Assembly (NCBI RefSeq): GCF_000430785.1
Contig: NZ_KE387246.1
Location: forward strand, 1-64,000
Direction: 5' to 3'
Origin: Ectobacillus panaciterrae DSM 19096
GTDB taxonomy: Bacteria; Bacillota; Bacilli; Bacillales; Bacillaceae_G
DNA: 64,000 nt
Part shown: positions 1 to 64,000 of the stretch, piece by piece
Layout of the letters: each line of letters starts with the position of its first letter
Numbering within the stretch: the first letter of the stretch is position 1
Notes under the pieces: generated by a model
What the model saw: the letters and a program-made list of their open reading frames with translations, nothing else
Told to the model about the DNA's origin: nothing
Databases searched by the model: none
Position numbers and translations under genes: made by a program

Positions 1-2
1 AT

Positions 3-88
3 GCCGGGGTGGCGGAACTGGCAGACGCACAGGACTTAAAATCCTGCGGTAGGTGACTACCGTACCGGTTCGATTCCGGTCCTCGGCA
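3..88 (+). tRNA. tRNA-Leu (TAA)
   Basis: Complete class II cloverleaf with a long variable arm. The acceptor arms GCCGGGG and CCTCGGC pair, the anticodon loop is CTTAAAA and the T-loop motif GGTTCGATTCC is present. CCA is not encoded. It lies at the very edge of the window, so the cluster probably continues upstream. Confidence 0.95.
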
Positions 89-95
89 CTTTAAT

Positions 96-169
<74 letters not shown>

Positions 170-174
170 TATTA

Positions 175-248
175 CGGGAAGTGGCTCAGCTTGGTAGAGC
201 ACCTGGTTTGGGACCAGGGGGTCGCAGGTTCAAATCCTGTCTTCCCGA
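175..248 (+). tRNA. tRNA-Pro (TGG)
   Basis: Acceptor arms CGGGAAG and CTTCCCG pair. Anticodon loop TTTGGGA gives TGG. T-arm CAGGTTCAAATCCTG. CCA is not encoded. Confidence 0.95.
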
Positions 249-254
249 TATTTT

Positions 255-327
255 GGGGCCTTAGCTCAGCTGGGAGAGCGCCTGCCTTGCACGCAGGAGG
301 TCAGCGGTTCGATCCCGCTAGGCTCCA
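255..327 (+). tRNA. tRNA-Ala (TGC)
   Basis: Acceptor arms GGGGCCT and AGGCTCC pair, including the diagnostic G3-T70 wobble. Anticodon loop CTTGCAC gives TGC. CCA is not encoded. Confidence 0.96.
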
Positions 328-330
328 TAC

Positions 331-423
331 GGAGGAATACCCAAGTCTGGCTGAAGGGATCGGTCTTGAAAACCGACAGGCGGTGTGAGCCGCGCGGGGG
401 TTCGAATCCCTCTTCCTCCGCCA
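331..423 (+). tRNA. tRNA-Ser (TGA)
   Basis: Class II tRNA with an extended variable arm. Acceptor arms GGAGGAA and TTCCTCC pair, the anticodon loop CTTGAAA gives TGA, and the 3' CCA is encoded. About 120 bp of AT-rich spacer follows before the next tRNA. Confidence 0.96.
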
Positions 424-542
424 TTTTATTTAATGGCATATAATGTCCCGACGCATCAATCATCTTCGAATGAACTAGAAGGGAAAGGGACAGTCAAGTA
501 ATAACCTAATTCAGGTTATAATTAACATATTATTCTTAACGT

Positions 543-619
<77 letters not shown>

Positions 620-622
620 AAT

Positions 623-698
623 GGTCCCGTGGTGTAGCGGTTAACATGCCTGCCTGTCACGCAGGAGATCGCCGGTTCGATCCCGGTCGGGACCGCCA
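623..698 (+). tRNA. tRNA-Asp (GTC)
   Basis: Acceptor arms GGTCCCG and CGGGACC pair; anticodon loop CTGTCAC gives GTC; CCA is encoded. Only 3 bp separate it from the initiator tRNA. Confidence 0.96.
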
Positions 699-701
699 TT
701 T

Positions 702-774
<73 letters not shown>

Positions 775-823
775 TCCTAGTTAACATCATATTAAAATGA
801 ACGTAATAATGAATTTATAAAAT

Positions 824-896
824 GCCGGCTTAGCTCAATTGGCAGAGCAACTGACTTGTAATCAGTAGGTTGGGGGTTCAAGTCCTCTAGCCGGCA
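824..896 (+). tRNA. tRNA-Thr (TGT)
   Basis: Acceptor arms GCCGGCT and AGCCGGC pair; anticodon loop CTTGTAA gives TGT. CCA is not encoded. About 50 bp of AT-rich spacer separates it from tRNA-Phe. Confidence 0.95.
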
Positions 897-902
897 TCAG
901 TT

Positions 903-976
903 AGGGGTATAGTTTAAAGGTAGAACAGAGGTCTCCAAAACCTCCGGTGTGGGTTCGATTCCTACTACCCCTGCCA
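903..976 (+). tRNA. tRNA-Trp (CCA)
   Basis: Acceptor arms AGGGGTA and TACCCCT pair; anticodon loop CTCCAAA gives CCA; the 3' CCA is encoded. Confidence 0.95.
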
Positions 977-985
977 AGTCAAAAG

Positions 986-1062
<77 letters not shown>

Positions 1063-1069
1063 TAATTAT

Positions 1070-1144
1070 TCCGCAGTAGCTCAGTGGTAGAGCTATCGGC
1101 TGTTAACCGATCGGTCGTAGGTTCGAGTCCTACCTGCGGAGCCA
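1070..1144 (+). tRNA. tRNA-Asn (GTT)
   Basis: Acceptor arms TCCGCAG and CTGCGGA pair; anticodon loop CTGTTAA gives GTT; CCA is encoded. Confidence 0.96.
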
Positions 1145-1145
1145 T

Positions 1146-1217
1146 GGCCCGTTGGTCAAGCGGTTAAGACACCGCCCTTTCACGGCGGTAACACGGGTTC
1201 GAATCCCGTACGGGTCA
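1146..1217 (+). tRNA. tRNA-Glu (TTC)
   Basis: Acceptor arms GGCCCGT and ACGGGTC pair; anticodon loop CTTTCAC gives TTC. CCA is not encoded. It is the last tRNA of the cluster and a terminator follows directly. Confidence 0.95.
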
Positions 1218-1225
1218 TTTAAAAA

Positions 1226-1253
1226 GTCAGCACGTTGCGTGCTGGCTTTTTTG
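1226..1253 (+). terminator. terminator of the tRNA cluster
   Basis: Stem GTCAGCACG/CGTGCTGGC with a 3-nt loop, followed by six T. It sits 8 bp after tRNA-Glu. Confidence 0.9.
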
Positions 1254-1258
1254 TTGTA

Positions 1259-1288
1259 ATGCTGATAAAGCGTACGCTTTATCAGCAT
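1259..1288. repeat. 30-bp perfect palindrome
   Basis: A loopless perfect palindrome whose two 15-base arms (ATGCTGATAAAGCGT and its complement) meet in the centre. It lies 6 bp past the tRNA terminator and is followed by TTTTACTT. It could be a second, bidirectional terminator or a protein binding site. Confidence 0.7.
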
Positions 1289-1443
1289 TTTACTTACCTA
1301 AAAAAAAGACAACTGATATGGTTCATAATCAAATGAAGGACTGGATAAACGGCACATATCATTCATTGCATCTCGTTCCAAAAGAATAAAGAAATGAAAA
1401 TCCTGTATTTGGTTATACTACTGAATGCAAGGAGGGATTCATA

Positions 1444-1863
1444 ATGACAACTGTAAGAGAAGTAATGAGCACTGATATTGTTTTTTGTACGCCGCTGGAT
1501 AATGTGTATGAAGCAGCAGTAAAGATGAAGGAAGAAGATGTAGGCGTTATACCAATAGTAGAAAATAATCAGCTTGTAGGACTTGTGACGGATCGCGATC
1601 TCGTAGTGCGCGGAATTGCTGAAAAGCATCCGGGATCTAATCAAATTACAAATGTAATGAGTAAAGATCTTACGTGTATATCTCCTGATGATCCGGTAGA
1701 AAAAGCAACAGAGCTGATGGCACGTCACCAAATTCGCCGTCTTCCTGTAGTAGAACATGGACAATTAGTCGGCATGCTTGCATTAGGAGATTTGGCAGTA
1801 CAAAATCAAACAGATGAACAAGCTCAATTTGCATTAACTGAAATCTCAGAGGATCACCATTAA
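1444..1863 (+). CDS. CBS-domain-pair protein (YhcV-like)
   Basis: A 139-residue cytoplasmic protein made of two CBS domains, about residues 8-60 and 73-130, each opening with a V-x-x-V-M-S/xVMSKD type segment. CBS pairs usually bind adenine nucleotides and regulate partners; no catalytic domain is attached. It resembles B. subtilis YhcV in size and architecture, which I state from memory. The start ATG lies 8 bp after an AAGGAGG site and the gene is a single unit with its own terminator. The specific ligand and partner cannot be read from the sequence. Confidence 0.85.
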   Translation: MTTVREVMSTDIVFCTPLDNVYEAAVKMKEEDVGVIPIVENNQLVGLVTDRDLVVRGIAEKHPGSNQITNVMSKDLTCISPDDPVEKATELMARHQIRRLPVVEHGQLVGMLALGDLAVQNQTDEQAQFALTEISEDHH

Positions 1864-1899
1864 AAAGATGTGGCCATAGCATGGCTGCATCTTTTTTTG
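1863..1899 (+). terminator. terminator of the CBS gene
   Basis: Stem AAAGATG/CATCTTT with the inner arm TGGCCAT/ATGGC, then a run of seven T. Confidence 0.85.
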
Positions 1900-1984
1900 T
1901 ATTTTTGTATTTATTTTTACAATTTAATTTTTATTTCCATTTTATATACAAAAAATGGTATAATTAAGTAAAATATTAACAAAG

Positions 1985-2187
1985 TATATATAAATGCAAC
2001 TAAAAAAATTGACATAAAAACTTTTCTTCTAGGGGGGAGAGAGCATCCGACTAAGCATAGAAGCGGTCAAACCCTTTTCGTGGTCCATGCAGGGAGAGAG
2101 AGGGAGCGAGCGAGCGAGCGCAGTTTCCCTTTTGTTCTACGTGGCAAACGACAGATATGTCGGAATAATAAAGCGGACTTATATAAA
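1985..2187 (-). repeat. MITE-like interspersed repeat, copy A (subfamily 1)
   Basis: Read on the minus strand this matches 45716-45912 along almost its whole length. Shared blocks include AGAACAAAAGGGAAACTGCG, CCACGAAAAGGGTTTGACCG and TTTTTTAGTTGCATTTATAT. The ends carry imperfect inverted repeats beginning TATATAA and reaching a GACAT motif. It contains no plausible gene. It fills most of the 374-bp gap before the next gene and has a GAGC(GAGC)n expansion (GGAGCGAGCGAGCGAGCG) that copy D lacks. Confidence 0.8.
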
Positions 2188-2274
2188 TACTTACACACAC
2201 TTATAAATCTGTCATCCTTTTATTAGATTATAAAAATATAATTATTTACGAATGAAAGGCAGGAGAAATAAAAG

Positions 2275-3426
2275 ATGGGTATTCCACAACAAGAACCGAA
2301 TTGGAGTTTAGTTACGGATTATTTTGCGTGTCCCGAAACGTTTACTGACTTACTTTCTCTTCTTATTCCTGAAGCGCCGCATCAAAATGAGGAACGGCGT
2401 ACGCTTTTGATGTGGAAGGAGCGGGAGTTTTATAAAAAAGAGAATATTGCATCATTCATTCATTACGGAATTAAAAAGATACCTGAATTGCCTAAGTTTC
2501 ACAAAGATGAACTTCCTACTATTTTAAGGATTGTACGCTTATATCAAGAAATTGGATGGTATGAAGCAGCGTATCAGTTTATGGAGGAACAAAAGCTCAT
2601 ACAGTTTGTACACACATCCATAGAACAGGATGCTTGGGATATACTCACACAGACCGCTGCCTGGAATTATTTAATTGTAAAACGAAAGGTTTCTCAAATA
2701 GATGAGCGGGATCACAGAATATGGGAAAAAGTAAAGTTCAATCAAGAGTGGATGAAGGAATATAAACCGTTGCTCTCCCATAAGGAAATCCTGGAATTTA
2801 CTTTTCTATACATATGCAGACAGGCAAAAGGAATGGCAAAAGAAGAACTGGAAGAGAATTTGATGGAACTCGCTATGTACTGCAATACTTTTATTGATGA
2901 GATTTATAAATATAAGCTTATAAAAAAATATGCCAAATGCATTGCGTTCTTGGAGAAATACTGTCCAAATCGAGCTGTTATAGCCTGCCAGCGCGCTGTC
3001 ATTGCACAAATAGCAGATATTTTCCCAGCTTCTGATTGTGAAGCCGCAGATGATTTCCTCAGTGAAGTGACGGAAATCCTGGAATATATGGACTTCCAGT
3101 TCAGTTGTAAGTATGAATACTTTATTAGTAAATTAATCTCTTACATTCCATTTTTCGAGATGATACAAGTTCCTAAACAAGTGTATTATTTTGAAGAAAT
3201 GATGTACCTTTGCAAAGGAATCGGATATAAAGAACAATTGCTTCGCGCCTATGTGTTTTCTCAGTTATCACCAAACTTTATCTCGTTTATGAAGCCATTT
3301 ATTTATAATAAGCGCTATGAAACCATTCATGAGATGTTATTTTACTGGTGTACAGCAGAAGAGCGGGCTGAATTGGAAGGGCTCTATAACCTACATAAAA
3401 TTTATGAAATGTACGCATACGGATAA
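2275..3426 (+). CDS. unrecognised 383-aa helical protein
   Basis: I do not recognise this family. The protein is 383 residues with no signal peptide or membrane segment. It is rich in long amphipathic stretches with many aromatic and charged residues, suggesting an all-helical repeat fold of the TPR or Rap/AimR receptor type, but I see no clear repeat consensus or N-terminal helix-turn-helix. The ATG is preceded by CAGGAG at a normal distance and the gene has its own terminator. It is flanked upstream by repeat copy A. No small peptide gene that could serve as a pheromone precursor is evident just downstream. Confidence 0.75.
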   Translation: MGIPQQEPNWSLVTDYFACPETFTDLLSLLIPEAPHQNEERRTLLMWKEREFYKKENIASFIHYGIKKIPELPKFHKDELPTILRIVRLYQEIGWYEAAYQFMEEQKLIQFVHTSIEQDAWDILTQTAAWNYLIVKRKVSQIDERDHRIWEKVKFNQEWMKEYKPLLSHKEILEFTFLYICRQAKGMAKEELEENLMELAMYCNTFIDEIYKYKLIKKYAKCIAFLEKYCPNRAVIACQRAVIAQIADIFPASDCEAADDFLSEVTEILEYMDFQFSCKYEYFISKLISYIPFFEMIQVPKQVYYFEEMMYLCKGIGYKEQLLRAYVFSQLSPNFISFMKPFIYNKRYETIHEMLFYWCTAEERAELEGLYNLHKIYEMYAYG

Positions 3427-3427
3427 A

Positions 3428-3456
3428 GGCTCCACCTTTTTATGGTGGAGCTTTTT
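3428..3456 (+). terminator. terminator after the 383-aa gene
   Basis: Stem GCTCCACC/GGTGGAGC with a short T/A loop, followed by TTTTT. Confidence 0.85.
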
Positions 3457-3618
3457 CAATGATTCATAAGTTCCTTTTACGCTTTTTAGTAGAAAAGTGA
3501 ACAAGCGATAATAGGAAAGATAAGCATGCCGTAAACAATACATTGGCTTTGTCTGCAGTCTGTAATTCCCAAGAATGAGTTTACGCTGTTGTATGTGTCT
3601 TGAACCATATTTATAGTT

Positions 3619-3975
3619 TTATATACCATATTCTTTTTCACCATCATTCTGCATTTGATTATTATTTGATTCTATAATAAATGTATATTGTGATATGAAG
3701 AGCAGAATAGCACCAAAAAATAATGGAAAGAAAGAAGATAGATGCAAACCGTTTGATATAACAGCAGCAGCAGTGAGTCCAATAAGGAAGACAGCGTCAT
3801 ATATGTATGAAAAGAAAGGTTTAAGCTTCATATGAAAGAACTCCATTATAGTTTCGCATAAAACGAAAGCAATCAGAGTTCCTAAAAACCATACATTGGC
3901 ATGATAAATAAACAAGCAGCAAATCAGTCCAAAAAATGCTAGACCTTCAATGAAAATAGTTAAGTCTCGACTCAT
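3619..3975 (-). CDS. small four-helix membrane protein
   Basis: A 118-residue protein with about four hydrophobic segments (near residues 8-25, 28-45, 58-78 and 82-102) and a short polar C-terminus rich in N, Q and E. I do not recognise the family and no catalytic motif is visible. The start ATG lies behind an AGGAG site on the minus strand. It is adjacent to, and in the same direction as, the secreted peptidoglycan hydrolase but lies downstream of it, so the two could be cotranscribed. Confidence 0.6.
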   Translation of the reverse strand: MSRDLTIFIEGLAFFGLICCLFIYHANVWFLGTLIAFVLCETIMEFFHMKLKPFFSYIYDAVFLIGLTAAAVISNGLHLSSFFPLFFGAILLFISQYTFIIESNNNQMQNDGEKEYGI

Positions 3976-4008
3976 AGCGCACTCTCCTGATGAAGTAATG
4001 TATGTGTA

Positions 4009-5160
4009 TTATCGCTTAATATACGGAAGCGGATCGATTGCATTCGTTTTAGATAAATTCCATTCACCCTTATGCAGTTCGAAATGCAGATGCTGACCGA
4101 ATGATTGTCCAGTATTGCCCATGTATCCAAGAAGCTGGCCCTGTTTCACTGTATCGCCTTCCTTGACGGAGCGGCTTTTCATGTGTGCATAAACGGTTGT
4201 ATACAGCTGTCCGCTTATTTTATGCTTCACAAATACAACATTCCCGTAGCTCGAAGAATAATATGAACGGCTCACAGTTCCCGCCGCTGCTGCATAGATT
4301 TGTACATTACCGGACGCTGCCAAATCAACCCCGTAATGCATGCTTCCCCATCTCATTCCGAACGGAGATGAAACGTTTCCGGCTGCTGCAGGGAAAATAA
4401 AAGCAGAAGCGGCCTGTGAAGGACCTTGCAGCGGTTTTACATATTCCTTTGATGCAAATCCTTCTATTCCACCGTAGCGAACTTTGTACCAAGCGCCTGT
4501 TTCTCCGATTACCTGAACTTCTTGGCGGTCATCTAACACTTTAAGAACTTGATAATTCGTTCCAGGGCCAGTGCGTAATCTTAAACCCGCACAATCTACA
4601 TAGTAAGAAGAAGGAGAGAGCGGTTTAATTTCGTTAGATGAGGAAATACTTTTCACTTGCGGCTTAGAAGCGGAAGAAACAAACTCTTTTTTCACGTATG
4701 CAGTTTTTCCGTTGTAAGAAATTTTATACCATCCGTTTTGCTCAGATTGCGCTGTTATTATCTGCCCGTTTTGCAATAATCCGACAACGGAAGATTGTGC
4801 GGACGGCTGATTGCGTACGTTTAAAGCGTCGGCGTTTACAATGTATTGCTGTGTATCTTGTGAGGAAGATAAAGAAACATAAGATTTATGTACATACGCT
4901 TCTTTATTATTGTATTGAATCTTATACCAGTTTCCAGACTGACCTAATATGGATATGGATGCACGTTGAGCTAAAGAACCTAAAATTTTACTGCTTGTAG
5001 AAGGTTCGCTGCGTACATTCAAAGAAGTTGCATCCACATAGCCTGTACCGAGCTGCGATGAATAGTTTTGATTCGTGCCGGAACTAGCTTCAGCAGAATC
5101 TGCAATAAAAGGCAGCGCTGCCAAAGCAATGACTGAGACCGCTAGTGTATTAGATTTCAC
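4009..5160 (-). CDS. secreted SH3b-M23 peptidoglycan endopeptidase
   Basis: A cell-wall hydrolase: signal peptide ending near AEASS, three bacterial SH3 domains (each with a G-x-V-x-A-x-x-L-N-V-R type opening and a WYKI/WYKV segment), then a C-terminal M23 metallopeptidase domain. M23 zinc motifs are visible as HYGVD (first His and Asp) and HLHFE (second HxH). SH3b domains in this family bind the wall and the M23 domain cuts peptide cross-bridges. I place the start at GTG 5160, 8 bp after GGGGG; the longer frame opens with a TTG at 5175 that would lie inside that ribosome binding site. Length 383 residues. Confidence 0.9.
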   Translation of the reverse strand: MKSNTLAVSVIALAALPFIADSAEASSGTNQNYSSQLGTGYVDATSLNVRSEPSTSSKILGSLAQRASISILGQSGNWYKIQYNNKEAYVHKSYVSLSSSQDTQQYIVNADALNVRNQPSAQSSVVGLLQNGQIITAQSEQNGWYKISYNGKTAYVKKEFVSSASKPQVKSISSSNEIKPLSPSSYYVDCAGLRLRTGPGTNYQVLKVLDDRQEVQVIGETGAWYKVRYGGIEGFASKEYVKPLQGPSQAASAFIFPAAAGNVSSPFGMRWGSMHYGVDLAASGNVQIYAAAAGTVSRSYYSSSYGNVVFVKHKISGQLYTTVYAHMKSRSVKEGDTVKQGQLLGYMGNTGQSFGQHLHFELHKGEWNLSKTNAIDPLPYIKR

Positions 5161-5451
5161 ATTATGTACCCCCAATTTCTAAAATATAAACAACTTTCTA
5201 TTCTTATATATAGATTATAATAATGTGAGAATAGAGAAGTGCATTTCACAAAAATATAACAGTAAAATAGAGTGTATTTACATAATAATTATAAAAATGA
5301 TAAGTTTAAATATAATGTTTCACAAAAAACATTATTACATATAATTACATTTTTTCAAGGGTTATTGTGAAATTTTAACTAAAAATGAAAAAATAACAAA
5401 AAATGTTTTTAATTTATACATATAATTGTAAGACAGTAAGGGACATAATCA

Positions 5452-5480
5452 TTGCTATCTGGAAAATGGAGTGATATACT
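5452..5480 (+). promoter_or_regulatory. sigma-A promoter of the thiamin operon leader
   Basis: TTGCTA, a 17-bp spacer and TATACT, ending about 20 bp before the first TPP aptamer. The roughly 270 bp before it, back to the hydrolase gene, is AT-rich and shows nothing else I can name. Confidence 0.75.
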
Positions 5481-5501
5481 GACTATGTTAATTTCATAGG
5501 A

Positions 5502-5590
5502 TGCTAGGGGAGCTGGTGTTGCCGGCTGAGAGTATGACCGTGAGTCAATGACCCTTGACCTGATCTAGATAATTCTAGCGTAGGAAAGCA
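5502..5590 (+). ncRNA. TPP riboswitch 1 (THI box), intact
   Basis: Carries all THI-box landmarks: CTAGGGGAGCTGG, the CTGAGAG pyrimidine-sensing motif, GACCCTTGACCTGATCTAGA, and AATTCTAGCGTAGGAAAGCA. The P1 ends TGCT and AGCA pair. A terminator follows, giving an OFF switch when thiamin pyrophosphate is bound. It precedes tenA and the thiamin genes. Confidence 0.95.
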
Positions 5591-5606
5591 ATGGACGATG
5601 ATTGAT

Positions 5607-5643
5607 AAGCCCAATTTCCGCGCTTGGAAATTGGGCTTTTTTG
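5607..5643 (+). terminator. riboswitch-controlled terminator
   Basis: Strong stem AAGCCCAATTTCC/GGAAATTGGGCTT followed by a T run, 17 bp after the first TPP aptamer. Confidence 0.9.
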
Positions 5644-5697
5644 TTTGCCTAGCATATTAAAATCAACCGTGTGATCATTTACTGCAATTTTATATAT

Positions 5698-5773
5698 TCC
5701 ACTAGGGGTGTGAAATAAGCTGAGAGTTGGACTGTCTTAGCCCTTAAAGGTAATATTAGCAAAGGGAAGTGGT
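5698..5773 (+). ncRNA. second TPP aptamer, partly deleted
   Basis: A second THI-box copy follows the first terminator: CCACT/AGTGG closes P1, CTAGGGGTG and AAGCTGAGAG are intact, and AAAGGGAAGTGG ends it. The ACCTGATCT block, part of the pyrophosphate-sensing arm, is missing; the sequence reads CCCTTAAAGGTAATATTAGC. The aptamer is therefore probably unable to bind thiamin pyrophosphate normally. Tandem TPP riboswitches upstream of tenA are known in B. anthracis. Confidence 0.8.
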
Positions 5774-5920
5774 ACATGATAGTAAGGTTTCTTATTGCCT
5801 GTTTGCCGCCAAGCGGTTTTTATTTTATCGCGTATTAACGAGTGACCCTCACTTCAAAACTTAGCGTATGCAAAGAAGTTTAAGCGGGGGAAGCCGTAAA
5901 AGCCCGATCGGTTCAACTAA

Positions 5921-5954
5921 CCATCAGTGGGGGATAAAAGCCCCCCACTGATGG
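5921..5954 (+). promoter_or_regulatory. 13-bp perfect hairpin in the tenA leader
   Basis: Arms CCATCAGTGGGGG and its exact complement, with an 8-nt loop, end about 15 bp before the tenA ribosome binding site (AGGGGGAAG). No T run follows, so it is not a standard terminator. It may affect mRNA stability or access to the ribosome binding site. The stretch 5774-5920 between it and the second aptamer holds only a weak CCGC/GCGG hairpin with trailing T. Confidence 0.65.
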
Positions 5955-5982
5955 AAGTTTCACTTTATAAGGGGGAAGTAAC

Positions 5983-6678
5983 ATGACATTTTGTGATGCG
6001 TTATTTAAAAAGGTAGCACCGGTTTGGGAGAAAAGCCATCAGCACCCATTTGTGAAAGGGATTGGTGACGGAACACTGGAGCTTGATAAGTTTCAATATT
6101 ATATTGTACAGGATTATTTATATCTTTTAGATTATGCAAAGGTATATGCGCTTGGAGTTGTAAAAGCGCATAATCCGGAAGTAATGGCTAAATTCGCTAA
6201 GCAGATGGACGGTATATTAAATGGGGAAATGAATTTACATAAACAATATGCTAAGCGTTTAGGAATTTCTATTCAAGAGATGGAAGAAGCAAAGCCGTCT
6301 GCGATGAACTTGGCCTATACGAATTATATGCTCTCCGTGTCCCAAAGCGGAACTCTCGCTGAATTGACTGCTTCCCTGCTGCCGTGTATGTGGAGCTATT
6401 GGGAAATTGGAAAACGTTTGAATGCAGTATCCGGCGCAAGAGATCATGAATTTTACGGCGAGTGGATTCGCGGCTACAGTTCTGAAGAATATGGAGAGTT
6501 GTGCATATGGATGATAGAGTTACTAAATGAACTGGCAGCAGGCAAATCAGAGCAAGAGAAGCTGCGATTAGAAGAAATCTTTTTAAATACGAGCCGCTTT
6601 GAATATTTGTTCTGGGATATGGCATATCGCAAGGAGATGTGGGGATTTGAAGAGCAACAGCATTCTGGAGTTTTATGA
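5983..6678 (+). CDS. tenA: aminopyrimidine aminohydrolase TenA
   Basis: TenA (thiaminase II) hydrolyses amino-pyrimidine breakdown products of thiamin so that the HMP moiety can be salvaged. The 231-residue length and the sequence fit the family: the conserved HPF segment near residue 22, the QYY/QDY-rich helix after it, and the GEWIRGYSSEEY segment near residue 155. It follows two TPP aptamers and leads an operon with a pyrimidine-precursor ABC transporter, fitting the salvage role. The ATG follows AGGGGGAAG. Confidence 0.95.
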   Translation: MTFCDALFKKVAPVWEKSHQHPFVKGIGDGTLELDKFQYYIVQDYLYLLDYAKVYALGVVKAHNPEVMAKFAKQMDGILNGEMNLHKQYAKRLGISIQEMEEAKPSAMNLAYTNYMLSVSQSGTLAELTASLLPCMWSYWEIGKRLNAVSGARDHEFYGEWIRGYSSEEYGELCIWMIELLNELAAGKSEQEKLRLEEIFLNTSRFEYLFWDMAYRKEMWGFEEQQHSGVL

Positions 6679-7414
6679 TGTTTCTTTTACGTATCCCGGT
6701 GATAAGCAGGCTGTAATCCAGAATTTAAGTTTTGCAGCAGAGCAAGGTGAATTCATTAGTATCATCGGCCCGAGCGGCTGCGGAAAAAGCACATTGTTCC
6801 GATTGCTGACGGGGCTTGAAGAAACAATAGAGGGTGAGATTACACTTGACGGGGCACCAGCAGTAAAAAATCGCGGAGCAGCAGGATATATGCCCCAGCA
6901 GGATTTGCTGCTGCCGTGGCGGACAATTGCTGAAAATGCAGCTATTTCATTGGAATGCCAAGGAATGAAGAAAAGGGATGCGTACGAAAAAGTAAGTGAA
7001 TTTTTAGAAATATTCGGATTAAAAGGATATGAGAAAAAATATCCTAAGGATTTGTCCGGCGGAATGAGGCAGCGTGTTTCATTCCTGCGAACGTTTTTAA
7101 CAGGCGCAGATGTATTGCTTCTCGATGAGCCGTTCAGTGCACTGGATGCTATTACAAAGCTACGTATGCAGGAATGGTTATATAAGCAATGGAGTAAATG
7201 GAATAAAACGATTGTATTTATCACACACGATGTAGAAGAAGCTTTATTTCTTTCGAGCCGTATTCTTGTCATAACGGAGAAGCCGATTCAAAAACTGCGA
7301 GAATTTACAGTTCCGCTTCCTAAAGAGCGAACACGTAATGACCTAAGTAAAATGGAGCTTGTGCAAATGAAGCAAAGCTTGATCGAGCTATTAAAAGAGA
7401 AGGTGATGGTGTGA
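6647..7414 (+). CDS. thiZ: thiamin-precursor ABC transporter ATPase (ThiZ)
   Basis: ATP-binding subunit of a nitrate/taurine-type importer. Walker A GPSGCGKST at about residues 41-49, Q-loop near MPQQD, signature LSGGMRQR and Walker B VLLLDEP are intact. I set the start at TTG 6647, ten bases after AAGGAG; the longer reading frame begins deep inside tenA. This leaves a 32-bp overlap with tenA. With the next two genes it should import an aminopyrimidine such as the N-formyl compound handled by ThiXYZ in other bacilli. The substrate is inferred from the operon. Confidence 0.9.
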   Translation: MKSNSILEFYDVSFTYPGDKQAVIQNLSFAAEQGEFISIIGPSGCGKSTLFRLLTGLEETIEGEITLDGAPAVKNRGAAGYMPQQDLLLPWRTIAENAAISLECQGMKKRDAYEKVSEFLEIFGLKGYEKKYPKDLSGGMRQRVSFLRTFLTGADVLLLDEPFSALDAITKLRMQEWLYKQWSKWNKTIVFITHDVEEALFLSSRILVITEKPIQKLREFTVPLPKERTRNDLSKMELVQMKQSLIELLKEKVMV

Positions 7415-8163
7415 AACGTATTACATATTATATTCCTTCTATTCTAGTAGCAATCGTTTTCTTAATTGTTTGGGAGATTGGGGCAAGGGGAGTAGATGCA
7501 ATGTACATTTTGCCGTCCCCAAGCGCTATATTCCAGAAATTGTGGGAGCTTAGGAGCATCCTTTTTTTCGTTCATCTCCCTGCCACTTTGCTTGTGATAG
7601 TGATTGGTCTTAGTATTTCGATTGTGCTTGGAGCGGGTTTGGCAGTGTTAATGAGCATACATCCTGTGATTGAACGCGCTTGCTATCCGCTTCTTGTAGC
7701 GTCACAAACCATTCCCGTTACGGCGCTGGCACCATTGTTTGTATTATGGTTTGGCTACTCCATTTGGAGCAAGGTTGTCGTAACCGTATTAATCGCCTTT
7801 TTTCCTATTGCAGTCAATACGTACGATGGGTTGCGTTCTACAAAAAAAGAATGGGAAGAGCTTTTGGTTACATTCGGAGCTTCAAAACTGGATGTATTCT
7901 TGAAATTGCGCATGCCGGCTTCTCTCCCGTATTTCTTCTCTGCCTTAAAGGTAGCAGCTCCCTTTAGCGTAATAGGGGCGGCAATTGGAGAATGGCTCGG
8001 TGCACAAGCGGGACTTGGCTATTTTAGCAAGCGCATGATGACACAGCTTGACGGAGCGGGTGTATTTGCGCCTGTCTTGCTGTTGTCATTGTTGGCAATT
8101 ATGTTTGTATTGTTTGTTTCAATATTAGAGAAGAAATTTGTCAGCTGGAGGAAGAATTTATGA
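7411..8163 (+). CDS. thiX: thiamin-precursor ABC permease (ThiX)
   Basis: A 250-residue integral membrane permease of the SsuC/TauC type, with about six hydrophobic segments and the EAA-loop region around EELLVTFGASKLDVFLKLRMP near residue 150, which contacts the ATPase. It overlaps both neighbours by 4 bp (ATGA), the usual sign of coupled translation. The precursor specificity follows from the position between TPP riboswitch and thiazole genes. Confidence 0.9.
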   Translation: MKRITYYIPSILVAIVFLIVWEIGARGVDAMYILPSPSAIFQKLWELRSILFFVHLPATLLVIVIGLSISIVLGAGLAVLMSIHPVIERACYPLLVASQTIPVTALAPLFVLWFGYSIWSKVVVTVLIAFFPIAVNTYDGLRSTKKEWEELLVTFGASKLDVFLKLRMPASLPYFFSALKVAAPFSVIGAAIGEWLGAQAGLGYFSKRMMTQLDGAGVFAPVLLLSLLAIMFVLFVSILEKKFVSWRKNL

Positions 8164-9152
8164 AACGCAGTAAATTTATATTGTTGTTTGCGCTGCTTGT
8201 TATGGTAATGGCAGGCTGTTCTGCAGGCAACAGTACGAAAAAGGAAAAAGAAGTTACCATTATGCTAGATTGGTATCCAAATGCTGTACACAGTTTTTTA
8301 TATGCTGCAATTGAAAAAGGTTATTTTAAAGAAGAAGGAGTGAAGGTAAATATTAAATTTCCTTCTAATCCTACCGATCCGTTGACTTTGGCAGCTGCAG
8401 GCAAAGTTACAGTCGGCTTATATTATCAGCCTGATGTAGTCATTGCCAAAGCAAACGAAGGGATTCCGGTCAAATCGATTGGAGCGGTTGTGCGTTCGCC
8501 TCTTAGTTATGTTGTTTCTTTAAAAGAAGCGGGTATTACATCTCCAAAGGATTTAGAAGGAAAAACGGTCGGTTATTCAGGAACACCGCTTAGCGAAGAA
8601 TATTTGAAAACAATGGTGAAGCAGGATGGTGGAAATCCCGATAAAGTAAAAATTGTCGATGTCGGCTTTGATTTAGTGCCTGCTTTAATTACGAAAAAAA
8701 CAGATGCAGTGACAGGAGCTTATATTAATCATGAAGTGCCTGTACTTCGTCATGAAGGCTATAATCCATCATACTTCAATCCTGCTGACTATGGTGTGCC
8801 GAATTACTATGAGCTTGTGATGGTAACAAGCGATAAAACGTTAAAGCAAGACAGGGCGTCTATCGAGGCATTTCTGCGCGGAGCAAAAAAAGGTTATGAA
8901 TTTACGAAAAAAAATCCGGATGAGGCACTGAAAATTTTATTGGATCACCAAGAGAAAGAGAATTTCCCACTCATTCCGGAAGTAGAGAAAGAAAGTATGA
9001 AAATTCTGTTAAACAAAATGGAAACAAAAGATGAGCCGTTCCTGTCTCAGAAGGCATCTTCATGGGAAGAGCAAAACAAATGGCTGAAGGAAAAAGGAAT
9101 GGCGAAACAGATTGTTTCAGCAAAAGATTTTTTTGAAAATGTCTTAAAGTAG
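8160..9152 (+). CDS. thiY: pyrimidine-precursor binding lipoprotein (ThiY)
   Basis: A 330-residue substrate-binding lipoprotein of the NMT1/THI5-like family. The signal peptide ends in the lipobox VMAGC at about residue 20. MLDWYPNAVHS after the tether is the family's typical pyrimidine-pocket segment (LDWxPNxxH). It overlaps thiX by 4 bp. Together with ThiX and ThiZ it forms a complete importer delivering substrate to the TenA salvage route. Confidence 0.92.
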   Translation: MKRSKFILLFALLVMVMAGCSAGNSTKKEKEVTIMLDWYPNAVHSFLYAAIEKGYFKEEGVKVNIKFPSNPTDPLTLAAAGKVTVGLYYQPDVVIAKANEGIPVKSIGAVVRSPLSYVVSLKEAGITSPKDLEGKTVGYSGTPLSEEYLKTMVKQDGGNPDKVKIVDVGFDLVPALITKKTDAVTGAYINHEVPVLRHEGYNPSYFNPADYGVPNYYELVMVTSDKTLKQDRASIEAFLRGAKKGYEFTKKNPDEALKILLDHQEKENFPLIPEVEKESMKILLNKMETKDEPFLSQKASSWEEQNKWLKEKGMAKQIVSAKDFFENVLK

Positions 9153-9162
9153 GCGCAAAGAC

Positions 9163-9780
9163 ATGAGTAGAGAACTTCATGTTATATCAAATGGGAAGCT
9201 ACCTTTTGCACAATTGCTACAAATGATTGCTGGAATATTGAATGAGATTGATTATCTGCATATCCGAGAACGGGAAAAGAGTACAAGAGAATTATATGAG
9301 GGTGTGAATTTGCTGATAGAGGGAGGAGTGTGCCCCTCTAAGCTTATTATAAATGACCGGATTGATATTGCCCTCCTCACAGATATTCCGCGTGTACAGC
9401 TTGGTTATAAAAGCGCCGATATGCAAGCCGTAAAAAAGAAATTTCCTTCCTTGCATGTCGGATGCTCTGTACATTCCTTAGAAGAAGCATTACAAGCACA
9501 AGAAAAAGGAGCAGATTCTGTGATGTACGGTCACTTGTTTTCTACTCTTTGTAAGGAAGGAGTGCCGCCGAGAGGTTTGCAGGAAATCACTGAGATTACT
9601 AGTAAACTTACTATTCCTGTTACAGCGATTGGAGGAATTACTCCGCAAAACGTTGTACAAGTTCTAGAGACGGGAGCAACTGGAATTGCAGTCATGTCTG
9701 GGATAATAGAAGCGGCTGATCCGATTAAAAAGGCAAAACAGTATAGAGAAACTATGCAAAGGTGGGAAAATCATGAGTAA
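9163..9780 (+). CDS. tenI: thiazole tautomerase TenI
   Basis: A 205-residue ThiE-like (beta/alpha)8 protein. In Bacillus TenI isomerises the thiazole carboxylate phosphate made by ThiG and does not itself form thiamin phosphate. The phosphate-binding end GGITPQNV and the VMSGI segment near the C-terminus are seen. Gene context (next to thiO, thiS, thiG) supports TenI rather than a true ThiE. It overlaps thiO by 8 bp. Confidence 0.88.
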   Translation: MSRELHVISNGKLPFAQLLQMIAGILNEIDYLHIREREKSTRELYEGVNLLIEGGVCPSKLIINDRIDIALLTDIPRVQLGYKSADMQAVKKKFPSLHVGCSVHSLEEALQAQEKGADSVMYGHLFSTLCKEGVPPRGLQEITEITSKLTIPVTAIGGITPQNVVQVLETGATGIAVMSGIIEAADPIKKAKQYRETMQRWENHE

Positions 9781-10897
9781 AATATACGATATTGCAATTA
9801 TCGGCGGTGGAATTATCGGAAGCTCTATTGCACATTTTCTTTCCGAACGCGGCTATAAAGTAGCAGTAATAGAAAAAGGAAGAATTGCCTCCGAAGCGTC
9901 AAAAGCGGCGGCAGGTTTGCTTGGTGTGCAAGCGGAATGGGACGAGTATGATCCGCTATTTGATATGGCACGAAAAAGCAGAAGAATGTTCAAAGGTCTG
10001 TCTGAAAAGCTGCGCGAGAAAACGGGAATTGATATTGGTTATGAAGAAAAAGGAATTTACCGGATTGCAAAAAGCGACGAAGCGGCGGAAAAACTGCTGC
10101 AGATTATGAAATGGCAGCAGCAAACAGGGGAGGAGTCACATTTTCTATCTGGTGCAGCGCTTCGAGAAAAAGAGCCTAATGTATCACAGTCTATTGTAGG
10201 AGCTGCCTATTATCCGACAGACGGGCATGTGATTGCACCGGAATTGGCCCGTGCCTTTGCTCATTCAGCAGCCATATCCGGCGCAGAGATATATGAACAA
10301 ACAGAAGTGCTGGATATTCAAATGGAGCATAATCGTGTTACAGGTGTTGTTACATCGGAAGGCATGATCTCCAGCGACAAAGTAATCATCGCATCCGGTG
10401 CTTGGAGTACAAAGCTGCTGCGTCATTTTGATAAGAGCTGGGGGACATATCCAGTAAAGGGAGAACTTTTGTCTGTAAAAAGTTATAAGCCTTTGCTTAC
10501 TATTCCGGTATTTGAAGATGGTTTTTACATTGTACCAAAACGAGGCGGACGCTATGTCATTGGTGCTACCGTGAAGCCGCATACGTACAACAAAGCTGTT
10601 TACGCCGAAAGCATTCAATATTTAATGGAAAGAGCGATCGGGATATTGCCGGGTTTAAAGGAAGCAGAGTGGGAAACTGCATGGGCAGGGCTGCGACCGC
10701 AATCACAGCATAGTGTACCGTATATGGGAAAACATCCGGATATTCAAGGGCTATATTCTTGTACAGGTCATTACCGGAATGGTATTTTATTAAGTCCGAT
10801 TTCCGGAGAATATATGGCAGATCTGCTTGAGGAAAAGCAAACTAATAGCTTGCTAGATTCATTGACAAGGAGGGAAGGGCTTGCTTTTAAAAATTAA
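9773..10897 (+). CDS. thiO: glycine oxidase ThiO
   Basis: A 374-residue FAD enzyme that oxidises glycine to iminoglyoxylate (dehydroglycine) for thiazole synthesis in aerobic Bacilli. The dinucleotide-binding motif GGGIIGSSIAH is at about residues 11-21 with the acidic end of the second strand (VIEK). The C-terminal segment GHYRNGILLSP is typical of the DAO family. It overlaps tenI and thiS, so translation is coupled. Confidence 0.93.
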   Translation: MSKIYDIAIIGGGIIGSSIAHFLSERGYKVAVIEKGRIASEASKAAAGLLGVQAEWDEYDPLFDMARKSRRMFKGLSEKLREKTGIDIGYEEKGIYRIAKSDEAAEKLLQIMKWQQQTGEESHFLSGAALREKEPNVSQSIVGAAYYPTDGHVIAPELARAFAHSAAISGAEIYEQTEVLDIQMEHNRVTGVVTSEGMISSDKVIIASGAWSTKLLRHFDKSWGTYPVKGELLSVKSYKPLLTIPVFEDGFYIVPKRGGRYVIGATVKPHTYNKAVYAESIQYLMERAIGILPGLKEAEWETAWAGLRPQSQHSVPYMGKHPDIQGLYSCTGHYRNGILLSPISGEYMADLLEEKQTNSLLDSLTRREGLAFKN

Positions 10898-11084
10898 TGG
10901 AAAAGAAGTGACAGTTCCTGAGAATATTGCGACCGTTGAAGCATTATTAGAGCATTTAGGGCTGGCAAGCAAAATTGTAGTAGTCGAAAAAAACAATGTG
11001 ATTTTAGAGAAAATATCCCATTTTGAAACAACTGTGTTTGATGGGGATCAAATTGAAATTGTGACATTCGTAGGAGGCGGTTGA
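10881..11084 (+). CDS. thiS: sulfur carrier protein ThiS
   Basis: A 67-residue ubiquitin-like protein ending in the required Gly-Gly (VGGG with stop). ThiF adenylates this tail, and the thiocarboxylate donates sulfur to ThiG. The start is TTG, 6 bp after AAGGAGGG, and overlaps the end of thiO by 17 bp. Confidence 0.93.
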
Positions 11085-11857
11085 TGATGTTGAAAATTGG
11101 TTCATTTACATTCGAGTCCAGACTTTTATTAGGAACAGGCAAGTTTCAAGATTATGATGTGCAAAAAAAAGCAATTGAAGTGTCAGAGGCAGAAATTTTA
11201 ACGTTTGCGGTGCGCCGTATGGACATTTTTGAGGCAAGTCAGCCAAACCTGTTAGAAAAAATTGATGTAACAAAGTATACTCTTCTTCCAAATACAGCAG
11301 GAGCAAAAACGGCGGAAGAAGCAGTGCGTATCGCAAAACTTGCAAAGGCGTCTGGCCTTTGCGATATGGTAAAGGTAGAAGTAATTGGCGATGCTAAAAC
11401 TTTATTGCCTGATCCAATTGAAACGTTAAAAGCAAGTGAAGAGCTATTAAAAGAAGGATTTACCGTTCTTCCATACGTATCGGATGATGTATTGCTGGCA
11501 AAACGCCTTCAAGAAATGGGTGTACACGCTATCATGCCGGGAGCGTCTCCAATCGGTTCCGGTCTTGGTATCGTCAATCCTCTTAATCTAAGCTTTATTA
11601 TTGAGCAAGCAACTGTTCCGGTAATTGTAGATGCAGGTATCGGCAGTCCGGCTGATGCAGCGTTTGCAATGGAGCTTGGTGCAGACGGTGTTCTCTTGAA
11701 CACAGCTGTTTCCGGAGCAAAGGATCCAGTAAAGATGGCAGAAGCCATGAAGCTTGGCATTCAAGCGGGAAGACTTGGCTATGAGGCAGGCAGAATTGCA
11801 AGGAAACGATACGCGACAGCAAGCAGTCCGCTTGAAGGAATGAGCATTCTTGAATAA
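11084..11857 (+). CDS. thiG: thiazole synthase ThiG
   Basis: A 257-residue barrel enzyme that joins 1-deoxyxylulose 5-phosphate, dehydroglycine and ThiS sulfur into the thiazole. Visible family segments are LGTGKF near the N-terminus, TFAVRR, LPNTAG, and the phosphate site [16 protein letters not shown] choose ATG 11084, which overlaps the thiS stop (TGATG) and follows TAGGAGG; ATG 11087 is possible, while the frame also extends to a TTG at 11081. Confidence 0.95.
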
Positions 11858-12869
11858 TCGTTATTCTCGTCAAATTTTATTTGCGCCAATTGGAGAAGAA
11901 GGACAGAACAAGCTAAGAGAAAAGCATGTACTGATTATTGGAGCAGGTGCTCTTGGCAGCGGCAATGCTGAAATGCTGGCGAGAGCGGGAGTCGGAGAGC
12001 TTACGATTGTAGATCGTGATTATATTGATTGGAGCAATCTGCAGCGACAGCAGCTATACAGCGAGCAGGATGTCAGAGCGCATATACCAAAAGCAATTGC
12101 AGCCAAAGCTAGATTAGAGGCAATCAACAGCGATGTTCAAGTGCATGCATATGTTAAAGACGCAACAGCAAAAGAGCTGGAGGAGCTTGTTCAAGGTGCC
12201 GATGTTATTATTGATGCTACTGATAATTTTGAAACTCGATTTATCATCAATGATGCGGCGCAAAAGTACAGTGTTCCATGGATTTACGGAGCGTGTGTAG
12301 GCAGCTATGGTCTTTCATATACGATTTTACCTGGCGAAACACCGTGTTTACATTGTTTATTGCAGTCCATTCCTCTTGGAGGGGCAACATGTGATACGGC
12401 GGGAATTATTTCACCTGCCGTATCCATGGTCGTGTCTCATCAAGTTACTGAAACAATTAAGCTTTTAATAGGGGACACGCAGGCGCTTCGAAAAACTTTG
12501 GTATCCTTTGATGTATGGAACAATGAGCATTCCTCTGTAAATGTGCAGTCCTTCAAGAAACATGATTGTCCGTCGTGCGGAGAAAACGCCATCTATCCAT
12601 ATTTACAAAAAGACAATACTTCTCAAACGGCAGTCCTATGCGGCAGAGACACTGTGCAAATACGTAATCCTTATATGGAGAATGCGGATTTACAATCATA
12701 TAAGAAAATGCTGCAAGGCAAAGTGCATGATCTAAAAGGCAATCCGTACTTACTTTCCTTTACAATAGAAGAAAAGCGTTTTGTGCTGTTTCAGGATGGC
12801 CGTGTTCTCATTCATGGAACAAAAGATATAAATGAGGCAAAAAGCCTTTATCATCGTTATTTTGGTTAA
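11850..12869 (+). CDS. thiF: adenylyltransferase ThiF
   Basis: A 339-residue E1-like enzyme that adenylates the ThiS C-terminus. The nucleotide motif [17 protein letters not shown] is at about residues 32-48. The zinc-type cysteines appear as CLHC and CPSC. Length exceeds MoeB-type proteins because of a C-terminal extension of about 100 residues after CPSC. The TTG start overlaps the thiG stop. The operon ends here: thiD, which follows thiF in the B. cereus group as I remember it, is absent. Confidence 0.9.
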
Positions 12870-12966
12870 AAATGGGACATGCAGGCAAGTCCTTTCCGAA
12901 ACTTAAAGAATCTTGCTATACTAATTGTATTGTAAAAATAGTTCATAAAGTGAAGGAGAGGGCAGC

Positions 12967-13821
12967 ATGCAGCAAAATACAGGGTTAGTGCTTGAAGGCG
13001 GCGGTATGAGAGGTGTGTATACCGCAGGTGTTCTCGAATTTTTTATGGACAAGAATTTATTCTTTCCCTACGTTATCGGTGTTTCAGCCGGTGCGTGTAA
13101 CGCTGCTTCGTATTTAGCGCGGCAGAAGGAACGAAATAAACGAGTGAATATCGGTTATATTGGTCATCCGCAGTATTTGTCATATAAAAACCTATTGCGC
13201 AAGAGACAGCTCTTCGATATGGATTTCATTTTTAACGAAATTCCGACGAAGCATGTACCGTTCGATTTTGATACTTATTTAACAAGTCCAGAGCGATTTG
13301 TAATTGGAACAACAGATGTAGAAACGGGAGAACCGCTGTATTTTGAGAAGGGCGGTACGCAAGAAGAAGCAATGACGATGCTGCGGGCTTCCAGTTCACT
13401 TCCATTCATTGCACCAGTTGTGGAACTGAACGGCAAAAAGCTTCTCGATGGCGGCATTTCTAATCCCATTCCAGTTAAAAAGGCGCAGCAGGATGGAAAT
13501 GAGAAGCTTGTTCTAATTTTGACGCGTAATCTTGGATACATGAAAACGAAATCAAGATTTGGTTGGATTGTCCAAAAATCGTATAAGCAGTATCCGAAGC
13601 TTGTAGAAAAAATGCTGAGCCGCTATGAAATTTACAACGAAACGCTCCAATATATTGAACAGCAAGAAAAAGAAGGCAACATCTTTATCATTCGTCCGAC
13701 AGAACTATTGCAGGTAGGGCGGATGGAGAAGAATGCGCATAAGCTGGCAGCTTTATATGAACAAGGATATAAAGATGTGGACAGAGTGTATGGAGAGCTT
13801 ATGGAGTTTTTGGAAAAATAA
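12967..13821 (+). CDS. patatin-like phospholipase
   Basis: A 284-residue serine hydrolase of the RssA/YjjU patatin group. The oxyanion motif GGGMRG is at residues 11-16, the nucleophile elbow GVSAG places Ser at about residue 40, and the partner Asp is in LLDGGISNP near residue 160. It lacks a signal peptide, so it is cytoplasmic or membrane-peripheral. Substrate is unknown. It is monocistronic: a ribosome binding site GGAGAGG precedes the ATG and a strong terminator follows. Confidence 0.88.
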   Translation: MQQNTGLVLEGGGMRGVYTAGVLEFFMDKNLFFPYVIGVSAGACNAASYLARQKERNKRVNIGYIGHPQYLSYKNLLRKRQLFDMDFIFNEIPTKHVPFDFDTYLTSPERFVIGTTDVETGEPLYFEKGGTQEEAMTMLRASSSLPFIAPVVELNGKKLLDGGISNPIPVKKAQQDGNEKLVLILTRNLGYMKTKSRFGWIVQKSYKQYPKLVEKMLSRYEIYNETLQYIEQQEKEGNIFIIRPTELLQVGRMEKNAHKLAALYEQGYKDVDRVYGELMEFLEK

Positions 13822-13822
13822 G

Positions 13823-13852
13823 AGAGCACCGGCTGCAGCCGGTGCTCTTTCT
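13823..13852 (+). terminator. terminator after the patatin gene
   Basis: Stem GAGCACCGGCT/AGCCGGTGCTC followed by TTTCTTT. Confidence 0.9.
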
Positions 13853-14004
13853 TTATAAACATAAGAAATTATAAAATTTCGCGGCAAGGCTTTCCCTTCC
13901 TATCTCCTGTTCGCGACTGTTCGCAGTATACAGCACAAAAAACTATATGTTTAGTAAAAAGACATAGGGGAGGGGACCTTAAAAGGTTTGCCCGCTACTG
14001 CCCA

Positions 14005-14192
14005 TATATATATGAGTGAATGATAATTTCGACATTTCCATGTGCTATGTGCAACCAAAAGGGAGTATGGTATGCTTCTTCTCTCTGGTTTACCCTTTCA
14101 TGAACCACTACAAAGGTTTAACCGCTTCTGCACGCCGCCGGATGATCTCTCCCCACTATATAAAAAGATGGTTTTTTATTCACTTGTATATA
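14005..14192 (+). repeat. MITE-like interspersed repeat, copy B (subfamily 2)
   Basis: Ends are imperfect inverted repeats, TATATATGAGTGAAT on the left and ATTCACTTGTATATA on the right. The interior is nearly identical to 33213-33397 (shared blocks AAAAGGGAGTATGGTATGCT and GGATGATCTCTCCCC) and shares a core with copies A and D. It lies in the 400-bp gap between the patatin gene and the transporter. Reading frames inside it look fortuitous. The rest of that gap, 13853-14004, holds nothing I can identify. Confidence 0.8.
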
Positions 14193-14223
14193 AAAAGGAT
14201 GGGGCGGTTTTTACCCGATTTTC

Positions 14224-15216
14224 TCATTGCTTTCGTTTCGTAAAGGAAAACGCAAGTGCAGCAATTAAAATAGTTCCTTTTATAATATCTTGAGCAAAGT
14301 ACGGAACGTTCATCATTGTTAATCCGTTCAACATAATTCCGATTAAAATAGAGCCGAGGAAAGTGCCTACGACATTCGGCTTTTTTGCGCCAAACATTGC
14401 ATAGCCGATATAAGCGGCGGCTACTGCATCCATCAGAAGCGGTGCACCAGCTGAAACTTGTCCCGTTCCGATACGGCTTGTTAAAACAATGCCGCCGATT
14501 GCTGCAAATAACCCGCTTATGATATAGGCATACAAGCGATAACGATTGGTCGGAATACCGGCCAATCGGGCAGCTTCACGATTTCCGCCTGTCATATAGA
14601 AAAGGCGTCCGTACGTTGTTTTTTCTAAAAAGATATGGGCTAATATAACAGCAGCAAGCATGATAATTACAGGAACAGGAACGCCTAATACAGAGCCTTG
14701 CCCGATGAATAAAAACGAAGGAATGAAGTGTCCTGTTGCACCCGGCATTCCTTCGTAAAGAGAAGAGCCCTTTGTAAATGTGAGCTGAATGCCGTTAATG
14801 ATATACATAACGCTCAGAGTAGCTAATAAATCCGGCAGCTTAATGCGAATGACTAGAAAAGCATTTAACAGCCCTACCAACAATCCGCAAAGAATGGGAA
14901 TGAGCAGAGCGATAAATAGCTCTTGCCGATACAGAACAAGAGAAGCTGCAGCGCTCACAGTCGCCAAGCTGGCTGTCGAACCAACTGACAAATCAAATCC
15001 GTCTACAATTAAACTGAATGTTACGCCGATTGCCAGCAGGGTGACAATGGATACGGATCGTAAAATATCGCTGATGTTTTTATAGGTAAGAAATGAGTCG
15101 TTCATAATAGCAAAAAAGATTGTTACGCTTATAATGATTGCGATTGTACCGAACTTATATACCGCATCTGAAATGAGCGGCTGTCTTTTTATGTTTGTTT
15201 CAACTGTTTGTGCCAA
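14224..15216 (-). CDS. ribose-type ABC transporter permease
   Basis: A 330-residue permease of the RbsC/YjfF branch with eight to ten hydrophobic segments and the family segment GGNREAARLAGIP facing the ATPase. The start is TTG 15216 behind AGGAGG and overlaps the ATPase gene by 17 bp. It is the last gene of the three-gene minus-strand unit led by a SAM riboswitch. See the binding-protein entry for the proposed substrate. Confidence 0.88.
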   Translation of the reverse strand: MAQTVETNIKRQPLISDAVYKFGTIAIIISVTIFFAIMNDSFLTYKNISDILRSVSIVTLLAIGVTFSLIVDGFDLSVGSTASLATVSAAASLVLYRQELFIALLIPILCGLLVGLLNAFLVIRIKLPDLLATLSVMYIINGIQLTFTKGSSLYEGMPGATGHFIPSFLFIGQGSVLGVPVPVIIMLAAVILAHIFLEKTTYGRLFYMTGGNREAARLAGIPTNRYRLYAYIISGLFAAIGGIVLTSRIGTGQVSAGAPLLMDAVAAAYIGYAMFGAKKPNVVGTFLGSILIGIMLNGLTMMNVPYFAQDIIKGTILIAALAFSFTKRKQ

Positions 15217-16681
15217 CAGTTATTCCTCCTTCTGAAAGCTGCAGCAGCTCTTCCTCAGTTGTTTCATGTGGAAGTAATTCCGCTATGATTTCTCCTTTTC
15301 GCAAAACAAGAATGCGGTCGGCGATACGAAGCGCTTCATCTTGTTCTCCTGTAAAGTATAAAACCGCTGCTCCGTCATTTGTAATTTTTTCAATAAATCC
15401 AAATATATCTTGTTTAGCAGATACATCTATACCTTTTGTCGGTTCATCTAAAATAAATACGTCCGGCTGAAACCCTGCCCACTTTGCAATGGATACTTTT
15501 TGTTGATTACCGCCGCTTAATGATTGAACGGATGCGAGGGAATCCGCAGGACGAATCCCGAAATCCGCGATGATTTGTTCAGCATGCTTTTCTTCTTGTT
15601 TGTTCCGTTTCCATCCTGTGAAATGAAGGGAGAGATGATTGCGGATGCTTTCCGTTAAAAACAATCCCTGTTTTCGTCTTTCCTCCGGTACAAACGCTAA
15701 TTGGGCTCTAATGGCTTGCCGTGGATTTGTGATGCGAAGGTTCTTTCCGTGCACAGTTGCGTTATAAGGGTTTCGTGCGCCGAAGAGCGTTTCAGCTAAT
15801 GAAGTTTTTCCGCTCCCGACAAGACCGTACACAACAACGGTTTCTCCTGTTCGAACGTTCAATGATAGAGAAGGGGCGCCGTTTCGAACAGTTATGTTGT
15901 TTACTTCTAAAGCATACGGAGTTTGTAATATCCGTACTGTCCGCTCTATGCCAAAGGACTGTTTTCCAGTCATCGCTTCCACAATTTCCTGGTCTGTCAC
16001 TGCTGCAACAGGCGAAGAAAGAATCGCTTCTCCATCACGCAATACTGTAACGGCATCCGCAAGCTTTCGGATTTCCGATAAGCGATGGGAAATAAATAAA
16101 ATGCCGACCCCTTGCTTTTTTAACATGTTGATTAAAGATGTGAAGTGTTCTGTCTCCTTCGGTCCGAGAGACGCGGTCGGTTCGTCAAACAAAAGGTAAG
16201 CTGCCTGATTGGATAGGGCGCGAGCGATTAATATAAGCTGTTTTTCGTGAAGAGAGCACTCGGAAATCTGCTTGTGAATATTTAAATCTGCATCGACGAG
16301 CGATAAAAATTGCTTTGCTTTCGTCTCCCATTTCTTGCGTGAAAACGGCAGCTTTTTATGCTGTGCAAGCTGATCAAGAAGCACGTTTTCTAAGACAGAA
16401 AGAGTGGGAACTAATGCATGATCTACCTCCTGCGCAACAAAGGAAATTCCTGCTTGCTTTGCCTCGTTAGGAGATTGAAAGGAAACCGGGGCACCATCAA
16501 TGGAAAGTACTCCTGCAACGGGAGGAAAATCTCCCGCTGCAATTTTCATTAAGGTACTTTTTCCGGCTCCGTTCATACCGAGCAAAGCGTGAACCGTTCC
16601 TTTTTTTATCGTTACAGAAACATCCTTCAGCACAGGAGCGGAAGAATAGCTATGCGCAATGTGCTGTAATGTAAAAGCCAT
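15200..16681 (-). CDS. ribose-type ABC transporter ATPase (two ABC domains)
   Basis: A 493-residue RbsA/MglA-type subunit with two fused ATPase domains. The first has Walker A GMNGAGKST and a degenerate signature region (CSLHEKQLILIARAL), the second has GLVGSGKTS and the full signature SLSGGNQQK with ILDEPTKG. Unequal halves are normal for this family. The start is ATG 16681, overlapping the binding-protein stop (TAATG) and preceded by AGGAGA; the longer reading frame would begin inside the previous gene. Confidence 0.9.
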   Translation of the reverse strand: MAFTLQHIAHSYSSAPVLKDVSVTIKKGTVHALLGMNGAGKSTLMKIAAGDFPPVAGVLSIDGAPVSFQSPNEAKQAGISFVAQEVDHALVPTLSVLENVLLDQLAQHKKLPFSRKKWETKAKQFLSLVDADLNIHKQISECSLHEKQLILIARALSNQAAYLLFDEPTASLGPKETEHFTSLINMLKKQGVGILFISHRLSEIRKLADAVTVLRDGEAILSSPVAAVTDQEIVEAMTGKQSFGIERTVRILQTPYALEVNNITVRNGAPSLSLNVRTGETVVVYGLVGSGKTSLAETLFGARNPYNATVHGKNLRITNPRQAIRAQLAFVPEERRKQGLFLTESIRNHLSLHFTGWKRNKQEEKHAEQIIADFGIRPADSLASVQSLSGGNQQKVSIAKWAGFQPDVFILDEPTKGIDVSAKQDIFGFIEKITNDGAAVLYFTGEQDEALRIADRILVLRKGEIIAELLPHETTEEELLQLSEGGITVGTNS

Positions 16682-17790
16682 TAGTTTTTCTCCTTTTCTA
16701 ATTTGCTCATCCATGGAGAGTACGCCGCTTTAGAAGCACCCCAGCCTGCAATATATTTTGAAAGCTGATCCATTGTAACAGCTTCATTCGGCAATTGATT
16801 TTTCTTCACAAGATATGGATCCAAGCTGTACACTTCCGGTGTTTGTTCTCCAGCCGCTTTTTGGTATAAGAAGCGCGCTTGTACTTTTCCCACCTCGGCA
16901 GGATCTGTTGCTGCAGTTGCTGCCCAAGGAGAGTTTTCTTTTTGAATCAGCTGTAAATCCTCATTGCTCAAATCGATTCCGTACACTTTAATATCCGTAC
17001 GGCCTGCTTGCTCCAATGCCTTTACAGCACCCTTTGCAAATTCATCCCATGATGCAAAGATGGCGTCTAAGTCACCTTTTTTCGGATATTTCTTTAGAAG
17101 AGCTTCCACTTGTGCTTGTGTGTCTAATGCTGTATTGTTCGTTGCTGTTCCAAATCGAGCGACTTCTTTTATGTTCGGATAGCGCTTGTAGAAAGCATCG
17201 ATAATTACGTTGCGGCGTTCCATTGGAGCAAACCCGCCCACCCATACAACAGCAATATTTCCTTTTCCGTTTAAGTCTTCTGCCAATGTTTTTAAAGACT
17301 TCCAAGCTAAGCTATAATCGTCTTGGTCAATAACTGTAACACCGGGCAAACGAAGGTCATTATCAAACGCAACAACGGGAATGCCTGCATCCAAAGCTTT
17401 TTCTACGCCGCCTTTTAATGCTTCTGCGCGGCCGTGATCAATTAAAATGCCGTCAACTTTCGCGTTTACTGCCGCGTCAAGATTTGCTGCCATTTTCGCT
17501 AAATCATTGTCGGAGTTATATACTTGCACCGTTCCGCCAAATGCTTCTACTTGTTTTTTTACACCCTCAATGTATTGGGTAGAGAAGGTTCCGATAGACA
17601 TTTGCATAATTAAAGCGATTTTTAAAGGCTTTTTCACTTGTTTTGGTATATCGGTGCTTGTCGCAGCTGTTTTTGTTTTTTGTTCTTGCTTCGGTGATTG
17701 CTTTTGAGGCTTAGCTGCATCTTGCTCATTCGTGCAAGCAGTTAGTGCAAGTAAAACTAAAATAAGTACTGTACTGATCCATTTCTTCAT
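16681..17790 (-). CDS. SAM-riboswitch-controlled sugar-binding lipoprotein
   Basis: A 369-residue periplasmic-binding-protein-like lipoprotein (lipobox LLALTAC) of the ribose/galactose type, followed by a lysine- and glutamine-rich tether. Family segments such as KVDGILIDHGRAEAL and PVVAFDND fit sugar binding. The unit sits behind a SAM-I riboswitch, so its substrate should belong to methionine metabolism. A methylthioribose importer (MtnABC) was predicted in Gram-positive bacteria from S-box control by Rodionov and co-workers, and this locus fits that prediction. The assignment is inference; no methionine-salvage enzyme lies next to it. Confidence 0.85.
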   Translation of the reverse strand: MKKWISTVLILVLLALTACTNEQDAAKPQKQSPKQEQKTKTAATSTDIPKQVKKPLKIALIMQMSIGTFSTQYIEGVKKQVEAFGGTVQVYNSDNDLAKMAANLDAAVNAKVDGILIDHGRAEALKGGVEKALDAGIPVVAFDNDLRLPGVTVIDQDDYSLAWKSLKTLAEDLNGKGNIAVVWVGGFAPMERRNVIIDAFYKRYPNIKEVARFGTATNNTALDTQAQVEALLKKYPKKGDLDAIFASWDEFAKGAVKALEQAGRTDIKVYGIDLSNEDLQLIQKENSPWAATAATDPAEVGKVQARFLYQKAAGEQTPEVYSLDPYLVKKNQLPNEAVTMDQLSKYIAGWGASKAAYSPWMSKLEKEKN

Positions 17791-17842
17791 TCCAACATTC
17801 CTCCTAAGTATGTAATGCTGAGCCAGGGAGGAGAGATGACGG

Positions 17843-17874
17843 CAAAAAGCCGCCTTTTCACAGGAAAAGACGGC
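17843..17874 (-). terminator. SAM-riboswitch terminator
   Basis: On the minus strand, stem GCCGTCTTTT/AAAAGGCGGC with loop CCTGTG followed by TTTTTG, placed between the SAM aptamer and the binding-protein gene. Confidence 0.85.
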
Positions 17875-17897
17875 ATGCTCGCTGTTTTACTAACAGC

Positions 17898-18003
17898 TCT
17901 TATCTCTCAGCGCGCATAGCGCTGCAAGAATTAGCACCGTGCCCATATGGGTCGGTTGCCGGGCTTCTTAGGGCTCGTCCCTCCACCTGCTCTTGATAAG
18001 AAA
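17898..18003 (-). ncRNA. SAM-I riboswitch (S-box)
   Basis: Read on the minus strand it carries CTTATCAAGAGCAGGTGGAG, GGCAACC, ACGGTGCTAATTC and CTGAGAGATAAG, the S-box landmarks in order, with P1 formed by CTTATC and GATAAG. With the downstream terminator it should switch the transporter off when S-adenosylmethionine is plentiful. Confidence 0.95.
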
Positions 18004-18107
18004 ATCAATATGAAACTGTTTTTTTATTATTAAATTTTTTTGAAATTTTGTCAATTTATTTTTAGAAAATAATTACAGTCATAAAAAAACCCCCCCCGTA
18101 TTCGGGA

Positions 18108-18288
18108 GCTGATCATGTTAATGAGGCAGAAATACAAGCTGGTATAAAAAAAGCACTGCAAAGATATATACCAGCGGGTGAACTGCGCGGAATTGACCTT
18201 TTACAACCGAATCAGCGAAATACGCATTAATATTTATGAGGATGAAAATTTCTTAGTATATTTGCCCGATTCCGAGCATCCTAAATGA
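18108..18288 (+). other. unexplained stretch with possible gene remnant
   Basis: Two overlapping frames give gene-like peptide, one ending in ...LLQPNQRNTH and one in ...FLVYLPDSEHPK, with no credible start or ribosome binding site. A C8 run and GTATTCGGGAG lie just upstream (18088-18107) and could form a minus-strand terminator. This could be a decayed gene; I cannot name the family. Confidence 0.3.
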
Positions 18289-18313
18289 GATATTATTTCT
18301 TAGGAGGTGCTGT

Positions 18314-19177
18314 ATGAATCAACAGAAAAAACAAGCACAGCTCCCGCAGCATCAGGACAAGCAGCCGGGCTTAGAAACATTGATGAACCCAAAACCGAAA
18401 TTTGACGACGCCTCATATAAAGGCAGCGGTAAGCTAAATGGGAAATGTGCACTTATTACAGGAGGAGACAGCGGCATTGGAAAGGCTGTAGCTATTGCCT
18501 TTGCAAAAGAAGGAGCAAATGTCGCGATTGCCTATTTAGATGAACATGAGGATGCAAAAACGACGAAAGAACTCGTTGAGAGTTACGGTGTTACATGTAT
18601 CCTGTTTGCTGGTGATTTGAGTCAGGAAGAACAGTGCAAAAGGGCAGTGGAGGAAACCGCTGCAAAACTTGGCGGTTTAAACATTGTAGTAAATAACCTT
18701 GCGCAGCAATACCCGCAGCAAAGCCTAACGGATATAACGGCCGAGCAATGGGAAAGAACCTTCCGAATTAATATATTTTCGTATTTTTATGTAACCAAAG
18801 CTGCTCTTACATATTTGAAGCAAGGAGATGCAGTTATTAACACAGCTTCAATTACAGCTTATCAAGGCAACGAACAGCTCATTGATTATGCATCAACGAA
18901 AGGCGCAATTGTAGCTTTTACTCGCTCTCTCGCGAAGTCGCTTGTGCAAAAGGGGATTCGTGTAAATGGAGTAGCGCCTGGCCCAATTTGGACGCCGCTG
19001 ATTCCATCAAGTTTTGACAGTCAAAAGGTTGCGGAGTTTGGAACAGATGTACCGATGGGAAGACCCGGACAGCCGTGGGAGCTTGCACCTGCTTATGTAT
19101 ATCTTGCATCCAATGATTCCGCATATGTTTCAGGACAGATGATTCATGTGAACGGGGGTGTCGTAGTAAACGGGTAG
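18314..19177 (+). CDS. SDR family oxidoreductase (YhdF/YghA type)
   Basis: A 287-residue short-chain dehydrogenase with a polar N-terminal extension of about 45 residues rich in Q, K and P. The cofactor motif GGDSGIGKA is near residue 52, NNLA replaces the usual NNAG near residue 129, and the catalytic YASTK motif is near residue 194. The extension and sequence match the subgroup of general stress SDRs common in Bacilli. A strong AGGAGG precedes the ATG. Substrate unknown. Confidence 0.88.
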   Translation: MNQQKKQAQLPQHQDKQPGLETLMNPKPKFDDASYKGSGKLNGKCALITGGDSGIGKAVAIAFAKEGANVAIAYLDEHEDAKTTKELVESYGVTCILFAGDLSQEEQCKRAVEETAAKLGGLNIVVNNLAQQYPQQSLTDITAEQWERTFRINIFSYFYVTKAALTYLKQGDAVINTASITAYQGNEQLIDYASTKGAIVAFTRSLAKSLVQKGIRVNGVAPGPIWTPLIPSSFDSQKVAEFGTDVPMGRPGQPWELAPAYVYLASNDSAYVSGQMIHVNGGVVVNG

Positions 19178-19257
19178 GCAATCTTATTTGTTTTGCGCTT
19201 ATACTTTTATCTTATTTACAAAAGATATAGCATAAGCTATTTGCTGGAGGGTTTATA

Positions 19258-20025
19258 TTGAAGGTTTTTATACTTGTTTTGTACTTTATAGGAGTAATTG
19301 TACCAGGAGTTCAGGCTGCCTCACCTCCTGATCACCTGATTCTCATTAATGTGGCGACAAATCAGCTGTCTTATTTCGAGAATGGCAATTATGTGCGAAC
19401 CTTTCCTGTTTCTACAGGAAAAAAGGCAACTCCGACACCTGAGGGGAAGTTTATGATTGCTAATAAATATAAAAATAAAAAGTATCATCGCAAAAAAATT
19501 GAAGGCGGAGCATGGAATAATCCGCTTGGCACACGATGGATGGGATTGGATTATAAAGAATACGGCATCCATGGGACAAATAAAGAGCACTCAGTGGGAA
19601 CATATGAATCGAACGGCTGCATTCGTATGAATGATCGTAATATTCAATGGCTGTATGATAGAGTACCGTTGCATACAAGAGTAATCATTAAAAGTTTTTA
19701 TGGTTCTGCAGAAATTACAGCTCATCAATTAGGATATCGAGTTACGAGCTGGAACGGCGAGAGCATAAAGGATGAGCGGGTAGGCCGTCTGCGTCTCATT
19801 GATCGTACGACTTTATATTGGCGGGATCCGAACGGACAATTTATCCCCGTTCAACAGGTTATGCCAAATGAAGTATATCCGGTTATGTCTCATAACGGAG
19901 CGGGTGTGTATCATGTAGGAGGCAACTTGTACATTTTAGACCCGGCAAAAGAAGATGTGCGATACGAACAAATTCCGACTTATATCATTGTAAATCAATA
20001 CAAGAGAAAACAAGGTGTTCTCTGA
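19258..20025 (+). CDS. L,D-transpeptidase (YkuD domain), secreted
   Basis: A 255-residue secreted protein: signal peptide ending near VQA at residue 20, then a YkuD domain with the catalytic motif HGTNK...SNGCIRM (His near 102, Cys near 122). The family cross-links peptidoglycan stem peptides. The C-terminal 100 residues form a separate region (WNGESIKDERVGRLR onward) of unknown role. The start is TTG behind GGAGGG. It shares a bidirectional terminator with the minus-strand gene that follows. Confidence 0.88.
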   Translation: MKVFILVLYFIGVIVPGVQAASPPDHLILINVATNQLSYFENGNYVRTFPVSTGKKATPTPEGKFMIANKYKNKKYHRKKIEGGAWNNPLGTRWMGLDYKEYGIHGTNKEHSVGTYESNGCIRMNDRNIQWLYDRVPLHTRVIIKSFYGSAEITAHQLGYRVTSWNGESIKDERVGRLRLIDRTTLYWRDPNGQFIPVQQVMPNEVYPVMSHNGAGVYHVGGNLYILDPAKEDVRYEQIPTYIIVNQYKRKQGVL

Positions 20026-20029
20026 ATGA

Positions 20030-20061
20030 AAAAAGAAGCCCATTTCTTAGGGCTTCTTTTA
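20030..20061. terminator. bidirectional terminator
   Basis: Stem AAAAGAAGCCC/GGGCTTCTTTT serves the plus-strand L,D-transpeptidase and the minus-strand DUF1540 gene. Confidence 0.85.
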
Positions 20062-20277
20062 CTCATATTTCGGCTGAAAGGTTTGACAGCAAGTATCCGC
20101 ACTGTCAGCGACAGGACTTTCCATTTGCATACCGCTGAGCACGGAATTTTGATATGACGCATCGGCGAAATTCGTAAACGCTTTTTCATCTGGCTGAACA
20201 ATAATTTCATTAGCTTGACAAAAGTTGCCATGTCCCCAGAAGGAACAATTGGATACGGCGCATCTTACTTCTGGCAT
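20059..20277 (-). CDS. DUF1540 domain protein
   Basis: A 72-residue cysteine-rich protein. The pattern C-x3-C-x7-C-x-A near the start (CAVSNCSFWGHGNFC) and the C-terminal SADTCCQTFQPK are the DUF1540 signature, likely a metal site. Function is not established. A GGAGGG site precedes the ATG on the minus strand. Confidence 0.85.
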   Translation of the reverse strand: MPEVRCAVSNCSFWGHGNFCQANEIIVQPDEKAFTNFADASYQNSVLSGMQMESPVADSADTCCQTFQPKYE

Positions 20278-20295
20278 CGAATCCCTCCTTTGATT

Positions 20296-20568
20296 CTAGT
20301 GTAGACATTTTAAGGAAAGTTCATGTATACACGTGTTTAAATTACAAGAGTTTATGAACCTCCCCCACTTACTGCGGTCTACTTCTTTTCCTTCCTTGTA
20401 GCGCACGATTGTCGGTGTTCCTGTAATTTTGAAAGCATCCCAGCCTATTCCGTATTTTTCGAGGTCTATTACCTTCATGTCAATTTTCATATCCTTTGCC
20501 GTTGGAACAATGACTGGAGATACTTTAGCGCAGTGTGTATACGATGTTTGGTAGAAGTAAACAGTCAT
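20296..20568 (-). CDS. thioredoxin-like protein lacking the CxxC pair, probably degenerate
   Basis: The 90-residue frame keeps the thioredoxin fold hallmarks DLEKYGI...ITGTPTIVRYKEGKE with the cis-Pro, but the active site reads SYTHC, so the first cysteine of CxxC is replaced by Tyr. The C-terminus after SKWG does not look like a thioredoxin helix and is rich in Cys and His. No good ribosome binding site is seen. I take it as a monothiol variant or a decaying gene. Confidence 0.55.
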   Translation of the reverse strand: MTVYFYQTSYTHCAKVSPVIVPTAKDMKIDMKVIDLEKYGIGWDAFKITGTPTIVRYKEGKEVDRSKWGRFINSCNLNTCIHELSLKCLH

Positions 20569-20803
20569 ATCTTTTTTGTCTTGCAGCCGAAATTAGAAAA
20601 TAGAAATTATTTTCCATCTCTATTAGATAGGAAAAGATAATGGTATGATAAATAGTACTTATGGTTTCTTTTTACATATTTTTTACGAACGCAACGGTAT
20701 TTGATATGGATAATTTGCAGGAAATAAACTGTATCTGCAGAATATTGTAGAAGTGTGACTATTTGTGTTCAGCAACTAGATTTCATAGTAGGAGAGGATA
20801 AAA

Positions 20804-22552
20804 ATGGATTGGAAGCAAACTTACGAACGTTGGGTTAACGCCCCGCACTTAGATGAAGAAGTGAAGCAAAATTTAGCGCAAGTAAGCGAAAACGAGAAAG
20901 AGCTGGAAGATTGCTTCTATAAAAATCTAGAGTTTGGTACAGGCGGTATGCGCGGGGAAATCGGCCCGGGAACAAATCGCATGAATATATATACAGTACG
21001 AAAAGCATCTGAAGGATTGGCGCGCTTTATTGAATCTTTCGGTGAAGAGGCGAAAAGACGTGGTGTGGCAATCGCTTATGATTCCCGCCATAAGTCTCCG
21101 GAATTTGCAATGGAAGCAGCGAAAACATTGGCGACACACGGTATTCAAACATATGTGTTTGAAGAGCTTCGTCCAACGCCGGAACTTTCTTTTGCAGTGC
21201 GCGAGCTTAATGCGTTCTCCGGCATCGTAGTTACAGCGAGCCATAACCCGTCTGAATATAACGGCTATAAGGTATATGGTGAAGACGGAGGTCAGCTACC
21301 TCCTAAAGAAGCTGATATGGTTATTGACAAGGTCAATGAAGTAGAAAATGAGCTGGATATCGCTGTCGAGACAGAAGAAGCTCTAAAAGAAAAAGGTCTT
21401 ATCAAAATGGTTGGCGAAGACATGGATGAGAAATATGTAGCAAAGCTTAAAACTATTTCTGTAAATCCAGAGCTTGCTGCTGCCATGGGAGATAAGCTGA
21501 AAATTGTTTTCTCTCCGCTGCATGGAACATCTAATAAGCCGGTACGAAAAGCATTGGCTGCTCTTGGCTATACAAATGTAACAGTTGTTGCAGAGCAGGA
21601 GTTGCCGGATGCGAACTTTTCTACCGTTACATCACCAAATCCGGAAGAGCACGAAGCATTTGAATTGGCTATTAAGTATGGAACGGAAATTGATGCAGAT
21701 ATACTTGTTGCAACAGACCCGGATGCAGACCGTTTAGGCGTAGCTGTAAAAAATAAAGACGGGGAATATATCGTTTTAACTGGTAACCAAACAGGAGCTA
21801 TCCTGTTAGAATACTTGTTGTCTCAAAAGAAGGAAAAAGGCGTCTTGCCTGCAAACGGCATCGTTCTGAAAACGATTGTTACATCTGAAATCGGCCGTGA
21901 AATTGCAAAAGCATATGGACTGGAAACAATTGATACACTTACAGGGTTTAAATTTATCGGCGAAAAGATTAAAGAGTATGAAACAACAGGCGAATATGTA
22001 TTCCAATTTGGTTATGAAGAGAGCTACGGCTATTTAATCGGAGATTTTGTCCGTGATAAGGATGCTGTACAGGCTACAATCTTTGCAATTGAAGCAGCAG
22101 CATATTACAAGCAGCGCGGCATGACTTTATACGAAGGATTGCTTGAAATCTTTGGGAAGTATGGATTCTACCGCGAAGGGCTAAAGTCCTTGACGTTAAA
22201 AGGAAAGGACGGGGCAGAGCAAATCGCAAGTCTTCTGTCTTCTTTCCGTGAGGACACACCAGCGGAATTCGCAGGTGTAGGGGTTGCACAAGCGGAAGAT
22301 TATAAAACAAGTGTAAGAACTCATATGAGCGATGGTGTAAAAGAAGCAATTGAGCTTCCAAAATCAAATGTTCTGAAATATTTCTTAGAAGACGGATCTT
22401 GGGTATGCTTGCGTCCGTCAGGAACAGAGCCAAAAGTGAAATTCTATTTCGGTGTTATAGGCACAAGCTTAGAAGATAGCGAAGCGAAGCTGGACGAAAT
22501 TTCCGCAGCGTTCATGGAGAAAGTGAACGACATGCTGCTAAACAAAGCATAA
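20804..22552 (+). CDS. pgcA: alpha-phosphoglucomutase PgcA
   Basis: A 582-residue enzyme that interconverts glucose 6-phosphate and glucose 1-phosphate, feeding UDP-glucose, wall teichoic acid and glycolipid synthesis. The phosphoserine loop [13 protein letters not shown] is near residues 143-155, the metal loop DPDADRLG near 305, the sugar loop GYEESYGY near 407 and the phosphate loop RPSGTEPK near 538. The ATG follows AGGAGAGG. It is monocistronic with its own terminator. Confidence 0.95.
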
Positions 22553-22557
22553 TGATA

Positions 22558-22590
22558 AAAAACAAGGCTGCCGCAGCCTTGTTTTTTATT
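22558..22590 (+). terminator. terminator after pgcA
   Basis: Stem ACAAGGCTG/CAGCCTTGT with loop CCG and a T6 run. It can also act for the convergent LCP gene. Confidence 0.88.
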
Positions 22591-23515
22591 TGTTTAATTC
22601 GTTTACCGGTTTTGGTTCGTTAATTATAAATTCTTTCAGCGCTTCTTTGTTCTTTTCAAAATCGAGTTCTAAAACAGATCCCGCATGATGGTAAAATTTA
22701 TCTTCGTAGCCGGCATTGATTGGGATGCGCATAGTTTCTACTTCAGTAACTGGATTTACCAGCATGCTCCCCCCGATAGCAAGCATCGATTGTGTTTCCA
22801 TATCCGTATCCACATACTTTAAAAGCTCTTGTCCCATTCCAGGAAGATGAAACATGCCGTCAAGAGAGCTGATTTTATTGGAGAAAGCATCTTTTAAAGC
22901 ATTTAGAATTTCCTGCTGACGTTTTACACGTCCAAAATCACTTTCCGCGTCGTGACGGAATCGGGCATAAGCCAGCAGCTCCTTGCCGTGAAGACGCTGA
23001 TGTCCAGGCTTCATCTTCAATCCCATATCCTCAATAATTTGCTGATTGACGTTAACCTCAATTCCTTTAGGAGCCACCATATCGACAACTTTAACAAAAC
23101 CCTGGAAATCAATCGTTATGTAATGCTCTACATCGATTCCAAAGTTTTCTTTTATGGTCTTCCGAAGCAATTCTGGTCCCCCTAAATAATAGGCCATGTT
23201 GATTTTATTATAATCTTTTTCATACGAAGGGATTTTCACATAGCTGTCTCGCATAATAGATACGAGCTTCGCTTTTTGATTTTTCGGGTTGTACTGCGCG
23301 ATCATGATGGCATCAGAACGAGAATTTTTCTCCCCGCGAGAATCTACTCCTAATACAAGTACATTTAAGCGTCCATTCTCATCTTTGACGCCATAAAAGG
23401 GTGCGGGTTTATGAGGCGTATCTACACTGTTTAAATTAGATCCGTTTTTGGGCGTTCCGGACGATTGGCAGCCTGCTATGACAATAAGAAGAAAAAGAAT
23501 GAATAATTGCTTCAA
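22586..23515 (-). CDS. LCP (LytR-CpsA-Psr) family lipoprotein
   Basis: LCP proteins transfer teichoic acid or other anionic polymers to peptidoglycan outside the cell. Visible LCP segments are VLGVDSRGEKNSRSDAIM, the arginine-containing SIMRDSYVKIP, and AYARFRHDAESDFGRVKRQQEIL. The start is best at TTG 23515 behind AGGATGTG, giving 309 residues with a lipobox IVIAGC at about residue 16 instead of the usual transmembrane anchor. The longer frame adds 14 residues upstream of the ribosome binding site. It may act with PgcA-dependent polymers, which is inference. Confidence 0.88.
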   Translation of the reverse strand: MKQLFILFLLIVIAGCQSSGTPKNGSNLNSVDTPHKPAPFYGVKDENGRLNVLVLGVDSRGEKNSRSDAIMIAQYNPKNQKAKLVSIMRDSYVKIPSYEKDYNKINMAYYLGGPELLRKTIKENFGIDVEHYITIDFQGFVKVVDMVAPKGIEVNVNQQIIEDMGLKMKPGHQRLHGKELLAYARFRHDAESDFGRVKRQQEILNALKDAFSNKISSLDGMFHLPGMGQELLKYVDTDMETQSMLAIGGSMLVNPVTEVETMRIPINAGYEDKFYHHAGSVLELDFEKNKEALKEFIINEPKPVNELNK

Positions 23516-23576
23516 ATTATCACATCCTAATACTTTATATATAATTAGTATGAGCAATAAATGGAGAATTATGCAG

Positions 23577-23610
23577 AAAAGGCATTCACCCGTTTTAGGT
23601 GAATGCCTTT
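23577..23610 (-). terminator. terminator between yhdB-like and LCP genes
   Basis: Stem AAAGGCATTCACC/GGTGAATGCCTTT with a short loop. T runs flank both sides. Confidence 0.8.
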
Positions 23611-23620
23611 GTATTTTATA

Positions 23621-23890
23621 TTACAGTTGCAACTGTTGATCCATATAATCAGTATATGCTTTCTGTGAGGCATGATCAATATATTGAAACATAAGCTGCA
23701 GTTGCTTGTCCACTTCTCCCAAATCTTTTGCGTATTTATAAGCATGCAGAAAATGCTCGATACGCTTGGAAAATACTTCGTCTTCTGTTTGCACCATGAG
23801 AACGAGTAATTGATCCCAATTGCAGCAATACGTGTAATATAAAGCTTTGTCATAATCCGTATATGTGTTCATCATTGAGTGTGTGTTCAT
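23621..23890 (-). CDS. YhdB-like small protein
   Basis: An 89-residue soluble protein with the segment DYDKALYYTYCCNWDQLL then FSKRIEHFLHAYKYAKD, which I associate with the YhdB family of Bacillus. No enzymatic motif is visible and the function is unknown. The ATG follows AGGAGGG. It lies divergent to spoVR. Confidence 0.7.
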   Translation of the reverse strand: MNTHSMMNTYTDYDKALYYTYCCNWDQLLVLMVQTEDEVFSKRIEHFLHAYKYAKDLGEVDKQLQLMFQYIDHASQKAYTDYMDQQLQL

Positions 23891-24180
23891 AACAAGCCCT
23901 CCTTGCTTGAGGAGTTGTTATTAGTGTACGACAGCGGACAGATAATTAAGCCTGCAAGAATTTGTTAACAAATTGTTATATAAAATGCGGCAAAAGTATG
24001 GATAAAAAGGATGGAGAATTCCATCCTTGAAACATAAGGAAACCTTCTTGCCGCAAAAGCGAGCATAATTTTTTCGATAGTTTTCGTAAACTGGAAAATT
24101 TTATGAAGATTCTCGTCTTTTTCATGAAATGCCTGTTTTCCTCATACATTGTTGTAACAGGGAAAAAAGGGGGCAAACGT

Positions 24181-25599
24181 GTGAAAGCGGAAGATTACAA
24201 AGTGCTGGAGTATGCAATTGACGAAATTACGGAGATCGCGAAGGGATTCGGTCTTGATTTTTATCCGATGCGTTATGAAATTTGTCCTGCAGATATTATC
24301 TATACATTTGGTGCGTATGGCATGCCGACACGATTTTCGCACTGGAGCTTCGGAAAACAATTTTACAAGATGAAACTGCATTACGATTTAGGATTAAGCA
24401 AAATTTATGAACTTGTTATTAATTCGGATCCGTGCTATGCATTTTTGCTGGAAACGAACTCATTAATTCAAAACAAGCTTATCGTAGCACATGTATTGGC
24501 ACATTGTGATTTCTTTAAAAATAACACTCGCTTTGGCAACACCAAACGCGATATGGTCGAAAGTATGGCTGCAACAGCGGACCGGGTCAAGCATTATGAA
24601 CATAAATACGGCAAGGAAGCAGTCGAAAAATTCTTGGATGCTGTGCTTGCCATTCAAGAACACATCGATCCGTCTTTAATGAGACCGAAGCTGGCATGGA
24701 CGCTGGAAGAGCTGGAGGAGGAAGAAACAGAAACAAAAGCATCAAGTCCATACGATGATTTGTGGAACTTGGATAAACGAAGTAAAAAACAAGAATCGCA
24801 GCCGATTCGCCGCAAAAAGAAATTTCCGCCGCAGCCTGAGAAAGATATTCTATTATTTATTGAGGAGTACAGCCGTGAACTTGAAGAGTGGCAGCGCGAT
24901 ATTTTAACCATGATGCGGGAAGAAATGCTGTACTTTTGGCCGCAGCTGGAAACAAAGATTATGAACGAAGGCTGGGCAAGTTACTGGCATCAGCGCATCT
25001 TGCGCGAAATGGATTTAACGAGCGAGGAAGCTGTTGAGTTCGCAAAGCTGAACGCAGGCGTCGTCCAGCCGTCGAAAACAAGCATCAACCCGTACTATCT
25101 CGGACTGAAAGTGTTTGAAGATATCGAAGAGCGTTATAACAACCCCACAGAGGAGATGAAGCGAGACGGTGTAAAACCTGGATCGGGACGCGAGAGAATG
25201 TTTGAGGTGCGCGAAATTGAGTCGGATATTTCTTTCCTGCGCAACTATTTGAACAAGGATCTTGTCATGCGTGAGGATATGTATCTCTTCCAGAAGCAAG
25301 GCAAAGATTATAAAATTGTCGACAAACGCTGGGAGAAGGTGCGGGATCAGCTCGTAAATATGCGTGTCAACGGCGGCTTTCCGTACATTACAGTAAACGA
25401 CGGAGACTATTTAAAGAACGGAGAGCTGTATTTGAAGCATTGGTTTGAGGGAATTGAGCTTGATGTGAAGTATTTGGAGAAGGTTATACCGTATATGCAG
25501 CAGCTTTGGGGACGTTCCGTGCATCTGGAAACAGTGGTTGAAAACAAGGCTGTGCTGTTTACGTTTGATGGAAAGATGTCACATCGGAAGTATTTGTAG
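24181..25599 (+). CDS. spoVR: stage V sporulation protein SpoVR
   Basis: SpoVR-family protein needed for normal spore cortex formation in B. subtilis; biochemical role unclear. The GTG at 24181, 7 bp after AAGGGGG, gives 472 residues, close to the family length; the longer frame starts 26 codons earlier with a hydrophobic stretch and no ribosome binding site. Conserved segments include FGMPT-like [14 protein letters not shown], the AHCDFFKNN segment and NEGWASYWH near the middle. A terminator follows directly. A decayed copy of its last 230 bp lies 200 bp downstream. Confidence 0.93.
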
Positions 25600-25603
25600 A
25601 GTA

Positions 25604-25633
25604 AAACCACCAGGGAAGCCTGGTGGTTTTTAG
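25604..25633 (+). terminator. terminator after spoVR
   Basis: Stem AAAACCACCAGG/CCTGGTGGTTTT followed by TAGATTG. Confidence 0.82.
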
Positions 25634-25797
25634 ATTGATTTTTTTAGGATTGCCTTCTTTTTCTGCCCCTCTAAAGACGTTCTTGTTGTCATAATTACAC
25701 CAATAATTACGAGAGCTCCTCCAAACAATTGGGAGAAGGTTAAAGGGGCGCCCATCATTACACTGATCAGTGCTGTAAAAAACATTCAATAACTGGG
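25630..25797 (-). pseudogene. C-terminal relic of an EamA/DMT transporter
   Basis: On the minus strand, one frame reads FFTALISVMMGAPLTF, SQLFGGALVIIGVIMTTR and a polar tail to a stop at 25630, typical of the last two helices of an EamA transporter. A few codons upstream the frame shifts (APVI in another frame) and the rest of the gene is missing, replaced by the spoVR relic. No start remains. Confidence 0.7.
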
Positions 25798-26000
25798 GCA
25801 AGTTGCGAGATCAGCTCGTAAACATGCGTGTCAACGGCGGAGACTATTTGAAGAACAGGGGACGTATTGGAAATATTGGTCCGAGGGAATCAAACTCAAT
25901 GTGAAGTATTTGAAGAAGGTCATGCTATATACAGCAACTTTGAGATGTTCTTTGCATATGAAAATAGTGGTTGAGAATAAGGCTGTTTTGTTTACGTCTG
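25798..26000 (+). pseudogene. decayed duplicate of the spoVR 3' end
   Basis: Strong nucleotide similarity to the last 230 bp of spoVR, for example GATCAGCTCGTAAA, ATGCGTGTCAACGGCGG, GAGACTATTT and TGTGAAGTATTTG. Relative to spoVR it has a 27-bp deletion after GTCAACGGCGG, further small indels and an early frame break, so it cannot encode protein. It is fused to the EamA relic at its 5' side and ends in a hairpin near 26016-26040. Confidence 0.8.
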
Positions 26001-26076
26001 TTTGTAATTTAAGAAGTGAGGTTGAAAACCTCCTCTTCTTGATTAGCTGTCACACAAGTCTTCTAAAATAAAACGC

Positions 26077-26105
26077 TTGACGCTCTGACTAAAACTTCGT
26101 ATCAT
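26077..26105 (+). promoter_or_regulatory. sigma-A promoter of the Mn-riboswitch operon
   Basis: TTGACG, 17-bp spacer, TATCAT, about 25 bp before the yybP-ykoY element. Confidence 0.75.
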
Positions 26106-26130
26106 AATGGTATATAAGTTGAACTGAATA

Positions 26131-26222
26131 CCCTTAAAGGGGAGTAGCTTTAACAGCAAGGTCGTCATTTCAGAGATCGCATCTCTCGGCTTTGTTGGCG
26201 ACTATTACGTTGTTAGCGAGAC
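26131..26222 (+). ncRNA. yybP-ykoY manganese riboswitch
   Basis: Contains the conserved AAAGGGGAGTAGC loop near the 5' end and the partner region TTTGTTGGCGAC near 26183-26195, closing with GTTAGCGAGACC. Two terminator-like hairpins follow, then an operon ending in a TerC-family exporter, a known target of this Mn2+-sensing ON switch. Confidence 0.88.
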
Positions 26223-26294
26223 CTTTACCTTCGTTGCCGTTGGTAAAGGTTTGTTTTTTTCAGGACCTGGGCCATATGGCTCGGGTCCTTTTTG
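26221..26294 (+). terminator. two successive terminator hairpins in the riboswitch leader
   Basis: First hairpin ACCTTTACC/GGTAAAGGT then TTTGTTTTTTT (26221-26260); second AGGACC(TGGGCC)/(GGCTCG)GGTCCT then TTTTTG (26262-26294). The first likely belongs to the riboswitch; the second would give a further stop before the coding region. Confidence 0.75.
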
Positions 26295-26319
26295 TTTACA
26301 AACTGTAAGGAGGAAAGTG

Positions 26320-26592
26320 ATGAAAAAATTATGGAGAAGATTTCGTTTTATTTTTAACGTTCGTAAATTTCTGCCCTTTTTAAAGGAATTTTTCTTATCA
26401 AAAGAAGTGTCTCCATCCAAGAAGCTGTTGTCTCTTGTGTTAATCGGATTGTATGCGGTGTTGCCGTTTGACTTAATTCCAGACTTTCTTGGCTTTTTTG
26501 GCATTTTGGATGACGTCACAATCTTAATGTTTGTGTTGCAATATATCGTGAAGCTTGCACCGCAAACGATGCGTGAAAAATACAATATGTAA
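26320..26592 (+). CDS. DUF1232 (YkvA) membrane protein
   Basis: A 90-residue protein with the DUF1232 signature LIGLYAVLPFDLIPDFLGFFGILDD in a hydrophobic region at about residues 37-63, flanked by a basic N-terminus. Function unknown. The start is ATG 26320 behind AAGGAGGAAA. It is first in a riboswitch-controlled operon with DedA and TerC proteins, suggesting a role in metal or envelope homeostasis (inference). Confidence 0.87.
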   Translation: MKKLWRRFRFIFNVRKFLPFLKEFFLSKEVSPSKKLLSLVLIGLYAVLPFDLIPDFLGFFGILDDVTILMFVLQYIVKLAPQTMREKYNM

Positions 26593-26612
26593 GAACAGCA
26601 GGCGGTGATGTA

Positions 26613-27215
26613 GTGGAACCATTTTTAATGATGTTCATTGAATTCTTCAAGCAATTTTCATATGCCGGCATTATTTTTGTGCTTACGTTTGAGTTTGTGC
26701 CGGCCGAGTTGGTTTTGCCGCTGGTCGGCTATTGGGTATATCAGGGCGACATGCACCTCATTTGGGCCATCATAGCTGGAACAATCGGAGGTACAACTGG
26801 CCCGCTAACTTTATATGCGCTTGGTTATTACGGAGGACGTCCGCTTATTAAAAAGTACGGAAAGTATTTCTTTATTAAGGAAAAAGAGATGCAAAAAGCA
26901 GAAATCTTTTTTGCGAAGCATGGTCCTTCTGTCGCATTTCTCGGTCGATTCGTACCTGGTATCCGTACTTTAATTTCCATTCCGTGCGGCGTTGCTAAAA
27001 TGAACATTTGGCAGTTTTCTATCTATACGTTTTTAGCAATGCTTCCGGTTACTTCTCTTTATATTTACATGGGGATGAAGCTTGGGGAGCATTGGCAGAC
27101 GGCAGGTGAAGCTGTAAAACAATATATGATGCCAGTGAGCATTACTATTGTTAGTATGCTTCTTATTATCCTGGTTTATCGGCAGGTTAAAGCAAGAAAA
27201 ATACAGGAGCGGTGA
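26613..27215 (+). CDS. DedA family membrane protein
   Basis: A 200-residue DedA/SNARE-associated integral membrane protein. The family motif F/YFF..HG..VF/AFLGRFVPGIRT is present as FFAKHGPSVAFLGRFVPGIR near residues 98-117, followed by helical hairpins. DedA proteins include lipid scramblases such as undecaprenyl- or phospholipid flippases; the substrate here is unknown. Start GTG, 20 bp after the previous stop. Part of the Mn-riboswitch operon. Confidence 0.9.
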   Translation: MEPFLMMFIEFFKQFSYAGIIFVLTFEFVPAELVLPLVGYWVYQGDMHLIWAIIAGTIGGTTGPLTLYALGYYGGRPLIKKYGKYFFIKEKEMQKAEIFFAKHGPSVAFLGRFVPGIRTLISIPCGVAKMNIWQFSIYTFLAMLPVTSLYIYMGMKLGEHWQTAGEAVKQYMMPVSITIVSMLLIILVYRQVKARKIQER

Positions 27216-27302
27216 TTGGGTTCCTTTTAGATATATACCATGGAAAAAAGAACGGCAATAATTTAGAGCTGTAAAATAAAAATTATGTATGGGGGCTTGA
27301 AT

Positions 27303-28010
27303 ATGGATCTATTTTCGTTGGAATTTTTAACAGCGCTTTTGTCGATTGTCGTAATCGATTTAGTTCTGGCAGGAGATAATGCAATTGTCATTGGTTTGGC
27401 CGCAAGGAACTTGCCGAAGGATCAACAAAAGAAGGTTATTATTTGGGGAACAGTTGGAGCCGTTGTAATTCGTGCATTGGCAACGATGGCAGTAGTATGG
27501 TTATTGAAAATTCCTGGTTTGTTGCTAGTCGGCGGTATCTTGCTCATTTGGATCGCTTATAAGCTGCTTGTGGAAGAAAAAGGACATGACGTGCAAGCGG
27601 GAGCGAGTATGTGGGCGGCAATTCGTACAATTATTATTGCTGATGCACTAATGGGTCTTGATAACGTATTAGCTGTTGCAGGGGCAGCACATGGCAGTTT
27701 CTTGCTCGTCGTTCTTGGTTTGGTCATTTCCGTACCGATTGTGGTATGGGGAAGTACCATTATTCTGAAATTCGTAGATCGCTTCCCGATTATTATTACA
27801 ATTGGAGCCGGGGTGCTTGCGTGGACAGCAACAAAGATGATTGTAGAAGAACCGTTTGTTGCCCCTTATTTTGCAAATCCGGTCATCAAATATGGCTTTG
27901 AAATTTTCGTGGCAGCTGCAGTAGTGACTGCTGGAACCATGAAAAAGAAAAAACAAGCGAAAGAAACTCTGCATCATGCAGAACCGATGAAAAAACAGCA
28001 TTCGAGTTAA
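27303..28010 (+). CDS. TerC family manganese exporter
   Basis: A 235-residue TerC protein with about seven hydrophobic segments and the metal-pathway motifs DLVLAGDNA near residue 19 and DALMGLDNVLAVAGA near residue 109, each carrying the conserved DN pair. TerC homologues under yybP-ykoY control (YkoY/YceF in B. subtilis) export Mn2+, supporting secreted metalloenzymes. Start ATG 27303 behind GGGGGC; the reading frame's earlier ATG has no ribosome binding site. A terminator follows. Confidence 0.92.
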   Translation: MDLFSLEFLTALLSIVVIDLVLAGDNAIVIGLAARNLPKDQQKKVIIWGTVGAVVIRALATMAVVWLLKIPGLLLVGGILLIWIAYKLLVEEKGHDVQAGASMWAAIRTIIIADALMGLDNVLAVAGAAHGSFLLVVLGLVISVPIVVWGSTIILKFVDRFPIIITIGAGVLAWTATKMIVEEPFVAPYFANPVIKYGFEIFVAAAVVTAGTMKKKKQAKETLHHAEPMKKQHSS

Positions 28011-28012
28011 GG

Positions 28013-28038
28013 AAAAGCCGCGGATTTGCGGCTTTTTT
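28013..28038 (+). terminator. terminator after terC
   Basis: Stem AAAGCCGC/GCGGCTTT with a T run. Confidence 0.85.
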
Positions 28039-28132
28039 CTATATGATTTATCACATGATAAGCGATTGTATAATGGAACCATTTCTTTTACCATATGAAC
28101 CTAAAAAGGAAGAATTTACATGATGATAAATG

Positions 28133-28161
28133 TTGACTGGAGATGAGCTCTTCGCTATAAT
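28133..28161 (+). promoter_or_regulatory. near-consensus sigma-A promoter
   Basis: TTGACT, a 17-bp spacer and TATAAT, the best sigma-A promoter I see in the window. It drives the 37-residue protein gene at 28294. Confidence 0.85.
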
Positions 28162-28170
28162 AGCTAAGTA

Positions 28171-28208
28171 CTCATAAGTTGACGTTAACGTAAATGTTAA
28201 CTTGTGAG
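28171..28208 (+). promoter_or_regulatory. 38-bp imperfect palindrome at the transcript start
   Basis: Arms CTCATAAGTTGACGTTAAC and GTTAACTTGTGAG-type complement, starting about 10 bp after the -10 box. It may be an operator (the TTGACGTTAACG core recalls MerR-type sites) or a 5' hairpin in the mRNA. Confidence 0.6.
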
Positions 28209-28293
28209 TTTTAGTAGGATGCAAATGATTTGTTTTACAAACCAACTATGAAAAGATTCTTCAAGACATCCCACCAATAAGGAGGAAACGCAT

Positions 28294-28407
28294 ATGATAA
28301 TTCGTTTTATGCTCACGGGATTCTTCTCATTAACTGCCATCACGCTTATGGGATATCAATTAATTGAAATTGTTCATGCATATAGTGATTTATTTCATAA
28401 AAACTAA
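28294..28407 (+). CDS. 37-residue single-pass membrane protein
   Basis: A short ORF encoding one hydrophobic helix (about residues 5-27) followed by IVHAYSDLFHKN. The evidence that it is expressed is strong: near-consensus promoter at 28133, AAGGAGG ribosome binding site 7 bp before the ATG, and a 22-bp perfect terminator 3 bp after the stop. I do not recognise the family. The transcript would be about 290 nt with a 125-nt leader that begins with a palindrome. Confidence 0.8.
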   Translation: MIIRFMLTGFFSLTAITLMGYQLIEIVHAYSDLFHKN

Positions 28408-28409
28408 AG

Positions 28410-28462
28410 AGACAATATGAAAGGGTGCGGAATGTTCCGCACCCTTTCATATTGTCTTTTCC
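28410..28462 (+). terminator. 22-bp perfect terminator
   Basis: Arms AGACAATATGAAAGGGTGCG and complement with a 4-nt loop, then TTTT. Unusually long and perfect. Confidence 0.92.
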
Positions 28463-28541
28463 CATACATGACAGGAGGATTGCTGCATAAAATAAGGGAG
28501 CATTGCATGTCATACATAAATATTGCAAGGAGAAAGCAGCC

Positions 28542-29669
28542 ATGTTGTTTTACTTTGAACTTGCTGTCATTTTATTAAGCACAAAGCTCGCTGGTGATAT
28601 AAGCGTACGATTGGGACAACCGGCTGTTCTGGGGAAGTTGCTTATTGGAATCATAATTGGCCCAGCTATATTGGGGATTGTGGAAACATCAAAGCTGATT
28701 GATGAGCTGAGCGAAATCGGCGTGCTTCTTCTTATGCTCATCGCTGGCTTGGAAACGGACTTAGATCAGCTCAAGCAGAATTTAAAAGCTTCTCTTGCTG
28801 TAGCGCTTGGTGGCATTATACTCCCGTTTCTTGGCGGCTATGGGGCCGGGCTTTTTCTTGGAATGTCTCAGGCAAGTGCCATTTTCCTCGGTCTGCTTCT
28901 TTGTGCAACGTCTGTCAGTATTTCTGTTCAGACACTTCGGGATTTTGGAAAGCTTAATACGAGAGAGAGCACCACGATTTTAGGCGCAGCCGTTTTTGAC
29001 GATGTGCTTGTTGTTATTTTATTGGCGTTTGCGATGAGCTTTCTCGGTGGAGAGGATGTGAATTTAACGCTTGTCATCGTAAAGAAGCTCGTTTTTTTTA
29101 TTACCATTGTCCTTATTGGCTGGAAGGCGGTTCCTTTTATTATGAGAGTTCTGTCTCCGCTGCGCGTATCAGAATCGCTCATTAGCGCTGCGCTCATTAT
29201 TTGCTTTTCATTTGCGTACTATGGCGAGCTGATGGGGATTGCCGGAATCATTGGCTCATTTGCCGCTGGTATTTCGATTTCTCAAACTTCTTACAAGCAT
29301 GCAGTGGAAGCAAAGCTGGAGCCAATTGCGTATGCAGTTTTTGTTCCCATCTTTTTTGTAAGCATCGGCATGACAATTTCTTTTAAAGGGCTGGGAGATC
29401 AAATATGGTTTATTGTCATTGTAACGATTATAGCCATTTTCACGAAATTGATTGGTTCTGGGTTAGGAGCAAGATGGGCTGGGTTTAATTTGCGTTCTTC
29501 GTTTGGCATCGGCGCAGGGATGGTATCGCGCGGAGAGGTAGCCCTTATTATTGCCTCTATCGGACTGGAGTCAAAGCTGTTAGCGCAAGAATATTTTACA
29601 GCCATTGTGCTTGTTGTTATTTTAACAACTGTCATCACCCCTCCTTTGTTAAAAAAACTTTTTATATAG
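28542..29669 (+). CDS. CPA2 family cation/proton antiporter
   Basis: A 375-residue membrane antiporter of the KefB/NapA type with about 11-12 helices. Conserved features are GQPAVLGKLLIGIIIGP near residue 26, LLMLIAGLETD near residue 62 and the FDDVLVVILLA segment near residue 155. It lacks the C-terminal TrkA-N domain. Start ATG 28542 behind AAGGAG. Ion specificity (Na+ or K+) cannot be told. Confidence 0.9.
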   Translation: MLFYFELAVILLSTKLAGDISVRLGQPAVLGKLLIGIIIGPAILGIVETSKLIDELSEIGVLLLMLIAGLETDLDQLKQNLKASLAVALGGIILPFLGGYGAGLFLGMSQASAIFLGLLLCATSVSISVQTLRDFGKLNTRESTTILGAAVFDDVLVVILLAFAMSFLGGEDVNLTLVIVKKLVFFITIVLIGWKAVPFIMRVLSPLRVSESLISAALIICFSFAYYGELMGIAGIIGSFAAGISISQTSYKHAVEAKLEPIAYAVFVPIFFVSIGMTISFKGLGDQIWFIVIVTIIAIFTKLIGSGLGARWAGFNLRSSFGIGAGMVSRGEVALIIASIGLESKLLAQEYFTAIVLVVILTTVITPPLLKKLFI

Positions 29670-29754
29670 CGCTGTACGAGAAAGATGGCGTAAACACCCC
29701 TCTTCTAGTACAATTTGAGTAGTTGTAAGTTTTCGGCGGATGAGGAGGATTTTT

Positions 29755-30612
29755 TTGAAACATTTAACGATTTTATCTAAAATTCAAAACCATATGGAAC
29801 GATTTTCGTCGGCTGAAAGAAAAATTGCCGGATACATATTGGAGAATGCCGAAATTGTCCCGAATATGACGACAAAGGATATATCCAATAAGACCGGTGC
29901 AAGCGAAGCGAGCGTAGTCAGATTTTGCAAAACCATCGGCATCGGCAGCTTTAAGTCCTTTAAGCTTGCGCTCGTTCGCGATTTAACAGTGGCAGAATTC
30001 AACATAAATGATTTTTCTGTTACTGAGAAGAAGGATGAGCCTTTTGAATTGTTTAATAAAGTTACGTATGTTAACAAAGCGGCCATCGAAGCAACATTAA
30101 CAACCCTCGATAAGAGAGAATTGGATAAAGCGGTAAATGCGATTCAAAATGCGAACAAACTCCTGTTTTACGGGGTAGGCGGTTCGGCTGTATCAGCTAT
30201 GGACGCCTCATATAAATTTACAAAGCTTGGCTATACATCCATGACTTCTCTTGATTTTCATATGATGCTGCCTCTGGCGGCAAATCTGCAAAAGAATGAT
30301 ATGCTTATCGTTATTTCAACCTCTGGACGAACAAAGGATGTACTGGAACTGGCGCGGTTTGCCAAGAAAAAGGATGTAACTATTGTTGCGATTACAAAAC
30401 TTGATCCTTCCTCTCCGCTATATAAGGAATCAGATATTAAACTGTGCACACCGGATGTAGAACAGGATCATCGGGTTGGAAGCATTGCCTCCCGCATGAC
30501 ACAGCTCAATATTATCGATACTTTGTATTTAGCTACCTTTCATCGTATTGGGAATAGTGTTTTAGATAAGTTCACAGCGACAAGAGAAGAAGTGGTGAGA
30601 TTACGGCGATAA
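29755..30612 (+). CDS. murR: MurR/RpiR family transcription regulator
   Basis: A 285-residue regulator: N-terminal RpiR-type helix-turn-helix (TKDISNKTGASEASVVRFCKTIG, near residues 42-64) and a C-terminal SIS sugar-phosphate domain (GVGGSAVSAMDASYKF). It directly precedes murQ and murP, so its ligand is probably N-acetylmuramic acid 6-phosphate and it likely controls those genes. The start is TTG 29755, 7 bp after AGGAGG. A weak terminator-like GGAGGGTG/CGCCTTCC hairpin lies at 30667-30697. Confidence 0.85.
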   Translation: MKHLTILSKIQNHMERFSSAERKIAGYILENAEIVPNMTTKDISNKTGASEASVVRFCKTIGIGSFKSFKLALVRDLTVAEFNINDFSVTEKKDEPFELFNKVTYVNKAAIEATLTTLDKRELDKAVNAIQNANKLLFYGVGGSAVSAMDASYKFTKLGYTSMTSLDFHMMLPLAANLQKNDMLIVISTSGRTKDVLELARFAKKKDVTIVAITKLDPSSPLYKESDIKLCTPDVEQDHRVGSIASRMTQLNIIDTLYLATFHRIGNSVLDKFTATREEVVRLRR

Positions 30613-30849
30613 TAGTAAGAATCTGTTGAAATTTCATTTCAATATCATATATTTAAGTCAAGATAGAGGAGGGTGCAAAACAATCGCCTTCCTTTTTTCG
30701 TTTTCCTGTACATACTTGGAATATAGGGAACTGCGGTGAATACAATAAGAAAGGGCATGGCCGTTTTTCTGGAAAAATATAGATATTTAATTTCATGTTG
30801 ATGCAATGATAGTCCAAAATTAAATTTCGTAGATAGAGAAGGTAATTAT

Positions 30850-31734
30850 ATGTTAGAACATTTGTCAACAGAACGCCGGAACGAAAAAACGATGCATTTA
30901 GACAAAATGACAACACACGAAATTTTGAACACGATGAATGCGGAAGACCAAATAGTAGCCATATCTGTGGCAAAAGAAATACAAAATATTGAAAATCTTG
31001 TAAAAAGCGTAATCACTTCCTTTAAACAAGGCGGAAGACTGATTTATATCGGTGCTGGAACAAGCGGCCGCTTAGGAATTTTAGATGCTGTAGAATGCCC
31101 GCCGACGTTCGGTACAGATAAAGAGATGGTACAAGGATTGATTGCTGGCGGTTTGGAAGCGTTTACAGTCGCGGTAGAAGGAGCGGAAGACAGTGAGACT
31201 TTGGCTGCAGATGACTTGAAAAATATCTCTCTCGATGAAAAAGATACTGTAATCGGCATTGCTGCAAGCGGCAGAACGCCATATGTCATCGGCGGGCTGC
31301 AATATGCCAAGTCAGTAGGAGCGAACACAGGAAGCATTGCTTGCAACAAACATGCTGAGATCAGCAAATATGCTGAAGTCAGTGTGGAAGTAGAAACAGG
31401 GGCAGAAATTTTGACAGGCTCAACCCGTTTGAAAGCAGGGACTGCACAAAAGCTTGTGCTGAACATGATTTCCACCGCATCCATGATTGGGATCGGAAAA
31501 GTATATAAAAACTTAATGGTCGATGTGCAATCAACCAACATCAAGCTTGTGGAAAGATCCAAGCGCATTATTATGGAAGCCACAGGTGCCGATTACAAGA
31601 CTGCAGAGGAGCATTACGAGCAAGCAAATCGTAACGTGAAAGCTGCAATAGTTATGATATTATTACAATGCACGTATGAGGAAGCGGTCAAAAAATTAGA
31701 GGATGCCGATGGATTTGTAAGACATACATTATAA
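30850..31734 (+). CDS. murQ: N-acetylmuramic acid 6-phosphate etherase MurQ
   Basis: A 294-residue SIS-domain lyase that removes D-lactate from MurNAc 6-phosphate to give GlcNAc 6-phosphate in cell-wall recycling. Signature segments: GAGTSGRLGILDAVECPPTFG at about 63-83, IAASGRTPYVIGGL, and GSTRLKAGTAQKLVLNMIST. The segment 30613-30849 before it holds the end of the regulator unit and probably the murQ promoter. Operon with murP, 19 bp apart. Confidence 0.96.
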   Translation: MLEHLSTERRNEKTMHLDKMTTHEILNTMNAEDQIVAISVAKEIQNIENLVKSVITSFKQGGRLIYIGAGTSGRLGILDAVECPPTFGTDKEMVQGLIAGGLEAFTVAVEGAEDSETLAADDLKNISLDEKDTVIGIAASGRTPYVIGGLQYAKSVGANTGSIACNKHAEISKYAEVSVEVETGAEILTGSTRLKAGTAQKLVLNMISTASMIGIGKVYKNLMVDVQSTNIKLVERSKRIIMEATGADYKTAEEHYEQANRNVKAAIVMILLQCTYEEAVKKLEDADGFVRHTL

Positions 31735-31753
31735 AGGGTATGGGGGGATATGT

Positions 31754-33121
31754 ATGAGAAAGGAACAACGGATGGCACAAGACATTGCGAGTCAGCTTGG
31801 GGGAGCGGACAATATTCACACCCTCGCTCATTGTATGACACGTCTGCGCCTAACGTTGAAGAATGAGGGGAAAGCGAATCTTGCGGCTCTTAGGCAAGTA
31901 GACGGCGTTATGGGAGTGATTGAAGACGAAACGCTGCAAATTGTCATCGGCCCAGGCACTGTGAATAAGGTAGCGGCAGAATTGTCTCATATGATAGGTC
32001 TTCGCGTTGGGGAAGCAGCGGAAAACAATTCGTTTGACGATTTCGAGGCACGGAAGAAGGCTGAGTTGAAAAGTACAAACAGCACGCCTCTGAAAAACCT
32101 GCTGCGCAAAATCGGAAGCATTTTCATTCCATTAATTCCAGGTTTAGTTGCATCTGGCCTCATTAACGGTATCGCAAACTTTGCGAAAAATGCAGGTGCT
32201 GACCCAAATGCAACTTGGCTGCAAATCCTGCTCTTAATCGGCGGCGGCATTTTTGCATTTCTTGGTATTTTAGTAGGTATGAACACAGCTAAAGAATTTG
32301 GCGGAACACCGGTACTGGGAGCAATTGCAGGTATTCTCGTGTTTAACCCGGCGCTTGCGGCTGTAAAATTGTTCGGTGAACCAATGATGCCCGGACGAGG
32401 CGGTTTATTTGCAGTAATTTTTGCCGCGTGGTTAATGACAATTGTGGAAAAACAAGTACGTAAAGCAGTTCCGAATACGGTTGACATTATTTTTACACCG
32501 TTAATTACGGTATTAGCAGTAGGACTCTTGACAATTTTAGCGATTCAGCCGGCAGCAGGCGTTCTATCTGATGGTATTACAGATGGTATCAAGGCGGTTC
32601 TTGACATCGGCGGAGCGGTAGCGGGTGCTGTTTTGGCGGGAACGTTCCTGCCGCTCGTAATGCTTGGACTGCACCATGGCTTAACACCGATTCATCTGGA
32701 ATTTATTAATAAAGTTCATGTAACGCCAATTCTTCCTATTCTTGCAATGGCAGGTGCTGGTCAAGTAGGAGCGGCTATCGCAATTTTCATCAAAACAGAG
32801 AATAAAAAACTGCGCAATATTATTAAAGGAGCGCTGCCAGTCGGTTTCTTAGGAATCGGCGAGCCGTTATTATACGGGGTAACTCTTCCGCTTGGCAAAC
32901 CATTCTTAACAGCTTGCCTTGGCGCAGCAGTCGGCGGTGCATTCCAAGCAATCATGAAAACAGCTTCTTTGGGAATCGGTGTATCTGGCTTATCCTTAAT
33001 CCCGTTAATTGCAGATAATAAGTATGTGACTTACTTCATCGGTCTCCTTATTTCTTACGCGTTCGGTTTCTTATTCACATATTTGTTCGGGTTCAAAGAA
33101 GAAATGGCAGACAATATTTAA
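31754..33121 (+). CDS. murP: MurNAc-specific PTS EIIBC component MurP
   Basis: Imports and phosphorylates N-acetylmuramic acid. The EIIB domain occupies residues 1-90 with the phosphorylated cysteine at about residue 27 (AHCMTRLRL); the rest is an EIIC domain of the glucose superfamily, with the substrate-loop segment GEPLLYGVTLPLGKPF near residue 370. No EIIA domain is fused, so an EIIA-Glc type partner encoded elsewhere is needed. No clear terminator is visible between it and repeat copy C. Confidence 0.92.
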   Translation: MRKEQRMAQDIASQLGGADNIHTLAHCMTRLRLTLKNEGKANLAALRQVDGVMGVIEDETLQIVIGPGTVNKVAAELSHMIGLRVGEAAENNSFDDFEARKKAELKSTNSTPLKNLLRKIGSIFIPLIPGLVASGLINGIANFAKNAGADPNATWLQILLLIGGGIFAFLGILVGMNTAKEFGGTPVLGAIAGILVFNPALAAVKLFGEPMMPGRGGLFAVIFAAWLMTIVEKQVRKAVPNTVDIIFTPLITVLAVGLLTILAIQPAAGVLSDGITDGIKAVLDIGGAVAGAVLAGTFLPLVMLGLHHGLTPIHLEFINKVHVTPILPILAMAGAGQVGAAIAIFIKTENKKLRNIIKGALPVGFLGIGEPLLYGVTLPLGKPFLTACLGAAVGGAFQAIMKTASLGIGVSGLSLIPLIADNKYVTYFIGLLISYAFGFLFTYLFGFKEEMADNI

Positions 33122-33212
33122 TAAAGCAGGAGAGAAGCTGTTTCCTATTTTTGTAATGTATTTGCATCTACCTAATACGTATGAGATTATAACTTTATGA
33201 CTCGATCGCAGC

Positions 33213-33397
33213 TATATACGAATGAATTATAAATTCGACATTTCCATGTGCTATGTGCAATCAAAAGGGAGTATGGTATGCTTCCTTTCTCTGGTTTACC
33301 CTTGCATGAACCACTACAAAGATTTGACCGCTTCTGCACGTCGCCGGATGATCTCTCCCCCCTATAAAAAGACGGTTTTTTTATTCACTTATATATA
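33213..33397 (+). repeat. MITE-like interspersed repeat, copy C (subfamily 2)
   Basis: Nearly identical to 14005-14192 inside (AAAAGGGAGTATGGTATGCT; GGATGATCTCTCCCC; AAAAAGACGGTTTTTTT). Ends TATATACGAATGAAT and ATTCACTTATATATA form the inverted repeat. It fills most of the 320-bp gap between the convergent murP and arsB genes. Confidence 0.82.
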
Positions 33398-33442
33398 GTG
33401 TAACAAATTGCAGGTTTATTAAGAAAGCTGCTCACCGCAGTC

Positions 33443-34732
33443 CTATATAATAAGCAGCCAAAGATATAGGCCTATTAATGTAATGAATAGAACAGGAATT
33501 GTTAAAATAAAGCCGACCTTGAAATAGTAGCCCCATGTGATCCGAATGCTTTTTTGTGATAACACATGAAGCCATAACAAAGTTGCAAGAGAACCAATCG
33601 GCGTGATCTTCGGTCCTAAATCGGAGCCGATTACGTTCGCATAAATCAAGCCGTCTCGAATTGTCTGTGCTGTATCTGTACCGGCAATCGCAAGAGCGTT
33701 AATCATAACGGTCGGCAAGTTATTCATGACAGAAGAAAGAATGGCGGATAAAAAGCCCATGAACATCACGGCGGCAAATAAGCCGTGATGCGCCGCTTCT
33801 TCTATTATATTTGCCAATATGCCAGTCAGTCCGACATTTCGCAGACCGTACACGACAACATACATGCCGATTGAGAAAAATACAATTGTCCAAGGTGCAT
33901 CCTTCATAATTTTTGTCGTATCCAGCACGGGACTTCTGCGTCCCATATATAAGAAAAGGAGTGCAGTGATACTTGTGATAAAGGAAACAGGAATATGAAT
34001 AGCCTCGCTTAAAAAATAACCAGTTAACAGAACAGCCAGAACAACCCAAGATAATCGAAACATTTTTTCGTCCTGAATCGCGTCTTTTGGCTCTTTTACA
34101 AGATTTGTGTTGTATGTGTTGGGAATATGCTTACGAAAGAGCAAATAGAGTACAAGCAAGCTGCCGCCCAGCGCAAATAAATTGGGTACAAGCATAACAG
34201 CGGCGTACCTGGCAAATCCGATACCGAAATAGTCGGCAGAAACGATATTGACTAAGTTGCTGATAACAAAAGGAAGCGAAGTTGAATCTGCAATAAATCC
34301 GCTTGCCATGATGAACGGCAAAATCATCCGTTTTTCAAATTGAAGCGCCCGTATCATAGCAAGGACAATCGGAGTTAAAATAAGCGCGGCTCCGTCATTT
34401 GCGAATAAAGCAGAAACGAGAGCGCCAAGCAGCGTCACAAAGACAAACAGCTTGATGCCGCTTCCTTTAGCCAGCCGTGCCATATGAAGCGCCGACCATT
34501 CAAAAAATCCTATTTCATCTAAAATAAGAGAAATAACAATAAGTGCCACAAACGTTAAAGTAGCGTTCCATACGATATGTGTTACGTTCATTACGTCACG
34601 CATCGTAACAACGCCCGCAAGAAGAGCCAGCAAAGCACCGCCGCAGGCGGACCAGCCGATGGATAAATGACGCGGCTGCCAAATGACAAGCGTCATTGTG
34701 ATAAGGAAAATCAAAACTGCAAGTGCTGTCAC
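33443..34732 (-). CDS. arsB: ArsB family arsenite/antimonite efflux pump
   Basis: A 429-residue membrane protein with about 11-12 helices. ArsB/NhaD-type features: [20 protein letters not shown] near residue 107, [12 protein letters not shown], and [15 protein letters not shown] near 335. Start GTG 34732 behind a GGGGGT site. ArsB exports arsenite; without an arsR or arsC gene nearby the substrate is less certain and another anion is possible. Confidence 0.85.
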
Positions 34733-35085
34733 ACAAAAACCCCCGTTACATCAATGTTAACTAAGGAATTATACAACGGATGGATTAGGTAGTAAACAGA
34801 TTCGATAGAATGGAAAAGTTTGCAAAGCATTATGAAAACCGTTTAGCACTTCGTTTCAATAAAACAAGAATGATTACGCATGTGCAGAAAAAATACAAAA
34901 TCAAAAATCCAGCATTCTGAATATGTATACTCAGGACAGCTGTCCATATTGTGTTTTGCAGCATGAGAAGAACAAATAATATAGTGTGAAAGGATTGTAC
35001 TCGTTCGGCTTTGTTGGATATTGTGTATTAGATTTTTAGGAGAAGCAGGTCTTTTTTTGTACAAAAATAAGAAAGAATAAAATTT
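34733..35085. other. gap without recognisable genes
   Basis: I see no gene with a start and ribosome binding site. A GAAACCGT-type AT-rich stretch precedes the hairpin repeat at 35086. It should include the promoter of arsB near 34740-34800. Confidence 0.5.
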
Positions 35086-35182
35086 TTGGGAGACGGCTCT
35101 ACCGGCTAGGCGCTGCCGTCCAAGAGCTGCCGCCGCCGGAGAACCTTGGTTTTTGCATCTCGAAGGTTCCGCTTTTCTCTTT
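35086..35182 (+). repeat. long-hairpin repeat, copy 1 (partial)
   Basis: Left arm CTACCGGCTAGGCGCTGCCG resembles the 53.7-kb units; right arm GAACCTTGGTTTTTG then CTCGAAGGTTCCGCTTTTCT resembles the 44.9-kb unit. CCAAG (35116) pairs with CTTGG (35145). Part of the middle is missing. Confidence 0.7.
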
Positions 35183-35305
35183 ACTGTTAGATTTTAATCA
35201 GAACGGTTACACTACTCATTAGGATATTTTATTTGAAAAAAGGTTGAGAATTGCATACAATTATTTAGAATTAAAATTCCTATAAGAATACTGGAGGATT
35301 ATAGC

Positions 35306-36118
35306 ATGAAAAGACTACTTTCATTTTTACTGTTAGTAATGTTAGTAATAGCTACTGCGGCAGGCTGCGCAACAAAGAAAGAAACAAAGCAAGAAACAGC
35401 GCCAGCAGCAGGCCAAGATACATTATCAAAAATTAAAAAGGACGGAGAGTTCCTGATTGGTACGGAAGGTACATATCCGCCATTCACATTCCATGACGCC
35501 AGCGGAAAGCTTACAGGCTTTGATGTGGAAGTTACAGAAGAAATTGCAAAGCGCATGGGTGTAAAGCCTGTATTTAAAGAAACACAATGGGATTCTATGT
35601 TTGCAGGACTTGATGCAAAACGTTTTGATATGATTGCAAACGAGGTTGGGATTCGCGAAGATCGCCAAAAGAAATATGATTTCTCTAAGCCTTATATTTC
35701 TTCTTCTGCCGTTCTCGTTATTCCAAAAGACAAGAACAAGCCAGCAAAATTTGAAGACGTAAAAGGATTAAAAGGGGCGCAATCTTTAACAAGCAACTAT
35801 GCCGATATTGCAAAGAAAAACGGAGCAGAGATCATTGGGGTTGAAGGATTTAATCAAGCGGTTGAACTATTGAGCTCCGGCCGTGCAGACTTTACGATTA
35901 ATGATCGTTTGTCTGTGCTGAACTACCTGCAAACGAAAAAAGATGCAAAAATTAAAATCGTTGACACAGAAAAGAATGCTGCAGAAAGCGGTTTTATGTT
36001 CCGAAAAGGCGACGATAAGTTAGTAGCGGAAGTAAATAAGCAACTTGATGCGATGATGAAAGACGGAACATACGACAAAATTGCGAAGAAATGGTTTGGT
36101 GAAAATGTACTTAAGTAA
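35306..36118 (+). CDS. polar amino-acid (cystine-like) binding lipoprotein
   Basis: A 270-residue SBP_bac_3 lipoprotein with lipobox ATAAGC at about residue 14. Ligand-site segments [11 protein letters not shown] and GFDVEV are typical of the polar amino-acid group, and sizes of this and the next two genes match B. subtilis TcyA, TcyB and TcyC. A cystine role is plausible but not shown. RBS CTGGAGG precedes the ATG. The upstream 35183-35305 is the likely promoter region. Confidence 0.85.
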
Positions 36119-36806
36119 TGCAATTCTAAATCCGGACAGATTTTCCATATGGATTGATATTACAAAAGCATCCTTCATGCCTATGCTGAAGGGTGCTCTT
36201 TTCCATACAATCCCCTTAACGCTTATTACGTTTATTTTAGGTCTTATCTTGGCTACCGTGACCGCTTTATTTCGTATTTCTGGAAATCGTATATTGGAGT
36301 GGATTGCCCGTGTGTATGTTTCCATCATTCGCGGTACACCGCTTCTTGTTCAATTGTTTATTATTTTTTACGGCTTGCCGACAATCGGCGTCATAATTGA
36401 TCCATTTCCGGCAGCAGTAATTGGTTTTTCACTGAATGTAGGAGCGTACGCTTCTGAAATTATTCGTGCTTCCATTTTGTCCATTCCTAAAGGACAATGG
36501 GAAGCGGCATACACTATCGGAATGTCTTATCGCCAAGCATTGCAGCGTGTAATTTTACCGCAAGCGGGACGTGTGTCAGTACCGCCTCTATCCAATACGT
36601 TCATCAGTCTTGTAAAGGACACGTCACTCGCTTCTTTAATCTTAGTTACAGAGATGTTTCGAAAAGCGCAGGAGATTGCAGCGACAAACTACGAATTTTT
36701 AATTGTATATTCATTGGCCGGCCTTATTTATTGGGTGATTTGTTTCTTGCTGTCTGTCGTGCAGCAAGCGCTCGAAAAACGAATGGGACGTTACGTGTCA
36801 AGGTAA
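36105..36806 (+). CDS. polar amino-acid ABC permease
   Basis: A 233-residue HisM-type permease with the family segment [17 protein letters not shown] near residue 75 and the EAA loop [22 protein letters not shown] near 127. I choose ATG 36105, overlapping the binding-protein gene by 14 bp. It forms one import complex with its neighbours (TcyB-like). Confidence 0.88.
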
Positions 36807-36836
36807 CGCATCAATCGGAAAAGGAGTTAACGTTTT

Positions 36837-37571
36837 ATGATTTCCATTCAACAGCTACAAAAAAGCTTTGGTGATAATACAGTCATCCGCGATATGAGTG
36901 TAGAAGTGGCAAAAGGAGAGGTCGTTGTAATCATCGGTCCTTCAGGGTCAGGGAAGACAACATTTTTACGCTGTTTAAACGTATTGGAAATGCCAAATGC
37001 CGGAACGATTCAAATTGGAGAAGAGAAGGTAGATTTTTCTCGTAAAGTTACGAAGCGGGATATCGCGAAGCTTCGCAGTCAAACGGGAATGGTGTTTCAG
37101 CATCATAATTTATTCCCTCATTTTACTGCTCTTGAAAATGTCATGGAGGGACTTGTGACAGTTAAGAAGGAGCGGAAAGAAAAGGCGCGTCAAAAAGCAG
37201 AAGCTTATTTAACGAAGGTTGGACTTGCAGACAAAATGCATCTTTATCCTTTCCAGCTTTCAGGCGGTCAGCAGCAGCGTGTAGGCATCGCTCGCGCTCT
37301 TGCGTTGGAGCCGAAGGTCATTTTATTCGATGAACCGACTTCGGCATTGGATCCCGAGCTTGTACAAGAAGTATTGAAAGTCATGAGAGAACTGGCACAG
37401 GAAGGAATGACAATGGTTGTTGTAACCCATGAGATGCGATTTGCACGTGAGATCGCAAACAGAGTCATCTTCATGGACGGCGGTGTCATTGTCGAAGAGG
37501 GAACACCGGGAGAAGTATTCCAGCATCCGAAAGAAGAGCGAACGAAACGGTTTTTGCAGCTTATACAATAG
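36837..37571 (+). CDS. polar amino-acid ABC ATPase
   Basis: A 244-residue ATPase with Walker [10 protein letters not shown] near residue 34, Q-loop [11 protein letters not shown], signature [15 protein letters not shown] and Walker [13 protein letters not shown]. It completes the TcyABC-like importer. AAGGAG precedes the ATG. A terminator-like long hairpin follows. Confidence 0.9.
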
Positions 37572-37587
37572 AAAATTTTGCTTTTCA

Positions 37588-37647
37588 GGAAAATATCCTC
37601 CCCTTATCAAAGCAGCTTTTCGCTTTGCAAGGGAAGGATATTTTTAT
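37588..37647 (+). terminator. terminator after the amino-acid transporter
   Basis: Stem AAATATCCTCCCCTT/AAGGGAAGGATATTT with an inner AGC/GCT arm and a T run. Confidence 0.75.
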
Positions 37648-37690
37648 AAAGTAAGGGGGCTCGCAAAAGCACCGCTTTAGCCATCCATAT

Positions 37691-37894
37691 TTATTTTTGG
37701 TAACCGCCTAATTGTGACTCAGCCATTGCTACAAGGCGTTTTGTAATCTCTCCGCCTACAGAACCGTTTGCGCGTGCAGTTGCTTCTGCTCCAAGGTTTA
37801 CCCCAAATTCAGAAGCAATTTCATACTTCATAGAATCCAGTGCAGATTGTGCACCGGGCACTGCTAATTTGTTAGAAGAATTTTGATTTGGCAT
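37691..37894 (-). CDS. alpha/beta small acid-soluble spore protein
   Basis: A 67-residue SASP that coats spore DNA and is degraded at germination. The GPR cleavage site region [10 protein letters not shown] and the C-terminal [19 protein letters not shown] are the family signatures. AGGAGG precedes the ATG. It is divergent from a second SASP gene; both have CATACTATGAGTAC promoter boxes. Confidence 0.96.
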
Positions 37895-37995
37895 GATAGT
37901 TCCTCCTTAGAGAGTAATTTTGGTTGGATTAGCTGGAGTTGCACCAGTTTAGCCCTTTTTGGCTCTAACCCATCGGTTGTTAGTAGCTTTCTGTA

Positions 37996-38023
37996 CTCAT
38001 AGTATGGATGGGATACAGTTATA
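37996..38023 (-). promoter_or_regulatory. sigma-G-type promoter for the minus-strand SASP gene
   Basis: On the minus strand the -10 box CATACTA is followed by TGAGTAC, the same string found before the divergent SASP gene. The -35 region is a GTATAT-like box. The match to sigma-G -10 (CATnnTA) is good. Confidence 0.65.
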
Positions 38024-38103
38024 TATACTGCTAGCTCGTTAACAATGTTTGTTAAAAAAACCATGTCGTTTCCAAAATTTACATGTTTTTTTCTGTACAT
38101 ATG

Positions 38104-38142
38104 AAAAAGGCTTTGTCGCATACTATGAGTACACCATCTAAG
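38104..38142 (+). promoter_or_regulatory. sigma-G-type promoter for the plus-strand SASP gene
   Basis: -10 box CATACTATGAG around 38129-38139, with a CATATGAA-like -35 about 20 bp upstream. Matches the mirror-image promoter at 37996-38023. Confidence 0.65.
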
Positions 38143-38155
38143 GAGGTGAAACAAC

Positions 38156-38353
38156 ATGGCACGTAGCACAAACCAATTGGCAGTATCTGGCGCACAATCT
38201 GCGTTAGACCAAATGAAGTATGAAATCGCTTCTGAGTTCGGCGTAACCCTTGGACCAGACGCTACATCTCGCGCTAACGGTTCTGTTGGCGGTGAAATCA
38301 CTAAGCGCCTTGTATCTATGGCTGAGTCACAATTAGGTGGATTTCAACGATAA
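38156..38353 (+). CDS. alpha/beta small acid-soluble spore protein
   Basis: A 65-residue SASP closely similar to the divergent neighbour ([10 protein letters not shown] and [19 protein letters not shown]). TAAGGAGG precedes the ATG and a terminator follows. Having the two genes divergent suggests an inverted duplication. Confidence 0.96.
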
Positions 38354-38365
38354 ATTATGGCTACC

Positions 38366-38390
38366 AGGGCGGGATATCCCGCCCTTTTTT
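38366..38390 (+). terminator. terminator after the SASP gene
   Basis: Stem AGGGCGGGA/TCCCGCCCT followed by T6. Confidence 0.9.
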
Positions 38391-38401
38391 CGGAGGAAAA
38401 A

Positions 38402-38647
38402 ATGGAAGTATGTCCGTTTTGCAATGGATTGGCGAGTACGCCGTATACGTGTCCGCAATGCGTAGAGGTGTTGCAGGATTGCGGTAAAACAGTAGACTAT
38501 CTTGATAATTACAGCCCATATTTGGATCAGCAGATTCTTCAGGAAGTGGATGGATTACCTCATGCTGAATCAAATACATATTGTGTGCACATATTTTATT
38601 GTCCGGCGTGTCGAATAGAATATGAGATGAAAATTCATGTAATATAA
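38402..38647 (+). CDS. 81-aa zinc-ribbon protein
   Basis: A small protein with two CxxC-type pairs, CPFCNG and CPQC in the first 20 residues and YCPAC near the C-terminus, suggesting a zinc-binding fold. I do not recognise the family. ATG 38402 follows CGGAGG, 12 bp after the SASP terminator. Terminator on both sides makes it monocistronic. Confidence 0.7.
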   Translation: MEVCPFCNGLASTPYTCPQCVEVLQDCGKTVDYLDNYSPYLDQQILQEVDGLPHAESNTYCVHIFYCPACRIEYEMKIHVI

Positions 38648-38688
38648 AAAATGCCGCCTTTCCCTTTTGGAAAGGCGGCATTTTTTAT
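38646..38688. terminator. bidirectional terminator
   Basis: Stem AAAAAATGCCGCCTTTCC/GGAAAGGCGGCATTTTTT. Confidence 0.9.
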
Positions 38689-38689
38689 A

Positions 38690-38812
38690 TTATTTTTCGC
38701 TTGCACTGCGGATGCGCACTTCTGTTTCTGCATCGAAGAAGTGAATTTTATTCATATTAAATCCTGATATCGCTATTTTAACATGAAGATGGTTTTGCAA
38801 ATCGTTCGATAT
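38690..38812 (-). pseudogene. C-terminal relic of an MsmX/UgpC-type ATPase
   Basis: On the minus strand a continuous frame reads ISGFNMNKIHFFDAETEVRI and ends RSASEK-stop. This matches the C-terminal end (NMNK-HFFDPET) of multi-sugar ABC transporter ATPases. Only about 40 residues remain, without a start, truncated by a terminator-like hairpin. Confidence 0.65.
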
Positions 38813-38850
38813 AAAACAGCCTTAGTCTAGCAATAGACTAAGGCTGTTTG
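38812..38850. terminator. terminator downstream of yheE
   Basis: Perfect stem CAGCCTTAGTCT/AGACTAAGGCTG with T/A runs on both sides. On the minus strand it would end the yhe operon. Confidence 0.8.
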
Positions 38851-38906
38851 ACTTATTGATACGTAATAGCTTGATTTCCAAATTGTTCCCATCAGGGAGA
38901 AGAAAG

Positions 38907-39116
38907 TTACTCATACACATGAAATAGCATCAGCTCGTGAATATAGGAAACGACTTGCTTTTCATATTGCTCGGGCGGCTGCGGTCCTGTCCATTCAACG
39001 CCGCCGTCTTTATGATAAATACCGGTGTAATACACTTTTTGAAAAAAGAAAGAGAATGACCAGCCCGGTAAGCTTTCTGAAGCGAATAACGGCTTCCAAT
39101 GAAAATGTGTGAACAT
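38907..39116 (-). CDS. yheE: YheE-like (DUF5342) small protein
   Basis: A 69-residue protein with the segment LPGWSFSFFFQKVYYTGIYHKDG, which matches the YheE family as I remember it. It is last in the minus-strand run of YheC/YheD genes, as in B. subtilis. Function unknown; the neighbouring coat-associated genes suggest a spore role. Confidence 0.75.
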   Translation of the reverse strand: MFTHFHWKPLFASESLPGWSFSFFFQKVYYTGIYHKDGGVEWTGPQPPEQYEKQVVSYIHELMLFHVYE

Positions 39117-39152
39117 ATTTGTGTCCCCCTTGATGAAGTACTTAAAGAAAGA

Positions 39153-40316
39153 TTACGTCATAACAGGGGAAAATCCTGCTTCCTGCGCAAATACAGTCAC
39201 TAGATTTTGCAGTGCTTGTGTTTCTATATCTGGTTCATCAAAACTCATTGGCTTTGCGTTTGCTTCGAAAATATAATAGCGTCCATGCTTATCAACACCA
39301 ATATCCAGGGAGAATTCTCTTATACGTCCGAATGCTGCACATAGACTCTTACCGCATTCCTGCACAATTTGTTCCAGAATATGCAGCTGAACGGGACGGG
39401 ATAACTCATGAACAGGTATAATTTTGCCGCCGTTTGGGACATGTGTTACGATTTGATCGGCTGCCGCAAGACGTACACCGACTCCGCTTATTTCAAAGGA
39501 GTTTTCCAAAAAATGCGCAAGCACACGCAAATCGTATTTTTTTCCGTCCTGTTCATCATGCGGTAAAGAAGACTGCGCAAGAAATAAGCGTTTCGCTCCT
39601 TGAATCATGTTCCAGACTTCTTCCTCTGCCAGCATGGCACGTGTTCCGTGAACCGGCTCCAGCAGCACGTGATCTGATGAACGCTGTACACGAAACAATT
39701 GCTTTCCTTTTGAAGCGTCTGCCTGTTTGATATACATAGAATGATATTTGTGAAGCATGCGCGAGAGTGCTTCTTTTTCATATAATGGTTCTGTATGCAG
39801 AAGGTGCTTTTGTAAAAAAGGGTTGTGTTGCAGTGCTCTGTGAACATCCCATTTGGAGAAAAAACCTGGATTAAAGAGGGGAATGCTTTTGTTTGCTAGA
39901 TTAGTAAGTGCTTGCTGACTAGCAGCGCTCTCCTCGTGGGTTCGATATGGTATGCGGTTATATACTGCATCAGGATATGGAAAACGGCATTTTCTCCAGC
40001 GCTGATTCGGAAGCAGCGTATATCCTTCTATGTATGTTTCCTTCATTCCATACGGTGTAAATACAAAGCTGATGCCGCCCTTCTTCTGCATTTCTGCTTG
40101 AATAGAGAAGAACCGTTTCCAATCGCCATATATTTTCCCCTCAGGCAAACCGCTTGTTAAAATACCGACCAGCGGCCCAATCCTGTTTCCTTTTTTCTGT
40201 ATAAGAAAGCGGCAGGAGTCTGATGGTGTCCCTTTTGGAACCATCTCTCCTCCAAAGCGCCATCCTGCTTCTGGATAATACCAGCTTTCTGTTTTGAAAT
40301 GATAGAGGAGATTCAT
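39153..40316 (-). CDS. YheC/YheD family ATP-grasp protein 4
   Basis: A 387-residue ATP-grasp protein of the endospore coat-associated YheC/YheD family. The C-terminal half has the ATP-grasp metal segments KYDLRVLAHF and SLDIGVDKHGRYYIFEANAKP. It lacks the N-terminal extension of the longer paralogues. Start ATG 40316 overlaps the upstream gene by 4 bp. ATP-grasp enzymes usually form amide or thioester bonds; the substrates are unknown. Confidence 0.85.
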   Translation of the reverse strand: MNLLYHFKTESWYYPEAGWRFGGEMVPKGTPSDSCRFLIQKKGNRIGPLVGILTSGLPEGKIYGDWKRFFSIQAEMQKKGGISFVFTPYGMKETYIEGYTLLPNQRWRKCRFPYPDAVYNRIPYRTHEESAASQQALTNLANKSIPLFNPGFFSKWDVHRALQHNPFLQKHLLHTEPLYEKEALSRMLHKYHSMYIKQADASKGKQLFRVQRSSDHVLLEPVHGTRAMLAEEEVWNMIQGAKRLFLAQSSLPHDEQDGKKYDLRVLAHFLENSFEISGVGVRLAAADQIVTHVPNGGKIIPVHELSRPVQLHILEQIVQECGKSLCAAFGRIREFSLDIGVDKHGRYYIFEANAKPMSFDEPDIETQALQNLVTVFAQEAGFSPVMT

Positions 40317-41677
40317 TGAAATAGCTCCTCTGGCGTGAACAGCGCTTTTTCCGTTAAATGCAGCGCGTATTCAAGGAACAATTCTTTCGTCAATCGATCG
40401 CTTTCTTTTAGCTTCGGATAATCGAAAATCGAGCGGCCAGGCTTTGAGTTTGCTTCAAACAGCCAAACGCTGCCGTCCTTATCAAGTCCAATATCAAACC
40501 CGATTTCTCCGATGTAGCCCTCGATTTTCTCATCAATACGCCGGCTTAATAATAATGTTGCTTCTGCAAGTCTAGCAGTAATTTTATTGCGCTCTGCTGT
40601 ATCTGGAAAGATTTCTTCTATTGTCTTTACGTCTCCGCCGTTGTTTACATGTGTGGTCATGCTGCCTTGCCCGGCAATTTTTGCGGCGATTGCGCTTACT
40701 TGCCACTCCCCCGTATGGTCTTTATTTGTATGAATGCGAAAATCAACCGGATTTCCGTTTACGCGCATAAGTGAGATACCTTGCTGGACAATAAATGTGC
40801 TTAAATCGAGATGCGACAGCAGATGATTGATTAAATATTCAAGAGATCGATATTTTCGAAGCTTATTTCCTGATTCATCCCGGTAGCGGCAATAATACTC
40901 GTTATATTCAAATGAGTAGAGGACTTGATAGATGCTGTTCCCTAGACTGCCGTTTATCGGCTTTAAATAAACATGACCATACTTTGATAAGAGAAGCTCT
41001 ACACGCTCAAATCCAGAAAATAGATGCGTTTCTGGTAAGTATAAAGAAACTTGAGGATCATGCTGCAGGCATTGATATATATCCCATTTATTAAAAAAGC
41101 CGGGGTTGAACCATGGGATTAGGTATTCGTTTTGCAGACGTGTTTTTACACGTGCAATGGCCCGATGATTTTCTGTTTTTCGGTTCGGTAAGCGGTCGTA
41201 TACAACGTTTGGAAACGGGACATCATGCTGAACCCAGCGCTTCTCATTATAAAAGTAACCGGTAATTGTGCCTTCTTTCCAATTGATTTGATGAGAACCA
41301 AATACGAAGAGGTACGCTTTGCTTGCTGCTATCGCAGTGAGGAGGTTGGCAAAGAATAAGGACCTCTCTCCAATCGGGCGCAGATTGGATTCTGTGAAAC
41401 CGGCTGTAAATATCCCGATTAAAGGCCCAATAATAATAGCAGCATCTTGCAAAAAGACGTGAATATCTGCTGAAAAGGGCAGTTTTAATTCATGGGCGAT
41501 ATCCGCTCCGATTGTAATGACAGACTCGGATAAATAGTCTGTTTTTACTTCGCATTCGACAACTCGTGTACCAAAAGAAATCGCTTTTAGCGGCTGTACC
41601 TCAGGAAATACATAGGGAAGGAATACAGTGTTCGGCTCGCGTTCTCCAATTTTAATAGAAAAAGTTTTTCTTTTCAT
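40313..41677 (-). CDS. yheD: YheC/YheD family ATP-grasp protein 3 (YheD-like)
   Basis: A 454-residue protein, the size of B. subtilis YheD. An N-terminal region of about 100 residues precedes the ATP-grasp fold with PVDFRIHTNKD and GEIGFDIGLDKDGSVWLFEANSKPGR, keeping the D-E-N metal triad. I choose ATG 41677, behind AAGGAG and overlapping the upstream stop (ATGA); the longer frame runs into the previous gene. Confidence 0.88.
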   Translation of the reverse strand: MKRKTFSIKIGEREPNTVFLPYVFPEVQPLKAISFGTRVVECEVKTDYLSESVITIGADIAHELKLPFSADIHVFLQDAAIIIGPLIGIFTAGFTESNLRPIGERSLFFANLLTAIAASKAYLFVFGSHQINWKEGTITGYFYNEKRWVQHDVPFPNVVYDRLPNRKTENHRAIARVKTRLQNEYLIPWFNPGFFNKWDIYQCLQHDPQVSLYLPETHLFSGFERVELLLSKYGHVYLKPINGSLGNSIYQVLYSFEYNEYYCRYRDESGNKLRKYRSLEYLINHLLSHLDLSTFIVQQGISLMRVNGNPVDFRIHTNKDHTGEWQVSAIAAKIAGQGSMTTHVNNGGDVKTIEEIFPDTAERNKITARLAEATLLLSRRIDEKIEGYIGEIGFDIGLDKDGSVWLFEANSKPGRSIFDYPKLKESDRLTKELFLEYALHLTEKALFTPEELFQ

Positions 41678-42750
41678 TTTACGTCTGCTCCTTTTTGTGA
41701 TTGTGCCAGAGATTTGCAATAGGCAAGCGGTGCACGGTACAGCTGTTCTGCACAAGAAGGATTGCTTTCTAAAATCACCTTCCGTCCTGGCTTAGAGTTG
41801 ATATCAAGCAGCCAGACGGCTCGGTTGCGGTCGAAGGAAATATCAAGGCCGAGTTCAAATAGAGGCGACAGTTCTTTTTCTAATACAGCAGGCACAGCTT
41901 GAATCAAGGTGGTAAGATCATCTTCCAGCAGTGAAGTCTCGCGGCGGGAATAAGACTGCTTCCATGTATTGTATGAGAAAACATGGCTGCCGGCATTTAA
42001 GTTAGAGACAAGAGAGTGTTTCTCGCCTATTCTTACGCCGCGTCCGGCTTCTATCCAATCGCCGTGCTCGTTCTTTTGCAGCAAAATACGAATATCGAAA
42101 GGGCGTCCGTAGCGGTCTTGAATAGAAAGGAAAGGTTGTTTCATGTAAGTATGCCGGCTAAACAGCTTTGTCAGCCAAGGGAAAAATTCCTCCTTTGTGC
42201 GGAACAGCTCTGTTTTCGTTTCTTTTGTACTTTGCATCAGCACTTGAATTTCATTTCGGCTATAGGAAACATGACAAAATCCGTTTCCTTGTGAGCCGTG
42301 AATCGGCTTCAGCACAATCTCTTTTTGTTTCGATAATGTATGCCATACATTATCCTCGGTCGCTTCCTTTGTAACAGGAGTATAAGGAGAAACAGTCTTA
42401 TCCTGTGCCAAAATCGAATATGTTTGCAGCTTATCGGGCAAACCGTATCCAAGAAACGCAGTTTGGGGACGTTTTTTCAGCCATTCCACAATCGGTCTTG
42501 CTTTTAATGAAGCTTCGGAACGATTATAAAAGCAGCGATCATAAATAAAAGAAGGAATCGGAAAGGTGTCTTTTTTCCATTCTTGTTTTGCCTTGTCGAA
42601 CGAAAGTCCTGTCACGAGCTCTGTAGCCGGATTGATGCTTGCCGGCGTAAAGCGGACAACTTGAATATTATACAAATGCCCGCGCTTTGCAATTTCCGTA
42701 AAGTATTCCGTTTCTTGTGTAAGGCGGATGGACAATAAACCAAGAATCAT
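41674..42750 (-). CDS. yheC: YheC/YheD family ATP-grasp protein 2 (YheC-like)
   Basis: A 358-residue paralogue, near the length of B. subtilis YheC. ATP-grasp segments are PFDIRILLQKN and LGLDISFDRNRAVWLLDINSKPGR. The glutamate of the usual E-x-N metal motif is Asp here (LDINSKP), unlike the other three copies. Start ATG 42750 follows AGGAGG with a one-base gap to the upstream gene. Confidence 0.88.
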   Translation of the reverse strand: MILGLLSIRLTQETEYFTEIAKRGHLYNIQVVRFTPASINPATELVTGLSFDKAKQEWKKDTFPIPSFIYDRCFYNRSEASLKARPIVEWLKKRPQTAFLGYGLPDKLQTYSILAQDKTVSPYTPVTKEATEDNVWHTLSKQKEIVLKPIHGSQGNGFCHVSYSRNEIQVLMQSTKETKTELFRTKEEFFPWLTKLFSRHTYMKQPFLSIQDRYGRPFDIRILLQKNEHGDWIEAGRGVRIGEKHSLVSNLNAGSHVFSYNTWKQSYSRRETSLLEDDLTTLIQAVPAVLEKELSPLFELGLDISFDRNRAVWLLDINSKPGRKVILESNPSCAEQLYRAPLAYCKSLAQSQKGADVK

Positions 42751-42751
42751 A

Positions 42752-44101
42752 TTAATTCCTCCTTAGCGGTTGCTGCGCCGCAGAACAGCAATATTGCAGA
42801 ATGGAACGAACGGAAGGGCGTATGGAAGAGGAGGAGGGCATATTTTTTGAAGGCTTCACATTTACCTCAAGAAGCCATGGGTTTCCTTCTCGGTCGAGCG
42901 CCAAGTCCATGCCGAATTCTCCGTACAGCCCATCATGGGATTGACTGATGCACTTTGCTGTTTCCACTGCGAGTTCTACAAGCAGTTTTTTCATGTGCTT
43001 TACTTGTTTCACTTCAAATCCGGAATAAAGGACCTCCTCCAGCTTATACATTTCTCCTCCCATGGCAACATTGGACACGAATTCATGCGGAGATGAAACG
43101 CGTGCAACGGAGGAAGTAACCTTCCAGCTGTTGTCTGTTTTGTGGCAAAGCATCCGGAAATCAACCGGCCTTTCCATATACGTATACAAATCCAAGCCTT
43201 GCTGCACAATGTAAGGGCGGTGTGCCGTGTATTGCTTTAACGTGGAAAACAGCTCTTTTACAGAAGCATACGTGCGGTGAATATCTCCTTGGAAAGTGGT
43301 GTAATCCAGCATAAAGGTTTGATCGGCTTTTGTGACTTTAAAAATATTTCTTCCTTGACTTCCATATATCGGTTTTAAAAATACGCAGTTGAATTCCTGC
43401 AATGCTTGCTCCAGCGCATCGTATTTCGTAAATAGAAAGGTACGCGGAATGTACGGCTGTAAGTATGGGAATTGCGCCAGTGTTTCATATACCTCCCACT
43501 TGTGTAAAAACCTATCATTAAAGTGCGAAATGCCATATTGCTTCAGCGTCTGTACCCATGATCGAAAAATTAACCCTTGCTCTGTTTTTCGGGAATGAAT
43601 CCGATTGTGGACGATGCTTGGAAAGGGCATTTCGTCCTTAATCCAAGCTCCTTTATCATAGCGATAGCCGGATATATATTCCTCCCGCCAAAGAGAAAGG
43701 GATGTTACATACAAAAAGCAGCCGCTTTGCTCGCTGAGTACCGCCAATTCCTCACAAAAGCTTGATATGTTGCCCAAGAAAGGCGTTTGATCCGGTATTT
43801 CCGTAAGTACTGCAATGACAGGACCTAGGATCAGTTCTTGATGAGAGGGGAGATAACTGCAGCGCAGCAGCTGCTCACCCGGCAGTTTCAGACGAGAAAG
43901 AAGGGTATGGTGGCAAATCAGATGATTTTCTTTTTCGTCTATTGAAGTAATATTCACGTGCACGCTCGTTAGACCAAAAAAAACTGTGAAGCTGTCATCT
44001 TTCTTTATCTTCCACTGAGAGGCGAGACGTTTAGAAAGACGAATTTCGTTTTCTTGAATGGAAGCCGTGCACAGGATTCTTACTGTTGTTGTGGAAAACA
44101 T
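42752..44101 (-). CDS. YheC/YheD family ATP-grasp protein 1 (YheD-like)
   Basis: A 449-residue YheD-like paralogue and first gene of the run. N-terminal domain with NEIRLSKRLASQWKI, then the ATP-grasp segments PVDFRMLCHKTDN and GEFGMDLALDREGNPWLLEVNVKPS. Start ATG behind GAGGGGC. Four tandem paralogues exceed the YheC+YheD pair that I remember in B. subtilis. Confidence 0.87.
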   Translation of the reverse strand: MFSTTTVRILCTASIQENEIRLSKRLASQWKIKKDDSFTVFFGLTSVHVNITSIDEKENHLICHHTLLSRLKLPGEQLLRCSYLPSHQELILGPVIAVLTEIPDQTPFLGNISSFCEELAVLSEQSGCFLYVTSLSLWREEYISGYRYDKGAWIKDEMPFPSIVHNRIHSRKTEQGLIFRSWVQTLKQYGISHFNDRFLHKWEVYETLAQFPYLQPYIPRTFLFTKYDALEQALQEFNCVFLKPIYGSQGRNIFKVTKADQTFMLDYTTFQGDIHRTYASVKELFSTLKQYTAHRPYIVQQGLDLYTYMERPVDFRMLCHKTDNSWKVTSSVARVSSPHEFVSNVAMGGEMYKLEEVLYSGFEVKQVKHMKKLLVELAVETAKCISQSHDGLYGEFGMDLALDREGNPWLLEVNVKPSKNMPSSSSIRPSVRSILQYCCSAAQQPLRRN

Positions 44102-44461
44102 ATATAGCCCCTCATTTGCTACAGTTTTGTCCAGCCTCTATAATGAGGCGTAGGTATGTAGTACATTGTATGAATGATGGAAATGACTGGTGAAACGGGG
44201 TGATGCAGCGGCTGTCTCTATCTGAGAGTGTACAAAGTGAAGGGTCTACATTCTCTACGGAGCGTCTGGAGGAAACGTATTATCCATTACAAGAAGCGAG
44301 CTGAAAATGATTATGTATTTAGGCGCGCTGCTCGGGATTTGGAGTAGTGCAGGGGTTACTTGCTGTCTGGATGTATTCGTTATTGGCATAAAGCAAAAGA
44401 ATTACACATATGATAATTAGTCTGATATAGTTAGAAAGGTATTACAAAGGAGGAATTTATA
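44102..44461. other. divergent intergenic region with two short ORFs
   Basis: The 360 bp between the YheD-like gene and yheA should hold both promoters. Two short plus-strand frames are visible, 44203-44307 (34 residues, behind GGGGTG) and 44310-44420 (hydrophobic, no clear ribosome binding site). I cannot tell whether either is translated. Confidence 0.35.
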
Positions 44462-44818
44462 ATGGCAACAAACATGTATGATGCAGCATATGCGCTGCAA
44501 AAAGCGATTACAGAAAATCCAGATTTTTTATCTTTAAAGCAAAGCTATGCAGCAGTGCAAGCTGATCCGCAAGCGAAGCAGCTATTTGATCAGTTCCGCG
44601 CTGTACAAATGGAGCTTCAACAAAAAATGGTCCAAGGACAGCAAATTACAGAAGCAGATAACGCAAAAGCACAGCAAATCGTTGCGCAAGTACAGCAAAA
44701 TCAAAAGATTTCTCAACTGATGCAAGCAGAGCAGCGCATGAATTTGCTGGTTGGCGATTTAAATAAAATCATCTTAAAGCCGCTTGAAGACATATATGGT
44801 CCGCTTGCGCAAGTATAA
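44462..44818 (+). CDS. yheA: YlbF/YmcA family protein YheA
   Basis: A 118-residue all-helical protein of the YlbF/YmcA family with the characteristic [19 protein letters not shown] helix. Relatives YlbF and YmcA act with YaaT in RNA maturation; YheA itself is uncharacterised. AAAGGAGG precedes the ATG. Position beside yheC/yheD supports the name. Confidence 0.9.
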
Positions 44819-44868
44819 TAAATCATCTGCCCCGGCAGACGTTTTATTTCAGAACGGGACAGCATAAA

Positions 44869-44984
44869 ATTCTGGGAGCCTTCGAGGCGCTGCCATCCAA
44901 GAACCTCCGCCACAAAAAGGCAAAAAACGCTTTTTAGGGCGGAGAACTTTGGTCTCTGCGTCTCGAAGGCTCCGCTTTTCTTAT
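44869..44984 (+). repeat. long-hairpin repeat, copy 2
   Basis: Arms GGAGCCTTCGAGG and the closing TCTCGAAGGCTCC pair; inner pairs CCAAG/CTTTGG, CCTCCGCC/GGGCGGAG and AAAAAGGC/GCTTTTT follow. It ends CCGCTTTTCT like the other units. It may serve as terminator for yheA and the convergent glycosylase gene. Confidence 0.85.
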
Positions 44985-45595
44985 TTTGATACATAGGGAT
45001 GACCTTGAAAATAGAAGCGCCATGGATAGTGGATGGCTTCTTCTGCGTAATCGATATTAATGCGCGGGCCTGCTGCAATGTCATATGTCTGAGATAGATG
45101 CTGCTCCGGAAAAACCGTTTCTACATATAACTCATCACCAAGCAAGGAAAGTCCTCTTTGCTTCATCGTAATATCCATCGCGCGGCACAACTTGCCTGGT
45201 CCATTGGTCACGTTGCGAAGCTGTTGTTTTGTAACTTCTATTTTTCCGTATCGGGATAACAGCATGTCCTCGAGTCCCTCAACAGGTTCTAAAGCTCGAA
45301 TCAGTACTCCTTGGGGTAAGCCGGCCGGGGCTGTAATAATGTTAAAGCAATAATACATTCCGTAAATGAAGTAGACATAAGCGTGCCCAGGCGGTCCATA
45401 CATCACTTCTGTACGCTCTGTCCGTCTGCCTCCATAGCTGTGGGCTGCTTTGTCATCAGGACCTTTATAAGCTTCGACTTCTACGATGATTCCGCTTCGT
45501 TTTTTTTCGTCAACCACATGTACAAGCTTGTGACCGAGCAAACGTTTTGCAACGTCGAGAGTGTCTCCTTCATATAAAGATAATGGCCATTTCAT
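44981..45595 (-). CDS. DNA-3-methyladenine glycosylase (AAG family)
   Basis: A 204-residue alkylpurine glycosylase that removes 3-methyladenine and related lesions in base-excision repair. AAG segments [47 protein letters not shown] and GPGKLCRAM are seen. B. subtilis YxlJ belongs here. The start ATG lies behind AGAAGGGAATGATC. Confidence 0.93.
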
Positions 45596-45715
45596 ATGAT
45601 CATTCCCTTCTGATCCTGTTTGAATTCAATTGCATACGCATGGGAGGTAGTGCAGTAATTTTACTCTACCTGTAAAGAGAAAAGCAAAGAAGCTGGATGC
45701 TTATAAAATATCACT

Positions 45716-45912
45716 TATATAAGTCCACTTTGTTATTCCGACATATCTATCGTTCGCCACATAGAACAAAAGGGAAACTGCGCTCGCTCCCTCTTTATGC
45801 TTTACCCCTGCATGGGCCACGAAAAGGGTTTGACCGCTTCTACGCTTAGCCCGATGATCTCTCCCCCTAAAAGAAAAGTTTTATGTCGATTTTTTTAGTT
45901 GCATTTATATAG
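45716..45912 (+). repeat. MITE-like interspersed repeat, copy D (subfamily 1)
   Basis: Nearly identical to copy A read in reverse. Shared blocks include AAGTCC...CTTTGTTATTCCGACATATCT, AGAACAAAAGGGAAACTGCG and CCACGAAAAGGGTTTGACCG. It ends in TTTTTTAGTTGCATTTATATA. Most of the 573-bp gap before galE is this element and its neighbour. Confidence 0.82.
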
Positions 45913-45914
45913 AT

Positions 45915-45956
45915 TGTGATGGAACTGTCGAAATTATAATTCACTCATATATAGAT
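45915..45956 (-). repeat. end fragment of a subfamily-2 repeat
   Basis: On the minus strand, CTATATATGAGTGAATTATA then ATTTCGACAGTTCCAT matches the left end of copies B and C. It abuts copy D in the opposite orientation. Confidence 0.7.
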
Positions 45957-46168
45957 AAATATAGAGGAGAGAGCTGTGGATAAATTTATAAGCTCTTTTC
46001 ATCAGTTTCTGAGTAATAATGATACAAAGGTCCAGATCATTAAAAGTAGTGACATTACATGAACTTTTTTGAAAAAGTACAAGAAAAGCGGTACACTTAA
46101 TTACATTGATAAATGAGCCAAATATTTTACATAAGAAATATGCCATACTTTATAAAGGAGGAACTATT

Positions 46169-47176
46169 ATGACGATTTTGGTAACAGGGGGAGCAGGGTA
46201 TATCGGCAGTCACGCCGTTCTTTTGCTCAAGGAAAAAGGTGAGAAGGTTGTTGTATTGGACAACCTGCAAAAAGGCCATCGCGCTGCGGCGCTGGACGTG
46301 CCCTTATATGAAGGAGATATTCGTGATGAGACGGTACTGGATCGGATTTTTACGGAGAATAAAATCGATGCTGTTATCCACTTTGCCGCTAATTCTTTAG
46401 TGGGAGAAAGCATGGAGCAGCCGCTTGCTTATTATGATAACAATGTGATTGGCAGCTATCATCTTGTAAAGAAAATGGTAGAGTATGATATAAAAAAAAT
46501 TGTATTTTCTTCCACTGCCGCTGTATATGGCAATCCAGTCAATATTCCGATTTTAGAAAATGATCCGACGATACCGACAAACGTATATGGTGAAACGAAG
46601 CTGGCAATTGAAAAGCTGCTGCGCTGGATGGATGGAGCGCATGGGTTGAAATCCGTTTGCCTACGTTACTTCAACGCCGCAGGTGCCGATCCAGAAGGCA
46701 AAATCGGTGAAGATCACACACCGGAATCTCACTTGATACCGATTGTATTGCAGGCTGCGCTTGGACAGCGGGAAAAGGTGATGATTTTCGGTGATGATTA
46801 TCCAACTGAAGACGGCACGTGCATTCGCGACTATATCCATGTTATGGACCTGGCAGAAGCTCATTATCTCGCTCTTCAATATTTGGATAAAACAGAGACA
46901 AGCAACATTTTCAATCTAGGAAATGGAACAGGATTCTCTGTAAAGGAAGTAATCGCGACTTGCCGAACTGTTACAAATGTTTCCATTGTTGCAGAGACAG
47001 CGTCACGACGTGCAGGAGACCCTGCTGTATTGATTGCAACTTCAGAGAAGGCGCAGCGCGTTCTTGGATGGAAGCCGAAATATGGATCTTTGGAAACGAT
47101 TATCAAGCATGCATGGAATTGGCATGTTCATCATCCGAACGGCTATAGCATGAAGAAGGATGAAGCGGGAGAGTAG
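46169..47176 (+). CDS. galE: UDP-glucose 4-epimerase GalE
   Basis: A 335-residue NAD-dependent SDR epimerase that interconverts UDP-glucose and UDP-galactose. The GGAGYIGSH cofactor motif is at residues 7-15, the catalytic Tyr-Lys pair lies near 140-144 (YGETK) and SSTAAVYG provides the Ser. ATG 46169 follows AAAGGAGG. Together with PgcA it supplies UDP-sugars to wall polymers. A weak hairpin follows at 47193-47220. Confidence 0.95.
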   Translation: MTILVTGGAGYIGSHAVLLLKEKGEKVVVLDNLQKGHRAAALDVPLYEGDIRDETVLDRIFTENKIDAVIHFAANSLVGESMEQPLAYYDNNVIGSYHLVKKMVEYDIKKIVFSSTAAVYGNPVNIPILENDPTIPTNVYGETKLAIEKLLRWMDGAHGLKSVCLRYFNAAGADPEGKIGEDHTPESHLIPIVLQAALGQREKVMIFGDDYPTEDGTCIRDYIHVMDLAEAHYLALQYLDKTETSNIFNLGNGTGFSVKEVIATCRTVTNVSIVAETASRRAGDPAVLIATSEKAQRVLGWKPKYGSLETIIKHAWNWHVHHPNGYSMKKDEAGE

Positions 47177-47288
47177 CAGATAAGAGAAGGAATAAACGCT
47201 GTGCCGGGCTGTACAGCGTTCTAATTAAGGACCTCATTTCATACGCTAGTTGTAGAGCGTGACAGCTAAGAAAAGGAGGTCCTGCTTC

Positions 47289-48161
47289 ATGATTTATCGT
47301 CTGTTAGCTATTAATATAGATGGCTCTGTAATTCGCTCAAACGGTCGATTGCAAAAGGGTACAAAGGAAGCAATTGATTTTGTGCGTGAGAAGGGTGTAT
47401 ATGTAACACTTTATACGAGCCGAAACTTCCAATCCGCGCAAAAGGTTGCAAAGGCATTGAAACTTGATTCCTTGCTCGTTACACATAGCGGTGCATTCGT
47501 TTCCGCTTCTTTGGATACACCGCTCGTGCAAAGAAAATTATCAGAGGAAAAAACGTTCAACCTTGTGCAAGTGCTGGAGCATTTTGATTGTAACATCCGT
47601 ATTTCGCATGAACGCTTTTCCCTCGGGAATCGCCGGCAGCTGTCTTCCAATCTTATCGCGAGGGCGGTTCTGTCGAATGCAGATCCTGTCTTTTATCCAA
47701 TTCAATTTGTAGAATCACTCGGCGATACGCTGCGAGATCAGCCGGTGGCGGCGCCGAAAATAGATGTGTTTTTTTCAAATAAGCAGGAAAAGGCACGTGC
47801 AGTCCAAACCGTGCGAGAGGCATTCGAGGACGTAAGTATAATCGAATGTGCAGGAGATCGCATGGAAATCCTTCCGCCAGGTATCTCAAAACTTCGAGGC
47901 TTGCAGCTTCTGGGTGAGCATCTCGGTATTGCAACGAAAGAGATGGTGGCGATTGGCGATAGCATGGATGACTTAGCGGTAATTGAACACGTCGGTCTTG
48001 GCGTTGCAATGGGGAATGCGCCGGTGGAACTCAAAAGGGCGGCAGACTGGATTACGCGCTCCAATAATGAAAACGGTGTAACATACATGATTAAAGAGCA
48101 TTTCCGCAAGCAATTTCCACTTGAATTCTTAAAGGATCATATTAAAATAAAACGTTGGTAA
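47289..48161 (+). CDS. yhaX: Cof-type HAD hydrolase YhaX
   Basis: A 290-residue HAD-superfamily protein of the Cof/YitU type, beside hemZ as yhaX is in B. subtilis. Motif IV is intact (AIGDSMDDLAVIEHVG). Motif I reads AINIDGS near residue 9 in place of DxDGT, so the nucleophilic first Asp is Asn. Related YitU, as I recall it, shares this. Start ATG 47289 behind AAGGAGG. Phosphatase activity is uncertain because of the Asn. Confidence 0.85.
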   Translation: MIYRLLAINIDGSVIRSNGRLQKGTKEAIDFVREKGVYVTLYTSRNFQSAQKVAKALKLDSLLVTHSGAFVSASLDTPLVQRKLSEEKTFNLVQVLEHFDCNIRISHERFSLGNRRQLSSNLIARAVLSNADPVFYPIQFVESLGDTLRDQPVAAPKIDVFFSNKQEKARAVQTVREAFEDVSIIECAGDRMEILPPGISKLRGLQLLGEHLGIATKEMVAIGDSMDDLAVIEHVGLGVAMGNAPVELKRAADWITRSNNENGVTYMIKEHFRKQFPLEFLKDHIKIKRW

Positions 48162-48162
48162 G

Positions 48163-48198
48163 AAGAAACTCCTCAGAATTCTGAGGAGTTTCTTCTGT
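48163..48198 (+). terminator. terminator after yhaX
   Basis: Palindromic stem AGAAACTCCTCAG/CTGAGGAGTTTCT. Confidence 0.85.
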
Positions 48199-48282
48199 AA
48201 AACTGGAAGGTAATCCTATGTTGACCTCTATAGGGCCATACAGTAAACTAAAAGAAGTCTGAAAATGAAAAGGTGAGAATCG

Positions 48283-49776
48283 TTGCAAATTACAATTCAA
48301 ACATTACGAGATGATCGTTTTTTACGTCCGCTGCAATTGATTGGCGGCTTGTTTTTTGAAGAATGTACTGTCGCATTTGAACAAGAGAACGCAGATCTTG
48401 TTGTTGCGATTCATATAGAAGGGGAAAACGCAGTTACAGCGTCTGCAGTTTTAACGGAAACGTCCACTGGGAGAACGTATAGCGCTTCATTTTCTAAAGA
48501 TGTTGCAGCCTACACAAACGAAAAAGAACGATTTAAACAAGTGAAAAATACAGTTTCTTATGTGTATTTATCCGTTCTTCAGCAACTGACAGGCATTGAA
48601 CAAAAGTGGGGAATCTTAACGGGCGTGCGTCCAACGAAGCTTCTTCATAAAAAGCTGCAAAGCGGTATGACGAAAGAAGAAGCGCATAAAGAGCTGCGCG
48701 AGGAATATTTAATTCATGACGAAAAGATTGACCTTATGCAGCGTATCGTTGATTGTCAGCTGTCTGTTGTACCTGACTTGTACAATTTAAAAGAAGAAGT
48801 GAGCATTTACATCGGCATTCCATTTTGTCCGACGAAATGTGCATATTGTACGTTCCCGGCTTATGCGATTAACGGTCGGCAAGGCTCTGTCGATTCCTTC
48901 TTAGGCGGTCTTCATTACGAAATACGCGAGATTGGCCGATTTTTAAAGGAAAAAGACATTAAGATTACGACTGTGTATTACGGCGGCGGTACGCCGACGA
49001 GCATTACCGCTGAAGAAATGGACATGCTGTATGAAGAAATGTACGTTTCCTTCCCTGATGTAAAAAACATCCGCGAGGTAACGGTAGAGGCAGGGCGTCC
49101 GGACACGATTACGCCTGCGAAGCTCGATGTGCTGAATAAATGGAATATTGACCGCATCAGCATCAATCCGCAGTCATATCATCAAGAAACATTAAAAGCG
49201 ATTGGCCGTCATCATACAGTCGAGGAAACGATTGAAAAATACCATTTAGCACGTTCTATGGGCATGAACAACATTAATATGGATTTAATTATCGGTTTGC
49301 CTGGCGAAGGACTTGAGATTTTCAATCATACACTTGCTGAAACAGAAAAGCTGATGCCGGAATCCTTAACAGTTCATACGCTGTCCTTTAAACGTGCATC
49401 TGAAATGACGCAAAATAAAAGAAAGTATAAAGTCGCAAGCCGTGAAGAAATTACGGAAATGATGCATGCGGCGGAAGACTGGACGAAAGAGCACGGCTAT
49501 GTTCCTTATTATTTATATCGCCAAAAGAACATCCTTGGGAATCTGGAAAACGTAGGCTATTCTATGCCGGAGCAGGAAAGCATCTATAACATCGTGATTA
49601 TGGAAGAGGTACAGTCCATCATCGGCCTTGGCTGCGGCGCATCGAGCAAGTTTGTGCACCCTAAAACAGGTGCGATTACGCACTTTGCGAACCCGAAGGA
49701 TCCGAAGTCGTATAATGAAGGGTATTTGAAGTATACGGAAGATAAGCTGAAAATTTTAGAGGAATTATTTGTGTAA
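48283..49776 (+). CDS. hemZ: radical SAM coproporphyrinogen dehydrogenase-like HemZ
   Basis: A 497-residue radical SAM protein of the oxygen-independent coproporphyrinogen III oxidase family. The iron-sulfur motif CPTKCAYC has Cys at about residues 182, 186 and 189, followed by the GGGTPT SAM-binding loop. In this family HemZ is longer at the N-terminus than HemN. Exact reaction in Bacilli is debated. Start TTG behind AAGGTGAG, terminator after. Confidence 0.93.
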   Translation: MQITIQTLRDDRFLRPLQLIGGLFFEECTVAFEQENADLVVAIHIEGENAVTASAVLTETSTGRTYSASFSKDVAAYTNEKERFKQVKNTVSYVYLSVLQQLTGIEQKWGILTGVRPTKLLHKKLQSGMTKEEAHKELREEYLIHDEKIDLMQRIVDCQLSVVPDLYNLKEEVSIYIGIPFCPTKCAYCTFPAYAINGRQGSVDSFLGGLHYEIREIGRFLKEKDIKITTVYYGGGTPTSITAEEMDMLYEEMYVSFPDVKNIREVTVEAGRPDTITPAKLDVLNKWNIDRISINPQSYHQETLKAIGRHHTVEETIEKYHLARSMGMNNINMDLIIGLPGEGLEIFNHTLAETEKLMPESLTVHTLSFKRASEMTQNKRKYKVASREEITEMMHAAEDWTKEHGYVPYYLYRQKNILGNLENVGYSMPEQESIYNIVIMEEVQSIIGLGCGASSKFVHPKTGAITHFANPKDPKSYNEGYLKYTEDKLKILEELFV

Positions 49777-49807
49777 AAAGGCTGCCGGCTTGCCGGCGGC
49801 TTTTTTT
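49777..49807 (+). terminator. terminator after hemZ
   Basis: Stem GCTGCCGGC/GCCGGCGGC followed by T7. Confidence 0.85.
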
Positions 49808-49877
49808 GATGTCTAGCTCCACCGGCAAGGCGCTGCCACCAGAGAACCTGGGCGGGCCGGTTCCGCTTTTCGTGATA
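49808..49877 (+). repeat. long-hairpin repeat, copy 3 (internally deleted)
   Basis: TGTCTAGCTCCACCGGCAAG, GCGCTGCCACCAGAGAACC, then directly GGGCCGGTTCCGCTTTTCGTG. The internal arms are lost but the outer pair CACCGGC/GGCCGGT remains. Confidence 0.82.
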
Positions 49878-50003
49878 TTTGCAAGATTCTGTCGAGGAAT
49901 CATATTTAATTTTAGAATATTTCGACAAATTCAGAGGAGGAGCCTGTCTATTTATGCACGAATTTATAGAAGGTTGAAATTTCATAGGGGGAGGAATCGC
50001 TTT

Positions 50004-51563
50004 ATGTTTATGACAGTAGGAAGAATTTTCGAACTGGCGGTACAAGGCTATCCGAATAAGGAGGCACTCGTGGAACCGGCAAAAGGCATACGCTGGACGT
50101 ATAAGGAATGGGATAAGCAAGTAAACAAAACAGCGAATGCTCTTCTGGCTGCCGGGGTAAGAAAGGGAGATTGTGTCTCCGCGTTTCTGTATAATTCGAG
50201 TGAATTTGCAACCGCTTACTTCGCATGTATGAAAATCGGTGCCGTGTTCAATCCGATTAATTTCCGCCTAAAAGAGAGAGAGGTTGCTTATATTCTAGCG
50301 GATGCTTCTCCAAAAGTCGTTTTATTTGAAAAAGCAGTTGAGTCTGTTATTTCCAGCATCGAGCATGATTTTCCATCGATTTCATTTTGGTATATTGAAA
50401 ACGATGCACCGATTTATGCGGTTTCTTATCATGAACATGTCGCAAAAGCTTCCTCTAACCTCCAGATGATTGAAGTGGAAGAAACAGATTATTGCTCGAT
50501 GATGTACACCAGCGGTACTACAGGACATCCAAAAGGCGTTTTGCATCGTCATCGCGAAATGGCAGAGCACAGCTTGATTTGTACATATTATTTGAAGTAC
50601 ACGCGTGACAGCGCAGGTCTTGTGACAGCGCCGTTATATCATTGCGGTGAGCTTCATGCAGGTATTTTACCGCGCGTGCATGCAGGGGCTAAAAACGTTA
50701 TTATGCATCAGTTTGATACAAAGAAAGTGCTGCAAACGATACAAGAAGAAGGAATCACGACGTTCTTTGCGGCGCCGACGATGTGGAAAATGCTGCTGCA
50801 GGAAGACTTGAGCAGCTATAAGCTGGACTCCATGAAAATCGGCATTTACGGAGGAGCTGCAATGGCACCTTCACTCGTAAAAGAATGCAAAGAGCGCCTG
50901 CATATCGAACTTGTGCAAATTTACGGCATGACAGAAATGGGGCCGGTTGTATCCTTCTTAGTAGAAGAAGATCAGCTTATAAAAGCTGGATCTGCCGGAA
51001 AGCCTTGCTTTAACCATGAAATTCGTATCGTTAAACCGAACGAGGACGGAGCGTCCGAACCGGATGATGTGCTGTCTCCGTATGAAGTAGGAGAAATCAT
51101 CATGAGAGGCCCCTGCATGATGGCAGGCTATCATAACCGTGAGGAAGCTACGCAAAAGTCCACATACAAGGGCTGGTATCATTCAGGGGATCTTGGCTAC
51201 ATGGACCGAGACGGCTATTTATATGTTGCAGACCGTGTAGACGACATGGTTATCAGCGGTGGTGTAAACATTTATCCGCGTGAAATCGAGGACTTCCTGC
51301 ATGGTCATGAGGGAGTTATGGATGTGGCTGTGCTTGGAGAGCCGGATGAAATGTGGGGCGAGAGAGTTGTAGCTGTTATTGTAAAAAAGGATCCGAATTT
51401 AACAGCAGAAAAGCTTGACGCTTATTGCAAAGGAACTGACGGTATAGCAGATTACAAGCGTCCGCGTCATTACGTATTCATGGACGAACTGCCGCGCAAT
51501 GCAAGCGGAAAACTGCAGAAGTTTGTATTGCGCCAAATGTTCGAGAAGTCTATAAACCAATAG
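50004..51563 (+). CDS. acyl-CoA synthetase (AMP-forming)
   Basis: A 519-residue ANL-family enzyme that activates a carboxylic acid with ATP and CoA. Motif P-loop YTSGTTGHPKG is near residue 168, the YGMTEMG motif near 307, YHSGDLGYMDRDGYLYVADR near 395 and the acyl-lysine segment ASGKLQK near 505. I set the start at ATG 50004 behind AGGGGGAGGA; the longer frame has 66 N-terminal codons that run through repeat copy 3. The acid is unknown; a downstream enoyl-CoA hydratase suggests acyl breakdown. Confidence 0.9.
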   Translation: MFMTVGRIFELAVQGYPNKEALVEPAKGIRWTYKEWDKQVNKTANALLAAGVRKGDCVSAFLYNSSEFATAYFACMKIGAVFNPINFRLKEREVAYILADASPKVVLFEKAVESVISSIEHDFPSISFWYIENDAPIYAVSYHEHVAKASSNLQMIEVEETDYCSMMYTSGTTGHPKGVLHRHREMAEHSLICTYYLKYTRDSAGLVTAPLYHCGELHAGILPRVHAGAKNVIMHQFDTKKVLQTIQEEGITTFFAAPTMWKMLLQEDLSSYKLDSMKIGIYGGAAMAPSLVKECKERLHIELVQIYGMTEMGPVVSFLVEEDQLIKAGSAGKPCFNHEIRIVKPNEDGASEPDDVLSPYEVGEIIMRGPCMMAGYHNREEATQKSTYKGWYHSGDLGYMDRDGYLYVADRVDDMVISGGVNIYPREIEDFLHGHEGVMDVAVLGEPDEMWGERVVAVIVKKDPNLTAEKLDAYCKGTDGIADYKRPRHYVFMDELPRNASGKLQKFVLRQMFEKSINQ

Positions 51564-51574
51564 GAAGTACGATG

Positions 51575-51603
51575 AGCTCGATTCTTAGCAATCGGGCTTT
51601 TAT
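51575..51603 (+). terminator. terminator after the acyl-CoA synthetase
   Basis: Stem AGCTCGATT/AATCGGGCT with a short loop and TTTT. Confidence 0.75.
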
Positions 51604-51737
51604 CATGTTTAGACGACAACCGCTTCAAGCATGTAAGGAAGCGGAAGTAAGTCAGTGATGGAATTCATATGGATAGAAAAACCACTTGATGAAGGATTGA
51701 CTTCTTTGCTTTCCTGTATTACATTTTATCTAAATGT

Positions 51738-51757
51738 TTAAACTTTCGAACGTTTAA
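51738..51757. promoter_or_regulatory. palindromic operator-like site upstream of SDR
   Basis: TTAAACTTTCGAACGTTTAA is a 20-bp palindrome with one mismatched pair, 33 bp before the SDR start. Size and AT-GC pattern fit a TetR-family site. Confidence 0.5.
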
Positions 51758-51789
51758 TAATTTAATCGTAATGAGAAAGGAAGATAAAT

Positions 51790-52572
51790 ATGAAAAAAGA
51801 AACAGTACTTATAACAGGTGCATCTGGCGGAATTGGAAAAGAGCTTGTTTATCACTTTGCGAAGGATGGCTATAACGTTGCTATGGTAGCACGCGATGCA
51901 AAACGGCTGGCGGGCATAAAGCAGAGTTTAGAACAAGAATACGAAATTCAAGTTACGGCCATTGCAAAGGACATTTCTGATCAAGAAGCTGTTGCTGAAG
52001 TATACGAGGAATTGCAAAAGCAGGGAATAGAAATTGACTATCTTGTAAACAACGCTGGATTTGGATTGTTCGGAGAGTTTGCAGAAACTGATTTGCATCA
52101 AGAGCTGAATATGATTGATTTAAATATTAAAACGTTAACGCATTTCACAAAGTTATTGCTGCCGGGAATGATGAAGCGCAACAAAGGGGGCATTCTTAAT
52201 GTTGCATCTACCGCAGCATTTCAGCCGGGACCGTTAATGGCGGTGTACTATGCAACAAAAGCATATGTACTGTCCTTTACAGAAGCGCTGGAGAATGAGC
52301 TAAAGGATACGAATATTAAAGTGACGGCACTTTGCCCGGGACCGACAAAAACGGAATTCTCCAATCGTGCCAACTTGCACGAATCTAAGCTGTTCAAGAG
52401 CGGAGTGATGGATGTAAAAGAAGTTGCGGCTGTTGCATATCAAGAGTTTCAAAAAGGAAAAGGCATTGTTGTACCTGGATTCAAAAATAAGTTATTGGCA
52501 GGAGCCATCCGCTTTATGCCCAGAAAAACTGTGACTGCCATCGTACGCACGGTGCAAGAGCGCGAGAAGTAA
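51790..52572 (+). CDS. SDR family oxidoreductase (YqjQ/DltE type)
   Basis: A 260-residue classical SDR: TGASGGIGKEL at residues 9-19, NNAGFGLFG near 91, catalytic S and YYATKAYV near 154-161. Substrate not predictable; neighbouring acyl-CoA genes suggest a lipid. GAGAAAGGAAG precedes the ATG. A palindrome at 51738 lies in its promoter region. Confidence 0.9.
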   Translation: MKKETVLITGASGGIGKELVYHFAKDGYNVAMVARDAKRLAGIKQSLEQEYEIQVTAIAKDISDQEAVAEVYEELQKQGIEIDYLVNNAGFGLFGEFAETDLHQELNMIDLNIKTLTHFTKLLLPGMMKRNKGGILNVASTAAFQPGPLMAVYYATKAYVLSFTEALENELKDTNIKVTALCPGPTKTEFSNRANLHESKLFKSGVMDVKEVAAVAYQEFQKGKGIVVPGFKNKLLAGAIRFMPRKTVTAIVRTVQEREK

Positions 52573-52855
52573 ATACATGAAGATTGTTAGAGTATGATTC
52601 TAATATAACTTTGCTGTTGGGAAACGTGCATGTTGTGACTATATAAGTACAATCGTCTATGTACCCGAAGATTTATAGGAAGATGGCGAGTCTGTAAGAA
52701 CAGAAAAATACGATACCGAAATTCCGGGAAGCGGGCTGCATTGTATAGCCTGCTTCTTTATTGAAATGATTATTTTTTCAAAATTACAAAAAAGAAGGAT
52801 TTCTCGCTCTCCGTCTCAAATTGTATAAGTGAAACTATAAGGGGAGGGTACAGAA
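52573..52855. other. gap upstream of enoyl-CoA hydratase gene
   Basis: Contains a terminator-like hairpin at 52728-52760 (GAAGCGGGCT/AGCCTGCTTC plus TTTA) and nothing else I can name. Confidence 0.45.
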
Positions 52856-53644
52856 ATGACTGTGTCAAGTTCTACAGAATGTGTAATTGTAAAATACGAA
52901 GGACGTATTGCAACTGTTATGTTAAACCGTCCGAATGTGTTAAATGCTTTGGATGAAGCGACACTAAAGGAATTGCTTCATAAATTGAAAGAAGTATCCG
53001 AAAGCGCAGCGGATGTAATCGTGCTGTGTGGAAACGGAAGAGGGTTCTCAGCAGGCGGCGATATTAAGTCTATGCTGTCTGACAGTGATGAAAGCAAGTT
53101 CTTGCCGATTATGAACACGATTTCTGAGCTTGTATTGACACTATACACGATGCCGAAGCTTGTAATCAGCGCTATTCACGGTCCGACTGCGGGACTCGGA
53201 CTTAGCTTGGCTTTAGCGGCAGATTATGTAATCGCTGACATTTCTTCTGTGATTGCGATGAACTTCATCGGCATTGCGCTGATTCCGGACGGCGGCGGCC
53301 ATTTCTTCCTGCAAAACCGTCTTGGCGAATCGCTTGCGAAGCAGATTATTTGGGAAGGCAAACGTATGTCTGCAACGGAAGCATTGAAAATCGGCATGAT
53401 CGATGAAGTGGTGGAAAAGGGCTTCCCGCAAGCTGTAAAGCAAAAAGCGGAAGAATGGCTGCAAAAGCCTGTAAAAGCCATGGTGCAAACAAAGCGTATT
53501 TTATGTCAAGGAAACAAAGAGGCGCTATTAAAAGTGCTGGAGCTTGAGAAGGAAGGTCAATTCCAAATGCGTACAACAGCGGATCATAAAGAAGGTATTC
53601 AAGCCTTTTTGGAAAAACGCGCACCTGTATTTCAAGGGAAATAA
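52856..53644 (+). CDS. yhaR: enoyl-CoA hydratase/isomerase (YhaR-like)
   Basis: A 262-residue crotonase-fold enzyme. The CoA-binding oxyanion segment FSAGGDIKSM is near residue 65, HGPTAGLGLSLALAADYVIA near 110 and the second catalytic region IPDGGGHFFLQNRLG near 143. Family role: hydration or isomerisation of enoyl-CoA. Position before yhzD-yhaO-yhaN matches B. subtilis yhaR. AGGGGAGGG precedes the ATG. Confidence 0.85.
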   Translation: MTVSSSTECVIVKYEGRIATVMLNRPNVLNALDEATLKELLHKLKEVSESAADVIVLCGNGRGFSAGGDIKSMLSDSDESKFLPIMNTISELVLTLYTMPKLVISAIHGPTAGLGLSLALAADYVIADISSVIAMNFIGIALIPDGGGHFFLQNRLGESLAKQIIWEGKRMSATEALKIGMIDEVVEKGFPQAVKQKAEEWLQKPVKAMVQTKRILCQGNKEALLKVLELEKEGQFQMRTTADHKEGIQAFLEKRAPVFQGK

Positions 53645-53668
53645 GGAGCCTGCTGGCTCCTTATTTCT
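53643..53668 (+). terminator. terminator after the yhaR-like gene
   Basis: Stem AAGGAGCC/GGCTCCTT with loop TGCT. Confidence 0.85.
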
Positions 53669-53669
53669 A

Positions 53670-54057
53670 TTGTTCTGCGCCTGAACGAGCCGGTTCCGCT
53701 TTTCGTGATGTCTAGCTCCACCGGCTAGGTGCTGCCACCAGAGAACCTCGCCCACACAAAAGCAAAAAGCGCTTTTGAGGGGCGAGAACCTCTGGTTCTG
53801 CGCCTGAGCGAGCCGGTTCCGCTTTTCGTGATGTCCAGCTCCACCGGCTAGGTGCTGCCACCAGAGAACCTCGCCCACACAAAAGCAAAAAGCGCTTTTG
53901 AGGGGCGAGAACCTCTCCGATTCCGCTTTTCTTGTGTCTAGCTCCATCGGCCAGCTCCCAACGCCAAAATAACCTTCCCCATACAAAGCCAAAAAGCGGC
54001 TTTGATGGTGAAGAACATTTTGACGAGGGAGCTAAGCGGGCCGATTCCGCTTTTCTA
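53670..54057 (+). repeat. tandem cluster of long-hairpin repeat (three units plus a partial)
   Basis: A right-end fragment (53670-53710), then units at 53711-53833 (complete), 53834-53934 (right arm truncated) and 53937-54057 (diverged). In the first unit CACCGGCT/AGCCGGT, AGGTGC/GCGCCT, CCAGAG/CTCTGG, CCTCGCCC/GGGGCGAG and AAAAGC/GCTTTT build one extended hairpin. The third unit changes both strands of several arms, for example TCGGCC/GGCCGA and AGCTCCC/GGGAGCT, so pairing is preserved. No coding content. Confidence 0.9.
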
Positions 54058-54243
54058 TTAGCGTTGAAACAAGACAAGCTTGGCGCTTGAGCTTGTGCAG
54101 CGGTGCGTGTGTCCATACAGATTTTTCTCGCGCAGCAGCTGCTCTCCTTTTTCTTTTGCTTCTCCTTCATTGCTTGCTTCAAATGTTTGATCTAACAGCT
54201 TTGTGCCGTCTTTTTCATAGGCTGTTACTGTATAAACTCCCAT
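54058..54243 (-). CDS. yhzD: YhzD-like small protein
   Basis: A 61-residue protein with the segment YTVTAYEKDGTKLLDQTFEA followed by ATSEEAKEKG-like helix. Matches YhzD, which lies near yhaR and yhaO in B. subtilis from memory. Function unknown. A GGGGGAT site lies upstream on the minus strand. Confidence 0.75.
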   Translation of the reverse strand: MGVYTVTAYEKDGTKLLDQTFEASNEGEAKEKGEQLLREKNLYGHTHRCTSSSAKLVLFQR

Positions 54244-54374
54244 GTATATATCCCCCTTAGAAAAATCAGAATCTTATTATAATTTTGACATAAAATAAGC
54301 TATTGCGCAAAAAGAAATTCAGTGATGAACGTGCTACAATAAGAAACAGCTAAAATAGAAGAGGAGATTCGTTG

Positions 54375-55607
54375 ATGAGACCATTAACGTTTATTCATGC
54401 AGCGGATTTACATCTTGACAGCCCATTCAAAGGAATGGAAGCAAATGTCCCGCCTGTCTTATTTGAGAGAATGAAAGAAAGTACGTTTCGCTCTTTTGCC
54501 CGCGTCATTGATAGGGCCGTTCAGGAGAGAGTGGATTTTGTCGTGTTGTCCGGCGATTTATATGATGCCCAGACGCGCAGCCTGCGCGCGCAAATTTTTG
54601 TCAGAGATCAATTGCGCCGCCTTCACGATTACAGTATTCCGGTTTATGTGATTCACGGCAATCATGACCATTTGGGAGGCAACTGGGCAGCCATTGAATT
54701 CCCTGACAATGTACATATTTTTACAGAGTCTTATGTAGAACGAAAGCCGTATTATCGTGACGGAGAGCTGATGGCGTATATATACGGCTTTAGCTATCAT
54801 CAAAAAGCGGTGACAGAAAACATGACAAATCAATATAAAAAAGAGAAGGGCGCACCGTTTCATATCGGTCTGCTTCACGGAAGCCTTGACGGGAACAGCG
54901 AACACGGCCGTTACGCACCGTTTTTGCTGAGTGAGCTTCTAGAGAAGAATTTTGACTATTGGGCGCTCGGTCATATTCATAAGCGGAGTATTTTATCAGA
55001 ACAGCCGCCAATTATTTATCCTGGAAATATACAAGGGAGGCATCGAAAAGAAACAGGAGAAAAGGGATGCTATCTCGTAAAGCTTGAATTGGAAGCATCA
55101 TCACAAGTATTTATTCCGACGGCAGACATCCTTTGGAATGAGATAGAAGTTTCTATTGAAGGGGTACATCAGGCAGATGAACTATTGGAGCGCTGTTATG
55201 AAGCGATGAATAGCGTGCGCCGCGAAAATGAAGGCGTTCTTGTGTCGCTCACTTTTTCAGGGTATGGCGTAATGTCCCCGTACTTACAAGATGCGCGAGA
55301 GGAGCTTGTACATATATTGCAAAGCGGAGAAGAGAGAGAAAATTTCGTCTACATTGTGAAGTGCAACGATAAAACCCTCTCTCGCGACACGTGGGAGCAA
55401 ATGAAGAAGGAACATCATTTCTTCGGCGCTCTTCTAAAGGAAGCGGAACAGTTCAAAGAAATTGACGGGATTTTGCGTCCGCTTTGGGCATCGTCTGCGG
55501 CAAGAGAGCTGGAAATGTTTTCAGCAGAAGAAAAGCAAGAAATTCTAAAGGAAGCGGAGCGTATTGTGATACAAGGGCTGATGGCAGAGGAGGCGGATAA
55601 AAGATGA
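54375..55607 (+). CDS. yhaO: DNA repair exonuclease YhaO (SbcD-like)
   Basis: A 410-residue metallophosphoesterase of the Mre11/SbcD type. Metal motifs: DLHLD near residue 11, GDLYD near 60, GNHDH near 98 and GHIHK near 200. In other bacteria the SbcD/SbcC complex cuts DNA hairpins and ends; here YhaN likely supplies the ATPase. It overlaps yhaN by 4 bp. Start ATG 54375 behind GAGGAGA; a TTG one codon earlier is not needed. Confidence 0.9.
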   Translation: MRPLTFIHAADLHLDSPFKGMEANVPPVLFERMKESTFRSFARVIDRAVQERVDFVVLSGDLYDAQTRSLRAQIFVRDQLRRLHDYSIPVYVIHGNHDHLGGNWAAIEFPDNVHIFTESYVERKPYYRDGELMAYIYGFSYHQKAVTENMTNQYKKEKGAPFHIGLLHGSLDGNSEHGRYAPFLLSELLEKNFDYWALGHIHKRSILSEQPPIIYPGNIQGRHRKETGEKGCYLVKLELEASSQVFIPTADILWNEIEVSIEGVHQADELLERCYEAMNSVRRENEGVLVSLTFSGYGVMSPYLQDAREELVHILQSGEERENFVYIVKCNDKTLSRDTWEQMKKEHHFFGALLKEAEQFKEIDGILRPLWASSAARELEMFSAEEKQEILKEAERIVIQGLMAEEADKR

Positions 55608-58408
55608 GGCTGGAGAAGCTGCATATATACGGTTACGGCAAGCTTGAGAACGTGGAGTTGGATCTTTCTGCAATTACAATTTTGTATGGAGAAAATGAAG
55701 CGGGAAAGTCTACAATCCGTTCCTTCATTAAAAGCGTTCTCTTCGGATTTCCGATAAGAGGTCAGTACCGTTATGAACCGAAAACAGGCGGTGCATACGG
55801 CGGTGCCATTACGATGCAAACGGAGGAGTATGGACGCATACGAGTGGAGCGCCTTCCCAAAACAGCTGCCGGCGAAGCCGCGGTGTATCTTGAGGATGGA
55901 ACGCAGGCCGGAGAAGAAGTACTTGTACGTCTCTTGCAAGGAATGGATGTGTCACTATTTGAATCTGTATTCTCATTTGATATGCACGGCTTGCAAAATA
56001 TCCACCGTGTAAGCAAAGAAGAGCTTGGAAACTATTTATTTTCTGCCGGTGCGGTCGGTACGGATTTACTTTTGCAGCTTGAAAAAAAACTGGAGCGCGA
56101 GCTGGAGGCACTATTTAAGCCGAATGGAAGAAAGCCAATTATCAATGCTGGGCTGCAAGAAGTCCATAAACTGCGCGAAAATGTGCAAAAATGGCAGCAA
56201 AAACTGGATACATACGAGGAATGGCAGAAGAAAAAGCAAGATTGCGAAGAGCGCTTAGAAGCAATCCAGATAGAAAAGGAAGAGATGCAGCGTCATATAA
56301 AAGATTGCGAAACAATGCAAGCGCTGCAGCCCTTGCTGATTGAAAGACAAAAATATGAGGACTTCTTGCAAACCTTATCTGTTTCTTCATTTCCGGCAGA
56401 CGGCATTGCCCGTTATGAAACGCTGCTGGCAGAGTGGAAACCGGTGCAATCACAAATGCAGACACTCTCGCAAAAAATAGAAGATGCAAAAAGAAGCATC
56501 GCAGACCTGGCTGTAGATTTTGGCATGTTAGAAAAAGAGCCGCTTGCAGAGGAATGCCGTCTTCAGCATATGTCCTATGAAACAGCGAAACAAGAGCTGC
56601 AGTTGATTGTATCTTCCATACAGCAAATGGAAGGAGAGCTGGAGGAGTTTGTAATCAGCGTTGGTATCTCCAGAGATGCCTCTTTCTTTTTACAGCTGGA
56701 TACAAGTCTTGCAGCCAAGGAGTCTATTTTGCAAACCGTGCAAAAAGCACAGCGGCTTGCGGATAAAAAGCAGCAGCTGGATGAGCGATTCGCCAATGCG
56801 CAGGAGCAATTGGAAGAGCAAGAAGAGCGCGTGCGTCATGTAGAAGAGCAGCGCCATACCGCTGAAACGCGCAGCAAGCAGCAGGCAGACTCTCAAACAC
56901 ATCATCATGCACAGAGAGATAATAAGATAACGAGTATTTTGGGGATTTTTCTTGCGCTTAGTGTAATATCGCTTATCGCAGGCGTGTTAGGAAGGAATGC
57001 AAGTTTATCGTTAGTGAGCGTTGTTCTCTTTGCTGCAGTAATCGTGCTATTTGTAATGAACCGCCATGCAGGACAACACTCATCAACGGAGCAGGGGATA
57101 GAAATGAGGCAGCTTGCAGAGCAGGAAAAATTCAAGCTGCAGCAAGCGGAGAAAGCATATGAACGAATCGTGACGCAGTACGAGGAATGGGAACGGCAGG
57201 CATATGGGCTTGATAGAGAAATAGAGCGGCATAAGCAGGCGTATTCATTGCCGTCAGCGCTATCCTATGCACAACTCTTGCCGGCATTTGAACGAATAGA
57301 AAAGATGAAGCAGCTGCAGCGTGAAATTACGAAGCAGATGGAGCGCAGTCAGCTGCTTTCTAAAGACATAGAACAGTTTGAACAGAAGGTTTCCCAGTTG
57401 AAAACTGCTTTTCGTGTCACTGGCAGTTCGGTTTCTTCTACGCTATCGGGCATATATGAGCGACTAAAAAAAGAAATAGAAAATCAACTGACAAAGCAGC
57501 AGCTTCAGCAAAAGCTTGCAGAGTGGGAGGAAGAGCAAAAAGAAATCATTCATACGGATGAAAAGCTGCGAAAAGAGCGGGGGGAACTGTGGGAAACTGC
57601 AGGCGTGTTGGCAGAGGAAGATTTTTATGAGAGGGGCAAGGAATATAAAGAGGTACAAGAGACAAAGAAACAGCTGTCTTTTATAATGACCCAAATTTCT
57701 GTGCTGGAAGAGCGTCTCATTTCTATTCATCTTTCAGATCGGGTGACTTGGACGGAGGATTACCGTGCGTGTCTTGAGCAGCATCTCAAAAAGCAGGAGG
57801 AACTGCAAAAGGAAGAGCAGCAGCTGCAGGCGCAAGCTGCTCAATGTAAAGTGGAAATTGCAAATTTAGAAGAAGGAACGGCCTATTCTGTGCTTCTGCA
57901 TGAATGGGAAGCGAAGAAAGCGCAGCTTCGCGAACAAATGAAGAAATGGGCAGCATGCAGAACCGCAAAATCCATATTAACAAAAACAAAAGAGCAGTAT
58001 CATGAAGTGCGATTTCCGCGCATTCTTGAAACAGCTGAGCAATACTTTCGGTATGTAACAAAAGAGCAGTATGTCCGTTTATTTGCGCCAACAGCCGAGC
58101 AAGCATTTATAGTGGAACGAGCTGACGGCATACGCTTTTTCGCTCATGAACTCAGCCAGGCAACTGCGGAGCAGCTGTACTTGTCTCTTCGCCTCGCTCT
58201 TGCTGATACGTTTGATGCGCAAGTACCGCTCGTGATAGATGACAGTTTCGTTCATTTTGACCACGGGCGAACAGAACGGACTCTATCTCTTTTGCGAATG
58301 ATTTCCGAGAAACGGCAGGTTTTATTCTTTACGTGCCACACTCATCTTCTTCCGTTTTTTGCTCATTCAGAAACAGTGCATCTTCAGGAGAAAATCCAAA
58401 CAGTGTAA
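55604..58408 (+). CDS. yhaN: SbcC-like ATPase YhaN (SbcE)
   Basis: A 934-residue AAA-type ATPase with a Rad50-like layout: Walker A GENEAGKST at about residues 30-38, long Glu/Gln-rich coiled coils (about 180-440 and 500-800), and the C-terminal LVIDDSFVHFD Walker B region. A hydrophobic stretch near residues 445-488 gives two possible membrane helices between the coils, so the protein may be membrane anchored. Coupled to yhaO as a putative DNA-end processing complex. Confidence 0.92.
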   Translation: MRLEKLHIYGYGKLENVELDLSAITILYGENEAGKSTIRSFIKSVLFGFPIRGQYRYEPKTGGAYGGAITMQTEEYGRIRVERLPKTAAGEAAVYLEDGTQAGEEVLVRLLQGMDVSLFESVFSFDMHGLQNIHRVSKEELGNYLFSAGAVGTDLLLQLEKKLERELEALFKPNGRKPIINAGLQEVHKLRENVQKWQQKLDTYEEWQKKKQDCEERLEAIQIEKEEMQRHIKDCETMQALQPLLIERQKYEDFLQTLSVSSFPADGIARYETLLAEWKPVQSQMQTLSQKIEDAKRSIADLAVDFGMLEKEPLAEECRLQHMSYETAKQELQLIVSSIQQMEGELEEFVISVGISRDASFFLQLDTSLAAKESILQTVQKAQRLADKKQQLDERFANAQEQLEEQEERVRHVEEQRHTAETRSKQQADSQTHHHAQRDNKITSILGIFLALSVISLIAGVLGRNASLSLVSVVLFAAVIVLFVMNRHAGQHSSTEQGIEMRQLAEQEKFKLQQAEKAYERIVTQYEEWERQAYGLDREIERHKQAYSLPSALSYAQLLPAFERIEKMKQLQREITKQMERSQLLSKDIEQFEQKVSQLKTAFRVTGSSVSSTLSGIYERLKKEIENQLTKQQLQQKLAEWEEEQKEIIHTDEKLRKERGELWETAGVLAEEDFYERGKEYKEVQETKKQLSFIMTQISVLEERLISIHLSDRVTWTEDYRACLEQHLKKQEELQKEEQQLQAQAAQCKVEIANLEEGTAYSVLLHEWEAKKAQLREQMKKWAACRTAKSILTKTKEQYHEVRFPRILETAEQYFRYVTKEQYVRLFAPTAEQAFIVERADGIRFFAHELSQATAEQLYLSLRLALADTFDAQVPLVIDDSFVHFDHGRTERTLSLLRMISEKRQVLFFTCHTHLLPFFAHSETVHLQEKIQTV

Positions 58409-58472
58409 TTATTAATATGGAAGATTTTTTCATGGTATACTAGAGATAATTGTTTACGCTGGAGGAGCTTAT

Positions 58473-59417
58473 ATGAAAAAGAAAATTTTGCAATATGAGG
58501 TTGGCGAGCAGGTGGATGTGCTGCTGCTGATTAAATCAGCGACGCGGGGCATCGCTAGCAACGGCAAACCATTTCTTACATTGATGCTGCAGGATCAAAG
58601 CGGCGAGATTGAGGCAAAGCTGTGGGATGTCTCAAAGGAAGATGAACAGCAATATGCAGCAGAGAAAATTGTAAAAGCAGTTGGGGATATTCAAAATTAT
58701 AAAGGACGCATTCAATTGAAACTGAAGCAGATTCGTCTTACGCAGCCGCATGAAGCGCCGGATATATCTGACTTTGTGGAACGCGCGCCCCTCACGAAAG
58801 AAGTGATGATGGAGAAAATTACCCAATTTGTATTTGAGATGCGCAATCCGAATTTGCAGCGCATTACTAGACATTTGCTGAAAAAATATCAGGCTGCGTT
58901 TCTGGAGTATCCGGCTGCAACAAAGAATCATCATGAATTTGTATCAGGTTTAGCTTATCATGTTGTCTCCATGCTGGATTTGGCAAAAGCGATTGCAAGC
59001 TTGTATCCTTCGCTTGATAAAGATTTATTGTATGCCGGTGTTATTTTACATGACCTTGGAAAAGTAATCGAGCTATCAGGACCGATTTCTACTTCTTATA
59101 CAGTAGAGGGGAATTTGCTCGGGCATATTTCAATTATGGTGAGCGAAATCTCTAAAGTGGCAGATGAATTGAACATTGAAGGAGAAGAGGTCGTCATTCT
59201 GCAGCATATTGTGCTGAGCCATCATGGAAAAGGTGAGTGGGGCAGTCCGAAGCCTCCGATGGTGCGGGAAGCCGAAATTCTTCATTACATTGATAATTTA
59301 GATGCAAAAATGAATATGATGGACCGGGCGCTGAGCCGCACGAAGCCCGGGGAATATACTGAGCGCGTATTTGCGCTTGACAACCGCGCCTTTTATAAGC
59401 CGACATTTCATGCATAA
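58473..59417 (+). CDS. yhaM: 3'-5' exoribonuclease YhaM
   Basis: A 314-residue nuclease with an N-terminal OB fold (about 10-95) and an HD domain with HDLGK at about residues 193-197. YhaM trims RNA 3' ends and can act on DNA. It is separated from yhaN by 64 bp but runs the same way. GGAGG precedes the ATG. Confidence 0.94.
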
Positions 59418-59484
59418 GGTATAAAACTTGTTCTCTCTTCATATAGTGAAAATAAAAAGCTTGTCTAAAAGGAAGGGAGAACAT

Positions 59485-59685
59485 ATGGAATTATTGCCTT
59501 GGTGGGTATATCTTGTGATTGCAGGAATTGTCGTGAGCGGTTATATGGTGTTATATACATCCAAAAAAGAGGAAGAAATTGATCAAGAGTTCATTGAGCG
59601 CGAAGGTGAAATATACATGGAACGGCTGCGTGCGGAACAGAATCGCCGTGCCGGAAAAGAGGATGAGAATTCCGTGTTGTTCTAA
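59485..59685 (+). CDS. yhaL: sporulation YhaL family membrane protein
   Basis: A 66-residue protein with one N-terminal membrane helix (LPWWVYLVIAGIVVSGYMVL) and an acidic helical tail. Start ATG 59485 behind GGAAGGGAG; the longer frame starts 19 codons earlier with no site. Placed after yhaM as in B. subtilis; that species has prsA nearby, which is missing here. Confidence 0.85.
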   Translation: MELLPWWVYLVIAGIVVSGYMVLYTSKKEEEIDQEFIEREGEIYMERLRAEQNRRAGKEDENSVLF

Positions 59686-59713
59686 GCTGGCAATCATCTT
59701 GCCGGCTTTCCTT
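59684..59713 (+). terminator. terminator after yhaL
   Basis: Stem AGCTGGCAA/TTGCCGGCT followed by TTCCTTT. Confidence 0.75.
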
Positions 59714-59745
59714 TCGTGTACAGTAAGAACGAGAAGGAGCAGAAA

Positions 59746-60306
59746 ATGGAGTTTCATGAACAGCGTATTTTGCCGGCTGTCCGGCATATAAAAGATTTGG
59801 AAAAGCTGCTGCACAGCCCTTATATATATATCGTGCTTTTAGACCTTCATATTGCACAGCTTAAAAGTGTGGTTGCCCTCGCTAAAAGGCACGGGAAAAA
59901 AGTGTTTCTTCATGTTGATCTCATTCGTGGTTTACAGAGCGATGCGTATGCAACAGAATTTTTATGTCAGGAATTTGAGCCGTACGGTTTGCTCTCTACG
60001 AAAGCAAATGTGATTACAAAAGCAAAACAAAAGGGTATTATCGCGATTCAGCGCATTTTTCTTATTGATTCGAGCTCACTTGAAAAAAGCTATGCGTTGC
60101 TCGCGAAAACACAGCCTGATTATATCGAGGTACTTCCAGGTGCGCTGACAGAAGTGATTGCTGAGGTGAAAGAGCATACAGGTATTCCCATTCTTGCAGG
60201 AGGGTTCATACGCAGTATTGAGGATGTGGAAACAGCATTGACAGCTGGGGCGACAGCTATTACGACATCTGATAAAAAACTATGGGAATATTATGAAAAT
60301 AAATAA
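59746..60306 (+). CDS. glpP: glycerol antiterminator GlpP
   Basis: A 186-residue regulator of the GlpP family that, bound to glycerol 3-phosphate, prevents termination in the glpFK and glpD leaders. It has a TIM-barrel-like fold with segment VFLHVDLIRGLQSD near residue 60 and PILAGGFIRSIEDV near the C-terminus. Start ATG 59746 behind AGAAGGAG. Its target terminators lie at 60382 and 62893. Confidence 0.93.
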   Translation: MEFHEQRILPAVRHIKDLEKLLHSPYIYIVLLDLHIAQLKSVVALAKRHGKKVFLHVDLIRGLQSDAYATEFLCQEFEPYGLLSTKANVITKAKQKGIIAIQRIFLIDSSSLEKSYALLAKTQPDYIEVLPGALTEVIAEVKEHTGIPILAGGFIRSIEDVETALTAGATAITTSDKKLWEYYENK

Positions 60307-60315
60307 GGGAGATTG

Positions 60316-60344
60316 TTGACACCGCTTACAAAAACAATTACTAT
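60316..60344 (+). promoter_or_regulatory. glpFK promoter with overlapping cre site
   Basis: TTGACA, 17-bp spacer, TACTAT. TGACACCGCTTACA at 60317-60330 matches the cre consensus TGWAANCGNTNWCA at 13 of 14 positions and covers the -35 box, predicting CcpA repression by glucose. Confidence 0.8.
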
Positions 60345-60381
60345 ATAGACAAGTTAATAATAGTGACGGAGAAAAAGAGAT

Positions 60382-60437
60382 CCACATTCAAATGCTTCTG
60401 CTCATCGGCAGAGGTATGCGGGTGTGGTTTTTTCTTT
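60382..60437 (+). terminator. GlpP-controlled leader terminator before glpF
   Basis: Outer stem CCACA/TGTGG with inner TTCTGC/GCAGAG arm, then TTTTTTCTTTTT. Position and T run fit the glpFK leader attenuator. Confidence 0.8.
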
Positions 60438-60514
60438 TTAAGAAAAATGAATGGCCATTCATGACTCTATCACTCTTCTTTATTCTTTTATAAAATTTGA
60501 AATGGGGGTTTTTT

Positions 60515-61336
60515 ATGACAGCGTTTCTAGGGGAATTAATTGGAACGATGGTACTTATTATTTTAGGCGGCGGTGTATGTGCAGGTGTTACTTTGAAAAA
60601 ATCACTTGCTCAAAACGCTGGATGGATGGTTGTTACAATGGGATGGGGGCTTGCGGTGGCAGTTGGCGCTTATGCAGTAGGATCAATCAGCGGAGCGCAC
60701 TTGAATCCCGCTGTAACTTTAGCTTTAGCTTTTAACGGAAGCTTTCCGTGGGAACAAGTTCCGTCTTATATTGCGGCGCAAATGATTGGTGCGTTTTTGG
60801 GAGCAGTCGTTGTATTCCTTCATTATTTGCCGCATTGGAAGGAAACGGAAGATGCAGGCGCGAAATTAGGAGTATTCGCGACAGGACCGGCAATTTATCA
60901 TCCTTTTGCTAATCTTTTAAGTGAAATCATTGGGACCTTTATACTTGTATTCGGCATACTAGCAATCGGGGCAAATAAATTTACAGACGGTTTGAATCCA
61001 TTCATCGTCGGTTTTTTGGTTGTAAGCATCGGTTTATCTTTAGGAGGAACAACCGGTTATGCCATTAATCCGGCTCGTGACTTAGGACCGCGTTTGGCGC
61101 ATTTCTTCCTTCCGATCCCAAGAAAGGGAAATTCCAATTGGAAATATGCATGGATTCCAGTCGTCGGTCCAGTGCTCGGAGGATCTCTTGGCGGCATGTT
61201 TTATCATGTCATTTTTGCAGGAAAAGAAGCACCGGCTCTCTTATATGTAGGAATTGCAACGCTTGTAATTTTGGTACTTTCATACACAATGAGCAAAAAA
61301 GAACGCACAGGACCAGAGAAAAAATTAGTAGCTTAG
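60515..61336 (+). CDS. glpF: glycerol facilitator GlpF
   Basis: A 273-residue aquaglyceroporin with six membrane helices. The two NPA-type loops appear as SGAHLNPAVTLALA near residue 63 and GYAINPARDLGPR near 190, the second with Asp after R typical of glycerol channels. Start ATG 60515 behind TGGGGG. glpK follows after 12 bp. Confidence 0.96.
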   Translation: MTAFLGELIGTMVLIILGGGVCAGVTLKKSLAQNAGWMVVTMGWGLAVAVGAYAVGSISGAHLNPAVTLALAFNGSFPWEQVPSYIAAQMIGAFLGAVVVFLHYLPHWKETEDAGAKLGVFATGPAIYHPFANLLSEIIGTFILVFGILAIGANKFTDGLNPFIVGFLVVSIGLSLGGTTGYAINPARDLGPRLAHFFLPIPRKGNSNWKYAWIPVVGPVLGGSLGGMFYHVIFAGKEAPALLYVGIATLVILVLSYTMSKKERTGPEKKLVA

Positions 61337-62839
<1,503 letters not shown>

Positions 62840-62892
62840 GCATAACATGTAGTATACTAAAGATAAGTTAATATTTTGGCAGGAGATTTGGA

Positions 62893-62953
62893 GAGACCGC
62901 AATGCGCTATAGAAGCATATTCTATAGTGCAGTTTGCGGTCTCTTCTTTTTTT
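62893..62953 (+). terminator. GlpP-controlled leader terminator before glpD
   Basis: Perfect stem GAGACCGCAA/TTGCGGTCTC enclosing a second arm CGCTATAG/CTATAGTGC, then TTCTTTTTTT. A weak promoter (TATACT at 62852) precedes it. Matches the GlpP-controlled leader of B. subtilis glpD in position. Confidence 0.82.
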
Positions 62954-62976
62954 AGGGATAAAAAGGAGGAAAACAA

Positions 62977-64000
62977 ATGGGAACATTATTTTCAAGCAAG
63001 CAGCGAAAAGAATTATTGATGGACGTAAATAAAAAGCATGTGGATGTAATGATTATCGGCGGCGGTATTACGGGTTGTGGCATTGCACTAGATGCAGTTA
63101 CGCGAGGAATGTCTACAGTATTGTTTGAAATGCAGGATTTTGCGGCAGGGACATCCAGTCGTTCCACTAAGCTCGTACATGGGGGCTTGCGATACTTAAA
63201 GCAATTTGAAGTGAAAATGGTGGCGGAAGTGGGAAAAGAACGTGCGATTGTGTACGAAAACGGTCCGCACGTAACAACACCGGAATGGATGCTGCTTCCG
63301 ATTCATACAGGAGGTACGTTCGGGAAGTTCAGCACATCTATCGGCCTGCGTGTATATGACTTCCTTGCGGGAGTGAAAAAGGGAGAACGCAGGTCTATGC
63401 TGAGCCGCGAGCAAACGATACAGCGGGAGCCGCTAGTGAAGCAGGACGGATTAAAGGGCGGCGGCTATTATGTAGAATATCGTACAGATGATGCACGCTT
63501 AACAATTGAAGTATTAAAAGAAGCAGTAGCGCGCGGAGCGAAAGCAGTGAACTACGTAAAAGCAGAAGGTTTCTTATATGAAAACGGCAAGGTAATCGGT
63601 GTACGTACAGTCGATCAATTGGATGGCCGTATGTATGAAGTGTACGCGAAAAAAATTATAAACGCTGCAGGTCCTTGGGTAGACCAATTGCGTGAAAAAG
63701 ACAATTCCAAAAAGGGTAAACAACTGCAGTTATCCAAAGGAGTTCATCTTGTAATCGACCAGAAGCGCTTTCCATTGAAACAAGCCATTTATTTTGATAC
63801 GCCTGACGGCCGCATGGTATTTGCGATTCCGCGTGACGGCAAAGCATATGTAGGAACAACGGATACGTTTTACAAGGAAGATGCTGTAAATCCTAGGATG
63901 ACAGCAGCTGATCGGAAATATGTAATTGATGCCATCAACTACATGTTTCCGACTGTAAAGGTAACCGAGCAGGATGTAGAATCAAGCTGGGCCGGCGTTC
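62977..64000 (+). CDS. glpD: glycerol-3-phosphate dehydrogenase GlpD (cut by window end)
   Basis: The first 341 codons of the FAD-dependent, membrane-associated dehydrogenase that oxidises glycerol 3-phosphate to dihydroxyacetone phosphate. FAD motif [10 protein letters not shown] at about residues 27-36, [13 protein letters not shown] near 67 and the [18 protein letters not shown] segment near 283-300. Start ATG behind AAGGAGGA. No stop in the window. Confidence 0.95.

Follow-up and report, generated by a model that had tools for sequence, protein, structure and literature searches.

The closest known kind of repeat to the one considered here is RUP, from S. pneumoniae: an intergenic element of 107 bp that has ends like those of IS630-Spn1, its proposed mobilizer, and that inserts at TA (PMC2229807); about 108–110 copies are reported (PMC2229807, PMC3049150). 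For most bacterial MITEs besides RUP, no matching IS was known at the time of review (PMC2229807). The Correia/NEMIS elements of Neisseria are MITEs of ~100–200 bp with a 24-bp terminal inverted repeat (TIR), TA termini and related sub-forms (PMC2229807), and ERIC is a high-copy intergenic MITE of 127 bp, with a terminal TA and a 7-bp TIR (PMC2229807), that reaches up to 711 copies in Photorhabdus luminescens (PMC10969869). Among the Bacillaceae, bcr1–bcr18 are interspersed repeats of 100–400 bp, reported from the B. cereus group alone and in association with a TTTAT motif, several types having copies on plasmids (PMC6542083).

The family described here was noticed in a stretch of 64,000 nucleotides from Ectobacillus panaciterrae DSM 19096 (contig NZ_KE387246.1, positions 1 to 64,000; hereafter, the window). 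Likened by description, it shares with RUP its short, non-coding, intergenic character, IS630-like TIRs and insertion at TA, and differs in its length of about 185–200 bp, its ~380 copies and its two end types. It differs from Correia/NEMIS in host and in having matching IS630 ends in the same genus, and from ERIC in element and TIR length and in its unrelated host; because ERIC reaches 711 copies, ~380 is high but no record. The IS630/Tc1-mariner insertion sequences of Ectobacillus have the same TATATA-N17-CGACAT ends and also insert at TA, but they encode a transposase, whereas the window repeats do not. In the literature searched, we came upon no repeat family described from Ectobacillus. 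Our reading, which we hold with high confidence, is that the repeats are MITEs moved in trans by IS630/Tc1-family transposases and inserted at TA, with a core that comes from a common ancestor.

Copies in the window

The copies, their ends and the core are located as follows.

1987–2185, minus strand: copy A, subfamily 1 MITE, 90% identical to copy D; TATATA-N17-CGACAT end at 2157–2185
14007–14192, plus strand: copy B, subfamily 2 MITE, 95.7% identical to the subfamily 2 consensus; left end TATATATGAGTGAATGATAATTTCGACAT at 14007–14035
33213–33397, plus strand: copy C, subfamily 2 MITE, 95.1% identical to the subfamily 2 consensus; left end TATATACGAATGAATTATAAATTCGACAT at 33213–33241
45716–45911, plus strand: copy D, subfamily 1 MITE, with TATATA-N17-CGACAT at both ends
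45716–45744, plus strand: left TIR of copy D, TATATAAGTCCACTTTGTTATTCCGACAT, the outermost TA being the presumed duplicated target
45786–45876, plus strand: core common to both subfamilies, in copy D, with the CCAC block, TTTGACCGCTTCT and GATCTCTCCCC, as placed by repeat family D3 and the 71-copy alignment
45883–45911, minus strand: right TIR of copy D, TATATAAATGCAACTAAAAAAATCGACAT
45919–45953, minus strand: solo left end, subfamily 2, lying 7 bp past copy D and matching positions 1–35 of the subfamily 2 consensus at 97% identity

Copy A lies between a CBS-domain-like gene (1444–1863) and a gene at 2275, and copy D between divergent genes (44981–45595, minus strand, and 46106–47176, plus strand). 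An earlier note had placed both copies correctly to within 1–2 bp and had called them almost identical; the close likeness stands, and the wording is slightly too strong for an identity of 90.3% over 195 aligned positions (local score 273, versus 25 for the best of 200 shuffles). Copies B and C are 92.4% identical. Between the subfamilies identity is 76–78%, and the score of copy D against copy C, 89, is far above shuffles (at most 26), which bears out the proposal of a core common to both. The repeat families found in the window agree with this picture. In a scan of copies A and D, the number of predicted promoters was near chance, and a terminator-like match within the element was found in copy D only.

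The window holds other repetition as well. A GC-rich 123-bp direct repeat (AGCTCCACCGGCTAGGTGCTGCC...), 97% identical in tandem at 53667–53912, recurs at 49799–49876 and in more diverged copies, and is another interspersed repeat family. Two similar small genes of opposite orientation (37691–37894 and 38156–38353; 67 and 65 aa), whose products we take to resemble alpha/beta small acid-soluble spore proteins, give rise to a 185-nt inverted repeat. At 25329–25931, the end of a 498-aa gene (24103–25599), presumably SpoVR-like, is repeated just downstream at ~78–90% identity and lacks an open frame of equal size; this is a duplicated gene remnant.

Abundance and anatomy

The draft genome of the organism (5,411,691 bases, 189 contigs) contains 381 matches to the core pattern GGTTTGACCGCTTCTRC with at most two mismatches, 195 forward and 186 reverse, as against 2 for the reversed control; the count takes in partial copies that contain the core. 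At ~190 bp apiece, some 380 copies account for about 72 kb (~1.3%) of the 5.41-Mb genome. With copies D and C as queries, at least 40 genome matches each were obtained, almost all of them full-length or nearly so. Among 100 exact core matches listed, 28 have the base of subfamily 1 (A after CGCTTCT) and 72 that of subfamily 2. With ORFs as proxies for genes, the copies are dispersed, mostly intergenic, in all orientations relative to their neighbours and free of strand bias.

When 30 copies per subfamily were aligned with their flanks (~60 loci), the ends proved sharp and the flanks unrelated. Subfamily 1 extends from TATATAAGTCCACTTTGTTATTCCGACAT to ATGTCGATTTTTTTAGTTGCATTTATATA and subfamily 2 from TATATATGAGTGAATTATAATTTCGACAT to CGGTTTTTTTATTCACTTGTATATA. 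The elements are thus short and non-coding, with precise ends and imperfect TIRs of 29 bp, of the form TATATA-N17-CGACAT; at the right end of subfamily 2 it is degenerate, with CGTCTT in place of CGACAT. In the genome as a whole, this 12-base pattern was counted 318 times (control 2), and tandem copies have TA, TATA or TATATA in common at their junction. A third repeat, only ~63 bp long, has TATATA at its ends and contains CGACA motifs (TATATATCCTAAATGAATTTTCGACAAAATCCATGTCGAACTTATAAATCGTATTTATATA); it occurs at several places in the genome, among them L119 (~1127–1189), L121 (~746–808) and L122 (~1103–1165), and looks like a minimal MITE with the same end type.

Relatives and previously named repeats

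Among congeners, the end pattern is found 43 times in Ectobacillus antri SYSU K30001 (genome G001; control 2) and 11 times in genome G003 (control 0), with 0–4 occurrences elsewhere. The E. antri and G003 elements are ~160–187 bp long and have the same ends as the window family; their interior, strongly diverged in E. antri, is homologous to that of subfamily 1 and runs in the same direction (z of 6.2 for the alignment versus shuffles; 3.6 for subfamily 2). E. antri apparently has a further MITE type, a 143-bp element with IS630-III-type ends (TATATATAACTGATTAGTTTTTTCGACAT) at positions 207–349 of locus L110 (G001:C41).

Consensus DNA searches of relatives and family gave no match outside the organism's own genome and also missed the diverged E. 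antri element. Neither subfamily was matched in 396 other genomes of the order, in a shallow search that scored two candidates per genome and again missed E. antri, and subfamily 1 had no match among 72,556 records of plasmids and 50,697 of phages. Since the searches were shallow and passed over a homologue that exists, the close copies are species-specific as far as searched, and distant homologues may be more widespread. The family seems to have been amplified within the species of the window. Ten IMG/VR pattern matches, considered as possible viral carriage, align across only 15–22 nt, as chance would produce.

These results bear on whether the family is a bcr-type repeat or some other previously named one. 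Size and copy number are in a similar range, and the host belongs to the Bacillaceae; its genus, however, is Ectobacillus, outside the B. cereus group. The bcr repeats are reported to be tied to TTTAT and to that group, and several bcr types to have plasmid copies (PMC6542083), whereas the window family inserts at TA and subfamily 1 has no match in the plasmid records searched. The absence of matches to either subfamily in the shallow search of the order weighs on the same side. On these descriptions the two are set apart, and we regard the identification as having almost no chance of being right. The match to a known repeat that, on the earlier note's terms, would have counted against its reading was not found in Rfam, plasmids or phages.

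Insertion at TA

For each of eight E. antri copies, the two flanks were put together as one sequence and searched for in G003. The empty sites pertain to the E. antri homologue and not to the window copies, for which none was seen at base resolution. Three sites were recovered. At the first, E. antri has CTCCTTC–(TATATA..TATATA)– GTTATAAC and G003 has CTCCTTTTAGTTATAAC (in shorter display, CCTTTTAGTTATAAC). At the second, TTTACACAC –(TATATA..TATATA)– GAAAATTC, with ACAC as the short left flank, corresponds to CAACATACTAGAAAATTC (in shorter display, ACTAGAAAATTC), and at the third GGAA–(TATATA..TATATA)–GTACGC corresponds to AATGTAGTACGC. In each case G003 has a single TA in place of the E. antri element. 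Among the eight loci, L100 carries an element in both genomes, and the alignment to G003 is poor at two others.

A related observation comes from the organism's own genome, where, across 80 full copies, C precedes the element in 48 and G follows it in 37, where the background frequencies are 17% and 18%; this excess indicates CTAG-like targets. The E. antri empty sites and this context together supply the target-site evidence for a MITE. The spacer orthologous to that holding copy B is ~243 bp shorter in G001 and G003, consistent with absence of the element there. An IS630-III copy in locus L071 has a site of this kind too, CAAC-TA-GATC, within an open frame that it interrupts. As judged from these sequences, the window family inserts at TA, preferably CTAG, as IS630 elements do.

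IS630 transposases and their ends

Matches to DDE_3 (PF13358, IS630) were found at three places in the organism's own genome, all of them fragments, and once each in G001, G002 and G003; Pfam searches of the separate frames confirmed DDE_3 and HTH_32/HTH_33. The 189 contigs of the draft yielded no intact IS630 transposase gene. Because only fragments are present, the driver may have been lost, may be unassembled or may be a different element. In E. antri, several contigs end in N-terminal IS630-II pieces that share 93–100% identity with the G003 copy; presumably the element is multi-copy there and interrupts the assembly. The transposase genes at L151, L152 and L070 are each read in two frames that overlap close to a run of A, which suggests programmed frameshifting rather than decay.

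Ends of the TATATA-N17-CGACAT type adjoin IS630 remnants at two loci of the organism's own genome (L069, TATATATAAGTGATTTAGTTTTTCGACAT; L071, TATATATAACTGACTTGTCTTTTCGACAT), and the same form adjoins IS630 transposase at L152 in G003 and at L107–L109, which are E. antri contig ends. The ends of the repeats match those of IS630-family elements in the same genome or genus. The left end of subfamily 2 agrees with IS630-II ends at 24 of 29 positions, and its older form at 25. Subfamily 1 ends fit the IS630 pattern but agree at only 17–20 of 29 positions; their best IS630 counterpart, the L151 element of G002, starts like them (TATATAAGTC), its 17/29 agreement residing mainly in the first 9–10 bp. 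Subfamilies 1 and 2 may rely on two different IS630 lineages. As the earlier note had it, the repeats are MITE-like: TIRs, TA insertion, empty sites, intergenic scatter and IS630-type ends all say so.

A mechanism of this kind would have an IS630/Tc1-family transposase recognize the ~29-bp ends and excise the MITE, which would then be inserted at TA, preferably within CTAG, with duplication of the TA. From the character of the ends, IS630 transposases acting in trans would be the actual driver.

What the conserved core means

The alignment of 71 copies shows a core that is nearly invariant and ends that are specific to each subfamily. The core therefore does not fall to chance levels as copies are added, and the view of a modular element, with differing ends on one core, is upheld. 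The two kinds of end on one core are real and parallel the two IS630 end types.

One account of such a pattern is that the core is conserved for its fold, as part of a structured RNA, whether a regulatory leader or a small RNA. Between subfamilies the core is indeed better conserved than the ends, and the minus-strand interior consensus folds with a z of about −3.5 (subfamily 1) to −4 (both subfamilies) relative to column shuffles. The stem in question, however, varies almost only between GC and GU, compensatory change being nearly absent, and the signal falls to −0.3 kcal/mol once the E. antri homologues are included. When the consensus is folded as a single strand, z is only −0.1 to −2.1 across both strands, and the consensus fold of the 71 copies, −4 kcal/mol, consists mostly of the TIRs; across all of these folds, no conserved covarying structure was found. 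Rfam gives no gathering-level match at the copies, orientation to neighbouring genes is inconsistent, and transposition alone accounts for the TIRs and the TA insertion. Given the weak fold scores, the lack of an Rfam match and the loss of the minus-strand signal with the E. antri homologues, the earlier suggestion of an RNA element selected for structure is not supported, and we consider a structured RNA highly improbable. The window repeat is most likely one moved by IS630 transposases rather than a conserved RNA.

Under transposition by IS630 transposases, the core of both subfamilies would have been inherited from one ancestral MITE, the ends having diverged or been exchanged. Exchanged ends could have been swapped by recombination or could have diverged in step with their transposases, and the data fit either. 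A refinement of the MITE reading would make the core a functional module under selection (for example, a transposition enhancer or a host-factor site), the ends being exchanged to follow different IS630 transposases. That one core bears two end types is in keeping with this, as are the older copies L045 and L060 of the 71-copy alignment, which combine subfamily-2-like ends with a subfamily-1-like interior, the fused mosaic L136, in which two elements are joined within the core, and the homology of the E. antri interior. The same pattern would nonetheless arise if the elements shared an ancestor and their ends simply diverged faster, and the E. antri interior is strongly diverged, so that we think a selected module unlikely, though worth keeping in mind.

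Biological significance

The repeats are a real and abundant MITE family of IS630 type, of a kind already known, and notable for its copy number and the divergence of its ends. A high-copy family of this type is thereby added to Ectobacillus. For a bacterial MITE it is well documented: its ends match those of insertion sequences of the genus, the TA empty sites are clean, and a sister species has a diverged homologue. The family also cautions that conserved blocks in intergenic repeats are not necessarily RNA structures. It further offers a case for how MITEs outlive or change their transposase partners. It is conceivable, at rather long odds, that this is a MITE lineage which has kept its interior while its ends switched between two IS630 specificities, a selected core outliving each partner in turn, with ~380 copies standing beside mere remnants of the partner.

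Follow-up and report, generated by a model that had tools for sequence, protein, structure and literature searches.

A Bacillales-specific family of single-helix membrane microproteins represented by a compact gene in Ectobacillus panaciterrae

Introduction

Most of the small membrane proteins for which tuning of a sensor kinase is known are, to our knowledge, single cases, the majority of them from enterobacteria. In Staphylococcus aureus, ScrA activates the kinase SaeS by direct interaction between transmembrane (TM) helices, for which the helix alone is sufficient (PMC12239555). The enterobacterial MgrB is a single-TM microprotein which binds the sensor kinase PhoQ and changes its activity (PMC10576120). 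A further single-TM microprotein, KdpF, belongs to the potassium uptake system KdpFABC, whose operon can be under the control of a c-di-AMP riboswitch (PMC6488665).

Here, a 37-codon open reading frame (ORF) in a 64,000-nucleotide stretch of the genome of E. panaciterrae DSM 19096 (contig NZ_KE387246.1, hereafter the window) is compared with these systems. The family to which it belongs resembles ScrA in that its members are small membrane proteins with one (here predicted) TM helix. ScrA, however, has 88 amino acids, is encoded apart from its kinase and acts on SaeS, whereas 26 members of the microprotein family are encoded beside the kinase proposed as their target. With MgrB the family shares the single TM helix, and the binding to a kinase, a feature of MgrB, is proposed here by analogy. 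MgrB is a Gram-negative protein of 47 amino acids with periplasmic cysteines and inhibits PhoQ, whereas no conserved cysteine was found in the microprotein family. The response regulator encoded beside these 26 members is closest to ArlR of S. aureus when the regulator alone is compared with solved structures, but the ArlRS-like pair of Ectobacillus is unlinked to the ORF. KdpF is likewise a single-TM microprotein, but differs from the family described here, which has no Pfam or NCBIfam match; kdpABC genes were not noticed beside any of the examined loci.

Membrane microproteins that act on larger membrane proteins are already known in general. In the resources searched, no description was found of the family itself, its two recurrent genomic pairings or a riboswitch-linked paralogue. 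Since 73 of 142 hits in this Bacillales-wide family directly adjoin either two-component system genes or the gene of a fixed partner, they provide directly testable protein pairs, and an orphan microprotein would join the outputs of the c-di-AMP riboswitch.

Transcription unit

The region from 28133 to 28460 is a monocistronic gene of a Bacillales-specific family of single-helix membrane microproteins of 36 to 48 residues (Table 1). All parts of the compact unit named in the original prediction are present, namely the promoter, the AAGGAGG ribosome-binding site (RBS), the 37-codon ORF and a terminator-like hairpin with 22 perfect base pairs.

Table 1. Features of the microprotein gene and its neighbours in the window.
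Feature	Position	Strand	Basis or remark
TerC family protein, YjbE subfamily	27285..28010	+	neighbour judged incidental
Sigma-A-type promoter TTGACT-17-TATAAT	28133..28161	+	11/12 consensus matches
5' stem-loop, 17-bp stem including 3 G-U pairs, 6-nt loop	28170..28209	+	RNA folding
RBS AAGGAGG	28279..28285	+	8 nt before ATG
37-amino-acid single-helix membrane microprotein MIIRFMLTGFFSLTAITLMGYQLIEIVHAYSDLFHKN	28294..28407	+	homologues, conservation, predicted helix
Long perfect hairpin, probable (bidirectional) terminator	28407..28460	+	RNA folding
CPA2 monovalent cation/proton antiporter	28503..29669	+	likely start ATG 28541; neighbour judged incidental

The promoter is the sole match of 11/12 quality on the + strand of the 64-kb window. 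On both strands together three such matches were counted, and shuffled sequences gave 0 to 6, so that the match is no proof in itself; what counts is its position, shortly ahead of a verified gene.

The stem-loop begins 9 nt past the -10 box, at about +1 of the expected transcript, and folds with -20.6 kcal/mol (z -6.7) and all stem positions paired. A 38-bp palindrome had been predicted at the transcript start and taken as a hint of regulation. While a hairpin does lie at this place, its true extent is 28170 to 28209, and as DNA it is an imperfect palindrome, three of its 17 pairs being G-T. Because G-U pairs keep the RNA stem but break the DNA symmetry, a DNA operator is less likely, and the hairpin is probably an RNA element such as a 5' stabiliser of the mRNA. 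The leader sequence is unique, neither it nor the palindrome having a copy elsewhere in the E. panaciterrae genome. Reading the sequence ahead of L004, the nearest homologue, by eye rather than by folding revealed no such hairpin, and no Rfam element was detected in the unit, including the c-di-AMP riboswitch (RF00379) in the leader. At the 3' end, the 22 perfect base pairs lie within a stem of 25 to 26 bp in total (-41.9 kcal/mol), followed on the + strand by a run of four T only.

Conservation and predicted structure

Its homologues, a bias of changes towards third codon positions and the RBS found before the homologues show that the ORF is genuinely coding. Three copies are present in the E. 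panaciterrae genome, the window copy included. A second Ectobacillus genome has two strong matches and a weak one, and none was found in two further congeners. When the window copy is aligned with L004, its nearest homologue, 10, 4 and 18 differences fall on first, second and third codon positions, respectively; compared to the paralogue L002 the numbers are 5, 3 and 22. As read from these codon positions, the family is shown to be under purifying selection, and the conservation at synonymous-biased sites on which the original prediction had staked the peptide was found. The motif AGGAGG, as a full or 5/6 match, precedes nearly all homologues, when for each of them the start codon with the best RBS is picked.

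Among 72 unique family sequences, F11, A15 and Q22 are invariant and R4, S12, A29, E25 and D32 nearly so. The window copy is homologous over its full length and carries R4, F11, S12, A15, Q22, E25 and A29. The conservation is periodic, peaking at 103 degrees (p = 0.03 by shuffling), as expected if one helix face packs on another helix. AlphaFold models the microprotein as one helix (residues 2 to 36, pLDDT 95.7), and the window peptide is predicted to be a single TM helix. Homologues, codon bias and structure model agree with the earlier view of a conserved single-helix membrane peptide. No model in Pfam or NCBIfam matched the microprotein, and no relative was found in the PDB by sequence.

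Distribution of the family

With a profile of seven sequences, 157 of 299 sampled Bacillales genomes gave a match at E ≤ 0.05; at E < 1e-5, 142 hits were obtained in 137 of the 299 genomes. Beyond Bacillales, one clear match was found in a class-wide draw and otherwise almost none. Homologues stem from Neobacillus, Oceanobacillus, Halobacillus, Priestia, Schinkia and others. Copies are also carried on plasmids of Priestia megaterium, while phage-borne homologues were not found. As predicted for an ORF of this size, the family escapes most annotation: the member of Bacillus amyloliquefaciens (WP_013352436.1) is annotated only as a hypothetical protein, and the Priestia plasmid copies are unannotated.

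A tree, though poorly resolved, places the five close Ectobacillus copies together with those of genome G017 and of the Priestia plasmids (99/81); the window copy groups with L004 (100/94), and members linked to a kinase mostly cluster together. Stand-alone copies include the window copy, L004, those of the Priestia plasmids and of Halobacillus, and others.

Linkage to a two-component system

In 22 of the 142 hits, the ORF is followed by two genes, one for a response regulator of the OmpR type and one for a kinase with a HAMP domain, and the match to the kinase domain model starts 707 to 918 bp downstream. In four others the ORF follows the kinase gene, which lies 726 to 1194 bp upstream. All 26 kinase-linked loci are co-directional, and two different gene orders recur. 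The nearest solved structure to the response regulator of these loci is S. aureus ArlR, with 162 bits over 117 amino acids for the receiver and 93 bits for the DNA-binding domain; the best full-length chain among solved structures gave 178 bits.

The explanation that we prefer overall, at somewhat less than even confidence, is a single-helix accessory protein packing against a larger membrane signalling protein, the ArlS-like kinase where the genes are linked. The peptide would be embedded in the membrane, with the conserved side of its helix (F11-A15-L18-Q22-E25-A29-D32) packing on a TM helix of the larger protein; conserved polar residues on one face, together with the recurrent coupling to membrane proteins, suggest such a helix-helix contact. 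By analogy to the pairs MgrB-PhoQ and ScrA-SaeS, the packing might tune the activity of the larger protein. Since single-helix proteins switching sensor kinases are established, the ArlS-like kinase is the best candidate target where it forms an operon with the ORF, a proposal with good support in the linked lineages only.

Most homologues have no adjacent kinase gene. At the window copy neither the ArlRS-like system nor the partner protein described below adjoins, and a kinase is encoded elsewhere in the genome. This ArlS-like kinase is located on contig 3 (G000:C3:190059-190808), unlinked to the ORF. The Ectobacillus copies might act in trans, possibly on this kinase, and for the window copy a high expression level would be set by the strong promoter, the 5' hairpin as a possible mRNA stabiliser and the strong RBS. 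For the window copy, a kinase is no more than a candidate target. Among four genomes of the genus Ectobacillus, the two with the ORF (G000 and G002) also have a strong kinase match, and the other two (G001 and G003) have neither; in G017 the ORF is present and the kinase match is weak. A profile HMM of kinase-linked members scored higher than one of partner-linked members by 8 to 11 bits for L002, L003, L005 and L007; the window copy gave 61.6 versus 59.5 bits and L004 52.9 versus 55.5 bits. No kinase enrichment was observed among genomes with a non-adjacent ORF (14 of 111, versus 22 of 162 genomes without the ORF), and for unlinked copies the kinase as a universal target is rejected. It is the evidence for the window copy, consisting of the four genomes, these two fractions and an HMM margin of 2 bits, that keeps our confidence at this level.

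Mimicry of a kinase helix by the peptide was also considered and rejected. Ungapped profile scoring gave p = 0.79 for TM1; for TM2 it gave p = 0.02, but p = 0.09 for the whole protein, and the hhalign probability was 0.1%.

The unlinked ArlRS-like gene pair of Ectobacillus is adjoined by genes for a PspA/LiaH-like protein and a His-rich membrane protein (L091, 1190-2617), which hints at a link to envelope stress.

Linkage to a small membrane protein

The main rival explanation starts from a second neighbour. A membrane protein of about 105 amino acids, with two predicted helices and the C-terminal motif LxPVFYQSNYLI, is encoded on the same strand in 47 of the 142 hits, its gene ending 33 to 74 bp upstream of the ORF. 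Since this accounts for 47 of the 50 strong matches to the partner, and weaker partners precede at least 10 further copies among the 40 loci first counted as unlinked, the family could instead be the small subunit of a two-protein membrane complex with this protein, or of a widespread membrane protein encoded elsewhere; the kinase would then not be the general target and the kinase operons a side branch. The peptide may also be matched to its partner, as residue 23 is G in 36 of 42 partner-linked and S in 17 of 23 kinase-linked members. Against this stands that no recognisable partner was found in the Ectobacillus clade, the window copy being alone, and that the motif is missing from the ORFs of about 100 codons which precede L002 and L007. 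On balance this explanation is considered rather unlikely. AlphaFold gave two helices for the partner, at low confidence.

In B. amyloliquefaciens the partner and microprotein genes are located between a gene for an alanine/glycine cation symporter and parC/parE (L097, 5614-6117), a placement that recurs in other genera. The B. subtilis gene ynfC, between parC and alsT, may be the equivalent of the partner gene found at this place in B. amyloliquefaciens; a literature search on ynfC yielded a passing mention only. A third recurrent context was observed at six loci (L128, L129, L131, L143, L154 and L156), where an azlC-azlD-like pair ends about 90 to 100 bp ahead of the ORF and a gene for a HAD-family hydrolase follows it.

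Paralogues behind a c-di-AMP riboswitch

The c-di-AMP riboswitch RF00379 is located about 100 nt ahead of the paralogue L003 on contig 100 of E. panaciterrae and ahead of L005/L039 in E. funiculus, with 105 and 102 bits (gathering score 38). RF00379 was not found beside the ORF at any other scanned locus (L033-L036, L077-L082 and L119-L158 lay outside the scan). At both loci (L003, 1251-1617; L039, 2760-3117) the riboswitch is followed by a 38-codon family ORF and a hairpin past the stop codon. A strict terminator scan did not list the hairpin of L003 and listed that of L039 on the opposite strand only.

A microprotein of potassium or osmotic stress, tuning a cation transporter via c-di-AMP, would fit the riboswitch directly ahead of the paralogue in two Ectobacillus genomes, the control of K+ uptake by such riboswitches, e.g. 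of kdpFABC (PMC6488665), and the CPA2 antiporter downstream of the window copy. It is nevertheless improbable, because the riboswitch is absent before the window copy and the other scanned homologues, the adjacency to the antiporter is not conserved and the peptide matches neither KdpF nor any Pfam family.

Under the preferred reading, an accessory helix on a signalling protein, the sister paralogue in Ectobacillus would be under c-di-AMP riboswitch control. A bolder extension, to which we give little credence, is an order-wide modular helix to which a sensor kinase has been paired in some lineages and a dedicated two-helix protein in others; it would have been amplified in Ectobacillus with one copy under the riboswitch, so that c-di-AMP would set kinase activity via a 38-residue peptide.

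Neighbouring transporters and toxin-like features

That the microprotein regulates TerC or the antiporter, as first suggested from their position on either side of the ORF, is very improbable. Among all loci collected, TerC adjoins the ORF in only two, the window and L006 of E. funiculus, where the terC gene is adjacent and convergent. In G017, in which gene names were assigned by reading translations, an antiporter of 80% identity retains its surroundings of terC, an rpiR-type regulator gene and murQ, but the interval between terC and the antiporter gene lacks the small ORF and is occupied by an MscS-like gene. For these reasons transporter regulation was not accepted as the reason for the gene position; the neighbours that do recur are the two-component system or the protein of about 105 amino acids.

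Equally hard to credit is a role as the membrane toxin in a type I toxin-antitoxin pair, for which the short hydrophobic peptide, the strong promoter and RBS, the structured leader and the plasmid-borne copies in Priestia would speak. No strong antisense promoter was found near the 3' end in a scan of the window sequence, and toxins of this type rarely show long-term conservation of specific polar residues or lie co-directionally within two-component operons.

Repeats elsewhere in the window

Fragments between 25793 and 25997 share 79 to 90% identity with the 3' end of the SpoVR-like gene ahead of them (25329-25564) and represent a partial tandem duplicate or pseudogene. A dispersed repeat of about 190 bp was found at 33213-33397, 14007-14192, 45715-45911 and 1987-2186 (copies 79 to 91% identical), with similar-looking stretches on other contigs of the same genome (L091, L093); it is possibly a small non-autonomous mobile element. 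In addition, a direct tandem duplication of 122 bp with 98% identity is located at 53672-53916.

Follow-up and report, generated by a model that had tools for sequence, protein, structure and literature searches.

A family of covarying palindromic hairpin repeats in Bacillales, possibly a non-autonomous mobile element

The 64,000-nucleotide stretch of the Ectobacillus panaciterrae DSM 19096 genome analysed here (the window) carries a head-to-tail array of long hairpins at 53672-54056 on the + strand, which belongs to a large family of intergenic palindromes. With moderate confidence, we regard this family as a non-autonomous mobile repeat of Bacillales, whose hairpin would be kept by selection on its propagation as single-stranded DNA at the replication fork. 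The window features discussed in the text, together with other features found nearby, are listed in Table 1.

Table 1. Repeat units and neighbouring features of the 64-kb window (bits, covariance-model score; z, folding relative to shuffles)
Feature	Positions	Strand	Remarks
Array, truncated first unit	53672-53704	+	retains just the lower 3' arm and the right box (TTCTGCGCCTGAACGAGCCGGTTCCGCTTTTC); phase 86
Array, full unit, subfamily A	53709-53827	+	145.3 bits; -55.2 kcal/mol, z -5.0
Array, internally deleted unit	53832-53931	+	75.6 bits; z -2.45
Array, full unit, subfamily with helix TCGGCC/GGCCGA	53935-54055	+	112.1 bits; z -5.9
Solo intact copy, CCTTCGAGG/CTCGAAGG subtype without 5-nt bulge	44869-44980	+	95.6 bits; z -7.3
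Solo copy, upper hairpin deleted	49810-49871	+	44.8 bits; z +0.46 (no better than shuffles)
Solo decayed copy	35090-35177	+	41.8 bits; z -0.41 (no better than shuffles)
Terminator-like hairpin, native to upstream gene	53637-53668	+	array starts just downstream
Upstream flank gene, enoyl-CoA hydratase-like (by reading its sequence)	52856-53644	+	outside the element
Convergent small ORF, 61 aa	54058-54243	-	outside the element; stop codon faces array end
Second interspersed repeat family	14007-14164, 33213-33370, 45786-45876, 1980-2186		last copy inverted
Inverted repeat	37689-37873 / 38171-38355		185-nt arms, 79% complementary, 297 nt apart
tRNA cluster	1-1218		13 genes
TPP riboswitch	5496-5603	+	
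SAM riboswitch	17897-18002	-	

Structure and distribution of the family

A full unit is about 119-123 nt long and consists of the left box TGTCYAGC, helix 1 (AGC/GCT), a small loop (3+3 in the cross-genus comparison), the 7-bp helix 2, the 6-bp helix 3, inner stems with small loops above it, and the closing right box CCGCTTTTC. The 3' arm carries a 5-nt bulge, RRNCR, between helices 2 and 3. The geometry of this lower element is identical in nearly every unit across genera, with helix 2 being Watson-Crick in 83 of 84 cells and helix 3 in 67 of 72. Most of the seven pairs of helix 2 show two or three pair types, and the C of the bulge is conserved in 12 of 12 cases. Apart from the boxes TGTCYAGC and CCGCTTTTC, it is the shape rather than the sequence that is conserved.

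The covariation is overwhelming, across genera too. In 52 copies from the source genome, 94.9% of cells are paired compared with 84.4% in shuffles, both-sided changes occur at 21 of 36 pairs, and double-change cells number 200 versus 66 in shuffles; in slid controls only 30-52% of cells are paired. A second genome, with 34 distinct units, gave the same result, the alignment there being fitted to the model. These data agree with the sequence-only reading of the window, which had described hairpin arms changing on both sides to keep pairing. The arm sequence pairs quoted there are correct, and its fixed closing box corresponds to the near-invariant right box.

In the window's array, a truncated unit is followed by a full one, then by one with an internal deletion, and last by a full unit that belongs to a different subfamily. 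The first full unit forms a single long hairpin with the 5-nt bulge GAGCG on the 3' arm and an AAC/AAC loop, while most of the lower 3' arm is missing from the deleted unit, leaving its long stem unable to close. The right box of the last unit lies 2 nt short of the TAA stop codon (54058-54060) of the convergent small ORF. Three array units and three solo copies had been proposed to fold into one long hairpin each. This holds for two array units and the solo copy at 44.9 kb, which fold far better than shuffles, but not for the deleted array unit or the copies at 49.8 and 35.1 kb, which are products of deletion or decay. The 35.1-kb copy is preceded by the leader AAGAAAGAATAAAATTTTTGGGAG, present at some copies of this genome.

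The family is far larger than chance would give and larger than the sequence-only reading reported: the source genome contains 58 blastn matches and at least 147 matches to a covariance model made from 52 of its units. Matches were found in 43 of 60 related genomes, all of them Bacillales and many with 20 or more, and in none of 148 genomes sampled across the phylum (at 1e-7). The sequence-only reading was right that similar elements lie between Bacillaceae genes. Named relatives of identical build are found, for instance, in Rossellomorea aquimaris, Sutcliffiella halmapala, and Peribacillus asahii. An exact-pattern scan of named genomes found five loci only, in Peribacillus, Rossellomorea, Sutcliffiella, and one Trichococcus stretch that on inspection is without a full unit, so this pattern was too narrow. 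Neither blastn against 72,556 plasmids and 50,697 phages nor an exact-pattern search of viral contigs gave a match.

In keeping with the sequence-only reading, no known family was found for the element. The array matches no Rfam 15 family at the gathering score, the best sub-threshold matches being eukaryotic or viral miRNA hairpins far under it, and a search of a literature collection by sequence strings and keywords found no description of the hairpin family. We report it as new and unnamed, as judged against the descriptions of the bcr and Bhal-1 repeats. It is a large family of repeated intergenic DNA in many Bacillales, yet has no Rfam entry.

Two further repeats were observed. Copies of the second interspersed family (Table 1) are 77-92% identical, occur in both orientations, and end in ATATATATGAGTGAATGATAATTTCGACATTT; elsewhere in the genome this end abuts truncated hairpin units (loci L021, L048, L123, and L131). 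The third repeat, of about 120 bp (GATGAAACTTCATC ... GGACGCTTAGAGCGGG), lies inside hairpin units at L021, L056, L116, L024, and L151. It has ATAA on both sides in several copies and is a nested insertion with a likely 4-bp duplication.

Array ends, insertion sites, and orientation

The arrays are strongly polar. Of 106 arrays from two genomes, about 96 share a constant right end; the left ends vary, and about 60 arrays begin within the 3' arm of an extra unit. Among 82 multi-unit arrays, 75 open with a partial unit, and nearly all later units are full, some 'D' assignments in the unit parse being artefacts in which full units were split at the apex. Random decay was rejected as the cause of the truncated first units, since later units are spared. 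The reading of arrays as 1.25 turns of a circular template was rejected as well: the truncated and full units have just the lower stem and the right box in common, their upper parts often coming from different subfamilies.

Within the common part, truncated units are more similar to the 3' end of their own neighbour than to that of other units (13 identical versus 1.1 expected, p 7e-7), and the first bases of the downstream flank recur in some linkers (for instance at L016 and L017, by inspection). These shared variants and flank-copying linkers suggest that, besides dispersal, templates are switched locally. Copies reverse-transcribed from an RNA multimer, with a fixed 3' end bearing a U-run and a truncated 5' end, would also yield 3'-fixed and 5'-truncated arrays, and the forward strand does end in a hairpin followed by UUUUC. 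However, the truncation points are concentrated in one part of the second unit rather than scattered, and truncated and full units have locus-specific variants and linkers in common, which makes this origin extremely improbable.

The bases following the right end are T (89%), T (78%), and A (47%), and in 21 of 106 arrays the end coincides exactly with the TAA stop codon of a facing ORF. All four gene contexts occur around arrays. Direct repeats of 2-6 nt, sought as target-site duplications, are no commoner than in shuffled pairings. The possibility that the reverse strand is an IS608-like element, cleaved at ATAA and TCAA, was also considered and rejected, since the second site is missing from the array ends.

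In genome G000 only, a subset of arrays has the leader AAGAAAGTAT opposite CTTTTCTT, a candidate for terminal inverted repeats. At some copies of this genome (for instance L012, L051, L107, and L157), a 24-nt leader AAGAAAGTATAAAATTTTGGGNGC stands left of the first unit, its AAGAAA mirroring the right-end CTTTTCTT. The leader was not seen in the inspected copies of G003 or G044. One array (L023, about 1640-1700) ends in an inverted leader (GCTGGACATGCCCCAAAATTATAATTTC), a head-to-head arrangement seen nowhere else.

The site of the window's array is empty in three relatives of the same genus (L197, L198, and L199, upstream of the orthologue of the gene at 54378-55607), where a terminator-like hairpin stands next to the convergent small ORF with no array; the same upstream gene end is also kept in L197 and L198. 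In one orthologous gap (L012 and L089), the arrays have opposite orientations, one lying before and one after the terminator. The atpE-atpF gap of the ATP synthase operon likewise contains units in opposite orientation in two families (L129 and L074), both downstream of the hairpin following atpE. These oppositely oriented arrays are best read as independent insertions. Further, G000 and G003 have a few occupied sites in common, with the elements oriented alike, which would also fit retention for function. No transposition event was seen within a species; the empty sites all come from related species, so these sites may alternatively have lost the element.

The orientation of arrays is biased relative to replication. 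In the closed genome G003, with dnaA at 2.447 Mb and a dif-like site at 0.404 Mb, 23 of 26 arrays are co-oriented with the fork (Fisher p 1.6e-4), as are 30 of 42 arrays in G027 (p 0.011; terminus assumed opposite dnaA). The contig-majority orientation is found in 73 of 88 arrays of G000 versus 59 in shuffled data (0 of 20,000 shuffles), and the bias persists there where the neighbouring genes point the opposite way (11 versus 4). As arrays point with the fork, it is their forward strand that the lagging-strand template would expose. The bias itself is real, but it does not significantly exceed ordinary gene co-orientation, assumed to be 75% (p 0.08 in G003 and 0.77 in G027).

We propose that a unit would fold as single-stranded DNA at the replication fork, where a protein encoded by the host or by the element would recognise the constant boxes and the bulged stem. 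This protein would join the right end to TTA/TTAT-like DNA, frequently beside a terminator or a TAA stop codon. If templates were then switched locally at the hairpin, tandem units, the truncated first unit, and occasional copying of one arm onto the other could result. Selection would maintain the hairpin in the spreading lineages, and each resident copy would drift afterwards.

Origin of the covariation

The sequence-only reading took selection for the stem to imply a role in RNA or as a cruciform. The RNA role is unsupported by the comparison of closely related copies. Among nearest-neighbour units with at most four differences, 18 single stem changes are uncompensated versus 3 compensated, and with up to 12 differences the numbers are 138 and 57. 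Per-site rates at no more than eight differences are similar, about 1.85 in stems and 2.13 outside. The mostly uncompensated stem changes and the similar rates at paired and unpaired sites show that resident copies drift. G-U versus A-C cells number 36 versus 82 in G000 and 18 versus 26 in G003; as these cells are non-independent, the claim is limited to there being no forward-strand G-U excess. A DNA hairpin is still compatible with the data, and in place of the cruciform we prefer a single-stranded DNA hairpin serving propagation.

The likeliest competing explanation is a host-selected RNA element at gene 3' ends, its pairing being selected in RNA at each site, where it might act as a back-up terminator (a forward-strand stem followed by UUUUCUU), a 3' stabiliser, or an antisense barrier. 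The strong covariation in two genomes, the many arrays placed after a gene end and before the next stop codon, the TTTTCTT following helix 1, and the sites occupied in both G000 and G003 would all suit it. We nevertheless consider it unlikely, since the stems of close copies change at nearly the rate of unpaired sites and for the most part uncompensated, G-U pairs are not in excess on the forward strand, a native terminator often already stands beside the array, and arrays occur in all four gene contexts. Inside the window's array there is one terminator-like match (54034-54052), and shuffles give nearly as much.

Copying between the arms has taken place. In seven units, a single step has replaced the 3-nt AAC/AAC loop with a sequence exactly complementary to the other arm, which is a mark of template switching. 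The loop is intact in 93 of 106 and 32 of 34 units, and since both loop and bulge persist in most copies, arm-to-arm copying contributes to the covariation but is not its sole cause. Inverted duplication within each copy, named in the sequence-only reading as a refuting condition, does take place in this form but falls short of explaining everything.

A purely mutational origin, with quasipalindrome correction at stalled forks keeping the arms complementary without selection and slippage spreading units locally, would account for these seven one-step replacements, for the variants that truncated first units share with their own neighbours, and for the scarcity of single-change intermediates relative to double changes. 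It is distinctly unlikely in view of the intact AAC/AAC loops, the 5-nt bulge kept across genera, and the predominance of uncompensated changes in close copies; it also leaves the dispersal to more than 100 loci unexplained. Selection on spreading lineages followed by neutral decay fits best with the combination of covariation and drift. The family thus provides a clean case in which overwhelming covariation alone need not mean RNA function, and its hundreds of natural variants with fixed geometry offer material for finding the recognising protein.

Candidate mobilising enzymes and known repeat systems

A Y1/RAYT transposase was rejected as the mover, as it shows neither co-occurrence nor linkage with the repeat. 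The complete genome G003, with 45 matches to the family, has no PF01797 (Y1) match, and no unit was found at any of 37 Y1-gene loci; RAYT-type proteins were recognised here by length and score in the PF01797 list alone. The bulged hairpin with constant feet, the replication-direction bias, the absence of target duplication, and the AT-rich adjoining site would be expected of REP/REPIN- or IS200/IS605-like elements moved, now or formerly, by a Y1 HUH transposase (RAYT or TnpA), and longer weak-scoring PF01797 proteins, possibly RAYTs, occur in several Bacillales genomes. Such an identity is very unlikely, because the presence of the element does not track Y1 genes: G000-G003, G009, G012, and G041 list no PF01797 match of this longer kind despite many elements. 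Moreover, no element was found near the examined Y1 genes, and the units have no GTAG tag and are arranged head-to-tail, not as inverted doublets.

The units may be moved by a host factor, or a transposase that moved them may since have been lost. More tentatively, the repeats could represent an order-wide class of structure-recognised single-stranded-DNA palindromes that spread at the fork by means of a host protein instead of a dedicated HUH transposase. This protein, taken from host replication or recombination, would read the combination of 7-bp helix, RRNCR bulge, and 6-bp helix. If no transposase were needed, one could ask how host replication alone spreads palindromes.

REP sequences are 20-40 bp long, carry the tag GTAG or CGTC, often form inverted dimers, and in the survey describing them occur mainly in Proteobacteria (PMC3733652). 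The hairpin repeat is similar to REP, REPIN, and BIME elements in being an interspersed extragenic palindrome with a constant unpaired foot and grouped copies, and a single-stranded DNA logic is presumed for both. It differs in its length of about 120 nt, its head-to-tail arrangement, its feet TGTCYAGC and CCGCTTTTC in place of the GTAG/CGTC tag, and the lack of a linked RAYT (0 of 37 Y1-gene loci). An IS200/IS605-derived element (PATE) would be expected to leave no target duplication, to adjoin a short fixed target, and to be biased by the fork; here no target duplication was found and the flank is TT(A), the significant fork bias being one not separated from gene orientation. Compared with a MITE of a DDE transposon, no target-site duplication was found, and the inverted match between leader and right end is confined to a subset of G000 arrays.

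The attC sites of integrons are long covarying hairpins read by shape through extrahelical bases. The hairpin repeat is alike in principle, but on inspection its constant ends are without the RYYYAAC/GTTRRRY core boxes, and no integrase or cassettes were found. Since the repeat resembles REP and attC in working but fails their defining tests, it is counted as a separate family.

Among the stem-loop repeats of Bacillales, the Bhal-1 family of Bacillus halodurans is a 74-nt conserved repeat with 36 copies (PMC2267715). By that description, the two have in common that they are stem-loop repeat families of this order, and they differ in length. The closest in kind, judging by description, appear to be the group A repeats bcr1-bcr3 of the B. 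cereus group, short chromosomal intergenic repeats described as MITE-like in structure and function and reported to be confined to that group; the passages describing them name no transposase. The mark of bcr1 is its TTTAT flanks, and it has 11-130 copies. By these descriptions, the bcr and hairpin repeats are alike in being short, intergenic, and of high copy number, whereas the hairpin family spans many families of Bacillales, forms head-to-tail arrays, and carries the 5-nt RRNCR bulge.
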